Origin: a virus
DNA length: 52,359 nucleotides
Strand: one strand, 5' to 3'
Virus record (IMG/VR): IMGVR_UViG_3300027365_000018
Coordinates: 1-52,359 of that record
Under the pieces are notes generated by a model. That model saw only the letters and a program-made list of their open reading frames with translations, did not search any database and had not been told where the DNA came from. Shown in pieces: positions 1-52,359 of the stretch. The position numbers and the translations under genes were made by a program. Positions within the stretch are counted from its first letter, which is position 1, and each line of letters opens with the position of its first letter.

Positions 1-530
1 ATTACGACATGTCGCTGGCGATTCAGTGGCTCTATCTCATCGAGAACGCCACGATGGACAGCCAGACCGCCACGGGTCAGGGCAACGTCAACGGCTCGGC
101 AGCGCTCAATGTCGATGATGCGACGGTTGCCCAGGCCACATACCGAGGCATCGTCGGGCTCTGGGGCAACGTCTGGCAGTGGATTGACGGTGTGCGCACA
201 CTAAATAGTGTGATCGAGCGGCGCAGCTACAACGGTGCGTGGACCAGCACTGGCGAGAGCGTGCCGAATGGTGGTTCGACGCAGTACCCAATCACGTTCC
301 GCGCGACCGGTGATGAGTCATGGATTGCCAACACATACAGCACTGCCAACGACTCAACGGCGACGTTGCCTGACTACCGCTACTGGCGCGGGTCCGGGGA
401 GTATTACCCCTGCGTCGGCGGCAACTGGAGCATTGGCGCGAATGCCGGGCTCTGGGCAGTGTACTGCCCCAACGCCGCCTCGTACTCCTACTCGAGCATC
501 GGAAGCCGTCTCGCGAGGGTGGTGTCATGA
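1..530 (+). CDS. C-terminal part of DGR-diversified receptor-binding (tail fibre) protein
   Basis: The gene is open at the left edge; codons start at position 3 and no start codon is needed there. The protein has the C-type-lectin/FGE-like features usual in DGR target proteins, including a GLWGNVWQWIDG segment near residue 50 and a final segment rich in Tyr, Ser, Asn and Trp. The last ~37 residues are encoded by the variable repeat at 407-517. Family knowledge says such a fold displays variable residues on a receptor-binding surface, so this is probably the distal tail-fibre tip. The stop TGA (528-530) overlaps the avd start. The N-terminal part is probably the tail-fibre gene leaving the right edge, but direct end-to-end joining is out of frame, so bases are missing between the ends. 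Confidence 0.85.
   Translation, partial: YDMSLAIQWLYLIENATMDSQTATGQGNVNGSAALNVDDATVAQATYRGIVGLWGNVWQWIDGVRTLNSVIERRSYNGAWTSTGESVPNGGSTQYPITFRATGDESWIANTYSTANDSTATLPDYRYWRGSGEYYPCVGGNWSIGANAGLWAVYCPNAASYSYSSIGSRLARVVS
407..517 (+). repeat. DGR variable repeat (VR)
   Basis: This 111-bp segment at the 3' end of the target gene aligns without gaps to 956-1066 (offset 549). There are nine mismatches, at 412, 433, 462, 468, 469, 483, 489, 492 and 496. Every one is opposite an adenine in the template copy (A to G, T, T, C, C, T, T, T, G). They change eight residues: Tyr to Cys, Asn to Ile, Tyr, Pro, Tyr, Tyr and Ser, and Thr to Ser. The last 21 bp (497-517) are identical to the template and GC-rich, as expected for the initiation-of-mutagenic-homing end. 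Confidence 0.97.
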
Positions 531-551
531 GTCATGGCGCCATGAGTCATG
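526..551 (+). promoter_or_regulatory. Inverted repeat just after VR (possible DGR target-recognition hairpin)
   Basis: A 26-nt inverted repeat centred on GGCGCC, with 12 of 13 pairs matching (G531/G546 is the one mismatch), begins nine bases after the VR ends. In the Bordetella phage DGR a hairpin/cruciform at the equivalent place is needed for efficient retrohoming; assigning that role here is inference. It also spans the stop codon of the target gene and the start of avd, so it could affect translational coupling. Confidence 0.6.
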
Positions 552-925
552 GAGTCGCGGCCGATAGGCCGCGCTCCCAGCTGCCGCCGATCGAGGCGCT
601 GCTGGTCAAGCTCGAGGAGCTCGACGACTACTCGCACATCGCGCTGCGCCAGTACCCCAAGCACGAGCGCCACCTGCTGGCGGCCGAGACGCGGGCCAGC
701 CTCGAGACGCTGCTGCGTCTGGCCATCGCCGCCTGGAAGCACTACCACAAGAAGACCACGCTGCGCGATCTCGACATCGAGGTCGCAGTGCTGCGCCATC
801 GCGTGCGAAAGGCCCAGCGGATGCGCTACATCACCCCGGCTCGCTACAAGGTGTGGGCGGGCCACATCGACGAGCTCGGCCGTATGGTTGGCGGCTGGAT
901 TCGTCACGAAAAGCACAAGCACTGA
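527..925 (+). CDS. avd: DGR accessory variability determinant (Avd-like)
   Basis: The 132-residue protein is highly basic and predicted all-helical (segments about 18-38, 43-68, 74-95 and 100-130), matching the size and four-helix form of Avd proteins. These form a pentameric barrel that binds the reverse transcriptase and template RNA. Its place between target gene and template repeat is typical for DGRs. The start at 527 overlaps the target stop (ATGA); an in-frame ATG at 542 repeats the same 11 bases and is an alternative start. The assignment rests on size, charge and context rather than on a catalytic motif. Confidence 0.85.
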   Translation: MSHGAMSHGVAADRPRSQLPPIEALLVKLEELDDYSHIALRQYPKHERHLLAAETRASLETLLRLAIAAWKHYHKKTTLRDLDIEVAVLRHRVRKAQRMRYITPARYKVWAGHIDELGRMVGGWIRHEKHKH

Positions 926-955
926 GCAGCATGGGCATCCGCTCACTTCGACGTT

Positions 956-1066
956 CCCCTACGTCGGCGGCAACTGGAGCAATGGCGCGAATGCCGGGCT
1001 CTGGGCAGTGAACTGCAACAACGCCGCCTCGAACTCCAACACGAACATCGGAAGCCGTCTCGCGAG
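956..1066 (+). repeat. DGR template repeat (TR)
   Basis: This invariant copy of the VR lies between avd and the reverse transcriptase, outside any convincing gene. Read in the VR frame it is rich in AAY (Asn) codons, the codon class that adenine mutagenesis turns into the widest set of residues without making stops. It should be transcribed with flanking sequence as the template RNA. After position 1066 the sequence diverges from the VR flank, so the mutagenic end is at 1046-1066. Confidence 0.96.
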
Positions 1067-1215
1067 CGACCGCAACGGCCAGAAGCGCCGGGCTCACGGG
1101 CCCGGCGACAGCGCCTTATCCCTCGGGGCGGGTGTCCTCGCCGCAAGGCGAAACATCAACATGGCGCGGCGGCCGCCGGTGGCTGCGCCCCATTCATCTG
1201 CAGTAAGGGCATGAC
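1067..1215 (+). other. TR-to-RT spacer of the DGR
   Basis: No gene is seen in these 149 bases. The stretch contains a GC-rich inverted repeat near 1088-1106 (CCGGGCTC/GGGCCCGG). In studied DGRs the spacer 3' of the TR is a structured part of the template RNA that binds RT and Avd and primes cDNA synthesis; that role is inferred here from position. Confidence 0.5.
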
Positions 1216-2247
1216 GTGCCAACGCTGTACGACAGCATTATCGATTTCGACAACCTGGTGACGGCGTACCACGCCGCGCGAAAGGGCAAGCGCTACCGCC
1301 CGGAGGTGGTGCGCTATGCTGCCAACCTCGAAGAGCGCCTGATCAATCTGCACAACCACCTGGTGTGGCAGAGCTGGCGGCCCTCGCCGCCCCGCGAGTT
1401 CACGGTTCTCGAGCCCAAGATGCGCCAGATCCAGGCGCCGCCGTTCGAGGACCGCATCGTGCATCACGCCCTGGTCGATCTGGTCGAGCCGATGTTCGAA
1501 CGCCGCTTCATTCATCACAGCTACGCCTGCCGTCGCGGCAAGGGCACGCACGCGGCGATTCTCGCCCTGCAGAAGATGCTTCGTCGCTGCCGACGCCAGT
1601 GGGGCGCCGTCTATGTAGTGCAGGCCGACGTGCGGCAATTCTTCGCCAGCATCGATCATGACGCCGCCATGGCCAGCGTGGCCCGGGTGATCGACTGCCC
1701 GCGCACCCTGGCGCTGTGGCGCACGATCCTGAGCGGCTACGGCCACGAGGACGGCATCGGTCTGCCGGTGGGCGCGCTGACCAGCCAGCTGACCGCCAAC
1801 ATCACCCTCGACGGCGTCGATCACGAGATGACCGACGGCCACGGCGCGGGGCGTTACCTGCGCTACATGGACGACATCATCATCCTCTGCCCGAGCAAGG
1901 CCGAGGCCTGGAAGCGTTTCGAGCAGCTCGGCGAGGCGCTGGCCCGCCGCGGGCTCTCGCTCAATCCCAAGAGCCAGGTTCGGCCGGCCAGCGCCGGCGT
2001 GGACTGGTGCGGGTATCGCACCTGGTCCACCCACATTCTGCCGCGCAAGCGCAACGTGCGGCGGTTTCGTATCCGGTTGCAACAACTCCAGCGCCGCTAT
2101 GCCGCCGGCGAGGCGACGCTCGACGAGGTGAAACAGCAAGTGCATTGCCTGCTGGCCTACACCCAGCACTGTGATGCCTGGCGCACCACGACCAGCATCC
2201 TGAATCAGCTCACTCTGCACCGCGAGGTAGACCATGCAGATCATTGA
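1216..2247 (+). CDS. DGR-type reverse transcriptase
   Basis: The 343-residue RT copies the TR RNA with errors at adenines. Visible motifs are a motif-A segment QADVRQFFASID (residues ~136-147), the DGR-type motif GLPVGALTSQ (~178-187) in place of the SPxxSP-type motif of group II intron RTs, and catalytic YMDD in RYMDDIIIL (~216-224). There is no maturase or endonuclease domain, as usual for DGR RTs. The start is GTG with an AAGG-type ribosome site just upstream. The stop lies 14 bases inside the next gene, so the two are translationally coupled. Confidence 0.95.
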   Translation: MPTLYDSIIDFDNLVTAYHAARKGKRYRPEVVRYAANLEERLINLHNHLVWQSWRPSPPREFTVLEPKMRQIQAPPFEDRIVHHALVDLVEPMFERRFIHHSYACRRGKGTHAAILALQKMLRRCRRQWGAVYVVQADVRQFFASIDHDAAMASVARVIDCPRTLALWRTILSGYGHEDGIGLPVGALTSQLTANITLDGVDHEMTDGHGAGRYLRYMDDIIILCPSKAEAWKRFEQLGEALARRGLSLNPKSQVRPASAGVDWCGYRTWSTHILPRKRNVRRFRIRLQQLQRRYAAGEATLDEVKQQVHCLLAYTQHCDAWRTTTSILNQLTLHREVDHADH

Positions 2248-2752
2248 AACGACCGACGGCCGCGCCCTCGACTACTCGGGCCAGCAGATTCCGCTGCCCG
2301 CGCTCGCCACCGACGCTGTCGTTCATGTCTACGACACGCCCAGCGGCCCATGGGTCGGCATCCAGCGGCCCGGCGAGGATCGGCCGGTGTATGCGGGCAG
2401 TGGTGGCCAGCATGTTGGGCGGCTGGAACTGCCGGCGGATGCCGGTGCCGTCGCTGACCAGCAGGCCGCCGAGACGCGGCGGCGCCTGACCGACGTGATC
2501 CAGCACCACATGGACGCCGTGGCGCAGCAGCGCAACTACGACGGAATCCTAAGCCTCTGCACCTACGCGACCAGTACCAACGCCAAGTTCAGCTCAGAGG
2601 GGCAGGCTGGCGTTGAGTGGCGCGACGCGGTGTGGGATACCGGCTATCAACTGCTCGACGAGGTGCAAGCCGGCACGCGCGCGATTCCCACCGAGAACGA
2701 ACTGATCGGGCTGCTGCCGACGATGCAGTGGCCGGCGGCAACCACTGCCTAA
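2234..2752 (+). CDS. Tail-fibre-associated protein, possible assembly chaperone
   Basis: This 172-residue protein starts inside the RT stop region, with GAGGT upstream of the ATG. Its C-terminal half (about 95-165) has the pattern YDGILSLCTYA...EG...WRDAVWDTGYQLL...G.R.IPTENELIGLLP. A similar pattern occurs in small phage proteins encoded just after tail fibres and often called tail-fibre assembly proteins. It follows the fibre/DGR block here too. Function is inferred from that pattern and position; it could also be a structural tail protein. Confidence 0.55.
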   Translation: MQIIETTDGRALDYSGQQIPLPALATDAVVHVYDTPSGPWVGIQRPGEDRPVYAGSGGQHVGRLELPADAGAVADQQAAETRRRLTDVIQHHMDAVAQQRNYDGILSLCTYATSTNAKFSSEGQAGVEWRDAVWDTGYQLLDEVQAGTRAIPTENELIGLLPTMQWPAATTA

Positions 2753-2783
2753 CCCCTTCCCCGGCAAACCGTGAGGTTTCCCC

Positions 2784-3845
2784 ATGGCAGCATTCGATAG
2801 ACAAGCCTATTACGAAAACAAGGCGGCGCAGCTCAACAAGACCGGCGAAGACGGAAAGAGAAACTGGACCGTCGTGGATGTAAAAAACGCCTTCAAAGAT
2901 GCCGGCCTATCTGCCCAGGAGCACTATGCTCGGTATGGCAAGGATGAGGGCATTGCTACCACCTCGAGCCGCTCTACACCGCAGATTGTCACGCCCACCT
3001 TCGACACCAACACCTACCTGCAGAACAAGGCCAAGCAGCTTAACCAGACCTGGCAGGGCGGGCGCAACGACTGGACGGTCGATCAGGTGGCCAAGGCGTT
3101 TCAAGACGCTGGGCTCAGCGCGCAACAGCACTACGCGCGCTACGGCGCCGCCGAGGGCGTGTTGCCGTATGCCGAGGCGCAGCCCATGACGGTCAGCGCA
3201 TCGGCACCGCAATCCACCGTCTCGCCCAACCAGACCAGCCAGTACCAGCTCCAGCAGATGCTCGCCAGCGATTCCCCGCTGATGCAGCAGGCCGCCATGC
3301 GCGGCCGCCAGAATGCCGCCTCCCGCGGGTTACTGAACTCGAGCATGGCCAGCCAGGCCGCGCAGGGCGCGATGATCTCTGCCGCCACACCGTTCGCCCA
3401 GCAGGATGCCCACACCTACTTCCAGAACAGCCAGGCCAACACCGATCGCCAGCAGCAGGCCTACATGTCGAACCTGCAGTACCAGCAGCAGCGTGGCCTG
3501 AATCAGCAGCAGTTCGATCAGTCGTTGCAGCAGATGGCCCAGCAGTACGGCTACGATTCGGCGCTCTCGACCCAGTCCGCCGATCAGGCGTTGAACAACC
3601 TCAAGGCCACCTCGACGGCCAACGCCTGGGGCGTGTACGCCAATAACGTCACCGACCTGATCGGCCAGGCCTCGAACGCCATCCAGCAGATTCAGGTGAA
3701 CCCGGACATCACGCCCGAGAACAAGTCAGCGATGATCCAGCAGATCCTCGACCAGCGCGACACCGACCTGTCGTTCCAGCAGGACCTCTACGGAAGCCTG
3801 AGCAGCTATCTCGACAACACCGGCGTTTTCCCCAACCTCGCCTGA
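2784..3845 (+). CDS. Putative internal virion protein with duplicated N-terminal module
   Basis: The 353-residue protein carries two copies of a ~45-residue module (about 8-55 and 75-123) with the shared pattern Y..NKA.QLN...W.V..V..AF.DAGLSAQ.HYARYG..EG. The rest is Gln/Ser/Ala-rich and probably helical (about 140-340), with a segment rich in Met, Gln and Ala. It opens a run of co-directional genes ending in the giant polyvalent protein, so it is probably packaged in the capsid and ejected with DNA. I do not recognise a named family. The start is preceded by CCGTGAGG. Confidence 0.6.
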   Translation: MAAFDRQAYYENKAAQLNKTGEDGKRNWTVVDVKNAFKDAGLSAQEHYARYGKDEGIATTSSRSTPQIVTPTFDTNTYLQNKAKQLNQTWQGGRNDWTVDQVAKAFQDAGLSAQQHYARYGAAEGVLPYAEAQPMTVSASAPQSTVSPNQTSQYQLQQMLASDSPLMQQAAMRGRQNAASRGLLNSSMASQAAQGAMISAATPFAQQDAHTYFQNSQANTDRQQQAYMSNLQYQQQRGLNQQQFDQSLQQMAQQYGYDSALSTQSADQALNNLKATSTANAWGVYANNVTDLIGQASNAIQQIQVNPDITPENKSAMIQQILDQRDTDLSFQQDLYGSLSSYLDNTGVFPNLA

Positions 3846-3855
3846 GGAGGCAATC

Positions 3856-4191
3856 ATGGACTGGAGCAGCATTGGCACCGCCGCCAGCGATGCGGCAACC
3901 GCGACCGCCGACGCGGCCGGCGGCCTGTTCGACACCCTGGGCGACTACACCACCACCGCCTTCGACTGGATCAACGACAACCCCGAGGCCGCCAACGTGA
4001 TCGGCGGTGTGATGAGCGGCATCGGCAGCTACTACGCCCAGAAGGACCAGCAGGCGTGGAAGGAGAAGATGTATCGCCGCCAGCGAGCCGACCAGATGGC
4101 CAACCCGGGCACGATCGAGAACTACGGCTCCTATGTCGGCACCGCCAAGAAGGGGCTACTGACCAACGGCCAGATCGCGGGAGGTGAGTGA
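3856..4191 (+). CDS. Small structural protein of unknown function
   Basis: The 111-residue protein has GAGGAGG upstream of its ATG. The N-terminal 30 residues are Ala/Thr-rich, followed by a Gly-rich hydrophobic stretch (about 47-60, NVIGGVMSGIGSYY) and a charged, likely helical segment with many Lys, Arg and Gln. It sits between two putative virion proteins with almost no spacing and overlaps the next start. No family is recognised; a virion or ejection role is inferred from context. Confidence 0.55.
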   Translation: MDWSSIGTAASDAATATADAAGGLFDTLGDYTTTAFDWINDNPEAANVIGGVMSGIGSYYAQKDQQAWKEKMYRRQRADQMANPGTIENYGSYVGTAKKGLLTNGQIAGGE

Positions 4192-5243
4192 TGGGCTGGG
4201 CGGATTCGGCAACCGGCGGCGGGTACGGCGGCGGCAGCGACAGCAGCTCCGACCGTGACAACGACACCGACACCGGCGGTTATTCCAGAGGATTCGGTGC
4301 CGAGGTCGATACTGGTGGCGTGGCCCGAGGCGGAGGCAGCCAGACGTCGGCACGGTCCAGCCAATCAAACGGCACCGGCTCGGCCTCGACCGGCGACGCC
4401 GCCGCTGACAGCGGCTACAGCCGCGGCTTTGCGCGCGACGTTGCCGCTACCCCGAGCCAGAGCATCTCCAGCGGCTCGATCGCCAGCATGGACGAGATGG
4501 CAGCCCAGGCGGAGAAGTCGTTCCTCGACCGCACGAGCCTCGAGACCTACACCGGCATGCAGCGTGACTACAACCCGTCGGCCAACCTGAGCCGCGCCGA
4601 GAGCATGGTCGAGACCATCGCCCAGCGCACCGACCGCAAGCCTGGCCAGGTCGGCGACATGATCGGCCGCGAGAACTTCGGGCAGATGACCGATGGGGAC
4701 CTGTCAGCAGCTTATGGCGGCGTCCAGCAGGCATCGCAGCCGCACGGCCTGCTGTCCACGGCACAGAACGTCGCCACCAGCTTTCTCGGCCCGGCCGGGG
4801 TCGCTGTGGACACCGCCATCGATTCGGTGGTGGGTGGAAAGCGTGCGGCCGATACGCTCGGCGCGCTCAACGACCAATACGGCACGGACTTCAACGACAG
4901 CCTGGCCGACAATATCGGCCGGCAGGCAGCGGCCAACACCCTCGGCACGGTGACCAGCATGGGTCTGTCACGCTTCGGTGCCGATGCAGGGTTCGACCTG
5001 GCCGGCATCAACGGCGCACGCCTGGGCGGTCTGTTGGGTAACGCGGCCGGCGATCAGGTCGGCGACATGGCACTGAGCGACCCGGGCAGCCCGACGTCAC
5101 CCAACCCAACCGATGCCGGCAACACCCAGCCCCGCGGCCTGCTGGCCAGCGCGACACCCACCACCAAGACCACACCGGCAGCGAACTACGGCCCGGCTGA
5201 CTTCGACGGCTACGCGAGTTACGCTGAATCCTTCTTTGGTTGA
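4191..5243 (+). CDS. Putative internal virion protein, Gly/Ser-rich
   Basis: The ATG at 4191 overlaps the upstream stop (TGATG) and has GGGAGGTG upstream; a GTG one codon earlier is possible. The first ~100 residues are Gly/Ser/Asp-rich and probably disordered. They include a repeated GYSRGF motif (near residues 28-34 and 78-82). The middle is more ordered, with segments such as LGALNDQYGTDFNDSLADNI (around 223-242), and the C-terminus is Asn/Thr/Pro-rich. No enzyme motif is seen. Position in the virion-protein run suggests a capsid-interior or ejection protein. Confidence 0.55.
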   Translation: MGWADSATGGGYGGGSDSSSDRDNDTDTGGYSRGFGAEVDTGGVARGGGSQTSARSSQSNGTGSASTGDAAADSGYSRGFARDVAATPSQSISSGSIASMDEMAAQAEKSFLDRTSLETYTGMQRDYNPSANLSRAESMVETIAQRTDRKPGQVGDMIGRENFGQMTDGDLSAAYGGVQQASQPHGLLSTAQNVATSFLGPAGVAVDTAIDSVVGGKRAADTLGALNDQYGTDFNDSLADNIGRQAAANTLGTVTSMGLSRFGADAGFDLAGINGARLGGLLGNAAGDQVGDMALSDPGSPTSPNPTDAGNTQPRGLLASATPTTKTTPAANYGPADFDGYASYAESFFG

Positions 5244-5264
5244 TCTCGCCGGGAGGCGACACAC

Positions 5265-5918
5265 ATGCCAGGACTTCTCGCCCAGGGCGCAAGCCCGCAG
5301 CAGCAACCCCCGCAACCCGCGCCCCAGCCTCGCCAACAGCAGCCCGAACAGGGCGGGCCCGAACAGAGCGACCCGCGCGTCGATGTCGATCGCCAGCAGG
5401 GCCAGCAGATGTACAACGCCGTTGTCGAGGCGATGCTTAAGTACCTCTACGGCCCCGGCCTCAAGCCGGTCGAGCAGGCACTTGGCCAAGGCGACAACAT
5501 CGTCGAGCGCATGGGCGTGGTGATCTCCACCGTCATGCTCACCATCCAGCAGTCCCTTGCCGCCCAGGGCAAGACCGTGCCGCCCGGGGTGATGTTCCAG
5601 GCCGGCATGGAGCTCGCCAAGGCCGTCGGCGAGATGGCGATGGAGATGGGCCGGCTGAGCAAGGCCGACAACGCCGACGCCATCGAATCCGCCTTCATGG
5701 CCGCCATGGGTCGCTTCGGCCAGCTCGTCAGCGATGCCGCGATGACCCGGGAGCAACGCCAGCGCTACGCCGAGCTGATCCGCACCGTGCGGGAGCTCAA
5801 GCAGCGCGCCGGCCCGCGCGAGACGCAGGAGCCGCGCCGCCAGGAGCAGGGCGAACCGATGGGGCAGGAGGCGCGCGAGGCGCCGATGCCTCGCCAGCCG
5901 ATGCAAGGGGGTATGTGA
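5265..5918 (+). CDS. Putative virion protein, Gln/Pro-rich ends with helical core
   Basis: GGGAGG lies upstream of the ATG. Residues 1-45 and 180-217 are rich in Gln, Pro and Arg and look disordered. Residues ~45-175 form a helical Met-rich core (AVVEAMLKYLYGPGLKPVEQAL; MGVVISTVML). It is spaced one base from the next gene. I recognise no family. Order and spacing fit a structural or ejected protein encoded with its neighbours. Confidence 0.55.
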   Translation: MPGLLAQGASPQQQPPQPAPQPRQQQPEQGGPEQSDPRVDVDRQQGQQMYNAVVEAMLKYLYGPGLKPVEQALGQGDNIVERMGVVISTVMLTIQQSLAAQGKTVPPGVMFQAGMELAKAVGEMAMEMGRLSKADNADAIESAFMAAMGRFGQLVSDAAMTREQRQRYAELIRTVRELKQRAGPRETQEPRRQEQGEPMGQEAREAPMPRQPMQGGM

Positions 5919-5919
5919 G

Positions 5920-6927
5920 ATGGCCGGACTACTCGGGGCCGCGATGGCCGGGGCGGGCGAAGCCGTCCAGACCAACGCCCGGACGCAGATCAAGGCGCAG
6001 AAGGAAGCGGCGCTGATGGACCTGCGCAACCGCTACGCCATGCAACGCCAGAACGATCAACAGCAGTTCACGGCGGGCGAGAATCAGGCTGACCGTCAGC
6101 TTCGCCGAGATGAAGGGCAGGCCGATCGCCAGCAGCGTGCGAACCTCGCCGCCCAGCAGCAGGCCGGCGCCCAGTCGCGCACCAATGCCGGCGGCTGGAC
6201 GGTCGTTCCCAAGCAGGGCGGTGGCTATCAGCGCTTCAACACCATCACCGGCGAGACCGGCGATGTGCCGGAGGGCATCAACCCCACTGGCGGCCAGATC
6301 ACCAAGCGCCAGGAGCTGATGTTCAAGCAGTACGGCGACCAGATCGAGCAGATCGACAAGCGCCTCAACGACTCCAGCGCCATGCTTGACGATCAGCAGC
6401 GTGCCGAGCTGAAGGCCCAGCGCAACCGGCTGGAAAGCCAGCAGCAGCAGATTATCGGCATGCAGGGCCAGCAGGGCGGCGGCGACCTGGCATCGCGCCT
6501 GGCGAATCAGCTCAACCTGCCGGCGGATGGCGGCAAGCCGGCGCCGCAGGGTGGTCAACAGGGCAGCCAGTCATCAGGGCAGAACGACAACTTCCAGTCG
6601 GCCGTCGAGCGCACTCAGCAGAACCGTCAGGCCCAACAGGCGCAGCAGCAGACCGAGCAGCGCCAGGCGAGGATCGAGAGCCAGGTGGACGACGTCACCG
6701 CTCAGGTTCAGTCGATTTTCGGGCAGGACGTTCGCAAGGGGCTGCTCGGCATCAGCAGCCGGGCAGTCGGGATGAGCGACGCCGACAAGCAGCAGAAGGG
6801 CCGCGAACTGCTCAACCAGATGCGCGCCCTGTACAATGATCCCAACACCTCGGAGTTCCAGCGCCGGCGCATCGCCGAGCAACTGGACACGCTGGCCAAC
6901 GCCGGCATCTCGATCGAAGACTTCTAA
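5920..6927 (+). CDS. Putative virion protein, long coiled coil
   Basis: After a short Ala/Gly hydrophobic N-terminus (GLLGAAMAGAGEAV) the 335-residue protein is dominated by Gln/Arg/Lys/Glu-rich helical segments, including long Gln runs around 155-185 and 215-255. This is typical of coiled-coil internal virion proteins. A small folded patch (about 85-115, GGWTVVPKQGGGYQRFNTITGE) lies between helices. No catalytic motif is seen. It directly precedes the giant polyvalent gene and probably acts with it during DNA ejection; this is inferred from context. Confidence 0.55.
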   Translation: MAGLLGAAMAGAGEAVQTNARTQIKAQKEAALMDLRNRYAMQRQNDQQQFTAGENQADRQLRRDEGQADRQQRANLAAQQQAGAQSRTNAGGWTVVPKQGGGYQRFNTITGETGDVPEGINPTGGQITKRQELMFKQYGDQIEQIDKRLNDSSAMLDDQQRAELKAQRNRLESQQQQIIGMQGQQGGGDLASRLANQLNLPADGGKPAPQGGQQGSQSSGQNDNFQSAVERTQQNRQAQQAQQQTEQRQARIESQVDDVTAQVQSIFGQDVRKGLLGISSRAVGMSDADKQQKGRELLNQMRALYNDPNTSEFQRRRIAEQLDTLANAGISIEDF

Positions 6928-6954
6928 GCCCACGCCAGTCGGGAGACTCGCTGC

Positions 6955-9900
6955 ATGCCCCTTCTCGAAGACCTGCGCGCGCAGGATCCGCGCCTGAAAT
7001 CCGTGCCCGACGAGCAGCTGCTCGGTGCGCTGGCCCAGCAGCCCGAGTTCCAGGGGCTGAGCCCGAACGAACTCAATGCACTGGCGTACGGCCAGGGTGG
7101 CAAGCCCGAACAGTCGGAGCCCGGCTTTACCGCGGGTCTGTCCGCCGGCATCGATCAGACCCAGGCCATGTTCGGTGGCCTGATGATGGCCGCCGGGCAG
7201 AAGTTCGGCGAGGAGTCGCTCTACACCGCCGGCAAGAACGTCTACCAGCGCAACATGGACGAGGCTCAGCAGAACGCGCTGGGCTACGGCTTCACCGACC
7301 TGTTCAGCGACCCGAACGCCTCCGCGCTGCAGTGGGCCAGCTACACCGCCGGCAACCTGCTGCCGACCATGGCTACCGCCGTCGCCGGGGGCGGCGTGGG
7401 CGGACTTGCCGCGCGCACCCTGGCCGGGGCCGCCGCCAAGCGCGCCGCTACCCAGGCTGGGCAGATGATCGGCACCTACGCCGCGTCTTCCGGCATGGAA
7501 ACCGGTTCGATCATGGGCGAGGTGGACAACGCCGACGTCGCCCTGGCCCATGGCTCCATCGCCGGCGCCCTCGACGCGCTGCCGGTTATCCGCGCGCTAC
7601 GCAAGGTTGGCGGCAAGGAGATCGCCGACCGCGCCACAAGCCAGATCGCCGACCGCACCCTGGCCGAGCTCAAGAAGACGGCTGGCCGGACAGTGAAGGG
7701 CGCTACCGGCAAGGGCATGCTGACTCAGGCTCTGGCCGAGTCATCGACGGAAGGCCTGCAGACGCTGATCGAGCAGAACGCCGCCTACTGGGTGCAGACC
7801 AACGGCGACACCCTGCTCAACAACCTGGGCGATGCCAACTGGAAAGAGGTCATCGACGCCGCAGCGGCCGGCGGGCTGGGCGGTATGGCCATGGGCGGCC
7901 CGGCAGGTCTGGCCGAGCGCAGCCAATCGCGGCGCGCGCTCAACAATCTGCCCGCCGATCAGCAGGCCGAGGGCTCATCTTCCGACCTGCCACCGACCCA
8001 GCAGGGACCGGACGCCAACCCCGACCCCCTGGTGTTCGAGAACGCCAACGTGTCGCGCAACGACTGGGAGCAGGCCTGGAAGCAGCAGGCCCAGCGCTTC
8101 GACAACCAGCAGCGCCGCGAGCAGCAGTTCAAGGAACAGGCGATCTCGTCGGCCCAGCAGCAGACGGCAGCGGCTGGGGGCGACCCGCTGCAGCAGGCCA
8201 CCGCGGGGCTGCGCGCCGAACAGGCGGCGGAAGCGGCCACCGGCGACGCCCGCGCCGCCGAGACCAACCGCACCGCAGCGGATCTTGGCAACCGCATCCA
8301 GCTGGCCATGAACACCGCCGACGACCTGGCACCGCTGGCCCGGGGCAGCGATCAGGCCCAGACCCGCCTGCGCAACCTCAACAGCGTGCTCCAGCGCGCC
8401 GAGGCCGCCTATGCCGACGGCAACACCGAGCTGGCCAACCGCCTGACCGGCCGCGCCGAGATGATCGGCAACAACCTGACCCGCTCGCTCAACCGCCCCG
8501 GCACCCGCGAGCGCCCGGCGACCGGCATCTATGAGCAGGCCCCGCCGTTCGGTGGGCTGCTGGGCCAGGACCGCGCCAACCGCCTCGAGGCGCCCGACCC
8601 CAGCATCATCAACATGGGCGGCCCCACCGCCGACACCACCCAGTACGAGCCACAGGCGCGCAACGTCCGCCGCGACCAGCGCATGACCGATCAGCAGCAA
8701 GGCGCCCGGCGGATGCGCGAGCAGGCCAATGGCCCCGCGCAGATAACCGACCAGGGCGTGGTCTACGGCCAGGGCCCCGTCGCCGGCAATGCCAACACCG
8801 GCATGGACCAGCCGTTCGAGCGGGCGCGGTTCACGGATACCGGCGCCCGGGACAATGCCGCCGTCGAGCGTGCGCAGAACCAGCGCCAGGCCGAACGGGC
8901 GGCCGAGATCGCCCGCACCCGCGGCCCGGCCGAGACTGCCTACCTGCCCGACAACACCCCGGTTCGCACCCGCTACCGGGTGATGGACCTCGCCGACCTG
9001 ACGCCCTCGAACACCGAGGATGGCCGCGTCAATCCGCGCTTCCCCGCCGAGCTGCAGCCGCGCGACCGCACCAACGCCAACAGCCAGGTACAGGTGCGCA
9101 ACATCGCCGCCAACCTCAACCCCGAGCGGCTGGGCCGCAGCCAGGATGCCGCCACCGGCGCCCCCATCGTCGGCGGCGACGGTGTGGTCGAATCCGGCAA
9201 CGGTCGCACCATGGCGATCGCCCAGGCCTACCGCCAGGGCAACGGCGAGGCCTACCGGCAGTACGTCAGCCAGCAGGCCGAGGCCATGGGCATGGACCCG
9301 GCCGCCGTGGCCGACATGCAACAGCCGGTGCTGGTCCGCGAGCGGGTGACCAACGTGGACCGCGCCGACTTCGCCCGCCGCGCCAACGAATCCACCGTGG
9401 CCGGCATGACCGCCTACGAGCAGGCCAGGGCCGACGCCGACGCGCTGAGCGCCGCAGACGTCCAGCAATGGAACCCGGACCAGTCCGGCGACCCGCTGGC
9501 GGCCAGCAATCGCGCCTTCCAGCGTCGCTTCGTCCAGCGCCTGGGCAACAACGAGACCAGCCGCTACACCACCCGCGACGGTCAGGCCAGCCCCGAGCTG
9601 GGCCAGCGCATGCAGCGCGCCGTGTTCGCCAAGGCCTACAACGACAGCGACATGGTCGAGATGGTCACCGAGCAGGGCGACGCCATGCGCAACCTGACCG
9701 GTGCCCTGCAGGAAGCCGCCGCCGATCTGGCCGCGGCCCGAGAAACCGGCAGCGAGGACGCGCTGACCGCCATCGGCACTATCAACGACGCCGTGCGTCT
9801 GGTGCGCCGCTCCCGGCAGGACGGCACACCCATCCGCGAACTGACCAGCCAGCAGGACGTGTTCAGCGAGCCCGTGCCGCCACTCACCGCCGACCTGGCC

Positions 9901-12900
9901 CTGGCCATCAACGCCAACATGCGCTCCCGCCGGGCGCTCGGCGAGGCCATGCGCTACATTGGGCAGGCCGTCCGCCAGCGCGCCGAGAGCGAGCGCAACG
10001 GCGCCCTGTTCGAAGACACCACCACCAACCGGGACGTGATCGATGAAGGATTCCGCCAAGCCGACACGCAACAACGAACCGCTGCGCGGGATGTTCCAGG
10101 ACGCGCTCGCCAAGGCGAACCGCAACCTGCCGAAGGGCGACAAGCTGATCGTGCCCCGGGGAATGAAGCCAAGCCGGTAGACGAACCGCTCCTGCAGACC
10201 TACACCGAGCAGGACATCGCCAACCGCGAACAGGCCGCCCGCCAATCCCGGCAGGCCGACGAGCAGGCCCGCCAACAGGCCGCGCAGCGCGCCGCCGCCG
10301 ACCGCGAGGCCAACGACTTCACCCTCGCCGGCAGCGACCGCCCGGCCGACCAGGCCGCCGCGCGTGGGCAGGGGGATCTGGTGGGGGCGCAGCCGTCGCG
10401 CGCGGAAGAATCAGCAAGCAGCCAACAGGCCGCAGCGCCAAGAGGGTTTGAGCCCTACCTCACCAACGTTCGAGGCATGGGCGAGATGTGGGCCGTGCCT
10501 GAACAGGCAGGCCGCCAGCAGTCAGGCGATAGCCTCTTCGAAACGCGCGATGATGCACTGGAAGAAGCGCGCCGCAATGCGCGGCGTGCCGACCAGCAAG
10601 CTCAGATGCGGGAAGATGCAGCGGCCAGCCAGCGACGCGACGAAAGGCAGCAATCCCGAGATCAGGAAGAGCTTGATGGACTGGCTGCCACTCTGGGCAC
10701 GACCAGGCTCGGCGCTGGAAAGGCCCGCGATGTGCTGAATCGACGCATGCGCTTCGATGGACAGGTAATGACCCGCAAGGCTCGCATCGAGCAGGCGATC
10801 GATGATGGCGCCACCGTCCAGGGTGAGGGCGCCGGCCGCCGCCTGATGGTCGGTGATAGCGAGTTCTACGATCAGTCAACGTTGACCAAGACCGGCATGG
10901 ATTATGCCGAAGCATTGATTGAACGGCGAGACAACGCAGAAACCCTGCAGAATGCCGACGAAAGCCCTGCAGAAAGCGAACCACGTCGCCAGTCCCGCAC
11001 CACCCAGCAGCGGGAGCGCCAGGGCGGCGAGCCTCTCTACAGCCTCGACTCCGCTACCACCGAGCAGCCGCCCACCGCCGAAGCCGTCCGCAATGCCCTG
11101 GCCGGCATGGAAGAGCCGCTCGGCGACTTCACTATTATCGACTCCACCCGTGACTTGCCGGAGCAGGCGATATTCGGCATGGCCCTACAGGGCATCAACC
11201 CCCGCCGGGTGAAGGGCATCTACCTGGGCGACAAGCTCTACGTCATCGCCGGCAACAACGACTCCATCGAAGAAGCCACCCGTACCGCGGTGCACGAAGC
11301 CGTGGGCCACAAGGGCATTCGCGGCGTGCTCGGCGAGGAGCTCGTGCCGGTGATGCGCAAGCTCTACAAGACGCTGCCGCTCTCCCGGCAGGGCCGCGCG
11401 GCGCTCAACGAGGTGCTGGAGAAGTACGACTACCTCGACCGCAACAACCCCGACGATCAGGTGACGATCGCCGAGGAGATGGTCGCCCACCTGCTCGAGA
11501 AGGGCTACCGGCCCAAGGCCTGGCAGCGCGCCGTGGCCAAGATCCGCGAACTGGCCCGCCGGCTGTTCCCGGGCATCAGCTGGTCATATACCGACGTGCT
11601 GGCCCTGGGCGAGAAGTCGCGGGACTACCTGCGCCGGCAGCAGGCGAAGGCCGACGGTACGAACGAGCAGCTCTACAGCCTCCGCGCCCAGCCCCGCAGC
11701 ACCGCCGACGCCTTCGACGACCTGACCGACGCGCAGACCAGCGCGCTCAACAAGATCGCGCCGCGCACGCCGAAGGAATCGGCGATCGCCTGGTTCAAGG
11801 AGCACATCGACCGCGCTGGCACCAAGATCCGCCAGGGGCTGGTCGATCGCTACGCCGCGCTCAAGGACATGGACATGGCGCTCAACGGCGAGGACAGCGT
11901 GGACGGCTCCACCGCCTCCTCGAGCTGGGTGCTGGCCCGCATGTCCTCCGCGGCGAGCGGGGCGCTGACGGCGATGCTCAACTACGGCCGCATCTACCTC
12001 GACCCCGACCAGAAGGTGATCGACGTCCGCGACGACGAGAGCCTGGGGCTGGGCAGCGTGCTGGCCCGGCTGGGCGACGCCGCCGAGATCGAACGCTTCA
12101 TGGGCTGGATCGCCGGCAACCGCTCCGCGCGCCTGGCCGCCGAGGGCCGCGAGAACCTGTTCGATGCCGGCGAGATCGAGGGCCTGCGCACGCTCAACCG
12201 CGGCACCATGAAGGACGGCCGCGACCGCGCCAAGCTCTACGACGAGGTGTTCGCCGAGTTCCAGCAGTATCGCGACGACGTACTGGCCATCGCCGAGCAG
12301 GCCGGCATCATCAGCAGCGAGAACCGGGCGATGTGGCGCGACGAGTTCTACGTGCCTTTCTACCGCATCGCCGAGGATGCCGAGGGCCCCAACGGCCCGC
12401 GGGCGACGTCGGGCATCACCAGGGCCGAGGCCTACAAGAAGCTCAAGGGCGGCAGCGGCAACCTGAACGACCTGCTCGGCAACACGATGATGAACTTCCA
12501 TCACTTGCTGCAGACGTCGCTCAAGAACCAGGCGGCGGTGCAGGCGATGGACAACGCCACCGACCTGGGCATCGCCACCGAGAAGCCCGAGGCCGAGGTG
12601 CGCGGCAACCCGGACGCGACGTTCGTGCTCCGCAACGGCCAGAAGGTCTGGTACCAGATCGACGACCCGCTGGTCTACAAGGCCGTGTCGTCGCTGGCTC
12701 ACCCGGGCATGAACAACACCGCCATGAAGGTGATGCGCGGCTTCAAGCGCCTGTTCACCAACATGACCACCACCACGCCGCAGTTCGTCGTCGCCAACCT
12801 GCTGCGCGACTCGATGCAGGCGGCGGCCACCTCGCCGCTGTCGAAGAACATCGCCGGCAATATGTTCAAGGGGGCGAAGACCTACGCCGACAAGCGCACC

Positions 12901-14316
12901 CGGGCGCGGATGATGGCCAGCGGCGGCTCGTTCAGCTTCGGCCATCTCTACGGCGAGAACGCCGACGAACTCAAGGTGCAGCTGACCAACACCATGCGCC
13001 GGGCCGAGCTGATCCGCGACCCCAGCCAGGTGCCGGCGGCAGCCAAGCTGCTCTGGCGTCGCTGGAACGATGCCACGGACTTCACCGAGAACATGAGCCG
13101 GGCGGAGATCTACCGCCAGAATGAGGCCCGCGGCAAGCTGTTCGCTGCCTTCCAGGCCCGCGACCTGATGGACTTCTCCAGTCACGGCGCCTGGCCGGCG
13201 GTGCGCTTCCTGATCGACGTCGTGCCGTTCATGAATGCCCGCCTCCAGGGCCTGGACAAGATCGGCCGCAGCGGCGTCGCCCCGGCGTTGCGTGTGGCGA
13301 TGGGCAAGGGCAGCGCCACCGACAAGGAAGCCGCGGCGCGCTTCTGGTCCGTGGCCGGCTCGCTGACGCTGGCCACCGTGGCGCTCTACCTGCACAACTG
13401 GGATGACGAGGAGTATCGCAAGCTCGAGCAGTGGCAGCGCGACAGCTACTGGTTCTTCCGCGTCGGCGACACCGGCATTTTCATTCCCAAGCCGTTCGAG
13501 GTCGGTGCGATCGCCACCCTGGCCGAGCGCATGACCGAGCAGATGGTAGACGACAAGGCCACCGGCGACCTGTTCGCCCAGCGCCTGGGACACATGCTGA
13601 CCAGCACATTCCAGTTCAGCCCGGTGCCGCAGGTCGCCCAGCCGCTGCTCGACGTGTACTCCAACTACGACGCCTTCACCGGCCGGCCGATCGAGTCGCT
13701 GGGCATGGAGCGCCTCTCTCCCAGCCTACGCTCGCGCAGCAGCACCACGGCCCCGGCCAAGTGGATCAGCCAGGCCAGCGAGGCGCTGTTCGGCGCCGAC
13801 GGCAAGCTGACTGTCTCACCAGTGCAGGTCGATCACCTGATCCAGGGCTACCTGGGGCAGGTGGGGGCGTGGGGTGCCGGCGTTGCGGATACGCTGTGGC
13901 GAATCACGCAGGGCGAAGAGAAGCCGGACAGCCACTGGTACGAATACCAGCCGATCCGCCGCTTCTACCAGAACCTGGGCGACGAGGACCGCTACACCCG
14001 CTACGGCACGCTGTTCTATGACGGGGTGCACGAAGCCAGCCGGGTCTATGCCGACATCAAGCAGTATCGCGAGCTCGGCGACCAGCAGCGCGCCATGGAG
14101 GTGCTCAACAACAACCGCGACATCCTGCGCATGCGGAAGTATCTCAACGGCGTGAAGTCGGACCTGACGAAGATCAACAACCGCATGAAGATGGTCGAGC
14201 GCGCCAATACCTCGGCCGAGTTCAAGCGGCGCGAGCTCGACCGTCTGCGGGCGATCAAGAACCGCCTGACCGAGATGGCCGGCAAGAAGCTGGAGAGCGT
14301 GAAGGCGTCAGGCTAG
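6955..14316 (+). CDS. Giant polyvalent internal virion protein (ejected)
   Basis: This 2453-residue protein is the largest in the window. In order it shows a Gly/Ala-rich hydrophobic stretch (about 139-165) that could insert in membrane; Gln/Ala-rich helices (350-500); a DdrB/ParB-like nuclease-fold segment (about 673-815, with ESGNGRTMAIAQAY near 745-758); a TLAGSDRPADQAAARGQGD linker typical of large polyvalent phage proteins (near 1120-1140); a zincin-like patch with HEAVGH at 1447-1452; and an LPD38-like C-terminal region (about 2180-2290). Such proteins are packaged in the capsid and enter the cell with the DNA, carrying several anti-defence or DNA-entry activities in one chain. The domain names rest on remembered motif patterns; the order and the HEAVGH motif are seen directly. 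Confidence 0.85.
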   Translation: MPLLEDLRAQDPRLKSVPDEQLLGALAQQPEFQGLSPNELNALAYGQGGKPEQSEPGFTAGLSAGIDQTQAMFGGLMMAAGQKFGEESLYTAGKNVYQRNMDEAQQNALGYGFTDLFSDPNASALQWASYTAGNLLPTMATAVAGGGVGGLAARTLAGAAAKRAATQAGQMIGTYAASSGMETGSIMGEVDNADVALAHGSIAGALDALPVIRALRKVGGKEIADRATSQIADRTLAELKKTAGRTVKGATGKGMLTQALAESSTEGLQTLIEQNAAYWVQTNGDTLLNNLGDANWKEVIDAAAAGGLGGMAMGGPAGLAERSQSRRALNNLPADQQAEGSSSDLPPTQQGPDANPDPLVFENANVSRNDWEQAWKQQAQRFDNQQRREQQFKEQAISSAQQQTAAAGGDPLQQATAGLRAEQAAEAATGDARAAETNRTAADLGNRIQLAMNTADDLAPLARGSDQAQTRLRNLNSVLQRAEAAYADGNTELANRLTGRAEMIGNNLTRSLNRPGTRERPATGIYEQAPPFGGLLGQDRANRLEAPDPSIINMGGPTADTTQYEPQARNVRRDQRMTDQQQGARRMREQANGPAQITDQGVVYGQGPVAGNANTGMDQPFERARFTDTGARDNAAVERAQNQRQAERAAEIARTRGPAETAYLPDNTPVRTRYRVMDLADLTPSNTEDGRVNPRFPAELQPRDRTNANSQVQVRNIAANLNPERLGRSQDAATGAPIVGGDGVVESGNGRTMAIAQAYRQGNGEAYRQYVSQQAEAMGMDPAAVADMQQPVLVRERVTNVDRADFARRANESTVAGMTAYEQARADADALSAADVQQWNPDQSGDPLAASNRAFQRRFVQRLGNNETSRYTTRDGQASPELGQRMQRAVFAKAYNDSDMVEMVTEQGDAMRNLTGALQEAAADLAAARETGSEDALTAIGTINDAVRLVRRSRQDGTPIRELTSQQDVFSEPVPPLTADLALAINANMRSRRALGEAMRYIGQAVRQRAESERNGALFEDTTTNRDVIDEGFRQADTQQRTAARDVPGRARQGEPQPAEGRQADRAPGNEAKPVDEPLLQTYTEQDIANREQAARQSRQADEQARQQAAQRAAADREANDFTLAGSDRPADQAAARGQGDLVGAQPSRAEESASSQQAAAPRGFEPYLTNVRGMGEMWAVPEQAGRQQSGDSLFETRDDALEEARRNARRADQQAQMREDAAASQRRDERQQSRDQEELDGLAATLGTTRLGAGKARDVLNRRMRFDGQVMTRKARIEQAIDDGATVQGEGAGRRLMVGDSEFYDQSTLTKTGMDYAEALIERRDNAETLQNADESPAESEPRRQSRTTQQRERQGGEPLYSLDSATTEQPPTAEAVRNALAGMEEPLGDFTIIDSTRDLPEQAIFGMALQGINPRRVKGIYLGDKLYVIAGNNDSIEEATRTAVHEAVGHKGIRGVLGEELVPVMRKLYKTLPLSRQGRAALNEVLEKYDYLDRNNPDDQVTIAEEMVAHLLEKGYRPKAWQRAVAKIRELARRLFPGISWSYTDVLALGEKSRDYLRRQQAKADGTNEQLYSLRAQPRSTADAFDDLTDAQTSALNKIAPRTPKESAIAWFKEHIDRAGTKIRQGLVDRYAALKDMDMALNGEDSVDGSTASSSWVLARMSSAASGALTAMLNYGRIYLDPDQKVIDVRDDESLGLGSVLARLGDAAEIERFMGWIAGNRSARLAAEGRENLFDAGEIEGLRTLNRGTMKDGRDRAKLYDEVFAEFQQYRDDVLAIAEQAGIISSENRAMWRDEFYVPFYRIAEDAEGPNGPRATSGITRAEAYKKLKGGSGNLNDLLGNTMMNFHHLLQTSLKNQAAVQAMDNATDLGIATEKPEAEVRGNPDATFVLRNGQKVWYQIDDPLVYKAVSSLAHPGMNNTAMKVMRGFKRLFTNMTTTTPQFVVANLLRDSMQAAATSPLSKNIAGNMFKGAKTYADKRTRARMMASGGSFSFGHLYGENADELKVQLTNTMRRAELIRDPSQVPAAAKLLWRRWNDATDFTENMSRAEIYRQNEARGKLFAAFQARDLMDFSSHGAWPAVRFLIDVVPFMNARLQGLDKIGRSGVAPALRVAMGKGSATDKEAAARFWSVAGSLTLATVALYLHNWDDEEYRKLEQWQRDSYWFFRVGDTGIFIPKPFEVGAIATLAERMTEQMVDDKATGDLFAQRLGHMLTSTFQFSPVPQVAQPLLDVYSNYDAFTGRPIESLGMERLSPSLRSRSSTTAPAKWISQASEALFGADGKLTVSPVQVDHLIQGYLGQVGAWGAGVADTLWRITQGEEKPDSHWYEYQPIRRFYQNLGDEDRYTRYGTLFYDGVHEASRVYADIKQYRELGDQQRAMEVLNNNRDILRMRKYLNGVKSDLTKINNRMKMVERANTSAEFKRRELDRLRAIKNRLTEMAGKKLESVKASG

Positions 14317-14534
14317 CGGCGCTTCCCGGCGCCGCCGGCCGCGAAGGCCAGCAGGATGACGGCGCCGATGCCGAGTGTCGGCGACATGGCGATCACCAGC
14401 AGGACTGGGATCCCCAGTAGACTGAGCAAGACCCACACGCCCAGCGTCTGCCATTGCGGCGGCACGGCCGTCATGGCCAAGCCGCCGAAGACGAGGAGCG
14501 AGATGATGGCGCCGATGGCGCTGGAAAGTTCCAT
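14313..14534 (-). CDS. Small two-helix membrane protein
   Basis: The reverse-strand 73-residue protein has two hydrophobic segments (about 5-25 and 30-60) and a basic C-terminus (GKRR). It faces the rightward virion genes and overlaps the end of the polyvalent gene by four bases. Together with the lipoprotein upstream it forms a small cargo cluster next to attP. A role in the lysogen's envelope, such as superinfection exclusion, is possible but only inferred. The ribosome site is weak. Confidence 0.6.
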   Translation of the reverse strand: MELSSAIGAIISLLVFGGLAMTAVPPQWQTLGVWVLLSLLGIPVLLVIAMSPTLGIGAVILLAFAAGGAGKRR

Positions 14535-14581
14535 GGCCAGAGCGTAGCGGCCCTCGGCTCAATACGCGAGGGACTGGCACT

Positions 14582-15190
14582 TCAGTGCAGGCCAAAGGCG
14601 TGCAGTGCCCGGTCGCGCTGGTCGCGGAAATCCAGATCCGACACGCCGCCCAGCTTCTCGCAGGCGATGCCGTCAGCATAGGTCCCGATAAACCGTCTCT
14701 TGGCGTTCTGCGATGTCACCACCAGCGTGGTCCCAAACGCACAGCCCGGCGCACCGGTCGGCACTATCCCGGCGGAGTTTCCAACCACCTCCCTGTAGTA
14801 GCCCTTGCTGTAGACGTACTGCACCCGCTGTCCGCCAGCGAACAGGTAGCCGTCACTGTGATCCAGCGGCAGCATGACAGAGTTTCCGTCCACCCGGCGA
14901 AATAGCGCAGTCGCCACGCTGGTATTGCCGGACTTCCGGTTCCAGCCGATCCCCGCATCGCTCACGCTGGCCTGACCAGGGTCCGATGCCATCCTGTAAC
15001 CCGACTGGTAGCTGTCCGTGATCTCCGTGGCATAGCCGAAACCCTGCGGCTGATCGATCCTTTCCACGGGAAAGCCCGGCGCCAGGTACGCCGCCTGACT
15101 GTAATCGTAGTGAGGCGGCTCCGAATTCCCCGGCAGACCTGCGCAGCCGCCCAGCGCGAGGGCAAGGCCCAGTATAATTGCTCGCTTCAT
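14582..15190 (-). CDS. Predicted lipoprotein (lysogenic-conversion cargo)
   Basis: The start at 15190 gives a clean lipoprotein signal, MKRAIILGLALALGGCAG, with lipobox LGGC and Cys near residue 16; AGGG lies about eight bases upstream. An upstream ATG at 15220 would put ten residues before the signal and is less likely. The mature ~190 residues contain Tyr/Gly-rich segments and two further Cys, with no recognised domain. Location on the opposite strand, between virion genes and attP, is usual for genes expressed in the lysogen that alter the envelope. Function unknown. Confidence 0.75.
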   Translation of the reverse strand: MKRAIILGLALALGGCAGLPGNSEPPHYDYSQAAYLAPGFPVERIDQPQGFGYATEITDSYQSGYRMASDPGQASVSDAGIGWNRKSGNTSVATALFRRVDGNSVMLPLDHSDGYLFAGGQRVQYVYSKGYYREVVGNSAGIVPTGAPGCAFGTTLVVTSQNAKRRFIGTYADGIACEKLGGVSDLDFRDQRDRALHAFGLH

Positions 15191-15294
15191 GAGTGCGCCC
15201 TGATTGATGAGACGCCTCATACCGTAGCGCGAAATCTACTGGTCCCGCGAGGGGCTGGGGAAGGCGACAGTAGTACCCGGCCGGGTCGCCAATT

Positions 15295-15543
15295 CCGTGG
15301 CACAATTCTGGCACAGTGGATGTGCCAAATAGCGATTGCTTGCGAATGGTCGAATATGCCCGCGAGCCCCGTGATATCTAGGGTGGCAGCCTGAAAGCCC
15401 CGCTTCATGCGGGCCTGGCATCCCACTCGTAATGCGTAGGTCGGTGGTTCGAGTCCACTCGCCGGCACCAGAAATCAGTATCTTACCCTCGATTTTCGCC
15501 TACTCTCCAACTGTGCCACGGCTTTTGGCACAATCCTGGCACA
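15295..15543. other. Phage attachment site (attP) with mirrored arm sites
   Basis: A tRNA 3' half forms the core (15425-15470), ending in CCA with a GGTTCGAGTCC T-arm and a CGT anticodon at 15428-15430; it matches tRNA-Thr(CGT). Six TGGCACA heptamers flank it, three per side. Left: forward at 15298 and 15309, reverse at 15321. Right: reverse at 15512, forward at 15526 and 15537. The forward pairs are each 11 bp apart (TGGCACAATYCTGGCACA). These look like integrase arm-type sites. Phage genes on both sides mean the attP is intact and not split as in a prophage. Confidence 0.85.
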
Positions 15544-15565
15544 CCGGTATTCAGGAGCATGGAGA

Positions 15566-16531
15566 GTGGCGACCTACCAACGACGCTCCGGATCGTGGCG
15601 AGCCATGATCCGCAAGAAAGGGCACCCACAAGTCAGCGCGACGTTCGACACCAAGGCCGAGGCCGAGGCATGGGCCAAGGAAATCGAAACCGAGATGACC
15701 CGATCCCGGTTCGTCGATACCCGTGAAGCGGATGCGCTGACGCTCGACAAGGCGCTCGACCGATACCAGCGCGAGATCTCGGCGCAGAAGAAAAGCCACC
15801 GCAACGAGAAGTCGCGGATCGCGATGCTCAAGCGCGACCTCGGGCATCACACTATGACCTCGTTACGCTCGTCGGACGTGGCCGAATACCGCGACAAGCG
15901 GCTGAAGGTGACCAGCGGATCGACCGTGCGGCGCGACCTGGCGCTGTTGTCGCACCTCTACGCCATCGCCTTGAAGGAGTGGGGGCTGCCCGTGGACAAC
16001 CCCTGCGCGAAGATCCGCAAGCCCAAGCTCAACCCTGAGCGTGAGCGGCGGGTGACTGATCAGCAGTTGGAATTGATACTCGAACAGGCACGGAAGCGCC
16101 ATCGAGAGATGCCCAGCATCATCACCCTGGCCGTCGAAAGCGGCATGCGTCGGGGCGAGATTGTGGGGCTCAGGCGGGAGGATGTGCGGGGAAGTGTCGC
16201 CTACCTGGCGGACACGAAGAACGGCACGGCTCGGGCAGTGCCGCTATCCAAGGCCGCGAAGCAGGCGATTGCCGACCTGCCGGCGAGAATGGATGGCCGG
16301 CTGTTCACGGTGCATCCTGACACCGTCACCGGCTATTTCCGCCGCTGCTGCCAGGCGGCGGGGCTGAAAGGGCTGCGCTTCCATGATCTGCGGCATGAGG
16401 CCACGTCGCGGTTCTTCGAGAAGGGCCTGAACATCATGGAGGTGGCGTCGATCACCGGCCACAAGGATCTGCGGATGCTCAGGCGCTACACCCACCTCAA
16501 CCCCGCAACGCTTGCGGAGAGGCTGGGATAG
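15566..16531 (+). CDS. int: Tyrosine-family site-specific integrase
   Basis: The 321-residue protein shows an N-terminal Arg/Lys-rich arm-binding region (1-60), a SAM-like core-binding domain (about 60-150) and the catalytic domain. Visible catalytic residues are Arg in GMRRGE (~193), Lys in DTKNGTA (~214), His and Arg in HDLRHEA (~272-275), His in TGHKD and the nucleophile Tyr in RRYTHL (~310). It starts with GTG, with AGGAG upstream. It lies beside attP and should recombine the tRNA-Thr-type core with the host gene. Its 3' end overlaps the convergent excisionase-like gene by 35 bases. Confidence 0.95.
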   Translation: MATYQRRSGSWRAMIRKKGHPQVSATFDTKAEAEAWAKEIETEMTRSRFVDTREADALTLDKALDRYQREISAQKKSHRNEKSRIAMLKRDLGHHTMTSLRSSDVAEYRDKRLKVTSGSTVRRDLALLSHLYAIALKEWGLPVDNPCAKIRKPKLNPERERRVTDQQLELILEQARKRHREMPSIITLAVESGMRRGEIVGLRREDVRGSVAYLADTKNGTARAVPLSKAAKQAIADLPARMDGRLFTVHPDTVTGYFRRCCQAAGLKGLRFHDLRHEATSRFFEKGLNIMEVASITGHKDLRMLRRYTHLNPATLAERLG

Positions 16532-16757
16532 CCCGAGGGCGGCCGCGCTTGCGACGGGGCTGCTCGTGCTCGCCACTCTCCAGCCCATCAAGCCACGCCT
16601 CAACAGTCGAGCGCCGCCACGCCCACAATCGACCCATCTTGAACCGGCCGGGCGGCACGGCGCTGCTGTTGCGCTGCATGGCAGCGGTGAAGGCGTGCTG
16701 CGTCTTGCCCACCATGCGGGCAACGTCGGCGGCGTAGAGAATCTCCTGGTCTGACAT
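16497..16757 (-). CDS. xis: Excisionase-like DNA-binding protein
   Basis: The 86-residue protein begins with a helix-turn-helix of the winged-helix/MerR excisionase kind (ILYAADVARMVGKTQHAF..., then GRFKMGRLWAWRRSTVEAWL, ~36-56) and ends in a basic tail. GGGAGGA six bases upstream of the ATG supports this start, although the frame is open back to 17081. It is convergent with int and overlaps it. It lies at the far end of the leftward operon, after a terminator, so its expression may depend on read-through. The excisionase role is inferred from the domain and its place beside int. Confidence 0.7.
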   Translation of the reverse strand: MSDQEILYAADVARMVGKTQHAFTAAMQRNSSAVPPGRFKMGRLWAWRRSTVEAWLDGLESGEHEQPRRKRGRPRAIPASPQALRG

Positions 16758-17081
16758 ATCGTCCTCCCACAAAAGAAAGGGCCGCGCAGGCCCTGTGTAG
16801 ATCACACGGTTTGACGCAATTGCTCCATCCGGGCCATCTTCGCTTCCCTGATCGCCTCGGCAGCGGACTTTGCGCGCCGGCGGCCGCGGGTATCGGCTCC
16901 GTTCCAGTTCTCCTGGCACGTCCTGCACTCGAATTCGCTCATCGCTTTGCTCCAGTTTCCGCTCGAATTGTTCGCTCGCATCGCCGGCATCGCCTGACAC
17001 CTTGCTGAATGCCGCGCAGATAATGAGGCTGACAGTCACGTAGCCGCCGAACGCCAGCGGCCAGAACCATGGGGAAGTCAT
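16497..17081 (-). CDS. Membrane-anchored frame open into xis (alternative reading)
   Basis: ATG at 17081 overlaps the upstream stop (ATGA) and begins a protein with a clear transmembrane segment (about 6-25, PLAFGGYVTVSLIICAAF) followed by a charged region. The frame has no stop until the excisionase stop at 16497. The N-terminal ~50 residues look genuine; the stretch between them and the excisionase start looks non-coding. Either a short membrane protein lost its stop, or the two are fused. The membrane start is plausible, the full length doubtful. Confidence 0.3.
   Translation of the reverse strand: MTSPWFWPLAFGGYVTVSLIICAAFSKVSGDAGDASEQFERKLEQSDERIRVQDVPGELERSRYPRPPARKVRCRGDQGSEDGPDGAIASNRVIYTGPARPFLLWEDDMSDQEILYAADVARMVGKTQHAFTAAMQRNSSAVPPGRFKMGRLWAWRRSTVEAWLDGLESGEHEQPRRKRGRPRAIPASPQALRG
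16769..16794 (-). terminator. Intrinsic terminator before xis
   Basis: On the reverse strand AGGGCC-TGCGC-GGCCCT forms a 6-bp stem followed by TTTCTTTTGT. It separates the small Cys-containing gene from the excisionase-like gene. Confidence 0.6.
16802..16942 (-). CDS. Small CxxC protein
   Basis: A 46-residue reading frame starts at ATG 16942 with GGAG eight bases upstream. It has a CRTC pair near the N-terminus and a basic, helical C-terminus. It lies fully within a longer open frame in another phase (16497-17081), so one of the two is probably not expressed; the ribosome site favours this one. No function can be assigned. Confidence 0.5.
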   Translation of the reverse strand: MSEFECRTCQENWNGADTRGRRRAKSAAEAIREAKMARMEQLRQTV

Positions 17082-17530
17082 CACGCCGCCACCTCCCGCC
17101 CGACCAGCGGCCGGATCTCCACCATCTCGCTGTCGAGGTGGTTCGGGTTGCCCCGGCCGCGCGCCTCGGCGAGCATCCGCTGCCATTCCTCCACCAGTTC
17201 GCCCAGCAGCACGGCCTGGCCGATGTCGGCGTCCTCCGTCTCCAGGTAGGTCGTGTCGCCGTTGACGAAGCGCACGGACACGCGGATGTGCCAGCGATGC
17301 GGCGCGGCCTCGGCGTAGTCGGCCAGCTGCTGCCGGTCGCTCATGGGGATCATGGCCGGGAACGACCACTGGCCATGCAGCTCATCGCCCATCGGGATGG
17401 CGCGGAACACCATGCCGGTCATCTTGCGCCGGGCACGGTCGATGTAGCGGTTCACGCCGGCCCGGCCCATGTGGGCGGCGCGGTTGTGGCGCTGGGCCTT
17501 GGCCTGGGCGCGTCGTTGGGCTCGGTTCAT
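17081..17530 (-). CDS. Hypothetical early protein
   Basis: The 149-residue protein has a basic N-terminus (RAQRRAQAKAQRHNRAAH) followed by a folded region with β-strand-like WHIRVSVRFVNGDTTYLE and a helical VLLGELVEEWQRMLAE. The start overlaps the previous stop (ATGA) and the end overlaps the next gene start the same way, so it is translated as part of the leftward operon. No family recognised. Confidence 0.7.
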   Translation of the reverse strand: MNRAQRRAQAKAQRHNRAAHMGRAGVNRYIDRARRKMTGMVFRAIPMGDELHGQWSFPAMIPMSDRQQLADYAEAAPHRWHIRVSVRFVNGDTTYLETEDADIGQAVLLGELVEEWQRMLAEARGRGNPNHLDSEMVEIRPLVGREVAA

Positions 17531-18564
17531 GACACCACCTCCTTGGACTTCGCCTCAGCCATCAGCGCCTGGTAGGCGATGCCGTCTTCGGCGCTGTCGG
17601 CGTGATAGCCCGCCCGGGTGAACATGCGCACGTCTTTTAGGATTCGCATGAAGTGCCAGCCCTGGGCCTCGGTCAGGTTGATGCCGTGGTGCAGATTGAA
17701 GATGGCCACGGTCTGCGCCATCGAGCGCTCGCCCTCGGGGCTGTCGTAGGTGGCGGCTCGGTCGCGCATGTGCTGCCCGGCGCGCTCGAGCAGATCCGGC
17801 GCCGTGGCGTCGTGGGCCGCGGTGGCATTGGCCGCCTGCATCATGTCGTCCATTCCGCGGCACAGGCGGCGCTCGCACTCGCGGAAGGCCTCGTCTTCGT
17901 AGTGTTCGCCGCTGCCATCGGACAGCAGTTCGACGAGATCAAGGCTGTCTTCCGCGCCGATTTCATAGTGGCCGTTCTGGAACCATCGGCGCACCCCATG
18001 CTCGCCTTCGAGTTCGCCACGGACGGGGGCTACCTTGTCGTCAATCTGGACGATCTTGACGGCATCACCTCCGCGCGTCTTCCACACCTGCCCAACCCGG
18101 AAACGCGGCAATTCGGCTATATCGGCTGATGATGCGTCGGTAGCGCTATCGGGGCGACGTTCGAGGGTCTGGCGCCAGTCGTGACCGGCGGGGATAGCGC
18201 CCCTAGATGCAAGCCCGGATAATCCAGATACCTGCCAGCAACCTTTCCCCATGGACACTGTTTCCTTTGGTTCTTCAGAAAACCAGCACCACAGCTCTGC
18301 TGTCTCGTTCTGCGCAAGCCAATCCGCCCACCCCGGCGCACCCTCCCAACTCGGCTTGTTGATCAGGCGTTTGCGCTCAGCGAGGTATTCGCTGCGGGTT
18401 ATTGTGACGCCATCTACCTCGACCGCGAGGATAACGCCTGACGATCCTTCCAGCCTGGCGCCCCTGAAACCCTTGTGTTCAGCCCAGTCAAATATCTCTT
18501 TGGGTTGGCTTGGCCACTCAGCCAATTCCATCGCCAGCTTCGTCAGCAATTCTCCACGGTTCAT
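17527..18564 (-). CDS. DUF6378-like C-terminal domain protein
   Basis: The 345-residue protein has an N-terminal region of unknown type. In the middle (about 150-190) is a small domain typical of phage proteins (RFRVGQVWKTRGGDAVKIVQID). The C-terminal ~90 residues carry the pattern RAATYDSPEGERSM..TV..FN..HG..L...QGW.FM..LK..R......H.DS..D...Y that I associate with DUF6378, found in phage nucleotide- and DNA-metabolism regions. Its biochemical role is not known. It overlaps both neighbours by four bases. Confidence 0.7.
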   Translation of the reverse strand: MNRGELLTKLAMELAEWPSQPKEIFDWAEHKGFRGARLEGSSGVILAVEVDGVTITRSEYLAERKRLINKPSWEGAPGWADWLAQNETAELWCWFSEEPKETVSMGKGCWQVSGLSGLASRGAIPAGHDWRQTLERRPDSATDASSADIAELPRFRVGQVWKTRGGDAVKIVQIDDKVAPVRGELEGEHGVRRWFQNGHYEIGAEDSLDLVELLSDGSGEHYEDEAFRECERRLCRGMDDMMQAANATAAHDATAPDLLERAGQHMRDRAATYDSPEGERSMAQTVAIFNLHHGINLTEAQGWHFMRILKDVRMFTRAGYHADSAEDGIAYQALMAEAKSKEVVS

Positions 18565-18818
18565 CCCAACCTCCTGTACTTGGGCAGGCCGCGCTCGTTC
18601 ACGCGGCGGATCAGTTCACGCTCCAGCCAGTGCTCGATGGCGGCCCCGGCCAGCGCCCCGGCCGCCCGGGCGTTGTATCCGGACACCTGGCTGGTGATGA
18701 CGGCAGTCAGGTCAGGCCGGCTCCATGTGGGCGGCAGCCGGGAGAGCAGTGTCAGCTGCCTGTCCGGACGCATCGCATAGCGGCAGCCGCGGACACGCAG
18801 CGTGTCGAGTCGCTTCAT
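18561..18818 (-). CDS. Hypothetical early protein
   Basis: The 85-residue protein is Arg-rich with a hydrophobic helical stretch (about 45-60, SGYNARAAGALAGAAIEHWL). It lies just after the methyltransferase and overlaps the next gene start by four bases. No family is recognised. Confidence 0.6.
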   Translation of the reverse strand: MKRLDTLRVRGCRYAMRPDRQLTLLSRLPPTWSRPDLTAVITSQVSGYNARAAGALAGAAIEHWLERELIRRVNERGLPKYRRLG

Positions 18819-18836
18819 GTGGGGCTCCTGGGTGGG

Positions 18837-20411
18837 TCAAGCGGCCGCGTCGGCCGGCATGAACTGGCGCTCGTGGGTGAAGTTGGCCTCGACGATCGCG
18901 CGGGCCAGCGGCGGGCAGACGCTGTTGCCGACGAGACGCACCTGGGTGTACTTGGGCACTTTCTTGCCGGCGGCCTCGGCCAGCCGGTAGTGGGCGGGGA
19001 ATCCCTGGGCCATGGCGAGTTCGTGGGGCTGGAGCATGCGCATGCCGATGTCGGTGACCACGTACTGCTCGCCCTCGATGGTCACGGTGACCAGCCCGAA
19101 CCGGTCACGCGTCGGCGCTGTGTGCAGCGGGTCGCGCGGATCCTGCCCGACGCCACGGCCGTAATACTTCACCAGGAACGCGGACACGGCGGCAGCGTGG
19201 GTGCCGCCGGCACAGACGGTGGGCAGCGGCTCGCGCAGATCCCGGCCGCCACGGTCGGCGCCCTTGAGGTTGACCAGGCTGGCCGCGACCAGCGCGTTGT
19301 GGTCGGTGGCGGTGATTGTCGGCACCGGGCGGCGGAGATCGTCGCCGACAACGCCGGTGAAGTGCTTGGCGAGGAACGCCGAGACCAGGGCGTGTTTCTG
19401 TCCGCTGGCGACCACGGTGCCGAGCGGGCGTTGCAGGTCGAGCACTCGCGGCGCTTGGCCGGGCCGCTCGCCGTAGCCGGTCTGGATCAGCGTCGGTGAG
19501 ACAACCGCGAACGATCCGCCCTTGGGCCAGGCCGTGATCGTCCGGAGCGGCTCGCGGACGTCATTTGCCTGAACTGCCCCGTTGCCGTAGTTGGCGATCG
19601 GCACGATGAACGGGTCGCCGCTCTCGATGACGTACCGCATCACGCCCTTGGCGATGCGCTTGAGCGTGTTCTCGGCCAGCGGCCGGTCCCTGTCGAAGAT
19701 ACTGGGGCAGGGGATCGACCAGTCGATGCACTCGGCGGCGGTGCGCCAGGCCTTGAGCTTGCCGCGCTTCACGGCTGGCGTTGCCGGGTCGGCGTGGGTC
19801 GGCTTCGGCCACTGGATCGTCAGGCCGTCGCGGCGGGCGATCAGGAACAGCCGCCGCCGGATGGTCGGCGCGCCGTAGTCGCAGGCCCGCAGGATCTGCC
19901 AGTCAACCTGGTAGCCGTGCCGGTTCAGCGCCCGGACGAAGCCGCGGAAGGTCTGCCCCTTGCGCGCCGGGTCTGGCCGACACTTCGCATCGGCGCCCTT
20001 GATCAGCGGGCCCCAGTCTAGAAACTCCTCGACGTTCTCGAGGATGATGACCCGCGGCTTGACCTTGGCCGCCCAGCGCGCCGCCACCCAGGCGAGGCCG
20101 CGCACGCTCTTGCTCACCGGGCGCCCGCCCTTTGCCTTGGAGTGGTGCCGGCAGTCAGGCGAGAACCAGGCCAGGCCGACCGGCATGCCGTGCGTCGCAC
20201 GCTCGGGGTCGATGTCCCAGACGTCGGCGACGGCATGCTCGCTGCCCGGATGGTTGGCGGTGTGGACGGCGATAGCCGCCTCGTCGTGGTTGATGGCGAG
20301 ATCGACGGGGCGGCCCATGGCCTGTTCGATACCCTCGCTGGCCCCGCCGCCGCCGGCGAAATTATCGACCACCAGCTCGTGGCCGAACAGGTTCAGGTTG
20401 GTCACATGCAT
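18837..20411 (-). CDS. C5 cytosine DNA methyltransferase
   Basis: The protein methylates cytosine in DNA using SAM. Motif I FAGGGGASEG (SAM binding), a motif IV catalytic Cys in SPDCRHHSK, motif VI ENVEEFLDW, motif VIII RRRLFLIARR and motif X LVGNSVCPP are all present. Between VIII and X, about residues 280-430, five ~35-residue units each carry an R-[EDR]-P-x-x-T core (encoded near 19555, 19430, 19330, 19220 and 19130), so the recognition region looks repetitive. ATG 20411 lies only two bases from GGAGAG; GTG 20405 has better spacing and may be the true start. Self-methylation against host restriction is the likely purpose. It stands alone, without a restriction partner. Confidence 0.92.
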   Translation of the reverse strand: MHVTNLNLFGHELVVDNFAGGGGASEGIEQAMGRPVDLAINHDEAAIAVHTANHPGSEHAVADVWDIDPERATHGMPVGLAWFSPDCRHHSKAKGGRPVSKSVRGLAWVAARWAAKVKPRVIILENVEEFLDWGPLIKGADAKCRPDPARKGQTFRGFVRALNRHGYQVDWQILRACDYGAPTIRRRLFLIARRDGLTIQWPKPTHADPATPAVKRGKLKAWRTAAECIDWSIPCPSIFDRDRPLAENTLKRIAKGVMRYVIESGDPFIVPIANYGNGAVQANDVREPLRTITAWPKGGSFAVVSPTLIQTGYGERPGQAPRVLDLQRPLGTVVASGQKHALVSAFLAKHFTGVVGDDLRRPVPTITATDHNALVAASLVNLKGADRGGRDLREPLPTVCAGGTHAAAVSAFLVKYYGRGVGQDPRDPLHTAPTRDRFGLVTVTIEGEQYVVTDIGMRMLQPHELAMAQGFPAHYRLAEAAGKKVPKYTQVRLVGNSVCPPLARAIVEANFTHERQFMPADAAA

Positions 20412-20420
20412 CTCTCCATG

Positions 20421-20446
20421 AAAAAGCCCCGCCGAACTGGCAGGGC
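20421..20446 (-). terminator. Intrinsic terminator between rdgC and methyltransferase
   Basis: Read on the reverse strand, GCCCTGCC-AGTTC-GGCGGGGC forms an 8-bp stem with one wobble, followed by TTTTT. It stands directly before the methyltransferase start. Confidence 0.75.
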
Positions 20447-20620
20447 CTGGGAATAAGCGGGCGTATCGTGCCCAGACGACCATCGCCTACACCTGCCGCA
20501 TGGCGGTGTGCTCGGCCCACGCGAGCGCGCCCCTCTGCGTGCGTCGCATGGGGTAGAGCAGGAGGTCGGTGTATCGATGGCTGCCGGTGTTGCCCACCGC
20601 CGGCTGGGGTTGTTCGGCTG

Positions 20621-21538
20621 TTACGGGGTAGTGGCCGCGGGCTGGGTCTCGCCGCCGTGGCCGGCGATCAGCGTGTCGATCGCCTGGCCCATGATTCGGG
20701 CCATCAGGATGAAGTCGGCCTCGACGCGCGCCTTCTCGTCGTCGGTCTCGGTTTCGGCGGCTTCGTCCAGCACGGCATCGCTGAACCGCAGCGACTTGAG
20801 CGAGAGGTCGTCGGCCAGAACCAGCGACAGGTCTTCGTTGACGGTGATGCCGAGCCGGGTGGCCTGGTAGCCGCTTTCCAGCGCGGCCTGCATTTCTTCG
20901 CCGTCGAGGTCCACCTGGCGGCCGCGGATCACCGCGCTGTCACCGGTGGCGCGCAGCTCGATCTGGTCGCCGATCTCCAGCCAGGCAGGGCGATCTGCCG
21001 GCTGCTTGAGCCAGTCGGTCATGGCGCGCACCGGCGTCATCTTGGTAGCCAGCGGCGTGACCTTGAGCGAGCCCAGGGTCTGGCGCAGCAGGTCGAGCAC
21101 ATCCTCGGCTCGGGCACGACTGGAGCTGTTGACGACGATCAGGCCGTTGGCGGTGTCCCACCAGAGGTCGATGCGCTGCGTGCGGATGAAGGCCTGGGGC
21201 AGGAACTCCTCGTAGATCTGCTCCTTGATCGCCTGTTTCTCCTGGCGGCGCAGCGGCTGGCCTTCGGCTTCCTCACGGTCGGCGACGCGCGCCTCGAGCT
21301 CCTCGCGGATCACGCTGGCCGGCAGTAGACGCTCCTGGCACCGCGCGCTGATCAGGCGATGGTCGCCGTGCTCGAGAATCAGCGGGCCGGGCGAGGTGAC
21401 CGGACCCCAGCCGAGACGCTTGGCTTCGCTGCCGCTGAGTGGGCGGAAGGCCTGATCGGCCAGGCAGGCGTCCAGGTCACGGAGCGGCAGGACGGGAAGG
21501 TCGTGGACGCGATAGAGATGGGCGGACTTGAACCACAT
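20621..21538 (-). CDS. rdgC: Recombination-associated protein RdgC
   Basis: The 305-residue length and sequence fit RdgC, a ring-shaped double-stranded-DNA-binding protein that modulates RecA. Recognisable segments are the N-terminal MWFKSAHLYRVHDLP, the SEAKRLGWGPV segment, and the conserved QRIDLWWDTANGLIVVNSSS. Phages carry rdgC in recombination blocks; here it lies downstream of dut, the SSB-like and Sak4-like genes on the leftward operon. A terminator follows it (20421-20446). Confidence 0.92.
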   Translation of the reverse strand: MWFKSAHLYRVHDLPVLPLRDLDACLADQAFRPLSGSEAKRLGWGPVTSPGPLILEHGDHRLISARCQERLLPASVIREELEARVADREEAEGQPLRRQEKQAIKEQIYEEFLPQAFIRTQRIDLWWDTANGLIVVNSSSRARAEDVLDLLRQTLGSLKVTPLATKMTPVRAMTDWLKQPADRPAWLEIGDQIELRATGDSAVIRGRQVDLDGEEMQAALESGYQATRLGITVNEDLSLVLADDLSLKSLRFSDAVLDEAAETETDDEKARVEADFILMARIMGQAIDTLIAGHGGETQPAATTP

Positions 21539-21550
21539 GGCAGGTCTCCA

Positions 21551-21580
21551 GAAAGCAAAGACCCCACCGAACTGGCAGGG
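21551..21580 (-). terminator. Weak terminator-like hairpin between dut and rdgC
   Basis: Reverse strand CCCTGCC-AGTTC-GGTGGGG forms a stem with wobble pairs, followed by TCTTTGCTTT. It shares the CCGAACTGGCAGGGCCT core with the hairpin at 20421-20446. Confidence 0.5.
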
Positions 21581-21604
21581 CCTCGTGATGGGTGAGGGTG
21601 GGCG

Positions 21605-22030
21605 CTACCGCCCGCTGTGGCCGAACCCGCCATCGGCGCGCTGGGTGGCATCGAGCGACTCGGTGACGAGGAAGTCGGGCGTCTCGTAGCGCTCGAAAAT
21701 CAGCTGAGCGATGCGGTCGCCGGGCTTGAACTCGACCATGTACGGGCCGTGGTTGATCAGCGCCACATTTATTTCCCCGGTGTAGTCCGGGTCGATCACC
21801 CCGGCATGCACGTTGATGGCGTGCTTGACGGCCAGGCCGGAGCGGGGCGCGATGCGGGCGTAGGTGCCCACCGGGCAGCTGATGTGCACGCCGGTGGGCA
21901 GCTTGGCCTGCTGGCCGGGCTGGATCTCGACGCGCTCGACGGCGTAGAGGTCGTAGCCTGCCGAGCCGTTGGTGGCGCGGCTGGGGAGACGGGCTTTCGG
22001 GTGAGAGAACAGGATCTTGGCGTGTTGCAT
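21605..22030 (-). CDS. dut: dUTP diphosphatase
   Basis: The 141-residue protein hydrolyses dUTP to dUMP. It shows the trimeric dUTPase motifs: NGSAGYDLYA, PRSGLAVKHAI, GVIDPDYTGEI, GDRIAQLIF and a C-terminal GGFGHSG that closes over the substrate. The start is ATG 22030; a longer frame adds 21 residues that are not conserved in type. It lies in the recombination block of the leftward operon. Confidence 0.95.
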   Translation of the reverse strand: MQHAKILFSHPKARLPSRATNGSAGYDLYAVERVEIQPGQQAKLPTGVHISCPVGTYARIAPRSGLAVKHAINVHAGVIDPDYTGEINVALINHGPYMVEFKPGDRIAQLIFERYETPDFLVTESLDATQRADGGFGHSGR

Positions 22031-22050
22031 GGGGTTTCCGTGGTGGTTGG

Positions 22051-22548
22051 TCAGGAGATGCGCAGGCTGTCCTTGCCCGATGCAAGATGGCACCCCGGGA
22101 TCTGCTCCCCGGCTTTCAGCGCCTTGAGCAATTCGGCTTTATCGGGGGAGCGCACCTCCTTGATGCGGATGTAGTCGGATGGCAGCGCTGTTTCATCGTC
22201 GATCGCGCACACTGGCTTCCCGGCAACTCGAGTGATGGTGAAGAACTGGCGCTTCACCTTGTCCTTGCCGAGATCTTCCATCGATAAGCGCACGCGCTCC
22301 CGGCACGTTTCGGCGTTGCGCTCGAACTGCTTGGCGCGCTCTGAAAGGCGCCTGGCTTCGGCCTTGCACGCTTCGGCGTCGGCCTGGAGCTGCCGAGCGA
22401 CGATCACCGTGGCCTCGACCTTCTCCTCCCACTGCTCGCCCTGGGCGGCGAGCGTCTCGTCCAGCGCTTCGCGGAACGCTTCATCGTCCTCGGCATCCAT
22501 GGCGAGGAGTTGCTGGTATTCCTGGCTGAGCTCGTAGAGCGAAGACAT
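22051..22548 (-). CDS. Siphovirus Gp157-like protein
   Basis: The 165-residue protein is a long helical or coiled-coil N-terminal part (about 5-95) followed by the conserved end EDLGKDKVKRQFFTITRV..., P.DYIRIKEV.SPDKAELLKALKAGE.IPGCHLA. That pattern matches the Gp157 family of phage proteins, whose role is not well understood. It lies between terminator 22564-22585 and dut. Confidence 0.85.
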   Translation of the reverse strand: MSSLYELSQEYQQLLAMDAEDDEAFREALDETLAAQGEQWEEKVEATVIVARQLQADAEACKAEARRLSERAKQFERNAETCRERVRLSMEDLGKDKVKRQFFTITRVAGKPVCAIDDETALPSDYIRIKEVRSPDKAELLKALKAGEQIPGCHLASGKDSLRIS

Positions 22549-22563
22549 GGTGCCTCCTGAATC

Positions 22564-22585
22564 AAAAAGCCCCGCTGAGCGGGGC
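22564..22585 (-). terminator. Intrinsic terminator after the SSB-like gene
   Basis: Reverse strand GCCCCGCT-C-AGCGGGGC is a near-perfect palindrome followed by TTTTT, between the SSB-like gene and the Gp157-like gene. Confidence 0.85.
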
Positions 22586-22590
22586 GCGGG

Positions 22591-23331
22591 TTACCAGACG
22601 ATGGGCATCGGGGCGAATGGGATCTCGTCGTCGAAGTCGTTGCTCGTCGGCCCCTGCATGCCTTGCTGCCCTGGGGTCGGCTGGTAGGGCTGGGCAGCAT
22701 ACCCACCATACTGGCCACCGCCGGCATTCTGGCGCTGAGCGTTCTTCGCCTGCTTGACGGGGTTCTCGGCGAGCCACCGGACCATGCGGGGCAGTTGGAT
22801 CGGCTGCGCCGCCTTGTCGAGGATCTCGCTGGCCACCATTTCGGTCTCTGGGTCGAACGGCGCGAAGATGATCATCCGCGTTTTCGGCGTGCCGTCGTCG
22901 CGAGTCTTGAGGACGCCGTTCTGGTCGGTTGTTTCTTCCTGGCGTAGCAGCAGGCCGATCCGCTTGTTGGTCAGCGCGGGGTAGGTATCCTTCTGCTTGG
23001 TGACCTCCTTGCCTTCGTTGAAGTCATAGAGCGATACCTGACCGGGCTGCGGCTGGATGGAGCGAACCTTGCCGCATGTCATCAGCGCCTGCAGCATGTT
23101 GAATCCGCCCAGCGCCTGACCATCCCTGCCGTGTGTGAACAGCATCAACGGGCCGGCCTCCTGCCCCTGGTCGCTCTCGAACTTGAAGCACACCGCCTCG
23201 GCGCCGGAAGGATAGGTTTCCGACCACGCCGCGGTCAGCGTGCCAGTGAACTTGCCGGACTCGGTGATGCGCTTACCGCCGCTGTTCGCGTCTCGGGCTG
23301 CTTGGGTGTCCAGTTCAAATGTGCGTGCCAT
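22591..23331 (-). CDS. Phage SSB-like single-stranded DNA-binding protein
   Basis: The 246-residue protein has an N-terminal β-rich domain (about 1-130) suited to an OB-type fold, a Gln/Gly/Tyr-rich linker (195-225) and an acidic, hydrophobic-tipped tail, DFDDEIPF (near 232-239). That tail is the classic SSB C-terminal interaction motif; here seven more residues follow it. It lies immediately downstream of the Sak4-like ATPase, with which SSB normally cooperates in annealing. Assignment relies on the tail and neighbours. Confidence 0.75.
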   Translation of the reverse strand: MARTFELDTQAARDANSGGKRITESGKFTGTLTAAWSETYPSGAEAVCFKFESDQGQEAGPLMLFTHGRDGQALGGFNMLQALMTCGKVRSIQPQPGQVSLYDFNEGKEVTKQKDTYPALTNKRIGLLLRQEETTDQNGVLKTRDDGTPKTRMIIFAPFDPETEMVASEILDKAAQPIQLPRMVRWLAENPVKQAKNAQRQNAGGGQYGGYAAQPYQPTPGQQGMQGPTSNDFDDEIPFAPMPIVW

Positions 23332-23334
23332 TGC

Positions 23335-23976
23335 TTATGCCTCCTGGGCGGCTGGCTGGTTGAGACCGTAGTAGTCGCAGATGGCGGCATCGACGGCCGC
23401 CAGGTCGTTGTCGATGCGCTCATCCTTGAACAAGCCCATCGGGGTCTTCACCGTGTCGGAGCCGTTGTTCCGGGTGGCGAAGAAGTAGTGACCGTCCTGC
23501 ACCTGGGTGCGCAGGACGATCGTGAACAGGCCTTCCGGCGTGATCTTCTCGTCGAGCATCTTGCCGATCGTCTTCATCTTCACGCCGCCCTGGTCGTCCT
23601 CCTGGGTGTGACTGAGGACGTAGACGCGGACATGCTCAGGCAGGGCTGCGAGCGCTGAGATGACCTCCCAGGCGTGGCGGCCGATCTCGGTGAACTTGGC
23701 AAAGCCGGTTTCGTCCGAGCGGCGCATGAACTCGTTGGCAAGCAGATACTGGAAGTCGTCAATGACGATGGCCTGCTTGCCATTGGCGGCCGCCTTGCGC
23801 GCCGCCTGGATGATCATTCCCCACTGGTCGGTGGTGTACGGTTTCCAACCGGCTGACCGGAACGGCAGCGGCTTCTCGATGACCTTGATCAGCGCGGTCG
23901 TGGAAGCCTCCATGTTCCGCATGGACGTAGACTTGCCGGTGCCGGACTTGCCGAGCACCAAGGTGGCAATACTCAT
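23335..23976 (-). CDS. Sak4-like single-strand annealing ATPase
   Basis: The 213-residue RecA-fold ATPase has Walker A GKSGTGKST (about 9-17), a Walker B-like AIVIDDFQYLL (~70-80) and a sensor-type VYVLSHTQED. Length and lack of extra domains suit Sak4 (AAA_24-type) recombinases of phages, which promote single-strand annealing with SSB. ATG 23976 follows a GAGG site; a frame five codons longer exists. The next gene downstream is SSB-like, supporting the recombination role. Confidence 0.8.
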   Translation of the reverse strand: MSIATLVLGKSGTGKSTSMRNMEASTTALIKVIEKPLPFRSAGWKPYTTDQWGMIIQAARKAAANGKQAIVIDDFQYLLANEFMRRSDETGFAKFTEIGRHAWEVISALAALPEHVRVYVLSHTQEDDQGGVKMKTIGKMLDEKITPEGLFTIVLRTQVQDGHYFFATRNNGSDTVKTPMGLFKDERIDNDLAAVDAAICDYYGLNQPAAQEA

Positions 23977-24143
23977 GACGCAACCCTCCATTGCTCATCT
24001 GCTGCGTTCTGCATTTCGCCATGGGCGTAGGCGATGCCGGCCAGCTCGTTCTTGAGCGCTGCCTCGTCGATTTCGCCTCGCTGAAACATGGCGCGCGCTG
24101 CTTGCTCTGCTTCGCTGCGTGTCATAGCCTGATCTCGATTCAT
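23973..24143 (-). CDS. Small hypothetical protein
   Basis: About 56 residues, helical and acidic, with a SEAEQAARAMFQRGEIDEAALKNELA segment. Its stop overlaps the Sak4-like start by four bases (ATGA), so it is translated in the operon. ATG 24125 is an alternative start. No family recognised. Confidence 0.6.
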   Translation of the reverse strand: MNRDQAMTRSEAEQAARAMFQRGEIDEAALKNELAGIAYAHGEMQNAADEQWRVAS

Positions 24144-24191
24144 TCGGTGGATCACCGCCCGCCCGGGTCTGCACACCCGAGGCGGGCTTCT

Positions 24192-24488
24192 TCATTCGCC
24201 GCGGGCCTTCTTGAGCGCCTGGCGCGCCAGTTGGCAGCACCGCCTTGCTTCCTCGTTGACGAACTCGTTGTCCTCAAGCACGCCGAAGTGGTGGTGGTAC
24301 GCCTCAAGTGCCTCGTAAAGCTCTGGTGCTGCGGCGATCAGCCGGGCGTTGGCATTGGCTATCGTTCGCGGGTGAGCTGATCCACGGCATGTCGCTACCA
24401 AGCCGCCACGGCTGCTCTCGCTGCTCGGCGAAATCACTTGTCGCTGATCTGCAAGCCAGGGTCCTGGCGCCCAACGTTTCTCGCTCAT
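24192..24488 (-). CDS. Hypothetical phage early protein
   Basis: The 98-residue protein starts with a WAPGPW motif and contains ANARLIAAAPELYEAL (about 47-62). Both are very common in a widespread family of small phage proteins of unknown function. It overlaps the previous gene's stop by four bases. No function is known. Confidence 0.75.
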   Translation of the reverse strand: MSEKRWAPGPWLADQRQVISPSSESSRGGLVATCRGSAHPRTIANANARLIAAAPELYEALEAYHHHFGVLEDNEFVNEEARRCCQLARQALKKARGE

Positions 24489-24730
24489 GCCGCCTCCCGC
24501 GCGTTGATCAGCTCACCGCAGATCCGATCATGGTCGCTGTCGGTCATCTTGCGTTCGAGCCACGGAGCCGGGCGGCCGCGGCGGTCGAGGATGTCGAACT
24601 CGATCTCATCGGGCTCGGGCGGATCGGCATCACCGAACCCGGACCCGGTGATGCGCATGGGCACGCCGGGCGAGTAGTAGGTGAGCGCTGCCTGGCAGGG
24701 GATGCCGGCAACGCGAGTGCGGATGATCAT
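24485..24730 (-). CDS. Hypothetical early protein
   Basis: The 81-residue protein has AGGAGG upstream of ATG 24730. It is β-rich, with a Pro/Glu/Asp segment DADPPEPDEIEFDILDRRGRP in the middle. It is linked to both neighbours by ATGA overlaps. No family recognised. Confidence 0.7.
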   Translation of the reverse strand: MIIRTRVAGIPCQAALTYYSPGVPMRITGSGFGDADPPEPDEIEFDILDRRGRPAPWLERKMTDSDHDRICGELINAREAA

Positions 24731-25047
24731 GCGGCCTCCTCCTTGCTCCGATTCTCGGCAATCCACTCGGCGAGCTGATCGCGCTGCTGTGTCAGGGTGC
24801 GTTCATGCGTCGCCAGGAACTCGGGCCCCGTGAGCTCGGCAACATCCACGCCCTCGGGGCTGATCGACGCCCACGTCGTGTGGGCTATCTCGGCATGTCC
24901 CGGCTGGCGGCAGGTAACGGTCGAATGCGTGCTGCCGTTCGCGCTGAACTCGACCCTGTGCTCGATGTTCCACCCGGTCTGAACCCGCCCGGCGCTGGCA
25001 AGTGATTGGATGCTGGCGAGCAAGGCTTGCTGGTCACTGCTGATCAT
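24727..25047 (-). CDS. Hypothetical early protein
   Basis: The 106-residue protein has a β-rich middle (HRVEFSANGSTHSTVTCRQPG) and a helical C-terminus (ERTLTQQRDQLAEWIAENRSKEEA). Its end overlaps the next start by four bases. No family recognised. Confidence 0.7.
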   Translation of the reverse strand: MISSDQQALLASIQSLASAGRVQTGWNIEHRVEFSANGSTHSTVTCRQPGHAEIAHTTWASISPEGVDVAELTGPEFLATHERTLTQQRDQLAEWIAENRSKEEAA

Positions 25048-25204
25048 TGGTGCGTCCCTCCAGGAACTCCCGGGCTGCCTCGGGCGCGTCGTCGCGCAGG
25101 CGCTCGGCGGTGAGTCGGTACATGCAGCCGTCGAGCGTCACCACGTCGGTGCCGCCGGCGGCGAGTAGATGGCGGATGGCTCGGCGAGCCGTTTCCTCGT
25201 CCAT
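25034..25204 (-). CDS. Small hypothetical protein
   Basis: The 56-residue protein starts at ATG 25204 after GGGGGTG and contains a helical N-terminus (EETARRAIRHLLAAGG) and Arg/Glu-rich end. It overlaps the next gene by 14 bases. No function known. Confidence 0.6.
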   Translation of the reverse strand: MDEETARRAIRHLLAAGGTDVVTLDGCMYRLTAERLRDDAPEAAREFLEGRTNDQQ

Positions 25205-25205
25205 G

Positions 25206-25418
25206 TCACCCCCGGTACAGCTGCAGCAGGGGCTCGGCCTGGCCGTTCCAGCGCGCGTGGAATGCAGCGAGACGGGCACGGTTGGCGGGGTCAGAAGGAG
25301 CCCGATACGCCCGGCAGCCGATGATGGGGCGATCCGGCCCTGTGATGACGATGCCCCGGGCGCGCTGCTGCGAGCGATGCTCGGCGACAAGGGCGCGGCG
25401 GTGGGTGATGATGCTCAT
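25206..25418 (-). CDS. Small basic hypothetical protein
   Basis: The 70-residue Arg-rich protein has GGAGGACC upstream of ATG 25418. It contains HRRALVAEHRSQQRARGIVITG followed by a conserved-looking GCRAYRAPSDPANRARLAAFHARW segment. It overlaps the previous stop (ATGA). No family recognised. Confidence 0.6.
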   Translation of the reverse strand: MSIITHRRALVAEHRSQQRARGIVITGPDRPIIGCRAYRAPSDPANRARLAAFHARWNGQAEPLLQLYRG

Positions 25419-25570
25419 GGGCGGTCCTCCAGAATGTGCATGGCATAGGCGACGGCGACGCCGCCGGTGCCGATGGCGGCCAGCATCAGGACGAGGTAGG
25501 CGTAGGCCCACAGGCCCGGGCTGTGGATGCCCAGGGCGCCGAACACGGCGTCGAGGATGGCGGCGATCAT
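25415..25570 (-). CDS. Small membrane protein
   Basis: A 51-residue frame from ATG 25570, with GGAGG upstream, encodes a short N-terminal hydrophobic helix (IAAILDAVFGALGI) and a second transmembrane-like segment (WAYAYLVLMLAAIGTGGVAVAYA). It ends in the ATGA overlap with the next gene. The strong ribosome site and tight packing support expression. Function unknown. Confidence 0.6.
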   Translation of the reverse strand: MIAAILDAVFGALGIHSPGLWAYAYLVLMLAAIGTGGVAVAYAMHILEDRP

Positions 25571-25728
25571 GCGGACCTCCTGACGGTGCGGATCGTGGCG
25601 TCGGGGATGCCGGCGCGCCGGGCTGCCGCCTTGGCGGCCTTGCGGCTGGCGAACGGGGATCCGGGCAGTTCACAGCGCGGTACGCTGCGCCCGGCGTGGG
25701 GCTGGATGACGAGATAGCGGGCGGTCAC
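25567..25728 (-). CDS. Small basic hypothetical protein
   Basis: About 53 residues from a GTG start overlapping the previous stop (GTGA). The sequence has a short strand region (ARYLVIQPHAG) and a basic helix (SRKAAKAAARRAGI). Its stop overlaps the next start (ATGA). No function known. Confidence 0.55.
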   Translation of the reverse strand: MTARYLVIQPHAGRSVPRCELPGSPFASRKAAKAAARRAGIPDATIRTVRRSA

Positions 25729-25862
25729 TGGTACACCTCCCGCAGGTCGCGCTCGAGTTGCCGGCGCTCCTGCAGCTTCTCGATGTCCCGGCGACGGCGG
25801 AAAAGAACAGCTGCCCGGCGATCCTTGGCGATCTTTTGTTCCCAATCAGTCATCGGTGTCAT
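25725..25862 (-). CDS. Small charged hypothetical protein
   Basis: The 45-residue protein is a single highly charged helix (DWEQKIAKDRRAAVLFRRRRDIEKLQERRQLERDLREVYQ). GGAGAG precedes ATG 25862. It is coupled to the next gene through a GTGA overlap. Role unknown. Confidence 0.6.
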   Translation of the reverse strand: MTPMTDWEQKIAKDRRAAVLFRRRRDIEKLQERRQLERDLREVYQ

Positions 25863-25955
25863 GTGATCTCTCCTTGTTGTCTTTTGGGTGAGCGCTGCCG
25901 CACGCGGTTGCCTAGCCGCGTGTGATAAGGCATGCATCAGCGGGAACGCTCACTC

Positions 25956-25980
25956 AAAAAAAGCCCGCAGGGATGCGGGC
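25956..25980 (-). terminator. Intrinsic terminator in the leftward operon
   Basis: Reverse strand TGCGGGC pairs in reverse with GCCCGCA (GCCCGCA-TCCC-TGCGGGC as transcribed), followed by TTTTTTT. It lies between the CxxC gene 26216-26428 and the gene block that starts at 25862. Confidence 0.85.
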
Positions 25981-26027
25981 AAGCAGGGTTCTTCAGTAAG
26001 GGATGCGCCGGCCTTGGTTCGACGCAT

Positions 26028-26178
26028 CGGGGTGACAGCCGCCCGGAATCGAACCGAGAGTGCTGGCTGGGTTTGTTCGCCCCGGTGATCAAGCGGGGCG
26101 TGAGATGTTTCGCTACTGGCCGCTAAGCCGATCGCTCAATCTCACCAGTCAGCTCCGCTCCTGCCGACTGTCACTCCG
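26028..26178. other. Structured non-coding segment of unknown function
   Basis: No credible gene covers 25981-26215. A 14-position long-range helix (26028-26041 with 26165-26178; one mismatch, one wobble) encloses a hairpin CGCCCCG/CGGGGCG (26078-26100), a GTGAGAT/ATCTCAC hairpin (26100-26145) and, on the reverse strand, a tRNA T-arm-like sequence (CTCGG-TTCGATT-CCGGG, about 26043-26060). The fold does not close as a normal tRNA. It lies inside the leftward transcript, so an RNA element is the likely reading. Confidence 0.4.
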
Positions 26179-26215
26179 ATACGCCCGCAGATTACCCGCT
26201 GCGGCCCGGGTGGCA

Positions 26216-26428
26216 TCACTGCTTTTCCTTCAGTGCTATTTCGTGCGTCTTTGCACAGCTTTTGCAGATGACTACCCAATCGCCAAGATGATCTAGCGTT
26301 TGATGGATAAGCATGGTTCCACCATTTCTGACTCTGTCATCTATTTCGCCATCGCCGTAATTCAGGTTCGCGTCGTAGAAGACCTTGCGTTGGCATACGT
26401 CACATAGCCGATAATCTGCTTCCGCCAT
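26216..26428 (-). CDS. Small putative zinc-binding protein
   Basis: The 70-residue protein carries two CxxC pairs, CDVC (about 9-12) and CKSC (about 55-58), suggesting a zinc ribbon. GGAGG precedes ATG 26428. It is an early gene of the leftward operon. No family recognised. Confidence 0.7.
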   Translation of the reverse strand: MAEADYRLCDVCQRKVFYDANLNYGDGEIDDRVRNGGTMLIHQTLDHLGDWVVICKSCAKTHEIALKEKQ

Positions 26429-26528
26429 CTCCCCTCCTCGCCCTAGGCGCTGTGTTGTGTGGTTGGGCAGATATTCTCAGCCTCTGCCCAGGGCGCTTGG
26501 CCGCACTACGCAGCGGATCGCGTGTTGC

Positions 26529-26738
26529 TCACCCGGGCGGTAATGGACCTTTTCCATTAGCCGCCAATGCTTGCTGATGAAAGTCCTGAATTTTCTCCAG
26601 CGCATACTCGCGATCTTCATCACTCTCAATAGACGAGAAGACTTCAATTGCCACGCCGCGCACCGGACCTTCCATTTCAGATGTGACGCTTTCACCCCAA
26701 ACCTTGCATTTGGCATAGTGCTTTTTTCGTGACGCCAT
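26529..26738 (-). CDS. Small hypothetical early protein
   Basis: ATG 26738 with AGGAG upstream gives a 69-residue protein: basic N-terminus (ASRKKHYAKCKVWGE) and an acidic, helical rest (DEDREYALEKIQDFHQQAL). It is the first well-supported gene after the leftward promoter. Function unknown. Confidence 0.65.
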   Translation of the reverse strand: MASRKKHYAKCKVWGESVTSEMEGPVRGVAIEVFSSIESDEDREYALEKIQDFHQQALAANGKGPLPPG

Positions 26739-27237
26739 AACCGTCTCCTCTGTTTGTCTGCATTTACGCACCCCGAAACCGACTCATCGAATCGGCTTTG
26801 GGATGGCCACTGCCGGAGCAATGGCCGATGGCACTCTCGCAGTTCCCGCGCCTTCTCAACCGCTGCGATGGCAGTCGATCCGGGCTCTCATTGGTTGGGC
26901 TGCGGACTTCCCTCCCCGGCGCTTAATCGCGTTGCGCCGCTTCACTGGGCTATTACGACGCCGCCTGTACAGTCCGACTTGTTGCCCTGGCTGGTGTGGG
27001 CACAGGCGACGAAGATGGCGATGGATGACTTCCCGCGCTCCCGAAGGACGCGGCACGCATCGCCTCTAACTTTGCTTTACGTCATCACCGGGCTGATCCG
27101 GTGCATCTCGGCTACTGGCAACTCAGTCCAGCTCGCCCTCGGCTCCCCGCGTATGTGTCAGACGTCCCGCGGATCTAAGCGTCGGCCACATTGCCCGGTG
27201 GCTCGGGTCGGCCTGTGAGGGCCTGGTTGTTTTCGAA
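26739..27237. other. Leader of the leftward transcript, no firm gene
   Basis: About 500 bases separate the leftward promoter from the first firm gene. The only reverse-strand frame of interest is the Arg-rich 26856-27056 candidate, listed separately. No convincing rightward gene is seen. In lambda-like phages this position holds antitermination functions (N, nut or put), but no boxB or put motif could be identified by eye. Confidence 0.5.
26856..27056 (-). CDS. Candidate Arg-rich leader protein
   Basis: A GTG start with GAGG six bases upstream would encode 66 residues, very rich in Arg (YRRRRNSPVKRRNAIKRRGG, about 32-51). It would be the first product of the leftward transcript, where lambda carries the Arg-rich antiterminator N. 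There is no sequence recognition behind this. It may simply be a chance frame in GC-rich DNA. Confidence 0.3.
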   Translation of the reverse strand: MPRPSGAREVIHRHLRRLCPHQPGQQVGLYRRRRNSPVKRRNAIKRRGGKSAAQPMRARIDCHRSG

Positions 27238-27297
27238 ACAACCTAAGTTGTAATTCAAGGTATAACTCCGGTTGTTTCCTGTCAACACCTAGGTTGT
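27238..27297. promoter_or_regulatory. OL operator cluster with leftward promoter PL
   Basis: Three repressor-like sites with the consensus ACAACCTnnGTTGT lie at 27238-27251, 27262-27275 and 27284-27297, 22-24 bases apart. On the reverse strand a perfect TTGACA (27280-27285) is followed after 17 bases by TACCTT (27257-27262), or after 15 by TATACC. The promoter overlaps two of the operators, so repressor binding would block it. It should drive the leftward operon down to xis. Confidence 0.75.
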
Positions 27298-27316
27298 AAT
27301 TTTCGACGCAGGCATG

Positions 27317-27340
27317 AAAAAGCCCGCCGGGTGGCGGGCT
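27317..27340 (-). terminator. Intrinsic terminator after the immunity-cargo genes
   Basis: Reverse strand AGCCCGCC-ACCC-GGCGGGCT has an 8-bp stem followed by TTTTT. It ends the transcript of cI and the two small genes before PL. Confidence 0.85.
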
Positions 27341-27359
27341 CTGTGGAGTCAGGCGGGAG

Positions 27360-27509
27360 TCAGCGGCACATATCGAAGCCGGGCACCATCCAGTCAGCGA
27401 CGGTGAACAGCAGCACGGTGTGCACCTCGTTGTCGCCGCAGTAGCGAGTCACCGGGATGCCGAACCCCAGGATCACCGCGGCGCCGAGGACGATCTGCCA
27501 GGTGCGCAT
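27360..27509 (-). CDS. Small membrane protein of the immunity region
   Basis: A 49-residue frame starts at ATG 27509 inside the stop of the upstream gene (ATGA). It begins with a hydrophobic helix (WQIVLGAAVILGFGIPV) and contains two Cys. Coupling to the secreted-protein gene suggests both are made in the lysogen. No family recognised. Confidence 0.55.
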   Translation of the reverse strand: MRTWQIVLGAAVILGFGIPVTRYCGDNEVHTVLLFTVADWMVPGFDMCR

Positions 27510-27874
27510 CAGCAGCCGGCGATGCCGCAGTTGCTGATGCCCCGGCCGGTCAGGCTGCCGCCCGAGCCGTAGTTATTGCCGTAGCTGTTGCCGTAGTCGT
27601 GCGTCGTGCTGCTCCAGGTGTCGCCACTGGAGTCGATGCCGCGGTGGTGGGTGGTGTTGCCGTAGGTGGTGCTGTTCTGGCTCCAGGTCGAGCCGGTTCT
27701 GGGGTTGGATCCGCTGATGTGGGTGCGGTTGCCGTAGCGCTGGATGTTGTAGCTGTTGCCGCTCTGGGCGTCGTAGCAGTGCTGGAACGAGCCGCTGCCG
27801 GTGCAGGCAGCCTGGGCGGAGAGTGACAGCAGGGCAGCCGTGAGGCCGCCTGCAAGGGCGATTGCGATCTTCAT
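27509..27874 (-). CDS. Secreted Gly/Ser/Asn-rich protein (lysogeny cargo)
   Basis: The 121-residue protein has a clear Sec signal peptide (MKIAIALAGGLTAALLSLSAQA, cleavage after AQA at ~22). The mature part contains four Cys and is rich in Gly, Ser, Asn and Tyr, with low-complexity HHRGIDSSGDTW and YGNSYGNNYGSGG segments. It lies after cI on the same strand and before the shared terminator, so it is likely expressed in the lysogen as envelope cargo. Function unknown. Confidence 0.75.
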   Translation of the reverse strand: MKIAIALAGGLTAALLSLSAQAACTGSGSFQHCYDAQSGNSYNIQRYGNRTHISGSNPRTGSTWSQNSTTYGNTTHHRGIDSSGDTWSSTTHDYGNSYGNNYGSGGSLTGRGISNCGIAGC

Positions 27875-27943
27875 AGTCAGTTCCCTGATGGTGCGTTTCC
27901 GGCCGCTCTGATGGCAAGCCTGGTACTCAGGGTAGCATCCGAA

Positions 27944-28627
27944 TCAGACTTCGGTGCCGGCGAAGATGACGGTTCCGACGATCTCGCAGTTGCCGTTGAT
28001 CGGGACGTATTTCTCCGGCCAGTTGGGGTTCATGGCCTTGAGCATCTTCTGATCGCCGTCCTCGATGTATTGCTTGAACGTGGCCTTGTCCTGATCCACC
28101 AGCTTGGCGACGACCTTCTTGCCGCTGATCGCCGGCACCTCCGGATCGACGAAGATGATGCTGCCCTGGGGGAACGTCGGGGCCATTGAGTCGCCCTCGA
28201 CGCGCAGGGCAAAGGTGTGCTCGCTGCACTCGACCGGGCAGGGCCAGTGCTTCACCTCCGTCAGATCCAGGCCTTCGAGGCTCTCCATGTCCGTCCAGGC
28301 CCCGGCCTGCACCCAGGAGATCTCCGGTACCGCACGGATGCGGCTGGTGACCGGAGAGACGTTGGCTTTCCCGCTGGGATTCAGTTCGTAGACGTTGCCG
28401 CGATCCCTGACGTCAGCGATCAACCCCGGGTCCACACCGTATTCCAGCCATTCCGCCGTCACGCCCAGCGTGCGCGCGATTGCAGACAGCTTTCGCGAAC
28501 TCTTGGCCTGCCCGCTTTCCAGCTTCTGATAGGCGGCCTGAGAGATGCCGGACATCCGCGCCACTTCCTGCTGCGTCAGCCCGTGTTCCCGCCGCTTTGC
28601 GATGAGTCGATTCCGGAGAGTGTTCAT
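27944..28627 (-). CDS. cI: CI-type repressor with S24 peptidase domain
   Basis: The ~227-residue repressor has an N-terminal helix-turn-helix (LTQQEVARMSGISQAAYQKLESGQ, about 17-40) and a C-terminal LexA/S24 domain. An Ala-Gly autocleavage site is at QAGAW, the catalytic Ser is in GDSMAPTF and the Lys in GKKVVAKLV. RecA-stimulated self-cleavage would trigger induction after DNA damage. ATG 28627 is taken as start; a longer frame to 28663 would overlap the operator at 28640-28653. It is flanked by OL and OR, like lambda cI. Confidence 0.93.
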   Translation of the reverse strand: MNTLRNRLIAKRREHGLTQQEVARMSGISQAAYQKLESGQAKSSRKLSAIARTLGVTAEWLEYGVDPGLIADVRDRGNVYELNPSGKANVSPVTSRIRAVPEISWVQAGAWTDMESLEGLDLTEVKHWPCPVECSEHTFALRVEGDSMAPTFPQGSIIFVDPEVPAISGKKVVAKLVDQDKATFKQYIEDGDQKMLKAMNPNWPEKYVPINGNCEIVGTVIFAGTEV

Positions 28628-28639
28628 ATCCGGAAAGCT

Positions 28640-28700
28640 ACAACCGAGGTTGTACATTGACAAATCACCTTGGAAGTAATTAGATTACAACCTATGTTGT
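28640..28700. promoter_or_regulatory. OR operator cluster with rightward promoter PR
   Basis: Operator-like sites lie at 28640-28653 (ACAACCGAGGTTGT), 28664-28677 (degenerate) and 28687-28700 (ACAACCTATGTTGT), spaced 23-24 bases. Perfect -35 TTGACA (28657-28662), a 17-base spacer and -10 TTAGAT (28680-28685) form a strong rightward promoter. The middle site falls in the spacer and the third just after the -10 box. It should control the cro-like gene and rightward early operon. Confidence 0.8.
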
Positions 28701-28713
28701 TTGAGGGCTTGTT

Positions 28714-28971
28714 ATGACCACAAAGGTGATAATGCCGAGCATGGCGAAGCAGAAGAGGCTGATCGCGAAGGCGATCAAGCTCCTCGGCAATCGGCAGACG
28801 TCGATGGCCGACGCCCTTGAGTGCTCCCAGACGATGGTCTGGAAGCTCCTGAATGGTCATGCCCGCGTATCCATCCGCATGGCTCGCAAGATTCACCGCG
28901 CCACCCACGGCGAATGCGCTGAATACGAGCTGCGGCCCGACTTCTTCGAGCGGCCCACCGAGGCCGCTTGA
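28714..28971 (+). CDS. Cro/YdaS-like transcriptional regulator
   Basis: The 85-residue protein contains a YdaS-type helix-turn-helix (KAIKLLGNRQTSMADALECSQTMVWKLLNGHARVSIRMARKIHRAT, about 19-63) and the ending YELRPDFF typical of that Cro-like family. GAGGG precedes the first ATG. Divergent to cI and sharing the OR region, it probably acts as Cro, favouring lytic growth. Confidence 0.85.
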   Translation: MTTKVIMPSMAKQKRLIAKAIKLLGNRQTSMADALECSQTMVWKLLNGHARVSIRMARKIHRATHGECAEYELRPDFFERPTEAA

Positions 28972-29028
28972 AGCACCGAAGCCGCTCGTGAGAGCCGCGA
29001 CCATCGCAACCAGCAGTAGGGGATCAAC

Positions 29029-29355
29029 ATGGATCGCTATCTCTCCGATGACCGTCGTCGCAAGCCGGAAGGCGAGCACCTCGACCAGGTGGTGAAAGTG
29101 CGCTTCACCGAGGGCGAGCTGGAGGAACTCCAGGCCGCAGCGACGATGCAGACCGGCGGGCGACTTGCGCCCTATCTCCACGACCTCGTCATGGAGGCGC
29201 ACGAGATCCGCCAGAAACGCCACGCCCAGTTGCTCGATGACCTGGCCAACGGCAATCCGCTGAGTGACGAAAGCCGCGAGGCGGCAACGATGATGCTCCA
29301 GCGAATGGCCGAGCACGGACTCATGCGAAGCGTGGCTCAACAGCTGACGGCCTGA
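29029..29355 (+). CDS. Hypothetical early protein
   Basis: The 108-residue protein has a strand-helix-helix-like region (VVKVRFTEGELEELQAAATMQTGGRLAPYLHDLVMEA, about 21-57) of ribbon-helix-helix type. AGTAGGGG precedes the ATG. It follows the cro-like gene in the rightward operon; a DNA-binding role is possible but not shown. Confidence 0.65.
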   Translation: MDRYLSDDRRRKPEGEHLDQVVKVRFTEGELEELQAAATMQTGGRLAPYLHDLVMEAHEIRQKRHAQLLDDLANGNPLSDESREAATMMLQRMAEHGLMRSVAQQLTA

Positions 29356-29375
29356 CAGGGCCTTGGGAGGAAAGT

Positions 29376-29585
29376 GTGTTCGATCGACAGATGGCTCAGG
29401 TCGCGCTCGAGCGAATGGACCCGGCGATACGATCGCTGGCTGAGGCCCAGGCAAAAGCGAGAGGGGTATCGGCGATCGATGCGGTGCTCGAAGCCGGCCT
29501 GCGGGTAGCCAGCGAGCAGACAGGAGAGGCGCTCTATGCGCTGAAACGCAGTCAGTCACGTCCGCAACTGCGGGCCGTCCAGTAA
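29376..29585 (+). CDS. Small hypothetical early protein
   Basis: The 69-residue protein has a GTG start with GGGAGGAAA upstream. It is mostly helical (ALERMDPAIRSLAEAQAKARGVSAIDAVLEAGLRVA) with a basic end. No family recognised. Confidence 0.6.
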   Translation: MFDRQMAQVALERMDPAIRSLAEAQAKARGVSAIDAVLEAGLRVASEQTGEALYALKRSQSRPQLRAVQ

Positions 29586-29597
29586 CCGGAAACGAGA

Positions 29598-29635
29598 AAG
29601 CCCCGGCGGGCTGTGGGGGCCATGTGCCGGGGCTT
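29598..29635 (+). terminator. Long-loop hairpin before the replication gene
   Basis: AAGCCCCGGC (29598-29607) and GCCGGGGCTT (29626-29635) form a 10-bp perfect stem with an 18-base loop. There is no long T-run, so termination is uncertain. It could be a tR-like site in the rightward operon. Confidence 0.45.
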
Positions 29636-29650
29636 GCAGAGGATTTCAGT

Positions 29651-30565
29651 ATGACAAACGTTGCCGAGCTTGACCAGTACCGTGCGCGCCGAGAGGGCGC
29701 CCAATCGTCAGGCCCTGATAGTTCTCAGGGGCCTGCAAGGAGTCCGCAGGTGGAGGATGGGTTCACTCGCATCGCGAACGAGCTTTTCAGCGCGCTCATC
29801 CAGGCGCCGATGACGGATCGAGAGCGCCGTGTGGCACTGGCTGTCGTCCGCCTGACCTATGGCTGGAACAAGAAGGCCGACCGCATTGCAGACAGCCAAC
29901 TGTCCGAGATCGCCGGCATGCCGCGCCAGAAGGTCAACAAGGTCAAGCAGCAGCTCATCGCCAAGAAGATCATCAAGTCGGAGGGTAGCGGTCACGGCAT
30001 CCTCTCGATCAACAAGCACTTCGATCAGTGGGATTTCGGGGCCAAACATACCCCGATCCAAAAGGGTGACAAAAGGGGTGACACTGTCACCCACGAGGGT
30101 GACAAAGTTTGTACCCCACGGGGGTGCACACCAAAGACAGAAGACATGAATACTCTCTCTAACGAGAGAGAGCGTATCGGCGAGCCGACACGCGATGCGT
30201 CCGTCGGTGATAAACCGAAGTCCAAGACCCTGCCCGACTGCCCGCACAACGAGATCCTCGACCTGTGGGCCGAGGTCATGCCCGACAAGCGTCAGCCCGC
30301 CAAGAACCTTTGGCAAGGCACCGAGCGTGCCCGCCACCTGGCCGCCCGTTGGAAAGCCGGATTCAGCATCAAGCACGAGCGCACCGGCGAACCCCTGTAC
30401 ACCACCCGCGAGGAAGGCATCGCGTGGTGGGGCCGGTTCTTCCAGTTCCTGCGCAAGTCCGAGTTCCTGATGAGCGACCACCGCTGGTTCGGCCTGCAGT
30501 GGGTCGTGAAGCGCGAGAACTTCGTCAAGATCATGGAGCTGGCCTACCACGGGGGTAACGCATGA
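29651..30565 (+). CDS. O: O-type replication initiation protein
   Basis: The ~304-residue protein has the phage replication-O N-terminal winged helix (DGFTRIANELFSALIQAPMTDRERRVALAVVRLTYGWNKKADRI, about 37-80, then LSEIAGMPRQKVNKVKQQL). A variable, likely disordered middle follows, then a C-terminal region (200-300). It should bind the iterons within its own gene and recruit the helicase. ATG 29651 follows GAGG; a frame nine codons longer exists. Its stop overlaps dnaB (ATGA). Confidence 0.9.
   Translation: MTNVAELDQYRARREGAQSSGPDSSQGPARSPQVEDGFTRIANELFSALIQAPMTDRERRVALAVVRLTYGWNKKADRIADSQLSEIAGMPRQKVNKVKQQLIAKKIIKSEGSGHGILSINKHFDQWDFGAKHTPIQKGDKRGDTVTHEGDKVCTPRGCTPKTEDMNTLSNERERIGEPTRDASVGDKPKSKTLPDCPHNEILDLWAEVMPDKRQPAKNLWQGTERARHLAARWKAGFSIKHERTGEPLYTTREEGIAWWGRFFQFLRKSEFLMSDHRWFGLQWVVKRENFVKIMELAYHGGNA
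30064..30172 (+). other. Candidate replication origin (iterons in gene O)
   Basis: Four GGGTGACA copies occur in 41 bases: forward at 30064-30071, 30076-30083 and 30097-30104, reverse at 30085-30092. A CTCTCTCT/GAGAGAGAG hairpin follows at about 30153-30172. Lambda has its iterons in the same place, inside O, next to a meltable region. Use as an origin is inferred. Confidence 0.6.
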
Positions 30566-31944
30566 GCCTGTTTTCGCACGAAGCCGAGCAGAGCGTCATC
30601 GGTGCCTGCCTGCTCGAGAACCGCCTGATCGACAAGGTCTCCGACGTACTGGGTCACGCTGACTTCGCCTCCCTGGAGCACGCCGTGATCTGGTCGGCTA
30701 TGACCCGCGTCCGCAACGCCGGCGAGGCGGTGGACATCATCTCCGTCTCCGAGCGCCTCGAGAGCGACCGGACGGATCAGGAGGTCGGCGGGCTGGCCTA
30801 CCTCGCCGAGATCGCCAAGAACACGCCCAGCGCGGCCAATGCGCTGACCTACGCCGGCATCGTTGCCGATCTCGCCGCTCGCCGCCGGCTGCTGGAGTCC
30901 CTGACCGCCATCGAGGAGATGACCCGGGACAAGCAGCAGGCGCTGATGACGATCGTGGATGACGCCCAGGGGCGCCTGGCCAAGCTGATCCGCGCCGATG
31001 CCGACCAGGCGGGCCCGATGAGCGCCGACCTGGCCGACATGATCGATGAGATCGACCGCAAGTGGAACGGCGAGGAGGAGGCCATGGGCCTGTCCTTCGG
31101 CCTGACCGACCTCGACGCTAGGACCATGGGCATGCACCCCGGCCAGCTGATTCTCGTCGGCGGCCGCCCGGCGATGGGCAAGACCGCCTTCGCCCTGAAC
31201 ATCCTGCGCGCCTGCTGCGTGCGCGATCGCCGCCCGGCCGTGGTGTTCTCGATGGAGATGGACCGCCGGGCCCTGCGTAACCGCATGGCCGCTGCTATCG
31301 GCAACCTGCCGCTGCGCGCCATCCGCGACCCGAAGAGCTGCATGACGGACGAGCTGTGGCCGAAGCTCACCGACTCGGTCAACTCGCTCAAGGATGCGCC
31401 GCTGATCGTCGATGACCGCGCCGGCATGTCGCCCAACCAGATCCGCGGTGCCGCCAAGCGCTGGCGTGACCACTACGGCGACCTGGGCATCGTGGTCGTG
31501 GACTACCTGCAGCTGATGCGCCCGGACGGCAAGCACAACTCCCGGGAGCAGGAGGTGGCCGAGGCCAGCCGGACCATGAAGCTGATGGCCAAGGAGCTGG
31601 GCTGCCCGGTGGTGGCGCTCTCGCAGCTCAATCGCAGCCTCGAGCAGCGCAGCGACAAGCGCCCGCAGATGTCCGACCTGCGTGAATCCGGCGCCTTGGA
31701 GCAGGACGCCGACCTGATCCTGTTCCTGTACCGGGACGAGGTCTACCACCCGAACAACGAGGCGACCCGCGGCATCGCCGAGATCATCCTCGGCAAGCAG
31801 CGCGAGGGCGAGCTGGGCACCGTCTACGCCAGCTCCCAGCTGGGCAATGCGCGCTTCGCCGACCTGGACGCCGAGACGATTCGCAACCTGCGCAACCCCG
31901 AGCCAGCGGCCCCGGCCCCGCGCTCAGCCATGGCGGAGTTCTGA
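30562..31944 (+). CDS. dnaB: Replicative DNA helicase (DnaB-type)
   Basis: The 460-residue protein unwinds DNA at the fork. It has the DnaB N-terminal helical domain (4-105), Walker A GRPAMGKT (near 203-210), Walker B IVVVDYLQLM (~312-321), and the conserved LSQLNRSLEQRSDKRPQMSDLRESGALEQDAD segment. The Arg finger region follows (FLYRDE...). It is coupled to O by an ATGA overlap, so initiator and helicase are made together. It replaces the helicase loader (P/DnaC) found in lambda. Confidence 0.97.
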   Translation: MSLFSHEAEQSVIGACLLENRLIDKVSDVLGHADFASLEHAVIWSAMTRVRNAGEAVDIISVSERLESDRTDQEVGGLAYLAEIAKNTPSAANALTYAGIVADLAARRRLLESLTAIEEMTRDKQQALMTIVDDAQGRLAKLIRADADQAGPMSADLADMIDEIDRKWNGEEEAMGLSFGLTDLDARTMGMHPGQLILVGGRPAMGKTAFALNILRACCVRDRRPAVVFSMEMDRRALRNRMAAAIGNLPLRAIRDPKSCMTDELWPKLTDSVNSLKDAPLIVDDRAGMSPNQIRGAAKRWRDHYGDLGIVVVDYLQLMRPDGKHNSREQEVAEASRTMKLMAKELGCPVVALSQLNRSLEQRSDKRPQMSDLRESGALEQDADLILFLYRDEVYHPNNEATRGIAEIILGKQREGELGTVYASSQLGNARFADLDAETIRNLRNPEPAAPAPRSAMAEF

Positions 31945-31945
31945 C

Positions 31946-32161
31946 ATGACGACCTCGATCGATACCGTGCTGACCTCGCGCGAGATCGCGCACCTCGAGC
32001 GCCGCGGCATCCGGCCGGAGCGCTTCTATCCGTCAACCGGCGAACTGCTGGTCTGGGTGAACGGCGAGCCCTACGGCCTGAGCCTGCACCGCGTGAAGCA
32101 GATGGCCCGGCCGACACTCATCGACCGCGTTCGCGATTGGATTGGAGGGATTGCCGCATGA
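31946..32161 (+). CDS. Hypothetical protein
   Basis: The 71-residue protein starts immediately after the helicase stop. It contains LTSREIAHLERRGIRPERFY and VNGEPYGLSLHRVKQMAR. Its stop overlaps the next gene's start (ATGA). No family recognised. Confidence 0.65.
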   Translation: MTTSIDTVLTSREIAHLERRGIRPERFYPSTGELLVWVNGEPYGLSLHRVKQMARPTLIDRVRDWIGGIAA

Positions 32162-32262
32162 CCAGCAACCTGCAGTGCCTGGCGATCATCGCCGGCAGCC
32201 ATGTCGCCATTCTCGCCATCACGGCGTGCATGTGGGCTATCGCGAATGGAGGTGTGGCATGA
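32158..32262 (+). CDS. Tiny membrane peptide
   Basis: A 34-residue frame with GGAGGG upstream encodes one hydrophobic helix (CLAIIAGSHVAILAITACMWAIA). It overlaps both neighbours by ATGA, the same linkage used throughout this operon. Function unknown. Confidence 0.5.
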   Translation: MTSNLQCLAIIAGSHVAILAITACMWAIANGGVA

Positions 32263-32561
32263 CCACCGTCACCCAACTCACCCCGCGCTCCCGCCAGCGC
32301 CTGAACAACGCCGAGTGCCAGCTGGGCCGGGTCTATCTCGTCATGCGCGACGCCACGTACTGGCTCCAGCTCCACGAGATCGGCGACATCATCCTCGACC
32401 GCTTCAACCGGATGGACAGCCATGCAGCGATCAGCGCCCGGCTCCGCGACCTGCGGGCCATGGGATTCACGGTCGCCCGGCGTGACGTGAAAGGGCCGGG
32501 CAATACGAGGCCCTGCGAGTACCGGCTGTTCGAGGGGCATGACGAGGGAGGTGCGGCATGA
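32259..32561 (+). CDS. Predicted DNA-binding winged-helix protein
   Basis: The 100-residue protein has ILDRFNRMDSHAAISARLRDLRAMGFTVARRDV, the pattern of a winged helix like that in many phage and CRISPR-adjacent regulators. It begins and ends in ATGA overlaps. A regulatory or nin-type role is inferred from position. Confidence 0.6.
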   Translation: MTTVTQLTPRSRQRLNNAECQLGRVYLVMRDATYWLQLHEIGDIILDRFNRMDSHAAISARLRDLRAMGFTVARRDVKGPGNTRPCEYRLFEGHDEGGAA

Positions 32562-32860
32562 AGATCAATCCATGGACCCATGACGACTCGTTGACCCTGG
32601 CGGAACTGAAGGTCCAGGGGCTCACGCATGCCGAGTGCGCCCAGGCGATGGGGCGCTCACGCCCGACGATTTACCGGTACTGGAAGCACCGGGACGTCAT
32701 GAACGAAGCGCGCCGGCTGCGCGCGGATGACATCCCCGAGGTCTACTACGAGGGCGTGGCCGCCTACCCCAGCCGGGAGTGCCCGTATCCCGAGTCGCGT
32801 ATCCGCAATTACTGCTGGTGGTGGGCCGGGTGGAATGACTGCGAGCGGGGTGTGGCATGA
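32558..32860 (+). CDS. HTH protein with RMF-like C-terminus
   Basis: The first half of the 100-residue protein is a helix-turn-helix (LTLAELKVQGLTHAECAQAMGRSRPTIYRYWKHR, about 8-45). The second half reads YEGVAAYPSRECPYPESRIRNYCWWWAGWNDCERG. That resembles ribosome modulation factor (G.AA......CPY......R..W..GW..). RMF dimerises ribosomes into inactive 100S particles in stationary phase. A fusion of DNA-binding and RMF-like modules would be unusual, but similar Rmf-like tails do occur in phage proteins. Function is inferred. Confidence 0.6.
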   Translation: MKINPWTHDDSLTLAELKVQGLTHAECAQAMGRSRPTIYRYWKHRDVMNEARRLRADDIPEVYYEGVAAYPSRECPYPESRIRNYCWWWAGWNDCERGVA

Positions 32861-33039
32861 AAGCGATCCGCATCACCACCCTCGTCCTGCTGATCGGCCT
32901 CGCCATCTACACCGCCACAGCCCTGGTGCTGTGGCAGCCCTGCCCAGCTGATTGGTCGTCACGCTCGCAAGCCGGGAGCGTCACTGTTTGGACCACCGTG
33001 GCGCTGTTCGCCGCTGTCATCGGAGGTATGGAGTCTTGA
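32857..33039 (+). CDS. Small membrane protein
   Basis: The 60-residue protein has two hydrophobic segments (about 5-25, ITTLVLLIGLAIYTATALVL; about 42-56, VTVWTTVALFAAVIGG). The start overlaps the previous stop (ATGA). No family recognised. Confidence 0.6.
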   Translation: MKAIRITTLVLLIGLAIYTATALVLWQPCPADWSSRSQAGSVTVWTTVALFAAVIGGMES

Positions 33040-33290
33040 GCAACGTCACGTATATCGGCTACGCAGAGTTCGACCTGCCCATGGAAGTGCTGGGCGTGCT
33101 GATGCGCCATGCCGAGCCGACCGCCGCAGAGATCGCGCACGACATTGAGATGAGCCATCAGCGCCGGTTTGCCGCCGAGGAGATCGTCGATGCCATCCAT
33201 CGGCTGCTGCAACTCGGCTACCGGGTGCTGGCCCACAACGACCCGGATGGCGTGCGGTATGAGCTGGTTACGGGAGGGAGTGCGGCATGA
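33036..33290 (+). CDS. Hypothetical protein
   Basis: About 84 residues from a TTG start overlapping the previous stop (TTGA). The sequence suggests a winged helix (VLMRHAEPTAAEIAHDIEMSHQRRFAAEEIVDAIHRLLQLGYRVL). It ends in ATGA with ninB. Possibly a small regulator. Confidence 0.55.
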   Translation: MSNVTYIGYAEFDLPMEVLGVLMRHAEPTAAEIAHDIEMSHQRRFAAEEIVDAIHRLLQLGYRVLAHNDPDGVRYELVTGGSAA

Positions 33291-33760
33291 GTAAGGAGCT
33301 AGTCATCCCCGTCAACGTGCCGGCTGATTACGTGCCAGCCATTGAGCGGACAAAGGCGGCAGCTACAAAAGGCGTCCAGGGTGGGCGCCCCTTCGAGATC
33401 GCTCTGCGCTACCCGACCCGAGAGCAGATCCAGAACGCGAAGTTCCACGCCATGATCGGCGACATCCACCGCCAGTGCTTCCGGGGCTACTCGTTCGACG
33501 GCGTGAAGGCGGTACTTGTGAATCAGTTTGCGAGGGAAATGGATGAAGCTGGCACCCCATTGGCCAGCCCGGGCGAGAAGGTCTGGGACTGGCAGAGTCA
33601 GGAGCCGGTCTATGTCCGCCCATCCACGACCAAGTTCCGAAAGCCCGAGGCAGCTGCCTTCATCGAGTTCCTGTATGCGGCCGGCACGGATCTCGATGTG
33701 ACATGGAGCAAGAAGGCGCTGGCGATCTATGACGAGTACAAGGAGGCGAAGGCGGCATGA
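33287..33760 (+). CDS. ninB: NinB-like recombination protein
   Basis: The 157-residue protein has the NinB pattern: TREQIQNAKFHAMIGDIHRQC (about 45-65), the region with DGVKAVLVNQFAREM, then VRPSTTKFRKPEAAAFIEFLYA. NinB (Orf) binds single-stranded DNA and helps RecF-pathway recombination in lambda. It lies in a nin-like operon upstream of an HNH protein and a resolvase-like nuclease. Confidence 0.85.
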   Translation: MSKELVIPVNVPADYVPAIERTKAAATKGVQGGRPFEIALRYPTREQIQNAKFHAMIGDIHRQCFRGYSFDGVKAVLVNQFAREMDEAGTPLASPGEKVWDWQSQEPVYVRPSTTKFRKPEAAAFIEFLYAAGTDLDVTWSKKALAIYDEYKEAKAA

Positions 33761-34200
33761 AGAGAACTGCACTGAAACGTCGCACCCAGATTCGCGCCAA
33801 AACACCTCTTTCTGCAAAGCGCCCCGTGCAGAAAGCTTGCAGAAAGCCTAAGAGAGCCGTGCAGAAAGAGAGCCGGTTCCGCAGCGAGCGCTATCTGGCG
33901 TTCGTGCGCAGCCTGCCTTGCAGCGTGTGCGGCGCTCCGGCTGATTCAGCGCACCACATCATCGCCATGTACAACCTGTCCGGCATGGGCCTGAAAGCGC
34001 CGGATTCTTTCGTCATGCCAGTGTGTGACGGGCCGGTCGGATGCCACGCCCGCATTCATGCCGAACCCGAGCTGCAACGCCTGCAACCGTGGTGGCTGAC
34101 GGACACGATCAATCGCGGGCTCGACCAGTTCACCGACGAGCCGATAGTCGGGGCGCTATGTGAGGCGCTGGAATTCATCGCAGAGCGGGAGGCGGAATGA
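33757..34200 (+). CDS. DUF968-like HNH nuclease
   Basis: After a basic N-terminus (RTALKRRTQIRAKTPLSAKRP) the protein has CSVCGAPADSAHHI (Cys pair and HH), then MPVCDGPVGCHARIH. This is the zinc/HNH arrangement of DUF968 and related phage recombination endonucleases. The catalytic region is about residues 52-107. It overlaps both ninB and the next small gene by four bases. Confidence 0.75.
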   Translation: MKRTALKRRTQIRAKTPLSAKRPVQKACRKPKRAVQKESRFRSERYLAFVRSLPCSVCGAPADSAHHIIAMYNLSGMGLKAPDSFVMPVCDGPVGCHARIHAEPELQRLQPWWLTDTINRGLDQFTDEPIVGALCEALEFIAEREAE

Positions 34201-34340
34201 TCGACAAGCTGCTTTTAGTCCTGGCCGGCGCTGCCCTGTGCCAATCGTTCTGGGGCGTGGTGATCACCGGCAACTGGGCGGGCGCGGCTGTGATGGTGCC
34301 GCTCTCGGTTCTGGCAATCGTTATTGCGGGAGGCGCGTGA
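34197..34340 (+). CDS. Small membrane protein
   Basis: A 47-residue frame has two hydrophobic stretches (LLLVLAGAALCQSFWGVVI; AGAAVMVPLSVLAIVIAGGA). It starts in an ATGA overlap and ends in TGATG with the next gene. Function unknown. Confidence 0.5.
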   Translation: MIDKLLLVLAGAALCQSFWGVVITGNWAGAAVMVPLSVLAIVIAGGA

Positions 34341-34555
34341 TGATCATGGTAAGCGGACCGGCTGCGCGGCGGCTGGCGAGGGCGGCGGCCGAGCATGACG
34401 CGGCAAGGCTCGCCTACATCCATGCTGACGTTGGCGAGGATCAGGCTGCGTGCGCTCGTCTGGATGACGCGAAGGTCGAGAAGGACGCCGCTTCTGATGC
34501 TGTCGCCGCAGAGCTGATCGAGGCTGGCTACCACGAGATGGAGGGTGACGACTAA
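34340..34555 (+). CDS. Small helical hypothetical protein
   Basis: 71 residues, Ala/Asp/Glu-rich and helical (AARRLARAAAEHDAARLAYIHADVGEDQAACARLDDAKVEKD). ATG overlaps the previous TGA. No family recognised. Confidence 0.5.
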   Translation: MIMVSGPAARRLARAAAEHDAARLAYIHADVGEDQAACARLDDAKVEKDAASDAVAAELIEAGYHEMEGDD

Positions 34556-35055
34556 TGGGCAAGACCTCCCGTACCAAGGGCGCCAAGGGCGAGCTGCAAC
34601 TGGCCGCCCTGCTCAACGAGCGCATGGGCCTCTCCCTAACTCGCCGCCTCACCCAGTACCAGTCAGGCGGACATGACCTCGACGGCTGGGATGGCGTCCA
34701 CATCGAGAGCAAGCGCAACAAGACCGCCACTCAAGGCCAGATCGCCGGCTGGTGGCAGCAGACCCTGGAGCAATGCCCCGGTGGCGAGACGCCTGTGCTG
34801 GCCTACCGGGCAGATCGTCAGGACTGGCGGTTCGTCATCCGTCCCAGCGACTGGTCCGGGCCTACTCACGAGCCTATCGAGGTGACGATTGACGGGTTCG
34901 TTGAGTGGGTCAGGCATGGGCGGCAACTCCTCATTCAGTTCGGTGGCATGAATCTCTGCCCGGACTGCGGCAATAAGCGCTGCCCGAAGGCGACAGATCA
35001 CCGGAACGCCTGCACCGGCAGCAATGAGCCAGGTCAGGCGGGGAGTCGGTACTGA
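34555..35055 (+). CDS. Resolvase-like PD-(D/E)xK nuclease
   Basis: The 166-residue protein follows the phage Holliday-junction resolvase pattern: KGAKGELQLAALLNER (Glu 13), RRLTQYQSGGHDLDGWDGVHIESKRNK with the D...ExK catalytic set (near 40-58), and W.QTLEQ...G..PVLAYR. A small Cys pattern (CPDCGNKRC) follows at about 142-150. It probably resolves branched DNA made during recombination or replication before packaging. Confidence 0.8.
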   Translation: MGKTSRTKGAKGELQLAALLNERMGLSLTRRLTQYQSGGHDLDGWDGVHIESKRNKTATQGQIAGWWQQTLEQCPGGETPVLAYRADRQDWRFVIRPSDWSGPTHEPIEVTIDGFVEWVRHGRQLLIQFGGMNLCPDCGNKRCPKATDHRNACTGSNEPGQAGSRY

Positions 35056-35120
35056 TGAGCGAGCCAGCAGAGAAGCCCCGCGATGCGCGATACCGGAACC
35101 AGCCGAGGCCGCAACGATGA
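35055..35120 (+). CDS. Tiny linker frame
   Basis: A 21-codon frame from ATG 35055 (overlapping the previous stop) to TGA 35118-35120 (overlapping the next ATG 35117) links two genes. It may only couple translation; the 21-residue product is basic. Weakly supported. Confidence 0.3.
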   Translation: MSEPAEKPRDARYRNQPRPQR

Positions 35121-35326
35121 CCTACGGCGTCCGCCCCGAGGGCATGACAGATGCTGACTGGACGCTGGAGTGCCAGGCCAGAATGGTCGTCCGGCTTATG
35201 CTGGAAGTGCCCAAGGGGCAGCGAGAGGGAATCTTCCGGGAGTGGGAAGGGCGACTACCCGGGGTGACGCGGGAACGCGTCAGAGAGGCGCTCAGGCAAC
35301 AAACGGCAACAGCAGGCAACATTTAA
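35117..35326 (+). CDS. Small hypothetical protein
   Basis: The 69-residue protein contains LECQARMVVRLMLEVPKGQREGIFREWEGR, likely helical, in the block preceding the late region. No family recognised. Confidence 0.6.
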   Translation: MTYGVRPEGMTDADWTLECQARMVVRLMLEVPKGQREGIFREWEGRLPGVTRERVREALRQQTATAGNI

Positions 35327-35346
35327 GGCAACGCGAGGATAACAGC

Positions 35347-35964
35347 ATGCGATACGGGTCAGCGCGCCAGATGATCTTCGAAGCGTACCGCACGGGCGGC
35401 AATAGCGTCCTCGCCGGAGCGATCCAGAAAGCCCGATGGGGCGTGGACGTCCAGCTGAGCAACCGGAACAACAACGATTGGTGCATCGTGCACGGCCTCG
35501 AGGCTGGGGCGGTGATCAGCGCGGTAGAGAGTCAGGCGCCACACCTTCGGTCGCTCGCGCTCTACCTATTCGGGCCGTTCACACGAGACGAACTGGCCGA
35601 GGACCGCGAGACGGTGCAAATCGCACTGTACCGCAAGCTGCTGTCCGATGGAGTGCGACTACCAGGGCAGGGGAAAGGGCTGCCCACAGCCGAGCAACTC
35701 GAGACCCTGCGCTATCTGTGCGCCGCGGCGATCTATCACCACGGCGAGATCACCTGGCCGTACCGTCGGCAGGGGCTGGCAACTCCGCGGACGGTGCAGG
35801 CGTGGCTGGCGGACGAGTGCGGCATCGATATTGAGGTGAGGTTCTGGACCCGCACCGACCGCGCCACTTGGGGCGCGGTCTGGGAGCGGCTGCTTAGAGT
35901 GCTGGATAGCTGGGAGGGCGAATGCCTGGCGCCGGTGGCGGCGCTGGTGCCGATGGCGGCTTAG
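35347..35964 (+). CDS. Possible late regulator (Q position), unrecognised
   Basis: The 205-residue protein has GAGGA upstream of ATG 35347. It contains helical segments (LAEDRETVQIALYRKLLSDG; AEQLETLRYLCAAAIYHH) and a Trp-rich C-terminal part (VQAWLADECGIDIEVRFWTRTDRATWGAVWERLLRVLDSW). It is the last gene of the rightward early block. The first of the twin promoter elements begins at its stop codon, exactly where lambdoid phages place the antiterminator Q. I do not recognise the family; the regulatory role is inferred from position. Confidence 0.55.
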   Translation: MRYGSARQMIFEAYRTGGNSVLAGAIQKARWGVDVQLSNRNNNDWCIVHGLEAGAVISAVESQAPHLRSLALYLFGPFTRDELAEDRETVQIALYRKLLSDGVRLPGQGKGLPTAEQLETLRYLCAAAIYHHGEITWPYRRQGLATPRTVQAWLADECGIDIEVRFWTRTDRATWGAVWERLLRVLDSWEGECLAPVAALVPMAA

Positions 35965-36017
35965 ACGAAAGGATAATGAAATTCTTTCTTGCGTGGTGAT
36001 ACCAAGGGTGCTACCTT
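35962..36017 (+). promoter_or_regulatory. Promoter P1 with conserved upstream element
   Basis: TAGACGAAAGGATAA (35962-35976) starts in the stop codon of the preceding gene. It is followed by -35 TTGCGT (35989-35994), a 17-base spacer and -10 TACCTT (36012-36017). The same element occurs at 36742 with the same distance (27 bases) to its -35 box. The leading TAGACGAAAGGATAA could bind a regulator. Confidence 0.6.
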
Positions 36018-36065
36018 TAATCATGTGAGGCGAGCGAAGCCTACAATCGAAAACAGGAGCTGAAA

Positions 36066-36311
36066 ATGTATAACGACGACACAATCGAAAAGACCCTTTA
36101 TGCCGTATTTGCTGACGGTACCTACTGGGGGAGCTGGTCTGCTGATACGCCTGAAGCGGCGACGCAAATGGCGGCAGACGAGATCGGTACGAATGGAGAT
36201 ACCGAAGGCTTTATCGCCTTTGAAGTCACCCCGGATGAACGAGAGCAGGTCGATCGCTGGTGGGAAGAGGGTGCCGATGCCGCGACTATTCCCAAGTGTG
36301 TCGAGCACTAA
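36066..36311 (+). CDS. Small acidic hypothetical protein
   Basis: 81 residues with AGGAG upstream. It is acidic, with aromatic-rich VFADGTYWGSWSADTPEAA. It is the first gene after promoter P1. No family recognised. Confidence 0.65.
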   Translation: MYNDDTIEKTLYAVFADGTYWGSWSADTPEAATQMAADEIGTNGDTEGFIAFEVTPDEREQVDRWWEEGADAATIPKCVEH

Positions 36312-36319
36312 AACCCGTC

Positions 36320-36344
36320 GCCCCGGTCATGTGCCGGGGCTTTG
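36320..36344 (+). terminator. Intrinsic terminator
   Basis: GCCCCGG-TCATGTG-CCGGGGC followed by TTT. It ends the P1 unit before the next small gene. Confidence 0.65.
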
Positions 36345-36359
36345 CACTGGAGATACGCA

Positions 36360-36713
36360 ATGACCGATACAGCCCGCAACAAAAAACGCCCGAGCATCTA
36401 TCTGAGCCCGCCATTGGAGCGTGTCGTCGATAATCTGCGTCGAGGGCAAAGCCTGAGCGCCCGCCTGGCCGAGATCGCCGAGCGCTATCAACTGGTGTGC
36501 AGCAAGCCGCCGGAGCTCACAGACGACGAGCGTCAGTTGCTGGGCAATACGCTGTCCGGCTCATTCATCGAACCGCTGTTGATCAAGCACCTGGATGCCG
36601 AGCTCGAAGACAGCGATGCCGGCGACACTTCGGCGCTGCGGGATCTCGCCGCTAAGATTCGCGAGATGAGCTATGCCGAGCGCGTGGCATTAATCGAGTC
36701 GATTGGGTTCTAA
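36360..36713 (+). CDS. Hypothetical protein, possible ribbon-helix-helix
   Basis: About 117 residues. The N-terminal RPSIYLSPPLERVVDNLRRGQSLSARLAEIAERYQLV resembles a strand-helix-helix DNA-binding fold; the rest is helical and acidic. It lies between promoters P1 and P2. Function unknown. Confidence 0.6.
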   Translation: MTDTARNKKRPSIYLSPPLERVVDNLRRGQSLSARLAEIAERYQLVCSKPPELTDDERQLLGNTLSGSFIEPLLIKHLDAELEDSDAGDTSALRDLAAKIREMSYAERVALIESIGF

Positions 36714-36741
36714 GCGTCTTCGCTGAAACGCGGTTGCCACC

Positions 36742-36797
36742 TAGACGAAAGGATAAGTAATTTATTCCTTGCATTGTTCGTAATCGCGAACTAAGAT
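36742..36797 (+). promoter_or_regulatory. Promoter P2 with the same upstream element
   Basis: TAGACGAAAGGATAA (36742-36756), -35 TTGCAT (36769-36774), a 17-base spacer and -10 TAAGAT (36792-36797). The overall layout matches P1 base for base in spacing. It stands before the gene at 36853. Confidence 0.65.
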
Positions 36798-36852
36798 TCG
36801 AATTACAGGGTTCGAGATCGGCTCGACCCGGCTCTACAGAGAGATCGACATC

Positions 36853-37137
36853 ATGACTACCTACCTCAGCAACGCCATTGCCAACGCCACCTCACTCGAG
36901 CAAGTCGTCGAGTACGTCAACGAAGGCACCTGCGAAGGCATGGAGGGCATCGAGTTCACATCCGACATGCTCGCCGGTCAGTATGCCTGGCAGGCTGCGA
37001 AAGACGCGGATGATGGCGAGATCACCGAATACCATATCGAGGGTCAGCTTGAGTATCTGCGCGATGCCGGCGGCGTGTTCAACGGACAGAACGCAATTGC
37101 CCACGGCATGAAGATCGTCGCAGCCGATTCTGAATAA
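36853..37137 (+). CDS. Small acidic hypothetical protein
   Basis: 94 residues, acidic (EGTCEGMEGIEFTSDM...), with GAGAGATCGAC upstream of the ATG. It is the first gene after promoter P2. No family recognised. Confidence 0.65.
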   Translation: MTTYLSNAIANATSLEQVVEYVNEGTCEGMEGIEFTSDMLAGQYAWQAAKDADDGEITEYHIEGQLEYLRDAGGVFNGQNAIAHGMKIVAADSE

Positions 37138-37153
37138 CCCCGCGCACTATCCT

Positions 37154-37178
37154 GCCCCGGCCCAGCGCTGGGGCCTTC
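37154..37178 (+). terminator. Terminator-like hairpin
   Basis: GCCCCGGCCCAGCGCTGGGGCC can form a GC-rich stem with a bulge, followed by TTCT. It lies after the P2 gene. Confidence 0.5.
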
Positions 37179-37191
37179 TGTTGGAGCTGAT

Positions 37192-37572
37192 ATGAACGGG
37201 AAAGAACTCCAGGCGCTGCGCAAGTTCTGCATGCTGGACGTGCGTGAAGCCGCCGAAGTTATCGGCAAGGTATCGCCGCGCAGCTGGCAATACTGGGAAG
37301 CCGGACGCAGCTCGGTGCCGGAGGACGTGGAAGACCTGATGAACGGCATCATGACCATGCGGCAGGAGCTGCTCGCGCGCCTCGAGAGTGAAGCATGGGA
37401 ACATAGCGACGACCCTCAGGATGAGCATGGAGATCGCCTACCCGTGCCTTTCTACGCAACGCATGAGGAGTACGCGAAAGCGCATCCCGAGCAGGGTGGC
37501 GTTATTGCGTGGCGCTGCCATCAGTCGGTTGTCTCAGAGCTGTATGCCAATCACCTGGTGACGCTTACCTGA
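37192..37572 (+). CDS. YdiL/DUF1870-like HTH protein
   Basis: The N-terminal part (MNGKELQALRKFCMLDVREAAEVIGKVSPRSWQYWEAGRSSVPEDVEDL) matches the pattern of YdiL-type helix-turn-helix proteins. GGAGCTG lies upstream. The C-terminal 60 residues are not recognised. Probably a regulator near the late promoters. Confidence 0.7.
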   Translation: MNGKELQALRKFCMLDVREAAEVIGKVSPRSWQYWEAGRSSVPEDVEDLMNGIMTMRQELLARLESEAWEHSDDPQDEHGDRLPVPFYATHEEYAKAHPEQGGVIAWRCHQSVVSELYANHLVTLT

Positions 37573-37626
37573 CTGCTTGCCACCTGCATCATTTTCGCTT
37601 ACGCTGCCAACATGATCGGATACTAC

Positions 37627-37652
37627 GCCCTGGCATTTGCCGGGGCGTTTTC
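37627..37652 (+). terminator. Intrinsic terminator before the lysis cassette
   Basis: GCCCTGGC-ATTT-GCCGGGGC with an 8-bp stem followed by GTTTTCGTTT. A second hairpin (about 37673-37700) follows. Late transcription must read through both to reach the endolysin. Confidence 0.7.
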
Positions 37653-37737
37653 GTTTCCGCTCCACGCATCCCAAGGCCCTGCCATCCCCTGGCGGGACCT
37701 TCTTGTTTCTCCCACGCCGTGAGGCGCCGGAGGCCTT

Positions 37738-38340
37738 ATGCCCCGCATCACCCCCGAGAAGTCCGGTAGCCGCAACCTGTGCGCCTTCCTCGACATGATC
37801 GCCTATGCCGAGATCGGCGCGCGCATGCTTAACGACAGCGACGACGGCTACAACGTCCTGGTTGGCTCGCTGCCCGGCAAGATGCAGCTGTTCGACAGCT
37901 ATTCCGATCATCCGCGCAAGGTGATTCAGGTCAGCGCCAACCTGCGCTCGTCTGCTGCCGGTCGCTACCAGATCCTCAGTCGCTTCTGGGACCACTACAA
38001 ACGGCAGCTCGACCTGCCCGATTTCGGGCCGGTGAGCCAGGACCGCTACGCCATCCAGCAGATCCGCGAGCAGCGTGCTCTGGATGACGTGCACGCCGGA
38101 CGCTTCGACCGGGCCGTGGGCAAGGTGGCCAACATCTGGGCGAGCATGCCCGGCGCCGGCTATGGGCAGCACGAGCGCAAGCTCGACGAGCTTCGCCAGG
38201 CCTATATCGATGCCGGTGGCCGATTCGAGGGCGATACCGAGGAGCCGGCGCAAGACACAGAGCGCCCCGGCCAGCTGGATCGCATTGAAGCCAAGGTGGA
38301 TCAGCTGATTGCCCTGCAGCTGCGTGACGGAGGTGCCTGA
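37738..38340 (+). CDS. R: Endolysin, lambda R-type transglycosylase
   Basis: The protein cleaves peptidoglycan glycan strands without hydrolysis. Residues ~12-160 follow lambda R closely: CAFLDMIAYAE (catalytic Glu ~24-25), YNVLVG, SDHPRKVIQVS, AAGRYQILSRFWDHYK and NIWASMPGAGYGQ. There is no signal sequence, so a holin is needed for release. A ~35-residue C-terminal extension (QLDRIEAKVDQLIALQL) forms a short coiled coil not seen in lambda R. GGAGG precedes the ATG, and the stop overlaps the next gene. Confidence 0.95.
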   Translation: MPRITPEKSGSRNLCAFLDMIAYAEIGARMLNDSDDGYNVLVGSLPGKMQLFDSYSDHPRKVIQVSANLRSSAAGRYQILSRFWDHYKRQLDLPDFGPVSQDRYAIQQIREQRALDDVHAGRFDRAVGKVANIWASMPGAGYGQHERKLDELRQAYIDAGGRFEGDTEEPAQDTERPGQLDRIEAKVDQLIALQLRDGGA

Positions 38341-38645
38341 TGGCTGCCGAGGAGCGCAACGTGAAACCGTCAGTCTTCGAGCGCCATATGCAGACCGGAA
38401 TTCAAATCCTGCTGGTGGCGCTGATCATGTGGGCCGGGACCGAGCTGGTGAAGCTGGGCCAGCAGTCGATGGTCCTGGAAGAGCGCCTGACCAGTCAGGG
38501 GGCGCTGCTCAACGAGCTGCGCGCCGAGCTGCGGGAGTGGGGCGACCTCTACTATCGCCGCTCCGATGCCCAGCGCGACCTGGATGACATCGAGAACCGT
38601 ATCGACAGCCTGGACAGCCGCGTGTCGGCACTGGAGGGCAGGTAA
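38340..38645 (+). CDS. Membrane protein with coiled coil, lysis cassette
   Basis: One transmembrane segment (about 21-38, GIQILLVALIMWAGTELV) is followed by a long coiled coil (45-100, MVLEERLTSQGALLNEL...). It lies between endolysin and holin with TGATG/TAATG overlaps. This arrangement fits an i-spanin-like or accessory holin role, but there is no lipoprotein partner recognised nearby. Confidence 0.6.
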   Translation: MAAEERNVKPSVFERHMQTGIQILLVALIMWAGTELVKLGQQSMVLEERLTSQGALLNELRAELREWGDLYYRRSDAQRDLDDIENRIDSLDSRVSALEGR

Positions 38646-39196
38646 TGGAGTGGCGTGATGTCGCAGAGACCGTGGGCAAGATCGCGCCGGCTGCTGGCGG
38701 TGCCCTTGGTGGTCCAGCGGGTGCTGCAGTTGGTGGTCTCCTCGCTCGTGCTCTGGGTGTGGCAGAGCAGCCAGAAGCGGTGGCGCAGGCGGTGCAGGCA
38801 GACCCCGAGGCGGCCGAGCGCCTCAAGCGCCTCGACCAGGAGCACGAACGGGAGATCCTGAGCCTGACCCTGCAGGCCGAGACTACCCGGATGACCGCGA
38901 TCAACAAGACGATGCGCGCCGAGCTGGGCAGCGACTCGGCATGGCGCGCCGGCTGGCGGCCGTTCAACGGTTGGATGCTGGCACTCAGCCTGGCCGCAGT
39001 GAACTTTGGCCTGGTTGCCGTGGTGCTGCGTGACCCGACGCAGCTGGCCCAGGTGGTGGACGTGCTGATCTGGTCCGTGGTCGCCCAGGGCGCCGTGCAG
39101 GGCGTGAACATCAAGCAGCGCTCCAACGACAAGGCTCGCCAGCTGGGGCAGGTCCCCGGCGGCTTCATGGACCTGGTCAAGGGCATCCGCAAGTAA
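38645..39196 (+). CDS. Holin, 3TM type
   Basis: The 183-residue protein has an N-terminal Gly/Ala-rich hydrophobic stretch (12-38), a charged helical middle (60-100) and a C-terminal pair of hydrophobic segments (about 110-130 and 138-155), ending KQRSNDKARQLG..PGG. That layout and the conserved WR.GWRPFNGWMLALSLA segment match phage 3TM holins. It should make membrane lesions that let the endolysin reach the wall. Confidence 0.8.
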   Translation: MEWRDVAETVGKIAPAAGGALGGPAGAAVGGLLARALGVAEQPEAVAQAVQADPEAAERLKRLDQEHEREILSLTLQAETTRMTAINKTMRAELGSDSAWRAGWRPFNGWMLALSLAAVNFGLVAVVLRDPTQLAQVVDVLIWSVVAQGAVQGVNIKQRSNDKARQLGQVPGGFMDLVKGIRK

Positions 39197-39210
39197 CCGA
39201 GGCTACTCCC

Positions 39211-39534
39211 ATGAGCGAAGTGTTCATCCACGCCGACGACTCGCCCCATCATGCCAAGCCCGAGGACGCCATCCCGCGCTACCAGAGCCACAAGGTGGTC
39301 AGGGCGCTGAAGATCGGCGTGATCCTCGAGACCGACCTCGATAGCGGCATCATGGTATTCGAGCCTGAGGACCAGACGCTGGGAATAGAGCGTGTCGAGA
39401 CCCGCCCGGGCTGGCTGGATCGCTACGCCCCCGATCTTGGGGCCGATGATCTTGGTTACTGGGTCCAGTACGAAGATGGCTTCTCGTCCTGGTCGCCAAC
39501 CGAAGCATTCGAGAGCGGCTATAGCCGCATCTGA
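39211..39534 (+). CDS. Hypothetical phage protein
   Basis: 107 residues with a β-rich, acidic composition (HKVVRALKIGVILETDLDSGIMVFEPEDQTLGIERVE) ending GYWVQYEDGFSSWSPTEAFESGY. It is placed between lysis and packaging genes, where proteins with this ending are frequent in podoviruses. No function known. Confidence 0.7.
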   Translation: MSEVFIHADDSPHHAKPEDAIPRYQSHKVVRALKIGVILETDLDSGIMVFEPEDQTLGIERVETRPGWLDRYAPDLGADDLGYWVQYEDGFSSWSPTEAFESGYSRI

Positions 39535-39657
39535 CCGAATCCCCGAGGGGATAGGGCCACGCCGTGAGGCGCCGCCCGCCTTTTCAACCCGCGGCACGCC
39601 GTGAGGCGCCCGCACCCTACAACGGAGACGCCGCCCGTGAGGGCCGCGTAGACGACC

Positions 39658-40239
39658 ATGGCACACCGATACGACTGGGAGGCGATCGAGCTCGACTACC
39701 GCACCGGCCGATACAGCCTCGCGCAACTGTCCGAACGCCACGGCCCCAACCGAGCCTCGATCAGCAAGAAGGCGACCCGGGAGGGCTGGGCCAAGGATCT
39801 GACCGCGCCGGTGGCGCAGCGGACCCGCGAGAAGCTCAGCCGGCCGGAATCCGCGCCGCTCGACCTGCCAGAATCTGACGTGATCGAGCAGGTGGCGAGC
39901 GAGAACGCCGACATTGCGCGTGGCCATCGTCGCCTGCTGGGCAACTACCGCAAGATTGCCGACCGGTTCATCACCCAGCTCGGCGACCAACTCGACCGCG
40001 GCAAGCGAGAAGTGCAGCTCGCCAACGGCGACGTCATGGAGATCGATCTCGACCTCGAGTACATCGGCAAGTGCATGGGCCACGGCACCCAGGCGCTGGA
40101 GCGGGTCATCAAGATGGAGCGTCAGAGCTACCGGCTGGATGCCGAGGAGGGCGACGAGCCGCCGGAGCGCAACCTGAGTGACGACGAGATCGAACAGCGC
40201 ATCGAGGCGCTGCAGCGGAAGGCGGGGCGGAATGCGTGA
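39658..40239 (+). CDS. Terminase small subunit
   Basis: The 193-residue protein has an N-terminal helix-turn-helix (WEAIELDYRTGRYSLAQLSERHGPNRASISKKATREGW, about 6-43) for recognising the packaging site, followed by a helical oligomerisation region (85-150). It immediately precedes and overlaps the large-subunit gene (TGA within the GTG start). Family assignment rests on HTH, length and context. Confidence 0.85.
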   Translation: MAHRYDWEAIELDYRTGRYSLAQLSERHGPNRASISKKATREGWAKDLTAPVAQRTREKLSRPESAPLDLPESDVIEQVASENADIARGHRRLLGNYRKIADRFITQLGDQLDRGKREVQLANGDVMEIDLDLEYIGKCMGHGTQALERVIKMERQSYRLDAEEGDEPPERNLSDDEIEQRIEALQRKAGRNA

Positions 40240-41903
40240 CGCTCACCACCGCCGAGAAGCGCGCCTACCTGGCGCTGCTTGAAGAGCAGGAGCGCCGCCG
40301 CCGCTACAACCTGATCGACCAGCTATTCCCCGAAGACGGCACCCTCAGCCGCCACAACTACGCCAAGCACCTCGAGTTCTTCCGCGCCGGGGCTATCCAC
40401 AAGGAACGGCTGTTCATGGCCGGCAACCGTTGCGTCACGCCATGGACATTCATTGAAACGGCGTCTGGTTCGGCCCGCGCCGCAGAAGCGCTGTTCGGCT
40501 GTGCTGGTAATCTTCGGGCGTGGGCTGATGGATCTGAACGTGATGTTCGACCTGTAGACGCACACCTGGTGGGCATTGAGCCAGCGTTTCGCGTGGTTCT
40601 GGACAGCGGTCGGTTTTTCGATTGCTCCCGTAAGCACCGGGTATTGACCGACGAGGGGTGGCTTTCTCTCGACCAGTTAGTGTCGCGCGCAGATGGTCTG
40701 CATTGGTCGCATACAGCTGGAGGTTATCAGGCCAGTTGTGTCGCGGGTGGTTATCTCGATGATCGACCACTTCCTCCGTGGTCAGATAGCGCCCAAGGAC
40801 AACTTCCATCACCAAGCGGTGCTCGAACACATAGCCGCTTGGCGCTTTCGCGTGAGGATGCAGAGGCGCGAACACCTCGACATATCCGTGTTTGTCAACG
40901 CGGCGGCCACCCCGCCAGCTTTGATGACCGTCACCGTGTCGAGGCCCTGTCCGAGCCGTTTTCAGCTGCAGCGACCGACAGCGACGTTCTACCGCTGACC
41001 TGGACACACCGAGCGTTTCGGCAGCTTGCGCTTGCGTCAGATGCTCAACCTCAATCAGGTGGCGAAGCTCGACATCATCAAGCCGCTTCGCATGTAGACG
41101 GCCTGCCGGGTTCGCTATTCCACGTCGCCGCAGGTAGGCCTGCAGGGATGCCCGGGTCAGACCCAGAGAATCAGCGATCCGATAGGTCGGCTCGCCTGTT
41201 TCAATGCGTTGACGTATTTCCGGGAAGTGCTGGTCGATTGGGGATTTTCTACCCATCACGTATTCCTCGACTGGTAGGTGGAGAAACAATAGCGGCAATA
41301 GTTCCCATTGGTTTCCAGCCAATAATAGACGCTCATGTTCCCGGCCTCAACAACTACCGGGCAGCGGGCGTCTATCACCACAACTGCGGGAAAACCATCG
41401 CTGGCGGCGCTGAAATCGCCTACCACATGACTGGCCGCTACCCAGAGTGGTGGGAAGGCAGGCGGTTTGACCGCCCGATCAACGCCCTGGCCGCCGGGGA
41501 CACCAGCCAGACCACGCGCGACATCATCCAGAAGAAGCTGCTGGGAGGGCTGTGGGATACCGAGGAGTTCGGCACCGGCCTGATCCCCCGTGCGCTGCTG
41601 GGCAAGCCGACGCCTGCCCGGGGCGTGGCCAATCTCTACGAGGAAATCAGCGTAAAGCACGCCTCCGGCGGCTGGTCCCGGCTGATGCTTCGCAGCTACG
41701 ACCAGGGCCGGCGCATCTTCCAGGGCACCGAGCAGGACGTGGTGTGGCTGGACGAAGAAGTCCCGAAGGACGTCTATGACGAGGCGCTGATCCGCACCAT
41801 GACGACCCACGGCATCGTGATCATGACGTTCACGCCGCTCTCGGGCCTGACCGAGCTGGTGGTGTCGTTCCTCGAGTCGAAACACGAACAGGAGTCGGTA
41901 TGA
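40236..41903 (+). CDS. Terminase large subunit, ATPase half, interrupted by an intein
   Basis: The 555-codon frame encodes 65 extein residues, an intein of 318 (40431-41384) and 172 more extein residues. Spliced, the product (about 237 residues) has Walker A GNRCGKT, Walker B DVVWLDEE and the coupling motif MTFTPLSG. The frame stops after the ATPase; the nuclease part is in a separate gene from 42184. It starts with GTG overlapping terS and ends in TATGA with the 95-codon gene. The ATPase powers DNA translocation into the procapsid, so splicing must restore the P-loop. Confidence 0.92.
   Translation: MTLTTAEKRAYLALLEEQERRRRYNLIDQLFPEDGTLSRHNYAKHLEFFRAGAIHKERLFMAGNRCVTPWTFIETASGSARAAEALFGCAGNLRAWADGSERDVRPVDAHLVGIEPAFRVVLDSGRFFDCSRKHRVLTDEGWLSLDQLVSRADGLHWSHTAGGYQASCVAGGYLDDRPLPPWSDSAQGQLPSPSGARTHSRLALSREDAEARTPRHIRVCQRGGHPASFDDRHRVEALSEPFSAAATDSDVLPLTWTHRAFRQLALASDAQPQSGGEARHHQAASHVDGLPGSLFHVAAGRPAGMPGSDPENQRSDRSARLFQCVDVFPGSAGRLGIFYPSRIPRLVGGETIAAIVPIGFQPIIDAHVPGLNNYRAAGVYHHNCGKTIAGGAEIAYHMTGRYPEWWEGRRFDRPINALAAGDTSQTTRDIIQKKLLGGLWDTEEFGTGLIPRALLGKPTPARGVANLYEEISVKHASGGWSRLMLRSYDQGRRIFQGTEQDVVWLDEEVPKDVYDEALIRTMTTHGIVIMTFTPLSGLTELVVSFLESKHEQESV
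40431..41384 (+). other. Intein 1 (318 codons) in the Walker A motif
   Basis: The intein starts with Cys after GNR and ends HHN before the +1 Cys of CGKT. N-terminal splicing block: CVTPWTFIET; block B-like: DCSRKHRVLTDEGWLSL (about residues 62-80); C-terminal block: IVPIGFQPIIDAHVPGLNNYRAAGVYHHN. The middle (roughly 40690-41270) has no intein or endonuclease similarity in the sense frame, because it carries an HNH gene on the other strand. Splicing residues (Cys1, final Asn, +1 Cys) are all present. Confidence 0.93.
40450..41256 (-). CDS. HNH endonuclease encoded antisense to intein 1
   Basis: The protein (268 residues from ATG 41256, with GAGGA upstream) has two N-terminal helix-turn-helix-like parts (about 10-45 and 62-88) and an HNH domain: YVFEHRLVMEVVLGRYLTTEEVVDHRDNHPRHNWPDNLQLYATNADH (about 145-190). 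Reading continues to 40450 across the DNA that encodes the N-terminal splicing domain of the intein in the other direction. It should cut intein-less terminase alleles and drive homing. A frame 22 codons longer (to 41322) exists but has a weaker start. Confidence 0.85.
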   Translation of the reverse strand: MGRKSPIDQHFPEIRQRIETGEPTYRIADSLGLTRASLQAYLRRRGIANPAGRLHAKRLDDVELRHLIEVEHLTQAQAAETLGVSRSAVERRCRSLQLKTARTGPRHGDGHQSWRGGRRVDKHGYVEVFAPLHPHAKAPSGYVFEHRLVMEVVLGRYLTTEEVVDHRDNHPRHNWPDNLQLYATNADHLRATLTGREKATPRRSIPGAYGSNRKTDRCPEPRETLAQCPPGVRLQVEHHVQIHQPTPEDYQHSRTALLRRGPNQTPFQ

Positions 41904-42187
41904 CCGCCCATCCCATCCCCGCCGATGTCGGCGCTGCGATCGCCGAAGGCCTGGCCGAGATCCAGCGCGACGCCAAGCGTGCAATCTCCCGCATCGAGAT
42001 GCCGCCGGCCTCTGCCGCCTACGTGGGCCGCACCACCAGCATGGCCAAGCGCCTCGCCGATACCGTGCGTGCCCGAGGCATCCAGTCCGGCACGCTGGCC
42101 CTGCGCATCGCCCGTCAGGTGGACCCGCACATCAGGCCCGGGCAGCGCATGGTGATCGCCGGGGCCGAGTTCACGGTGGCCGAATGA
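41900..42187 (+). CDS. Small protein inserted between terminase halves
   Basis: The 95-residue protein lies between the terminase ATPase and nuclease genes with ATGA overlaps on both sides. It is helical at the N-terminus (VGAAIAEGLAEIQRDAKRAISRIEM), then mixed (VRARGIQSGTLALRIARQVDPHIRPGQRMVIAGAEFTV). No intein motif and no Cys are present. No family is recognised. Its exact placement suggests it is made in step with both halves, perhaps to bridge or regulate them; that is inference. Confidence 0.65.
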   Translation: MTAHPIPADVGAAIAEGLAEIQRDAKRAISRIEMPPASAAYVGRTTSMAKRLADTVRARGIQSGTLALRIARQVDPHIRPGQRMVIAGAEFTVAE

Positions 42188-43869
42188 GCCGCTATGTCGT
42201 GCAAGCCGGTTGGCGAGACGCCCCACACCTCAGCCAGCAGGACATCGACGACATGAGCCGCTCGATCTCGCCGCATCAGCTCAAGGCGCGCATGGACGGC
42301 ACGCCCACCCTGGGCGCCGGGGCCATCTACCCGGTGCCGGAGGAGGACATCGTCGTCGAACCGTTCCAGATTCCCGAGTGGTGGCCGCGGCTGTATGGCC
42401 TCGACGTCGGCTGGAACAAGACCGCCGCCATCTGGGGCGCGCTGGACCGCGACACCGACACGCTCTACCTGAACAGCGAGCACTACCGGGGCCAGGCCGA
42501 GGCCGCCGTGCACGCCAAGGCAATAAGGATGCGCGGCGAGTGGATGCCCGGCGTCATCGACTCTGCCGCCCGGGGCCGCAGTCAGGTGGACGGCAAGAGC
42601 CTGTTTTCGCTGTACGAGGACGAGGGGCTGCACCTGCACAACGCCAACAAGGCCGTCGAGGCCGGGTTGATGGCGGTGCTCGAGCGGCTCAGTACCGGCC
42701 GGCTCAAGGTGTTCTCCACCCTGCAGCACTGGCTCGGCGAATACCGCCTGTACCGGCGCGACGAGAAGGGCCGCGTCGTGAAGGAAAACGACCACTGCCT
42801 GCACCCCGATACGCAAGTCATCACCCGGCAGGGGAGACAACGTATTTCTGACCTCGTTGGGTCAACTGGCGAGGTATTGACGCAGGGTGGGCGATGGACT
42901 TCGTATCGGAACTGCCGGATGACAGCGCGAAACGAGAAGGTCGTTACTGTGTCGTTCGAGGACGGGAGCCGGGTGACTTGCACGCCAGATCATCGCTTCT
43001 TGACGCCTGATGGGTGGGTGGAGGCGCGCGATATGGCTGGCCTGGAATGCTATAATGCAGTAACGCAAAGCATCCATGAGAGCCAGCCATGCAAGTCACC
43101 ATCATCTCCGACACCATCCAAGAGTTTGAAGGGCGGCGTTATTACCTGTGCGGCGCTTATTTCCAGAGCGATGGTGTCCGGCTACACCGCCAGGTATGGG
43201 AGCGCGCGAATGGAAAAGTGGTGCCGGAGGGTTTCCATGTACACCACAAGGATCATGACCGCAGCAACAACCAGCCGGGCAATCTCGAGCTGGTGTCAGC
43301 GTCTGACCACATGCGGCACCACCATGAAGGGCATGATCGGGGCGTTCCTGCAGAGGCAATCGAGGCTGCCAGGGCTTGGCATGGCAGTGACGCCGGGCGC
43401 GACTGGCATCGCCAGCATTACGAGCGAACCAAGGGCAAGCTCCACGTGCGCCGATCCTTCGTCTGTGAGCAGTGCGGCACCGAGTTCACGGCTCTGGATC
43501 GAGGCATCAACAGGTTCTGCTCCAATAGCTGCAAGACCAAATGGCGGAAAGAGGCGGGGCTGGATGACGAGGTTCGTCAGTGCGTTGAGTGCAAGGCGGA
43601 GTTCACGGCCAACAAGTATTCCCGCAAGCAAACATGCAGCCGCAAGTGCGGTGGTGCGCTGTCTGGGCGTAAGCGACGCCGGGAGGAGTGATGTCTACTG
43701 CCTGACGGTGCCTGAAACGGCCGCCTTTGCCGTGGAAGGCGGCGTGGTTGTTCACAACTGCATGGACGCCACCCGTTATCTGGTCATGGGGCTGCAGCAC
43801 GCCACCACGCGACCCATCGAACGCCATGCCACATCGGCCCGCCCGGGCGATCTGACGACAGGATACTGA
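42184..43869 (+). CDS. Terminase large subunit, nuclease half, interrupted by an intein
   Basis: The 561-codon frame encodes 204 extein residues, an intein of 321 (42796-43758) and 36 extein residues. Spliced (240 residues) it has RNase-H-type nuclease motifs: first Asp in YGLDVGWNKT (~73), VIDSAARGRSQVDG (~120) and the last Asp in DHCMDATRYLVMG. The first ~50 residues (RYVVQAGWRDAPHLS...YPVPEEDI) normally follow the ATPase domain in one chain. It cuts concatemeric DNA at the packaging site. ATGA overlap links it to the 95-codon gene. Confidence 0.92.
   Translation: MSRYVVQAGWRDAPHLSQQDIDDMSRSISPHQLKARMDGTPTLGAGAIYPVPEEDIVVEPFQIPEWWPRLYGLDVGWNKTAAIWGALDRDTDTLYLNSEHYRGQAEAAVHAKAIRMRGEWMPGVIDSAARGRSQVDGKSLFSLYEDEGLHLHNANKAVEAGLMAVLERLSTGRLKVFSTLQHWLGEYRLYRRDEKGRVVKENDHCLHPDTQVITRQGRQRISDLVGSTGEVLTQGGRWTSYRNCRMTARNEKVVTVSFEDGSRVTCTPDHRFLTPDGWVEARDMAGLECYNAVTQSIHESQPCKSPSSPTPSKSLKGGVITCAALISRAMVSGYTARYGSARMEKWCRRVSMYTTRIMTAATTSRAISSWCQRLTTCGTTMKGMIGAFLQRQSRLPGLGMAVTPGATGIASITSEPRASSTCADPSSVSSAAPSSRLWIEASTGSAPIAARPNGGKRRGWMTRFVSALSARRSSRPTSIPASKHAAASAVVRCLGVSDAGRSDVYCLTVPETAAFAVEGGVVVHNCMDATRYLVMGLQHATTRPIERHATSARPGDLTTGY
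43048..43056 (+). promoter_or_regulatory. Extended -10 promoter for the nested HNH gene
   Basis: A perfect extended -10, TGCTATAAT, lies 33 bases before the HNH start and inside intein 2. It could express the endonuclease separately from late terminase transcription. No clear -35 box is seen, as common for extended -10 promoters. Confidence 0.5.
43089..43691 (+). CDS. HNH endonuclease nested in intein 2 in another frame
   Basis: The 200-residue protein has an HNH core (VRLHRQVWERANGKVVPEGFHVHHKDHDRSNNQPGNLELVSASDH, about 30-75). Two C-terminal zinc-finger-like units follow (CEQCGTEF...CSNSC; CVECKAEF...CSRKC, about 127-190), ending in a basic tail. It is out of frame with the intein and has its own start and stop. 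Its stop (43689-43691) falls exactly where the intein's C-terminal block begins. It should promote homing of the intein. Confidence 0.85.
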   Translation: MQVTIISDTIQEFEGRRYYLCGAYFQSDGVRLHRQVWERANGKVVPEGFHVHHKDHDRSNNQPGNLELVSASDHMRHHHEGHDRGVPAEAIEAARAWHGSDAGRDWHRQHYERTKGKLHVRRSFVCEQCGTEFTALDRGINRFCSNSCKTKWRKEAGLDDEVRQCVECKAEFTANKYSRKQTCSRKCGGALSGRKRRREE

Positions 43870-43870
43870 G

Positions 43871-46006
43871 ATGCACGACGACGCGACTGTCGAGATGACA
43901 GACGACATCGAGGCGCAGGAAGCCGAGCGCCAGGCGCTTGAGGAGAAGCTCTCCGGCCTCGGCGGCAAGCTTCAGAACCTCGCCCAGGAGCAGGTCGCCA
44001 AGCGGCAGATGGTCGAGCAGCGCTGGTTGGAGGATCTGCGCCAGTACCACGGCGAGTACACCGCCGACGAGAAGTCGCGGATGCAGGCCAACGGCAGCTC
44101 GCAGGTCTACGTCAACATCACCCGCAACAAGACCCGCGCCGGGCAGTCCCGCCTGGCCGACATGCTACTGCCCAACGATGACCGCAACTGGGGCATCAAG
44201 CCCACCCCCGAGCCGCAGATGTCCGCACTGGGCACGGATGACGACCCCGAGGAACAGCGCGAGAAGGCCGACGACGCCGCCCGGGGCATGCAGCGCGCCA
44301 TCGAGGACGATTTCACCGAGGCCCGCTACAACTCGAAGATGCGCGACATCATCGGCGACGTGGCGCAGCTCGGCACCGGCATCGTCAAGGGGCCGATCGT
44401 CGTCAACCGTCAGCGCCGCGCCTGGCGTCGCGATCCGGAATCCGGCTATCCGGTGCTGGAGATCGTTGACGAGTTCCGCGCCGGCCTCGAGCGTGTCGAT
44501 CCCTGGGACTTCTTCCCCGACATGAGCTCGGCCAGCATGGAAGAGGCCGAGTTCGTCTTCGAGCGCAAGCTGCTCAACAAGAAGCAGCTGCGCGAACTGG
44601 CCAACCTGCCCGGCGTGATCGACGGTCAGCTTCGCAAGGTCCTCGAGATGGACAGCGAGGGCCACAAGATCAGCCAGGATTACCGCGACCAGATCCGCGC
44701 CATCACCGGCGTGGACACCGTCACCAACAAGGGGCGCTGGGAGCTGTGGGAATACTGGGGCCCGCTCGACAAGGACGAGCTGCGCGCCTGTGGCTGCGAG
44801 GTCGAGGACGACCCGCTGACCGAGTACAACGGCTGCGTGCTGTTCGTCGGCGAGCATGTCATCAAAGCGGCGATCAACCCGCTGGACAGCGGCGATCTGC
44901 CGTACAGCGTGTCGAACTGGGAGGAGGACAACTCCTCGATCTTCGGCTTCGGCATCCCGTACCTGATGCGCGACCCGCAGAAGGTGGCGGCCAGCGCCTG
45001 GCGGATGATCATGGACAACGCCGGGCTGACCGCCGGGCCCCAGGTCGTGGTCAACCGCAAGGCTGTGAAGCCGGTTGACGGCGACTGGAGGCTGTCACCG
45101 CGCAAGGTGTGGGAATACACCGGCGACGGTCCCATCAACGGCGCCTTCTACGCCTACAACATCACCTCGAACCAGGGCGATCTGTCCAGCATCTTCCAGG
45201 CCGCCCAGCAGCTCGCCGACACCCAGACCAACCTGCCGATCATCCTCCAGGGCGAAGGCGTCAGCGGCGGCCCCGGCTCGCAGACCGCGACCGGCATGCA
45301 GATGCTGATGAACAACTCCAACATCGTGCTGCGCAGCGCGGTGAAGAGCTTCGACGACGGCATCACCGAGCCGCTCGTGCGCCGGTTCTACGACTGGCAC
45401 ATGGCCTATGACGAGAACGACGAGCACAAGGGCGATTTTAGCGTCGTCGCCCGCGGCTCCAGCGTGCTGATCGCCCGGCAGGAACAGCAGGACAAGCTGC
45501 TCGCCCTGGCCCAGGTCGCCGCCAGCAATCCCGAGTTCGCCCGCTCCACCGAGTGGCAGGGCCTGTACCGCGAAATCGTGCGCTCGATGTCCGTGCCCGC
45601 CGAGAACGTACTCAAGGACGAAGAGACGGTCGAGCAGGAAGCCGAGCAGCAGGGCCAGCAGATGCCACCGGAACTGCAGCTCAAGATGGCCGAGCAGCAG
45701 CTCAAGCAAGAGCAGTTCCAGTTCGAGCAGCAGAAGACCCAGTGGGAATTCCAGCTCAAGCAGCGGGAGCAGCAGTTCGACCAGCAGTACAAGGCCGCCG
45801 AGCTCGAGCAGGAGCGCGAGATCAAGCTGGCCGACCTGGCCCTCAAGCGCGAGATGACCCTCGAGCAGCTCAAGGTCAAGCTCGGCATCGAGACGGCCAA
45901 TATCCAGACCGAGCGCGAGACCACCGCCGCCAACCTGCTCGACAGCCAGAACCGCCGGCAGGCGAAGGAACAGAACATGGGCATGGGGTACGACAGCTAT
46001 GGCTGA
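43871..46006 (+). CDS. Portal protein
   Basis: The 711-residue protein forms the ring through which DNA enters and leaves the head. Conserved-looking segments are RQYHGEY...NITRNKTRAGQSRLADMLLP (about 55-105), the GTGIVKGPIV region (~175), FEYW-like WELWEYWG, and NSSIFGFGIPYLMRDPQKVAASAWRMIMDNAGLTAGPQVV. The C-terminal ~130 residues are a Gln/Glu-rich barrel helix, as in P22-like portals. It follows the terminase genes, as usual. Confidence 0.92.
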   Translation: MHDDATVEMTDDIEAQEAERQALEEKLSGLGGKLQNLAQEQVAKRQMVEQRWLEDLRQYHGEYTADEKSRMQANGSSQVYVNITRNKTRAGQSRLADMLLPNDDRNWGIKPTPEPQMSALGTDDDPEEQREKADDAARGMQRAIEDDFTEARYNSKMRDIIGDVAQLGTGIVKGPIVVNRQRRAWRRDPESGYPVLEIVDEFRAGLERVDPWDFFPDMSSASMEEAEFVFERKLLNKKQLRELANLPGVIDGQLRKVLEMDSEGHKISQDYRDQIRAITGVDTVTNKGRWELWEYWGPLDKDELRACGCEVEDDPLTEYNGCVLFVGEHVIKAAINPLDSGDLPYSVSNWEEDNSSIFGFGIPYLMRDPQKVAASAWRMIMDNAGLTAGPQVVVNRKAVKPVDGDWRLSPRKVWEYTGDGPINGAFYAYNITSNQGDLSSIFQAAQQLADTQTNLPIILQGEGVSGGPGSQTATGMQMLMNNSNIVLRSAVKSFDDGITEPLVRRFYDWHMAYDENDEHKGDFSVVARGSSVLIARQEQQDKLLALAQVAASNPEFARSTEWQGLYREIVRSMSVPAENVLKDEETVEQEAEQQGQQMPPELQLKMAEQQLKQEQFQFEQQKTQWEFQLKQREQQFDQQYKAAELEQEREIKLADLALKREMTLEQLKVKLGIETANIQTERETTAANLLDSQNRRQAKEQNMGMGYDSYG

Positions 46007-46199
46007 CATCGATCGCCACAGCGCCACCTGGCGCGCCCTCGAGGCCGAGCTGCACAAGCGCCGTCAGGACGCCCTCGACGCCCTGATCGCCGGCGGCGGC
46101 AACGACGACAAGCGCCGCGGCGAGATCGGGCTGATCGACGAGCTGCTCGAACTGGGCAAGGCCAACGACGAGCCACCTCCGCCACCCGTCACCTACTGA
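45999..46199 (+). CDS. Small hypothetical protein
   Basis: 66 residues starting inside the portal stop region. The N-terminal part is helical (DRHSATWRALEAELHKRRQDALDALI), with an end rich in Pro (EPPPPPVTY). A terminator follows. Possibly a small head protein; no family recognised. Confidence 0.6.
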   Translation: MADIDRHSATWRALEAELHKRRQDALDALIAGGGNDDKRRGEIGLIDELLELGKANDEPPPPPVTY

Positions 46200-46209
46200 T
46201 TCCACCACA

Positions 46210-46233
46210 GGCCTGCCATCGTGCGGGCCTTTC
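46210..46233 (+). terminator. Intrinsic terminator
   Basis: GGCCTGC-CATCGT-GCGGGCC, 7-bp stem with one wobble, then TTTCTG. It lies between portal/small gene and scaffold. Confidence 0.6.
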
Positions 46234-46262
46234 TGTAACGAGCCGATCGGGAGATCCGCTAC

Positions 46263-47234
46263 ATGGCACATGAAGCCGCCAACACGGCCCCTGGAGACCA
46301 GGCGCCGGACGAGACGCAGGACAAAGCCACCGACGACTTCGAGTCGCACTTCGCCAGCTTTGCCAGTGGGAATGCCGAGGAGACGCCGCCGGAAGAACCG
46401 GCCGCCGAGTCCGAGCAGCCCGAGAGCGAAGCCGGGGAAGAGCAGGGCGGCCAGCCCAGGGAAGAGGGGCAGAGCGAACCGCCCGCCGAGGAACCGGAGC
46501 TGACCGAGCGCGAGAAGGAGCTACAGGCCCAACTCGAGCGCCTCCAGCAGAGCGAGGCCAGCCAGCGCGGCCGTGTCGGCGCGCTCCAACGCCAGATCAA
46601 CGAATTCAAGCGGCAGCAGCAGGCCCCTCAATCGAGCGGCCAGCCGTCTGCCAGTCAATCCACCCAGCAACCCGCCGGGCAGTCTCAGCAGGAACGTGAC
46701 CAGAAACAGGCCATCGCCGAAGAGGCAGGCAGCGAAGACTGGGAAGCGTTCAAGCAGGACTTCCCCGACATCGCCAATGCGCTCGACGCCCGCTTTGCCG
46801 AACTGAGCCGGCTGGAAGAGCGCGTCAATCAGCGGATCAGCTCTGTCGAGCAATCCGTGCAGCCCATGCAGGAGCAGGCCCATCAGCAGTACCTCGCCGA
46901 TCAGATGCGCGCCCTCGAGGCCCGCCACTCGGATTGGCAGGAGGTCGTGAATGCGCCCGCGTTTCAGGAGTGGCTGCAGCAACAGCCTCAGTGGGTTCAG
47001 GACCAGATGGAGTCCGATAACGCCGACGATGCGTCCGCGCTGCTCGACTTCTACAAGGCCACGTCCCAGCAGGCTGGCAGCGACGATCGTGCCGCCGCCC
47101 AACAGGCGGAGCGCGAGAAGCGCAATCAGCGACTGGCCAACGCGCAAACCCCGACCCGCCGCGGTCCTGCGCAACGCCAGGCCGTCCCCGACGAGTTCGA
47201 GGCGGCATTCAACCACTACGCGAAAAAACGCTAA
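46263..47234 (+). CDS. Capsid scaffolding protein (putative)
   Basis: The 323-residue protein is acidic and disordered at the N-terminus (about 1-85, rich in Glu, Pro, Gln). A coiled coil follows (80-120), then helices (150-300) and a basic C-terminus (PTRRGPAQRQ...YAKKR). Acidic, helical, coiled-coil composition with a basic end, just upstream of the major capsid gene, is the usual pattern for scaffolding proteins. No catalytic motif is seen. Confidence 0.75.
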   Translation: MAHEAANTAPGDQAPDETQDKATDDFESHFASFASGNAEETPPEEPAAESEQPESEAGEEQGGQPREEGQSEPPAEEPELTEREKELQAQLERLQQSEASQRGRVGALQRQINEFKRQQQAPQSSGQPSASQSTQQPAGQSQQERDQKQAIAEEAGSEDWEAFKQDFPDIANALDARFAELSRLEERVNQRISSVEQSVQPMQEQAHQQYLADQMRALEARHSDWQEVVNAPAFQEWLQQQPQWVQDQMESDNADDASALLDFYKATSQQAGSDDRAAAQQAEREKRNQRLANAQTPTRRGPAQRQAVPDEFEAAFNHYAKKR

Positions 47235-47253
47235 GACCGAGAGGTACTGAGCA

Positions 47254-48246
47254 ATGGCAACGACCACTTACGGCGACATCTCCCAGCGTACTGCCGCCTG
47301 GGCCGCCGCCCAGATGCTGTCCCACGCCGAGCCCATCCTGGTGCTCTCCAAGTTCGGCCAGTCCAAGCCGCTGCCGAAGAACAAGGCCGACACGGTCAAG
47401 TTCCGCCGGCCGATCCCGTTCCCTGCGCTGACTACGCCGCTGACCGAGGGCGTCACTCCGACGGCTCGCCAGATGGCCTACGAAGACGTCACCGTCACCA
47501 TCAAGCAGTGGGGTGACGTGGTCGAGATCACCGACCAGGTGGCCGACTTGGCCGAGGATCCGGTCCTGTCCGATGCCTCAACCCTGTGTGGCGAGCAGGC
47601 CGCCGAGACCATCGAGCTGCAGACCTGGGGCGCGCTCCGTGCCGGCACCAATGTCTTCTACTCGACCGGCTCCAGCCGTGCAGCAGTGGCGGACAAGATC
47701 AGCTTGGCAAAGCAGCGCGCTATCACTCGCTCGCTCAAGGGCAACCGGGCCAAAAAGGTCACCAGCATGGTGTCGGCCTCGCCGAACTATTCAACCGAGC
47801 CGGTGGACGCGGCCTACATCGCATTCGCCCACACCGATCTCGAGGCGGACATCCGCGACATGGTCGGCTTTACCCCGACCGAGAAGTACGGCTCGATGAA
47901 GGCGCTGCCGCACGAGATCGGCAAGGTAGAGGACGTGCGCTACATCCTCAGCCCGGTGCTGACCAAGTGGGAGGATGCCGGCGCTACAACGTCCACCATG
48001 ATCTCCACCAGCGGCACCAATGCCGACGTCTACCCGGTGGTCTACGTGGGCAAGGAGTTCTACGGCCTGATCCCGCTCAAGGGCGCGAATTCCATGCAGC
48101 CCATGGTGCTCAACCCCAACAGCCCGCGCGGCGGCGACCCGCTGGGCCAGCGCGGCACGGTCGGCTGGAAGTCCTACTTCGTGGCCAAGATCCTCAACGA
48201 GGGGTGGGGCGCCCGCCTCGAGTGCGCCGCCAGCGACCTGGCGTAA
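47254..48246 (+). CDS. Major capsid protein, N4-gp56 family
   Basis: The 330-residue protein carries the N4-gp56-type N-terminus (TTYGDISQRTAAWAAAQMLSHAEPILVLSKFGQSK, about 3-37), the FRRPIPFPALTTPLTEGVTPTA segment and the HTDLEADIRDMVGFTPTEKYG region (about 190-210). This family has the HK97-like fold. It is followed by a terminator, as expected for a highly expressed gene. GAGGTACTGAGCA precedes the ATG. Confidence 0.95.
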   Translation: MATTTYGDISQRTAAWAAAQMLSHAEPILVLSKFGQSKPLPKNKADTVKFRRPIPFPALTTPLTEGVTPTARQMAYEDVTVTIKQWGDVVEITDQVADLAEDPVLSDASTLCGEQAAETIELQTWGALRAGTNVFYSTGSSRAAVADKISLAKQRAITRSLKGNRAKKVTSMVSASPNYSTEPVDAAYIAFAHTDLEADIRDMVGFTPTEKYGSMKALPHEIGKVEDVRYILSPVLTKWEDAGATTSTMISTSGTNADVYPVVYVGKEFYGLIPLKGANSMQPMVLNPNSPRGGDPLGQRGTVGWKSYFVAKILNEGWGARLECAASDLA

Positions 48247-48263
48247 CCCGCCACCTGACCGAA

Positions 48264-48286
48264 GCCCGCCACCCGGCGGGCTTTTC
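48264..48286 (+). terminator. Terminator after the major capsid gene
   Basis: GCCCGCC-ACCC-GGCGGGC, 7-bp perfect stem, followed by TTTT. Confidence 0.85.
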
Positions 48287-48315
48287 CGTTTCTGACATGC
48301 CGTGAGGTATCTCCC

Positions 48316-48723
48316 GTGAGCGACATCAACACCGCCGACATGACCCGTGACGATCTGGAAACCACCGCCAACGACCTGGGCGTGCAATTCCAGAAGAACA
48401 CCGGCGACGACACCCTGCGCAAGCGTATCGACGAGGCACTGGGCAATCCCGCGCAGCCGGCTGCTGAGAGCCACCCGGCAGCACCGGGCGAAGGGAAAAA
48501 CGAGAAGCGCTACAAGGTCATCATTCAGACCAGCGACCAGGACCAGCAGCCGGTCCCCGTCTTCGTCAACGGCCGCTCCTACGTGATCAAGCGCGGCGAA
48601 GAAGTCACCGTGCCGGCCTCCGTGGTCGAGGTGCTCAACAACGCTGTCCAGCACGTCTATGACCCGAGCACGATGAAAGAGCGCACGGTGCTCGCCTACC
48701 CCTTCCAGGCACGCGAGGCCTGA
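48316..48723 (+). CDS. Putative capsid-associated protein
   Basis: The 135-residue protein starts with GTG. Its N-terminal ~35 residues look like a HeH/SAP-type helix-extended-helix (MTRDDLETTANDLGVQFQKNTGDDTLRKRIDEAL). A linker rich in Pro/Ala follows and then a β-rich domain (QPVPVFVNGRSYVIKRGEEVTVPASVVEVLNNAV). It directly follows the major capsid gene, suggesting a decoration or head-completion role. Confidence 0.65.
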   Translation: MSDINTADMTRDDLETTANDLGVQFQKNTGDDTLRKRIDEALGNPAQPAAESHPAAPGEGKNEKRYKVIIQTSDQDQQPVPVFVNGRSYVIKRGEEVTVPASVVEVLNNAVQHVYDPSTMKERTVLAYPFQAREA

Positions 48724-48726
48724 TCC

Positions 48727-49359
48727 ATGACGTTCCTCGAGCTCTGCCAGCGGCTGCGCCAAGAGGTGGGCGCGGCCGGTACCGGCCCGGCGAGCGTCAC
48801 CGGCCAGAACGGCGAGTACGCGCGCCTGATCGACTGGGTGCGGCAGGCATGGCGCGAGATCCAGTCGGAGCGCCGCGGCTGGCGTTTCGACTGGGCCGAG
48901 GGCTCGGTGGAACTGACCGCCGACTTCCGCGACTACTCGCTGCCGGCCGACTTCGACCGCTGGGTCGATGACTCGCTCTACATCGGCGACGACCGGTTGC
49001 GCGTGCTGGATTACGACGACTTCCGCCAGCGCTTCCGCGAGCCCGCCGACGAGCAGACCATCAGCGCCGCGACGATCCTGCCCGACATGACGCTGCGGCT
49101 CAGCCGGGCGCCGACCGCGGACGCCACCCTGGCGTTCGAGTATTACCGCGCGCCCCAGGAGCTGGCCAACGCCAGCGACGTGCCGCGCATGCCGGCGCGC
49201 TTCCACATGTTGATCGTCTACCGCGCGATGATGCAGTACGGCCTGTATGAGGAGGCGCCAGTGGTGGTCCAGCAGGGCAACAGCAACGCCTCGCGCATGA
49301 TCGACGACCTCATGCAGAGCGAGCTGGGCCGCATCGAGATGCCGGAGGCGCTGGCATGA
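48727..49359 (+). CDS. Head-to-tail adaptor (gp4/tubular A-like)
   Basis: The 210-residue protein has an N-terminal helix-rich part (FLELCQRLRQEVGAAG...RLIDWVRQAWREIQSERRGWRF) and β-rich middle. This is the usual pattern of podovirus adaptor proteins that bind the portal (P22 gp4 or tail tubular A-like). It lies between capsid and tail genes and ends in ATGA with the next gene. Confidence 0.75.
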   Translation: MTFLELCQRLRQEVGAAGTGPASVTGQNGEYARLIDWVRQAWREIQSERRGWRFDWAEGSVELTADFRDYSLPADFDRWVDDSLYIGDDRLRVLDYDDFRQRFREPADEQTISAATILPDMTLRLSRAPTADATLAFEYYRAPQELANASDVPRMPARFHMLIVYRAMMQYGLYEEAPVVVQQGNSNASRMIDDLMQSELGRIEMPEALA

Positions 49360-51149
49360 CCGACTCCGCCTACATCCGCCTCGGCGGCGGCATCGACCTC
49401 GTCACGCCGCCGGAGAAACTCTCGCCCGGGGCCGCCATCTACGCCGTCAACTACGAGTGCCCGATCACCGGCGGGTACCGACGCATCGACGGCTACACCC
49501 AGCTCGGCCCGGTCGTGCCCGGCGAGGGGCCGCTGCTCGGCGTGGTGACGTTCAACGACAAGATCCACGCCGTGCGCAAGGACACCGGCGCCGACAGCGC
49601 GACGCTCTACGTGCTGAACACCGGCACCAATGCCTGGGACGTGGTCGGCACCGCCGGGGCGCTCACCAACGGCCGCCACGAGTTCGTCGAGGGCAACGTC
49701 AAGGGCCTGGAGAAGGACCGCGCCCTGTACGGCGTCGGCGGGGGCAAGCCGTTCCAGCTGATGGCCGAGCAGCCGGCGTCGCAGACGTTCGACTCGCTGG
49801 TCGAGCTGACCGCCTACCTGAAAGGCTCGCCGCCCGAGGGCGTCAACTACAGCGCCTCCGGCGACACCTTCACGATCAGCGACGAGGACGGCCGGGCGAT
49901 CACCGGCATCAGCGTCACCGACAAGACGGACGCCTCGCTGACCACCGCGACCGACGTGGCGGCCAATAGCAATGGCACCTCGCAGACCATCGACTTCTCG
50001 AGCGTGACGCTCAATGACGTCGGCTACATCAAGTTCACGGTCGGCAGCGAGCCGCAGACGGTGCTGACCATCCCCGAGCTGGCCAGCCCGTTCACCGAGA
50101 TCACCGCGGCGCAGGCCGGCGCGATCTACATCGCCCTGCACCGCAACCACCTGTTTCTGGGCTACGAGGCCGGCAGCGTCCAGCACTCCAACCTTGGCAA
50201 TCCGATGGCATTCAACGCCGCCACCGGCGGAGCCGGGGAGATCGCCGTGGGGCAGACCGTCACTGGCCTGGTGCCCGGCACCGGCGGCACGCTGCACATC
50301 ATCTGCCGCGACAGCGTGAAGACGCTCTACGGCACGTCGGCGGCCGACTGGCAGCTCAAGGTCACGGTCCCCAACTCCGGCGGCCGGCCGTACAGCGCCC
50401 AGTCGCTGATGCAGCCGTATTTCGTTGCCGAGCGGGGTATCGCCTCGCTCGAGGCCACCAACAACTACGGCGACTTCCGGCCGATGCAGCCCGGCGCCCG
50501 GGTCGAGCCGCTGTTCACCGAGAGCGGCTATGCCACCCGCGTGGTCGCCACCGGAATCAGCAAGAAGCGCGCCCAGTACCGCGTGTGGTTCGACGACGGC
50601 ACCGGCATCTACATGAGCCCGGCGGGCATCACCCGCGTGGACTTCCCCGACCAGGTGGTGGTCGCCCACACCGGCGAGCTGACCGATGGCGAGGAGCAAC
50701 TGCTGATCGGCGACGACGCCGGCTTCGTGCACCGCCTGGGCAACGGCGCCACCTCGTTCAACGGCGCCGACATCGATGCCTTCCTGACGCTGGCCTATAA
50801 CGACCTCGGCAAGCCCAACGTGCGCAAGCGCTACCGCCGGGTGTTCTGGGACCTGCGCTCCGGTTCCAACGCCAGCATCTCGATCAAGGCCGACCTCGAC
50901 TATGGCGGCACCGAGTCCGCCTCGGCACGTCGCGAGTTCCTCGACTTCCTGCAGGGCGGCGGGCTGTGGGATGTCGCCAAGTGGGGCGAGTTCAGTTGGT
51001 CCGTTCCCACGCTCGGCCAGGAGCCCATGGATCTGACCGGCACCGGGGTCTCGATCAACTTCGCCATCTACTCGACGGGCAGCGACCCCAGTCATGAGCT
51101 GCTCGGCTACGACCTGCATTTCGACGTGAGGAGACGCCGCCGTGGCTAA
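49356..51149 (+). CDS. Tail tube/stabilisation protein (putative)
   Basis: The 597-residue protein is β-rich with a repetitive, propeller-like look (e.g. GYRRIDGYTQLGPVV, FNDKIHAVRKDTG, LVPGTGGTLHIICRDSVKTLYG). It follows the adaptor and precedes the tail fibre, the place of P22 gp10-type or tail tubular B proteins in podoviruses. The C-terminal segment (KPNVRKRYRRVFWDLRSGSNASISIKADLDYGG) is β-rich. Function is inferred from size, composition and order. Confidence 0.7.
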   Translation: MTDSAYIRLGGGIDLVTPPEKLSPGAAIYAVNYECPITGGYRRIDGYTQLGPVVPGEGPLLGVVTFNDKIHAVRKDTGADSATLYVLNTGTNAWDVVGTAGALTNGRHEFVEGNVKGLEKDRALYGVGGGKPFQLMAEQPASQTFDSLVELTAYLKGSPPEGVNYSASGDTFTISDEDGRAITGISVTDKTDASLTTATDVAANSNGTSQTIDFSSVTLNDVGYIKFTVGSEPQTVLTIPELASPFTEITAAQAGAIYIALHRNHLFLGYEAGSVQHSNLGNPMAFNAATGGAGEIAVGQTVTGLVPGTGGTLHIICRDSVKTLYGTSAADWQLKVTVPNSGGRPYSAQSLMQPYFVAERGIASLEATNNYGDFRPMQPGARVEPLFTESGYATRVVATGISKKRAQYRVWFDDGTGIYMSPAGITRVDFPDQVVVAHTGELTDGEEQLLIGDDAGFVHRLGNGATSFNGADIDAFLTLAYNDLGKPNVRKRYRRVFWDLRSGSNASISIKADLDYGGTESASARREFLDFLQGGGLWDVAKWGEFSWSVPTLGQEPMDLTGTGVSINFAIYSTGSDPSHELLGYDLHFDVRRRRRG

Positions 51150-52359
51150 CTCGTACTACGACAACTCGGATGCCGGCCAGCGCTTCCAGCCCGGCACGAC
51201 CGCCAAGGGCAGCGAGGTCGATGCCAAGTTCGATCAGGTGCAGGCCGGGTTCGACGGCACCGAGACCGACACCAATCGCTCGATCAAGCTGCCGAGCGAT
51301 GCCGGCGTCAGCCAGGAGATCACCGAAACGAAGCTCGAGCGGCGGGGCATGGTCGTGGGCTTCGACGCCAATGGCGACCTGGTGCTGAAAACGCCAGGCA
51401 ATTGGCGCGGCGACTGGGCGACCGGCACGGTCTACTACGTCAACGACGTGGTGCGCGACCCGGCGACCGGCGACATCTACTGGGCGCCGCTCAAGCATAC
51501 GTCGAACACCATCGCCAACGATGCCGCCGCCGGCAATCTCGACAAGACCATCGACGTCGCCGAGATCAAGGCGCTGCGTACCGAGGCCCACCACTGGGCC
51601 AGCTACGCCGAGGGCCAGCCGGTGCCCGAGGGCGACGGCACCGAGGAGTCGGCCTACAGCTACTCGCAGAAAGCTGCTGCCGACCGACAGCAGACCAGCG
51701 CAGACCGCACGGCCACCGGCCAGGATCGAACAGCCGTCGCCAACGACAAGCAGACGGTTCTCGGCTACAAGCAGGACGCTGCCACCTCGGCCGCCGCCGC
51801 CGCCGCCAGCTATGACAGCTTTGATGACCGCTACCTAGGCACCAAGGCCAGCGACCCGGCGACCGACAACGATGGGAATGCCCTGCTGGAAGGCGCGCTG
51901 TATTGGAACACGACCTCCAAGCACATGCGCGTCTATGACGGCTCCGCCTGGCAGATCGCCTATGTGCCCATCGGGCAGTATGTGGCTGGTCCCGCATCTG
52001 CCATGGATGGGCACGTTGCGCTGTTCGATGGCGCATCGGGCAAGATCATCAAGGACACGGGGGAGACGCTGACTCGCGCCCTAACCCAAACCCTCACCGC
52101 CCCCTCCCAGGTCGCCGATGTGGCCGACTACACCATCGACGCCTCCGCCACTAGCCGCCAGACCGGGGGCTCGATCGCCTCGTTCGTGGTGACGTGGTGG
52201 GACGGCGTTACCGAAACTATCGCTGCCTCCGGCGGGGCGGCAACGCTGTCCCGTGCCGTCGATCAACCGGTCGGCGGGATAGTGTCGGCGACGGTCCATG
52301 CCGTGGATGATGTGGGCAATATCTCGGCGCGCGAGACCGTGACCGCTGACGTGGTGGCC
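51142..52359 (+). CDS. Tail fibre protein, N-terminal part (runs off the window)
   Basis: A GTG start at 51142 overlaps the upstream gene by eight bases. The 406 codons present encode MANSYYDNSDAGQRFQPGTT..., a virion-binding N-terminus, then a helical Ala/Gln-rich coiled coil (about 160-225) and a small domain with LYWNTTSKHMRVYDGSAWQ (about 253-271), common in tail fibres. A fibronectin-like β region follows (about 330-400). The frame is open at the right edge. It is probably the front of the DGR-diversified gene whose end lies at 1-530. Confidence 0.85.
   Translation, partial: MANSYYDNSDAGQRFQPGTTAKGSEVDAKFDQVQAGFDGTETDTNRSIKLPSDAGVSQEITETKLERRGMVVGFDANGDLVLKTPGNWRGDWATGTVYYVNDVVRDPATGDIYWAPLKHTSNTIANDAAAGNLDKTIDVAEIKALRTEAHHWASYAEGQPVPEGDGTEESAYSYSQKAAADRQQTSADRTATGQDRTAVANDKQTVLGYKQDAATSAAAAAASYDSFDDRYLGTKASDPATDNDGNALLEGALYWNTTSKHMRVYDGSAWQIAYVPIGQYVAGPASAMDGHVALFDGASGKIIKDTGETLTRALTQTLTAPSQVADVADYTIDASATSRQTGGSIASFVVTWWDGVTETIAASGGAATLSRAVDQPVGGIVSATVHAVDDVGNISARETVTADVVA

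What the first reader, a model, noticed from the sequence alone, without database searches (positions are those of the whole stretch)
407..2247. Complete DGR with a fully adenine-specific mutation record
The VR (407-517) and TR (956-1066) align over 111 bp with nine differences. All nine are at TR adenines, giving A to T five times, A to C twice and A to G twice. They change eight residues of a lectin-like tail-fibre tip. An avd-like gene and a DGR-type RT (LPVGALTSQ, YMDD) are both intact. Seen in sequence; that this alters receptor choice follows from the Bordetella phage DGR.
Basis: partly seen in the sequence, partly recalled or inferred. Interest (0 to 1): 0.85.

Follow-up and report, generated by a model that had tools for sequence, protein, structure and literature searches.

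The report
Phage tail-protein diversity-generating retroelement
This virus of bacteria carries a complete, recognisable copy of a known gadget (a diversity-generating retroelement) that rewrites the tip of a tail protein at chosen letters. It is a good example, and its close relatives show the gadget at work in nature, but the kind of system is already well known.

Summary
Avd (527-925) and a DGR-type RT (1216-2247) are intact. The element is a BPP-1-type phage DGR (target-avd-TR-RT). Added here: (1) the target is homologous to the solved DGR protein TaqVP (C-type lectin fold), and the VR falls on TaqVP's VR. (2) A 7-bp/GATA DNA hairpin lies 38 bp past the VR (556-573), inside avd; similar hairpins follow the VR in 50 of 51 related elements, while the published loop type follows the TR in none. 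(4) The window's two ends lie in the same target gene, about 0.74 kb of which is missing, so 'complete' holds for the machinery, not for the target gene. It is a new member of a known kind. A minor new point: a second hairpin-loop class (CRA/CRAA) follows RT phylogeny in relatives.

The parts
3..530 (+). 3' part (175 codons) of the target gene: C-terminal C-type-lectin (FGE-like) domain of a tail protein
   Evidence: open at the 5' end; PHROG 5302 tail protein 2.9e-21; profile match to TaqVP 5vf4
407..517 (+). variable repeat (VR)
   Evidence: nine differences from TR, all at TR adenines
497..517 (+). last 21 nt of VR, identical to TR 1046-1066; position of the IMH
   Evidence: the IMH role is inferred from BPP-1
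556..573 (.). DNA hairpin/cruciform CGCGGCC-GATA-GGCCGCG (7-bp stem, GRNA loop), 38 bp past the VR, inside avd codons
   Evidence: consensus from PMC3240598; chance in this stretch about 3e-4
527..925 (+). avd, accessory variability determinant (start codon overlaps the target's stop codon)
956..1066 (+). template repeat (TR), 26 adenines, nine AAY codons in the VR frame
1067..1215 (+). spacer of the DGR RNA with conserved, covarying stems
   Evidence: 9 of 35 predicted pairs keep pairing through changes on both sides
1216..2247 (+). DGR reverse transcriptase (LPVGALTSQ, YMDD)
51142..52359 (+). 5' part (406 codons) of the same target gene: tail-fibre N-terminal region, open at the window's right end
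   Evidence: collinear with one single ORF in L002 and with L029, L032 and L044

Best explanation
A BPP-1-type diversity-generating retroelement of a temperate tailed phage. The avd-TR-spacer RNA is copied by RT with Avd into cDNA that carries random bases opposite template adenines. This cDNA replaces the VR at the 3' end of a tail-protein gene, helped by the 3' end of the VR (IMH) and the DNA hairpin just past it. The outcome is a lectin-fold tip with a fixed scaffold and a randomised binding surface. The TR is not overwritten, plausibly because it lacks the hairpin. Shown: anatomy, adenine-only record, TaqVP homology, hairpin after VR and not after TR, VR-only diversification in near-identical relatives. 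Inferred: activity in this phage, and the effect on host attachment.
For: Nine of nine VR/TR differences at A. RT and Avd intact; RT 38% identical to Bordetella BPP-1 brt. In L002 (RT 81% identical) the TR differs from the window's TR at 17 sites, yet each VR follows its own TR at non-A sites (0 of 85 and 1 of 87 mismatches, against 12-15 with the other TR), so retrohoming has happened separately in each line. L004 vs L005: 900 bp upstream, the 455-bp gap and the TR are identical, but the VR differs at 11 sites, all template A; L004 vs L013 9, L008 vs L011 19 (17 at A), L044 vs L057 17 (15 at A). Over 51 family pairs 577 of 599 differences are at A. GRNA hairpin after VR in 30 of 51 and a hairpin of any loop in 50 of 51; GRNA hairpin after TR in 0 of 51. 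Target profile hits TaqVP only; Foldseek on the L002 domain model gives TaqVP as the only significant fold, E 1e-9.
Against: No reads or second isolate of this very phage could be examined, so activity here is not shown. The target gene is cut by the contig ends. The structure model is weak over the VR (pLDDT below 50). The 51-pair tally was selected with at least 70% A bias, so its percentage is inflated; the unselected window and L002 pairs are not.
Confidence: 0.97

Rival explanations
1. A DGR that is intact in sequence but no longer active in this phage: the VR records old retrohoming events and now drifts.
For: Only one genome of this phage is available, and one snapshot cannot date the last event.
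Against: Zero non-adenine differences in 85 sites between VR and TR, although the TRs of this family differ at 17 of 111 sites between window and L002, means the VR was rewritten recently. RT and Avd are open. Near-identical relatives carry several VR versions.
Confidence: 0.1
2. Ordinary duplication with divergence or gene conversion between two repeats, without a retroelement.
For: Two similar 111-nt repeats in one locus.
Against: Adenine-only polarity (P 6e-7), adjacent DGR-type RT and Avd, and the same pattern in 51 related pairs.
Confidence: 0.005
3. The VR diversifies a protein that does not decide host attachment (for example another virion or moron surface protein).
For: No host-range data; the N-terminal part matches only loosely annotated tail-fibre families.
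Against: PHROG tail families at both ends; the gene lies directly after virion structural genes, an arrangement kept in L029, L032 and L044.
Confidence: 0.08

Closest known systems
Bordetella phage BPP-1 DGR (mtd-avd-TR-brt)
   Same: Gene order; RT 38% identical over 81%; Avd; adenine-only VR/TR record; C-terminal VR in a phage tail protein; GRNA-loop hairpin after the VR (PMC3240598).
   Different: Target belongs with TaqVP, not Mtd, by sequence; the hairpin lies 38 bp past the VR within avd (published range 4-34 bp); no IMH/IMH* mismatches inside the repeat.
Thermus aquaticus prophage DGR, variable protein TaqVP (PDB 5vf4)
   Same: Only PDB relative of the target domain by sequence and by fold; VR at the extreme C-terminus; order target-avd-TR (PMC6328139).
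   Different: TaqVP is a single-domain protein; here the lectin domain ends a longer tail-fibre-like protein (632 aa in L002).
IMG/VR phages L002, L004-L007, L029, L032, L038, L044, L057
   Same: Same cassette with 67-81% RT identity; L032 and L057 also share a terminase part (70%), and L029, L032 and L044 share structural genes with the window.
   Different: Different VRs; the flanking structural genes of L002 are unlike the window's, so the cassette is found in different phage backgrounds.

Membership tests
Diversity-generating retroelement | RT of the DGR type next to the repeats | tested here: met
   PHROG 1423 3e-118, Pfam RVT_1 2e-24, LPVGALTSQ and YMDD, 38% identity to BPP-1 brt
Diversity-generating retroelement | TR/VR pair that differs at template adenines | tested here: met
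   9 of 9 at A, 0 of 85 elsewhere
Diversity-generating retroelement | accessory protein Avd | tested here: met
   Pfam bAvd 1.5e-24, PHROG 3206 6e-33
Diversity-generating retroelement | VR in the coding sequence of a ligand-binding-fold protein (C-type lectin) | tested here: met
   profile and fold match to TaqVP; the model is weak over the VR itself
Diversity-generating retroelement | hairpin/cruciform downstream of VR, absent downstream of TR | tested here: met
   556-573, GATA loop; family: GRNA hairpin after VR 30/51, after TR 0/51
Diversity-generating retroelement | IMH at the VR end and a similar but not identical IMH* at the TR end | tested here: inconclusive
   last 21 nt of VR and TR identical, then abrupt divergence; no internal IMH/IMH* mismatch seen
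Diversity-generating retroelement | mutagenic retrohoming activity in this phage | not testable with these tools
   needs reads or an experiment; shown by comparison only in relatives

The most novel reading that the evidence does not exclude
The hairpin that marks the VR comes in two loop classes in this family, the published GRNA tetraloop (30 of 51, the window included) and a CRA triloop or CRAA tetraloop (20 of 51). The loop class follows the RT tree (2-3 changes against about 15 in shuffles), which would fit a loop-recognition code shared by hairpin and RT/Avd and could keep DGRs in one cell apart.
Probability: 0.25. Interest if true: 0.5.

Novelty: new member of a known kind. Interest (0 to 1): 0.3.

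Why it matters
It is a clean example of a phage DGR on a TaqVP-type tail protein, with wild relatives that differ almost only in the VR. This set of near-identical phages lets one read which variants persist in nature, and the hairpin survey (50 of 51 after VR, two loop classes) gives a testable idea of what separates target from template. The system itself has been known since BPP-1, and more than 30,000 DGRs are catalogued (PMC8144416).

Tried and rejected
A palindrome at the target/avd junction (CATGAGTCATGGCGCCATGAGTCATG, about 526-551) was considered as the homing hairpin and dropped, because it is not kept in L004-type relatives while the GRNA hairpin is. Rfam found nothing. The AlphaFold model of the window's own 175 residues failed (pLDDT 42) and was not used. 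A sequence search of Avd against PDB found no relative. The genome scan gave one distant hit only, and no named phage or plasmid shares the locus at DNA level beyond short pieces. 'TR erosion' (L032 TR differs from L044 at 9 sites, 7 at A, with identical flanks; L006 TR 3' half equals its VR) was looked at: L006 may be an assembly chimera and L032 is a single case, so no claim is made. A first comparison of L032 with L044 was out of register and was replaced.

Full report
Observation. They differ at nine positions, all adenine in the copy at 956-1066: five to T, two to C, two to G; none of the 85 non-adenine template positions differs. With 26 adenines in 111 positions the chance of nine of nine is 6e-7. 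Read in the target's frame, eight residues change, and nine of the template codons are AAY, which cannot mutate at A to a stop. The flanking avd (527-925) and RT (1216-2247) are open and match their families strongly. There is no second VR in the window on either strand.

The window as a genome. It is a 52-kb virus record with integrase, S24-type repressor, DnaB-type helicase, terminase, portal and major head genes, so a temperate tailed phage. The target ORF is open at the left end and a tail-fibre-like ORF is open at the right end. In L002, a relative with 81% RT identity, one single 632-codon ORF matches the window's right end (52174-52359) and left end (1 onward) with about 742 bp between them; L029, L032 and L044 show the same spacing and the same upstream structural genes. 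The missing length also fits the reading frame: the right-hand frame ends on a codon and the left-hand frame starts at base 3, which needs a gap of 3n+1. So the window is very probably a near-complete genome opened inside the target gene, with about 0.74 kb missing. That is an inference from relatives.

What the target is. A profile of the target's last 325 residues from 19 relatives finds one chain in the whole PDB: TaqVP, the variable protein of a Thermus aquaticus prophage DGR (5vf4, E 6.7e-15); the third matched stretch, profile 288-333, falls on TaqVP 337-382, and TaqVP's variable region is 341-381 (PMC6328139). Foldseek with the L002 domain model gives TaqVP as the only significant solved fold (E 1e-9). 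The model itself is weak over the VR, so surface exposure of the variable residues is taken from TaqVP, where it was seen in the crystal. PHROG calls both ends of the gene tail proteins.

Evidence for retrohoming. In L002 the TR differs from the window's TR at 17 of 111 sites. If VR and TR were independent sequences, each VR would not track its own TR. Yet window VR has 0 of 85 non-A mismatches to its own TR and 15 of 87 to L002's TR, and L002 VR has 1 of 87 to its own and 12 of 85 to the window's. So each VR was rewritten from its own TR after the two lines parted. More directly, three groups of near-identical phages from different metagenomes differ in the VR and little elsewhere: L004/L005/L013 (gap 0/455, TR 0/111, VR 9-13, all at template A; L004/L005 also 0/900 upstream), L008/L010/L011 (gap 0/433, TR 0-1/120, VR 14-21, 13-20 of them at A), L044/L057 (gap 0/437, TR 0/111, VR 17, 15 at A). 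Across the L004 group 19 of 24 template adenines vary and 0 of 87 other positions.

Cis elements. Guo et al. (PMC3240598) showed that BPP-1 homing needs a hairpin or cruciform just past the VR, 7-10 bp GC-rich stem with a GRNA loop. The window has CGCGGCC-GATA-GGCCGCG at 556-573, 38 bp past the VR and within the avd coding sequence; a random stretch of this composition gives one as good in 3 of 10,000 trials. In 51 distinct related TR/VR pairs a perfect stem of 6 bp or more follows the VR in 50, mostly 30-43 bp away, with changed stem sequences that still pair. The GRNA loop type follows the VR in 30 pairs and the TR in none. In 20 pairs the loop is CGA, CAA or CGAA instead. On an RT tree the loop class needs 2-3 changes against about 15 for shuffled labels, so it is inherited with the RT; whether the RT or Avd reads the loop is not known. 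GRA triloops are on record for archaeal DGRs (PMC4372165); I did not find CRA loops in the papers held. The last 18-22 nt of most repeats carry no changes, as expected for the homing-initiation end. The spacer after the TR carries three stems with covarying pairs, as expected for a structured DGR RNA.

Mutation spectrum. In the family pairs A goes to G 272, T 193, C 112 times (pairs were selected with at least 70% A bias, and near-copies count repeatedly). In E. coli the BPP-1 enzyme gave C, G and A misincorporation of about 59, 26 and 14% (PMC12875486), i.e. A>G, A>C, A>T. More A>T here may reflect selection (AAC to TAC gives Tyr) as well as the enzyme; the data cannot tell.

Verdict. An ordinary but well-supported phage DGR: a new member of a known kind. 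More than 30,000 DGRs have been catalogued from metagenomes, with three mainly phage-borne lineages and wide activity (PMC8144416), so this one adds an example, a natural series of VR variants in relatives, and a small new point on hairpin loops.

Noticed in passing
window 1 and 52359: Both contig ends lie in the same target gene; relatives with that gene whole imply about 742-745 bp missing between them, in frame. The window is probably a near-complete genome opened at this gene.
   Followed up: yes
window 40236-43869: The terminase large subunit carries two apparent inteins, one at the Walker A motif (GNR/CGKT) with an antisense HTH/HNH ORF (40450-41322, -) inside, one before CMDATRY with a frame-shifted HNH ORF (43089-43691) inside. 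Relatives L128 and L129 lack both.
   Followed up: partly
window 41900-42187: The terminase is encoded in two ORFs separated by a 95-codon ORF; relatives L128 and L129 keep the same split with a related small ORF. Function unknown.
   Followed up: partly
L031 2276-2395 and 3436-3555 (same contig as L026): Two extra target paralogues far from the RT carry VRs that match the L026 TR at every non-A position (12 and 15 A-site changes): a multi-target DGR.
   Followed up: partly
L032 TR against L044 and L057 TR: The TR of L032 has lost adenines (7 of 9 differences at A, most equal to its own VR) although the flanks are identical; L006 TR 3' half equals its VR. Template overwriting or assembly chimeras.
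   Followed up: partly
L012, L094, L097, L100-L127 (20 elements): VR hairpins with CGA, CAA or CGAA loops instead of GRNA, clustered on the RT tree.
   Followed up: yes
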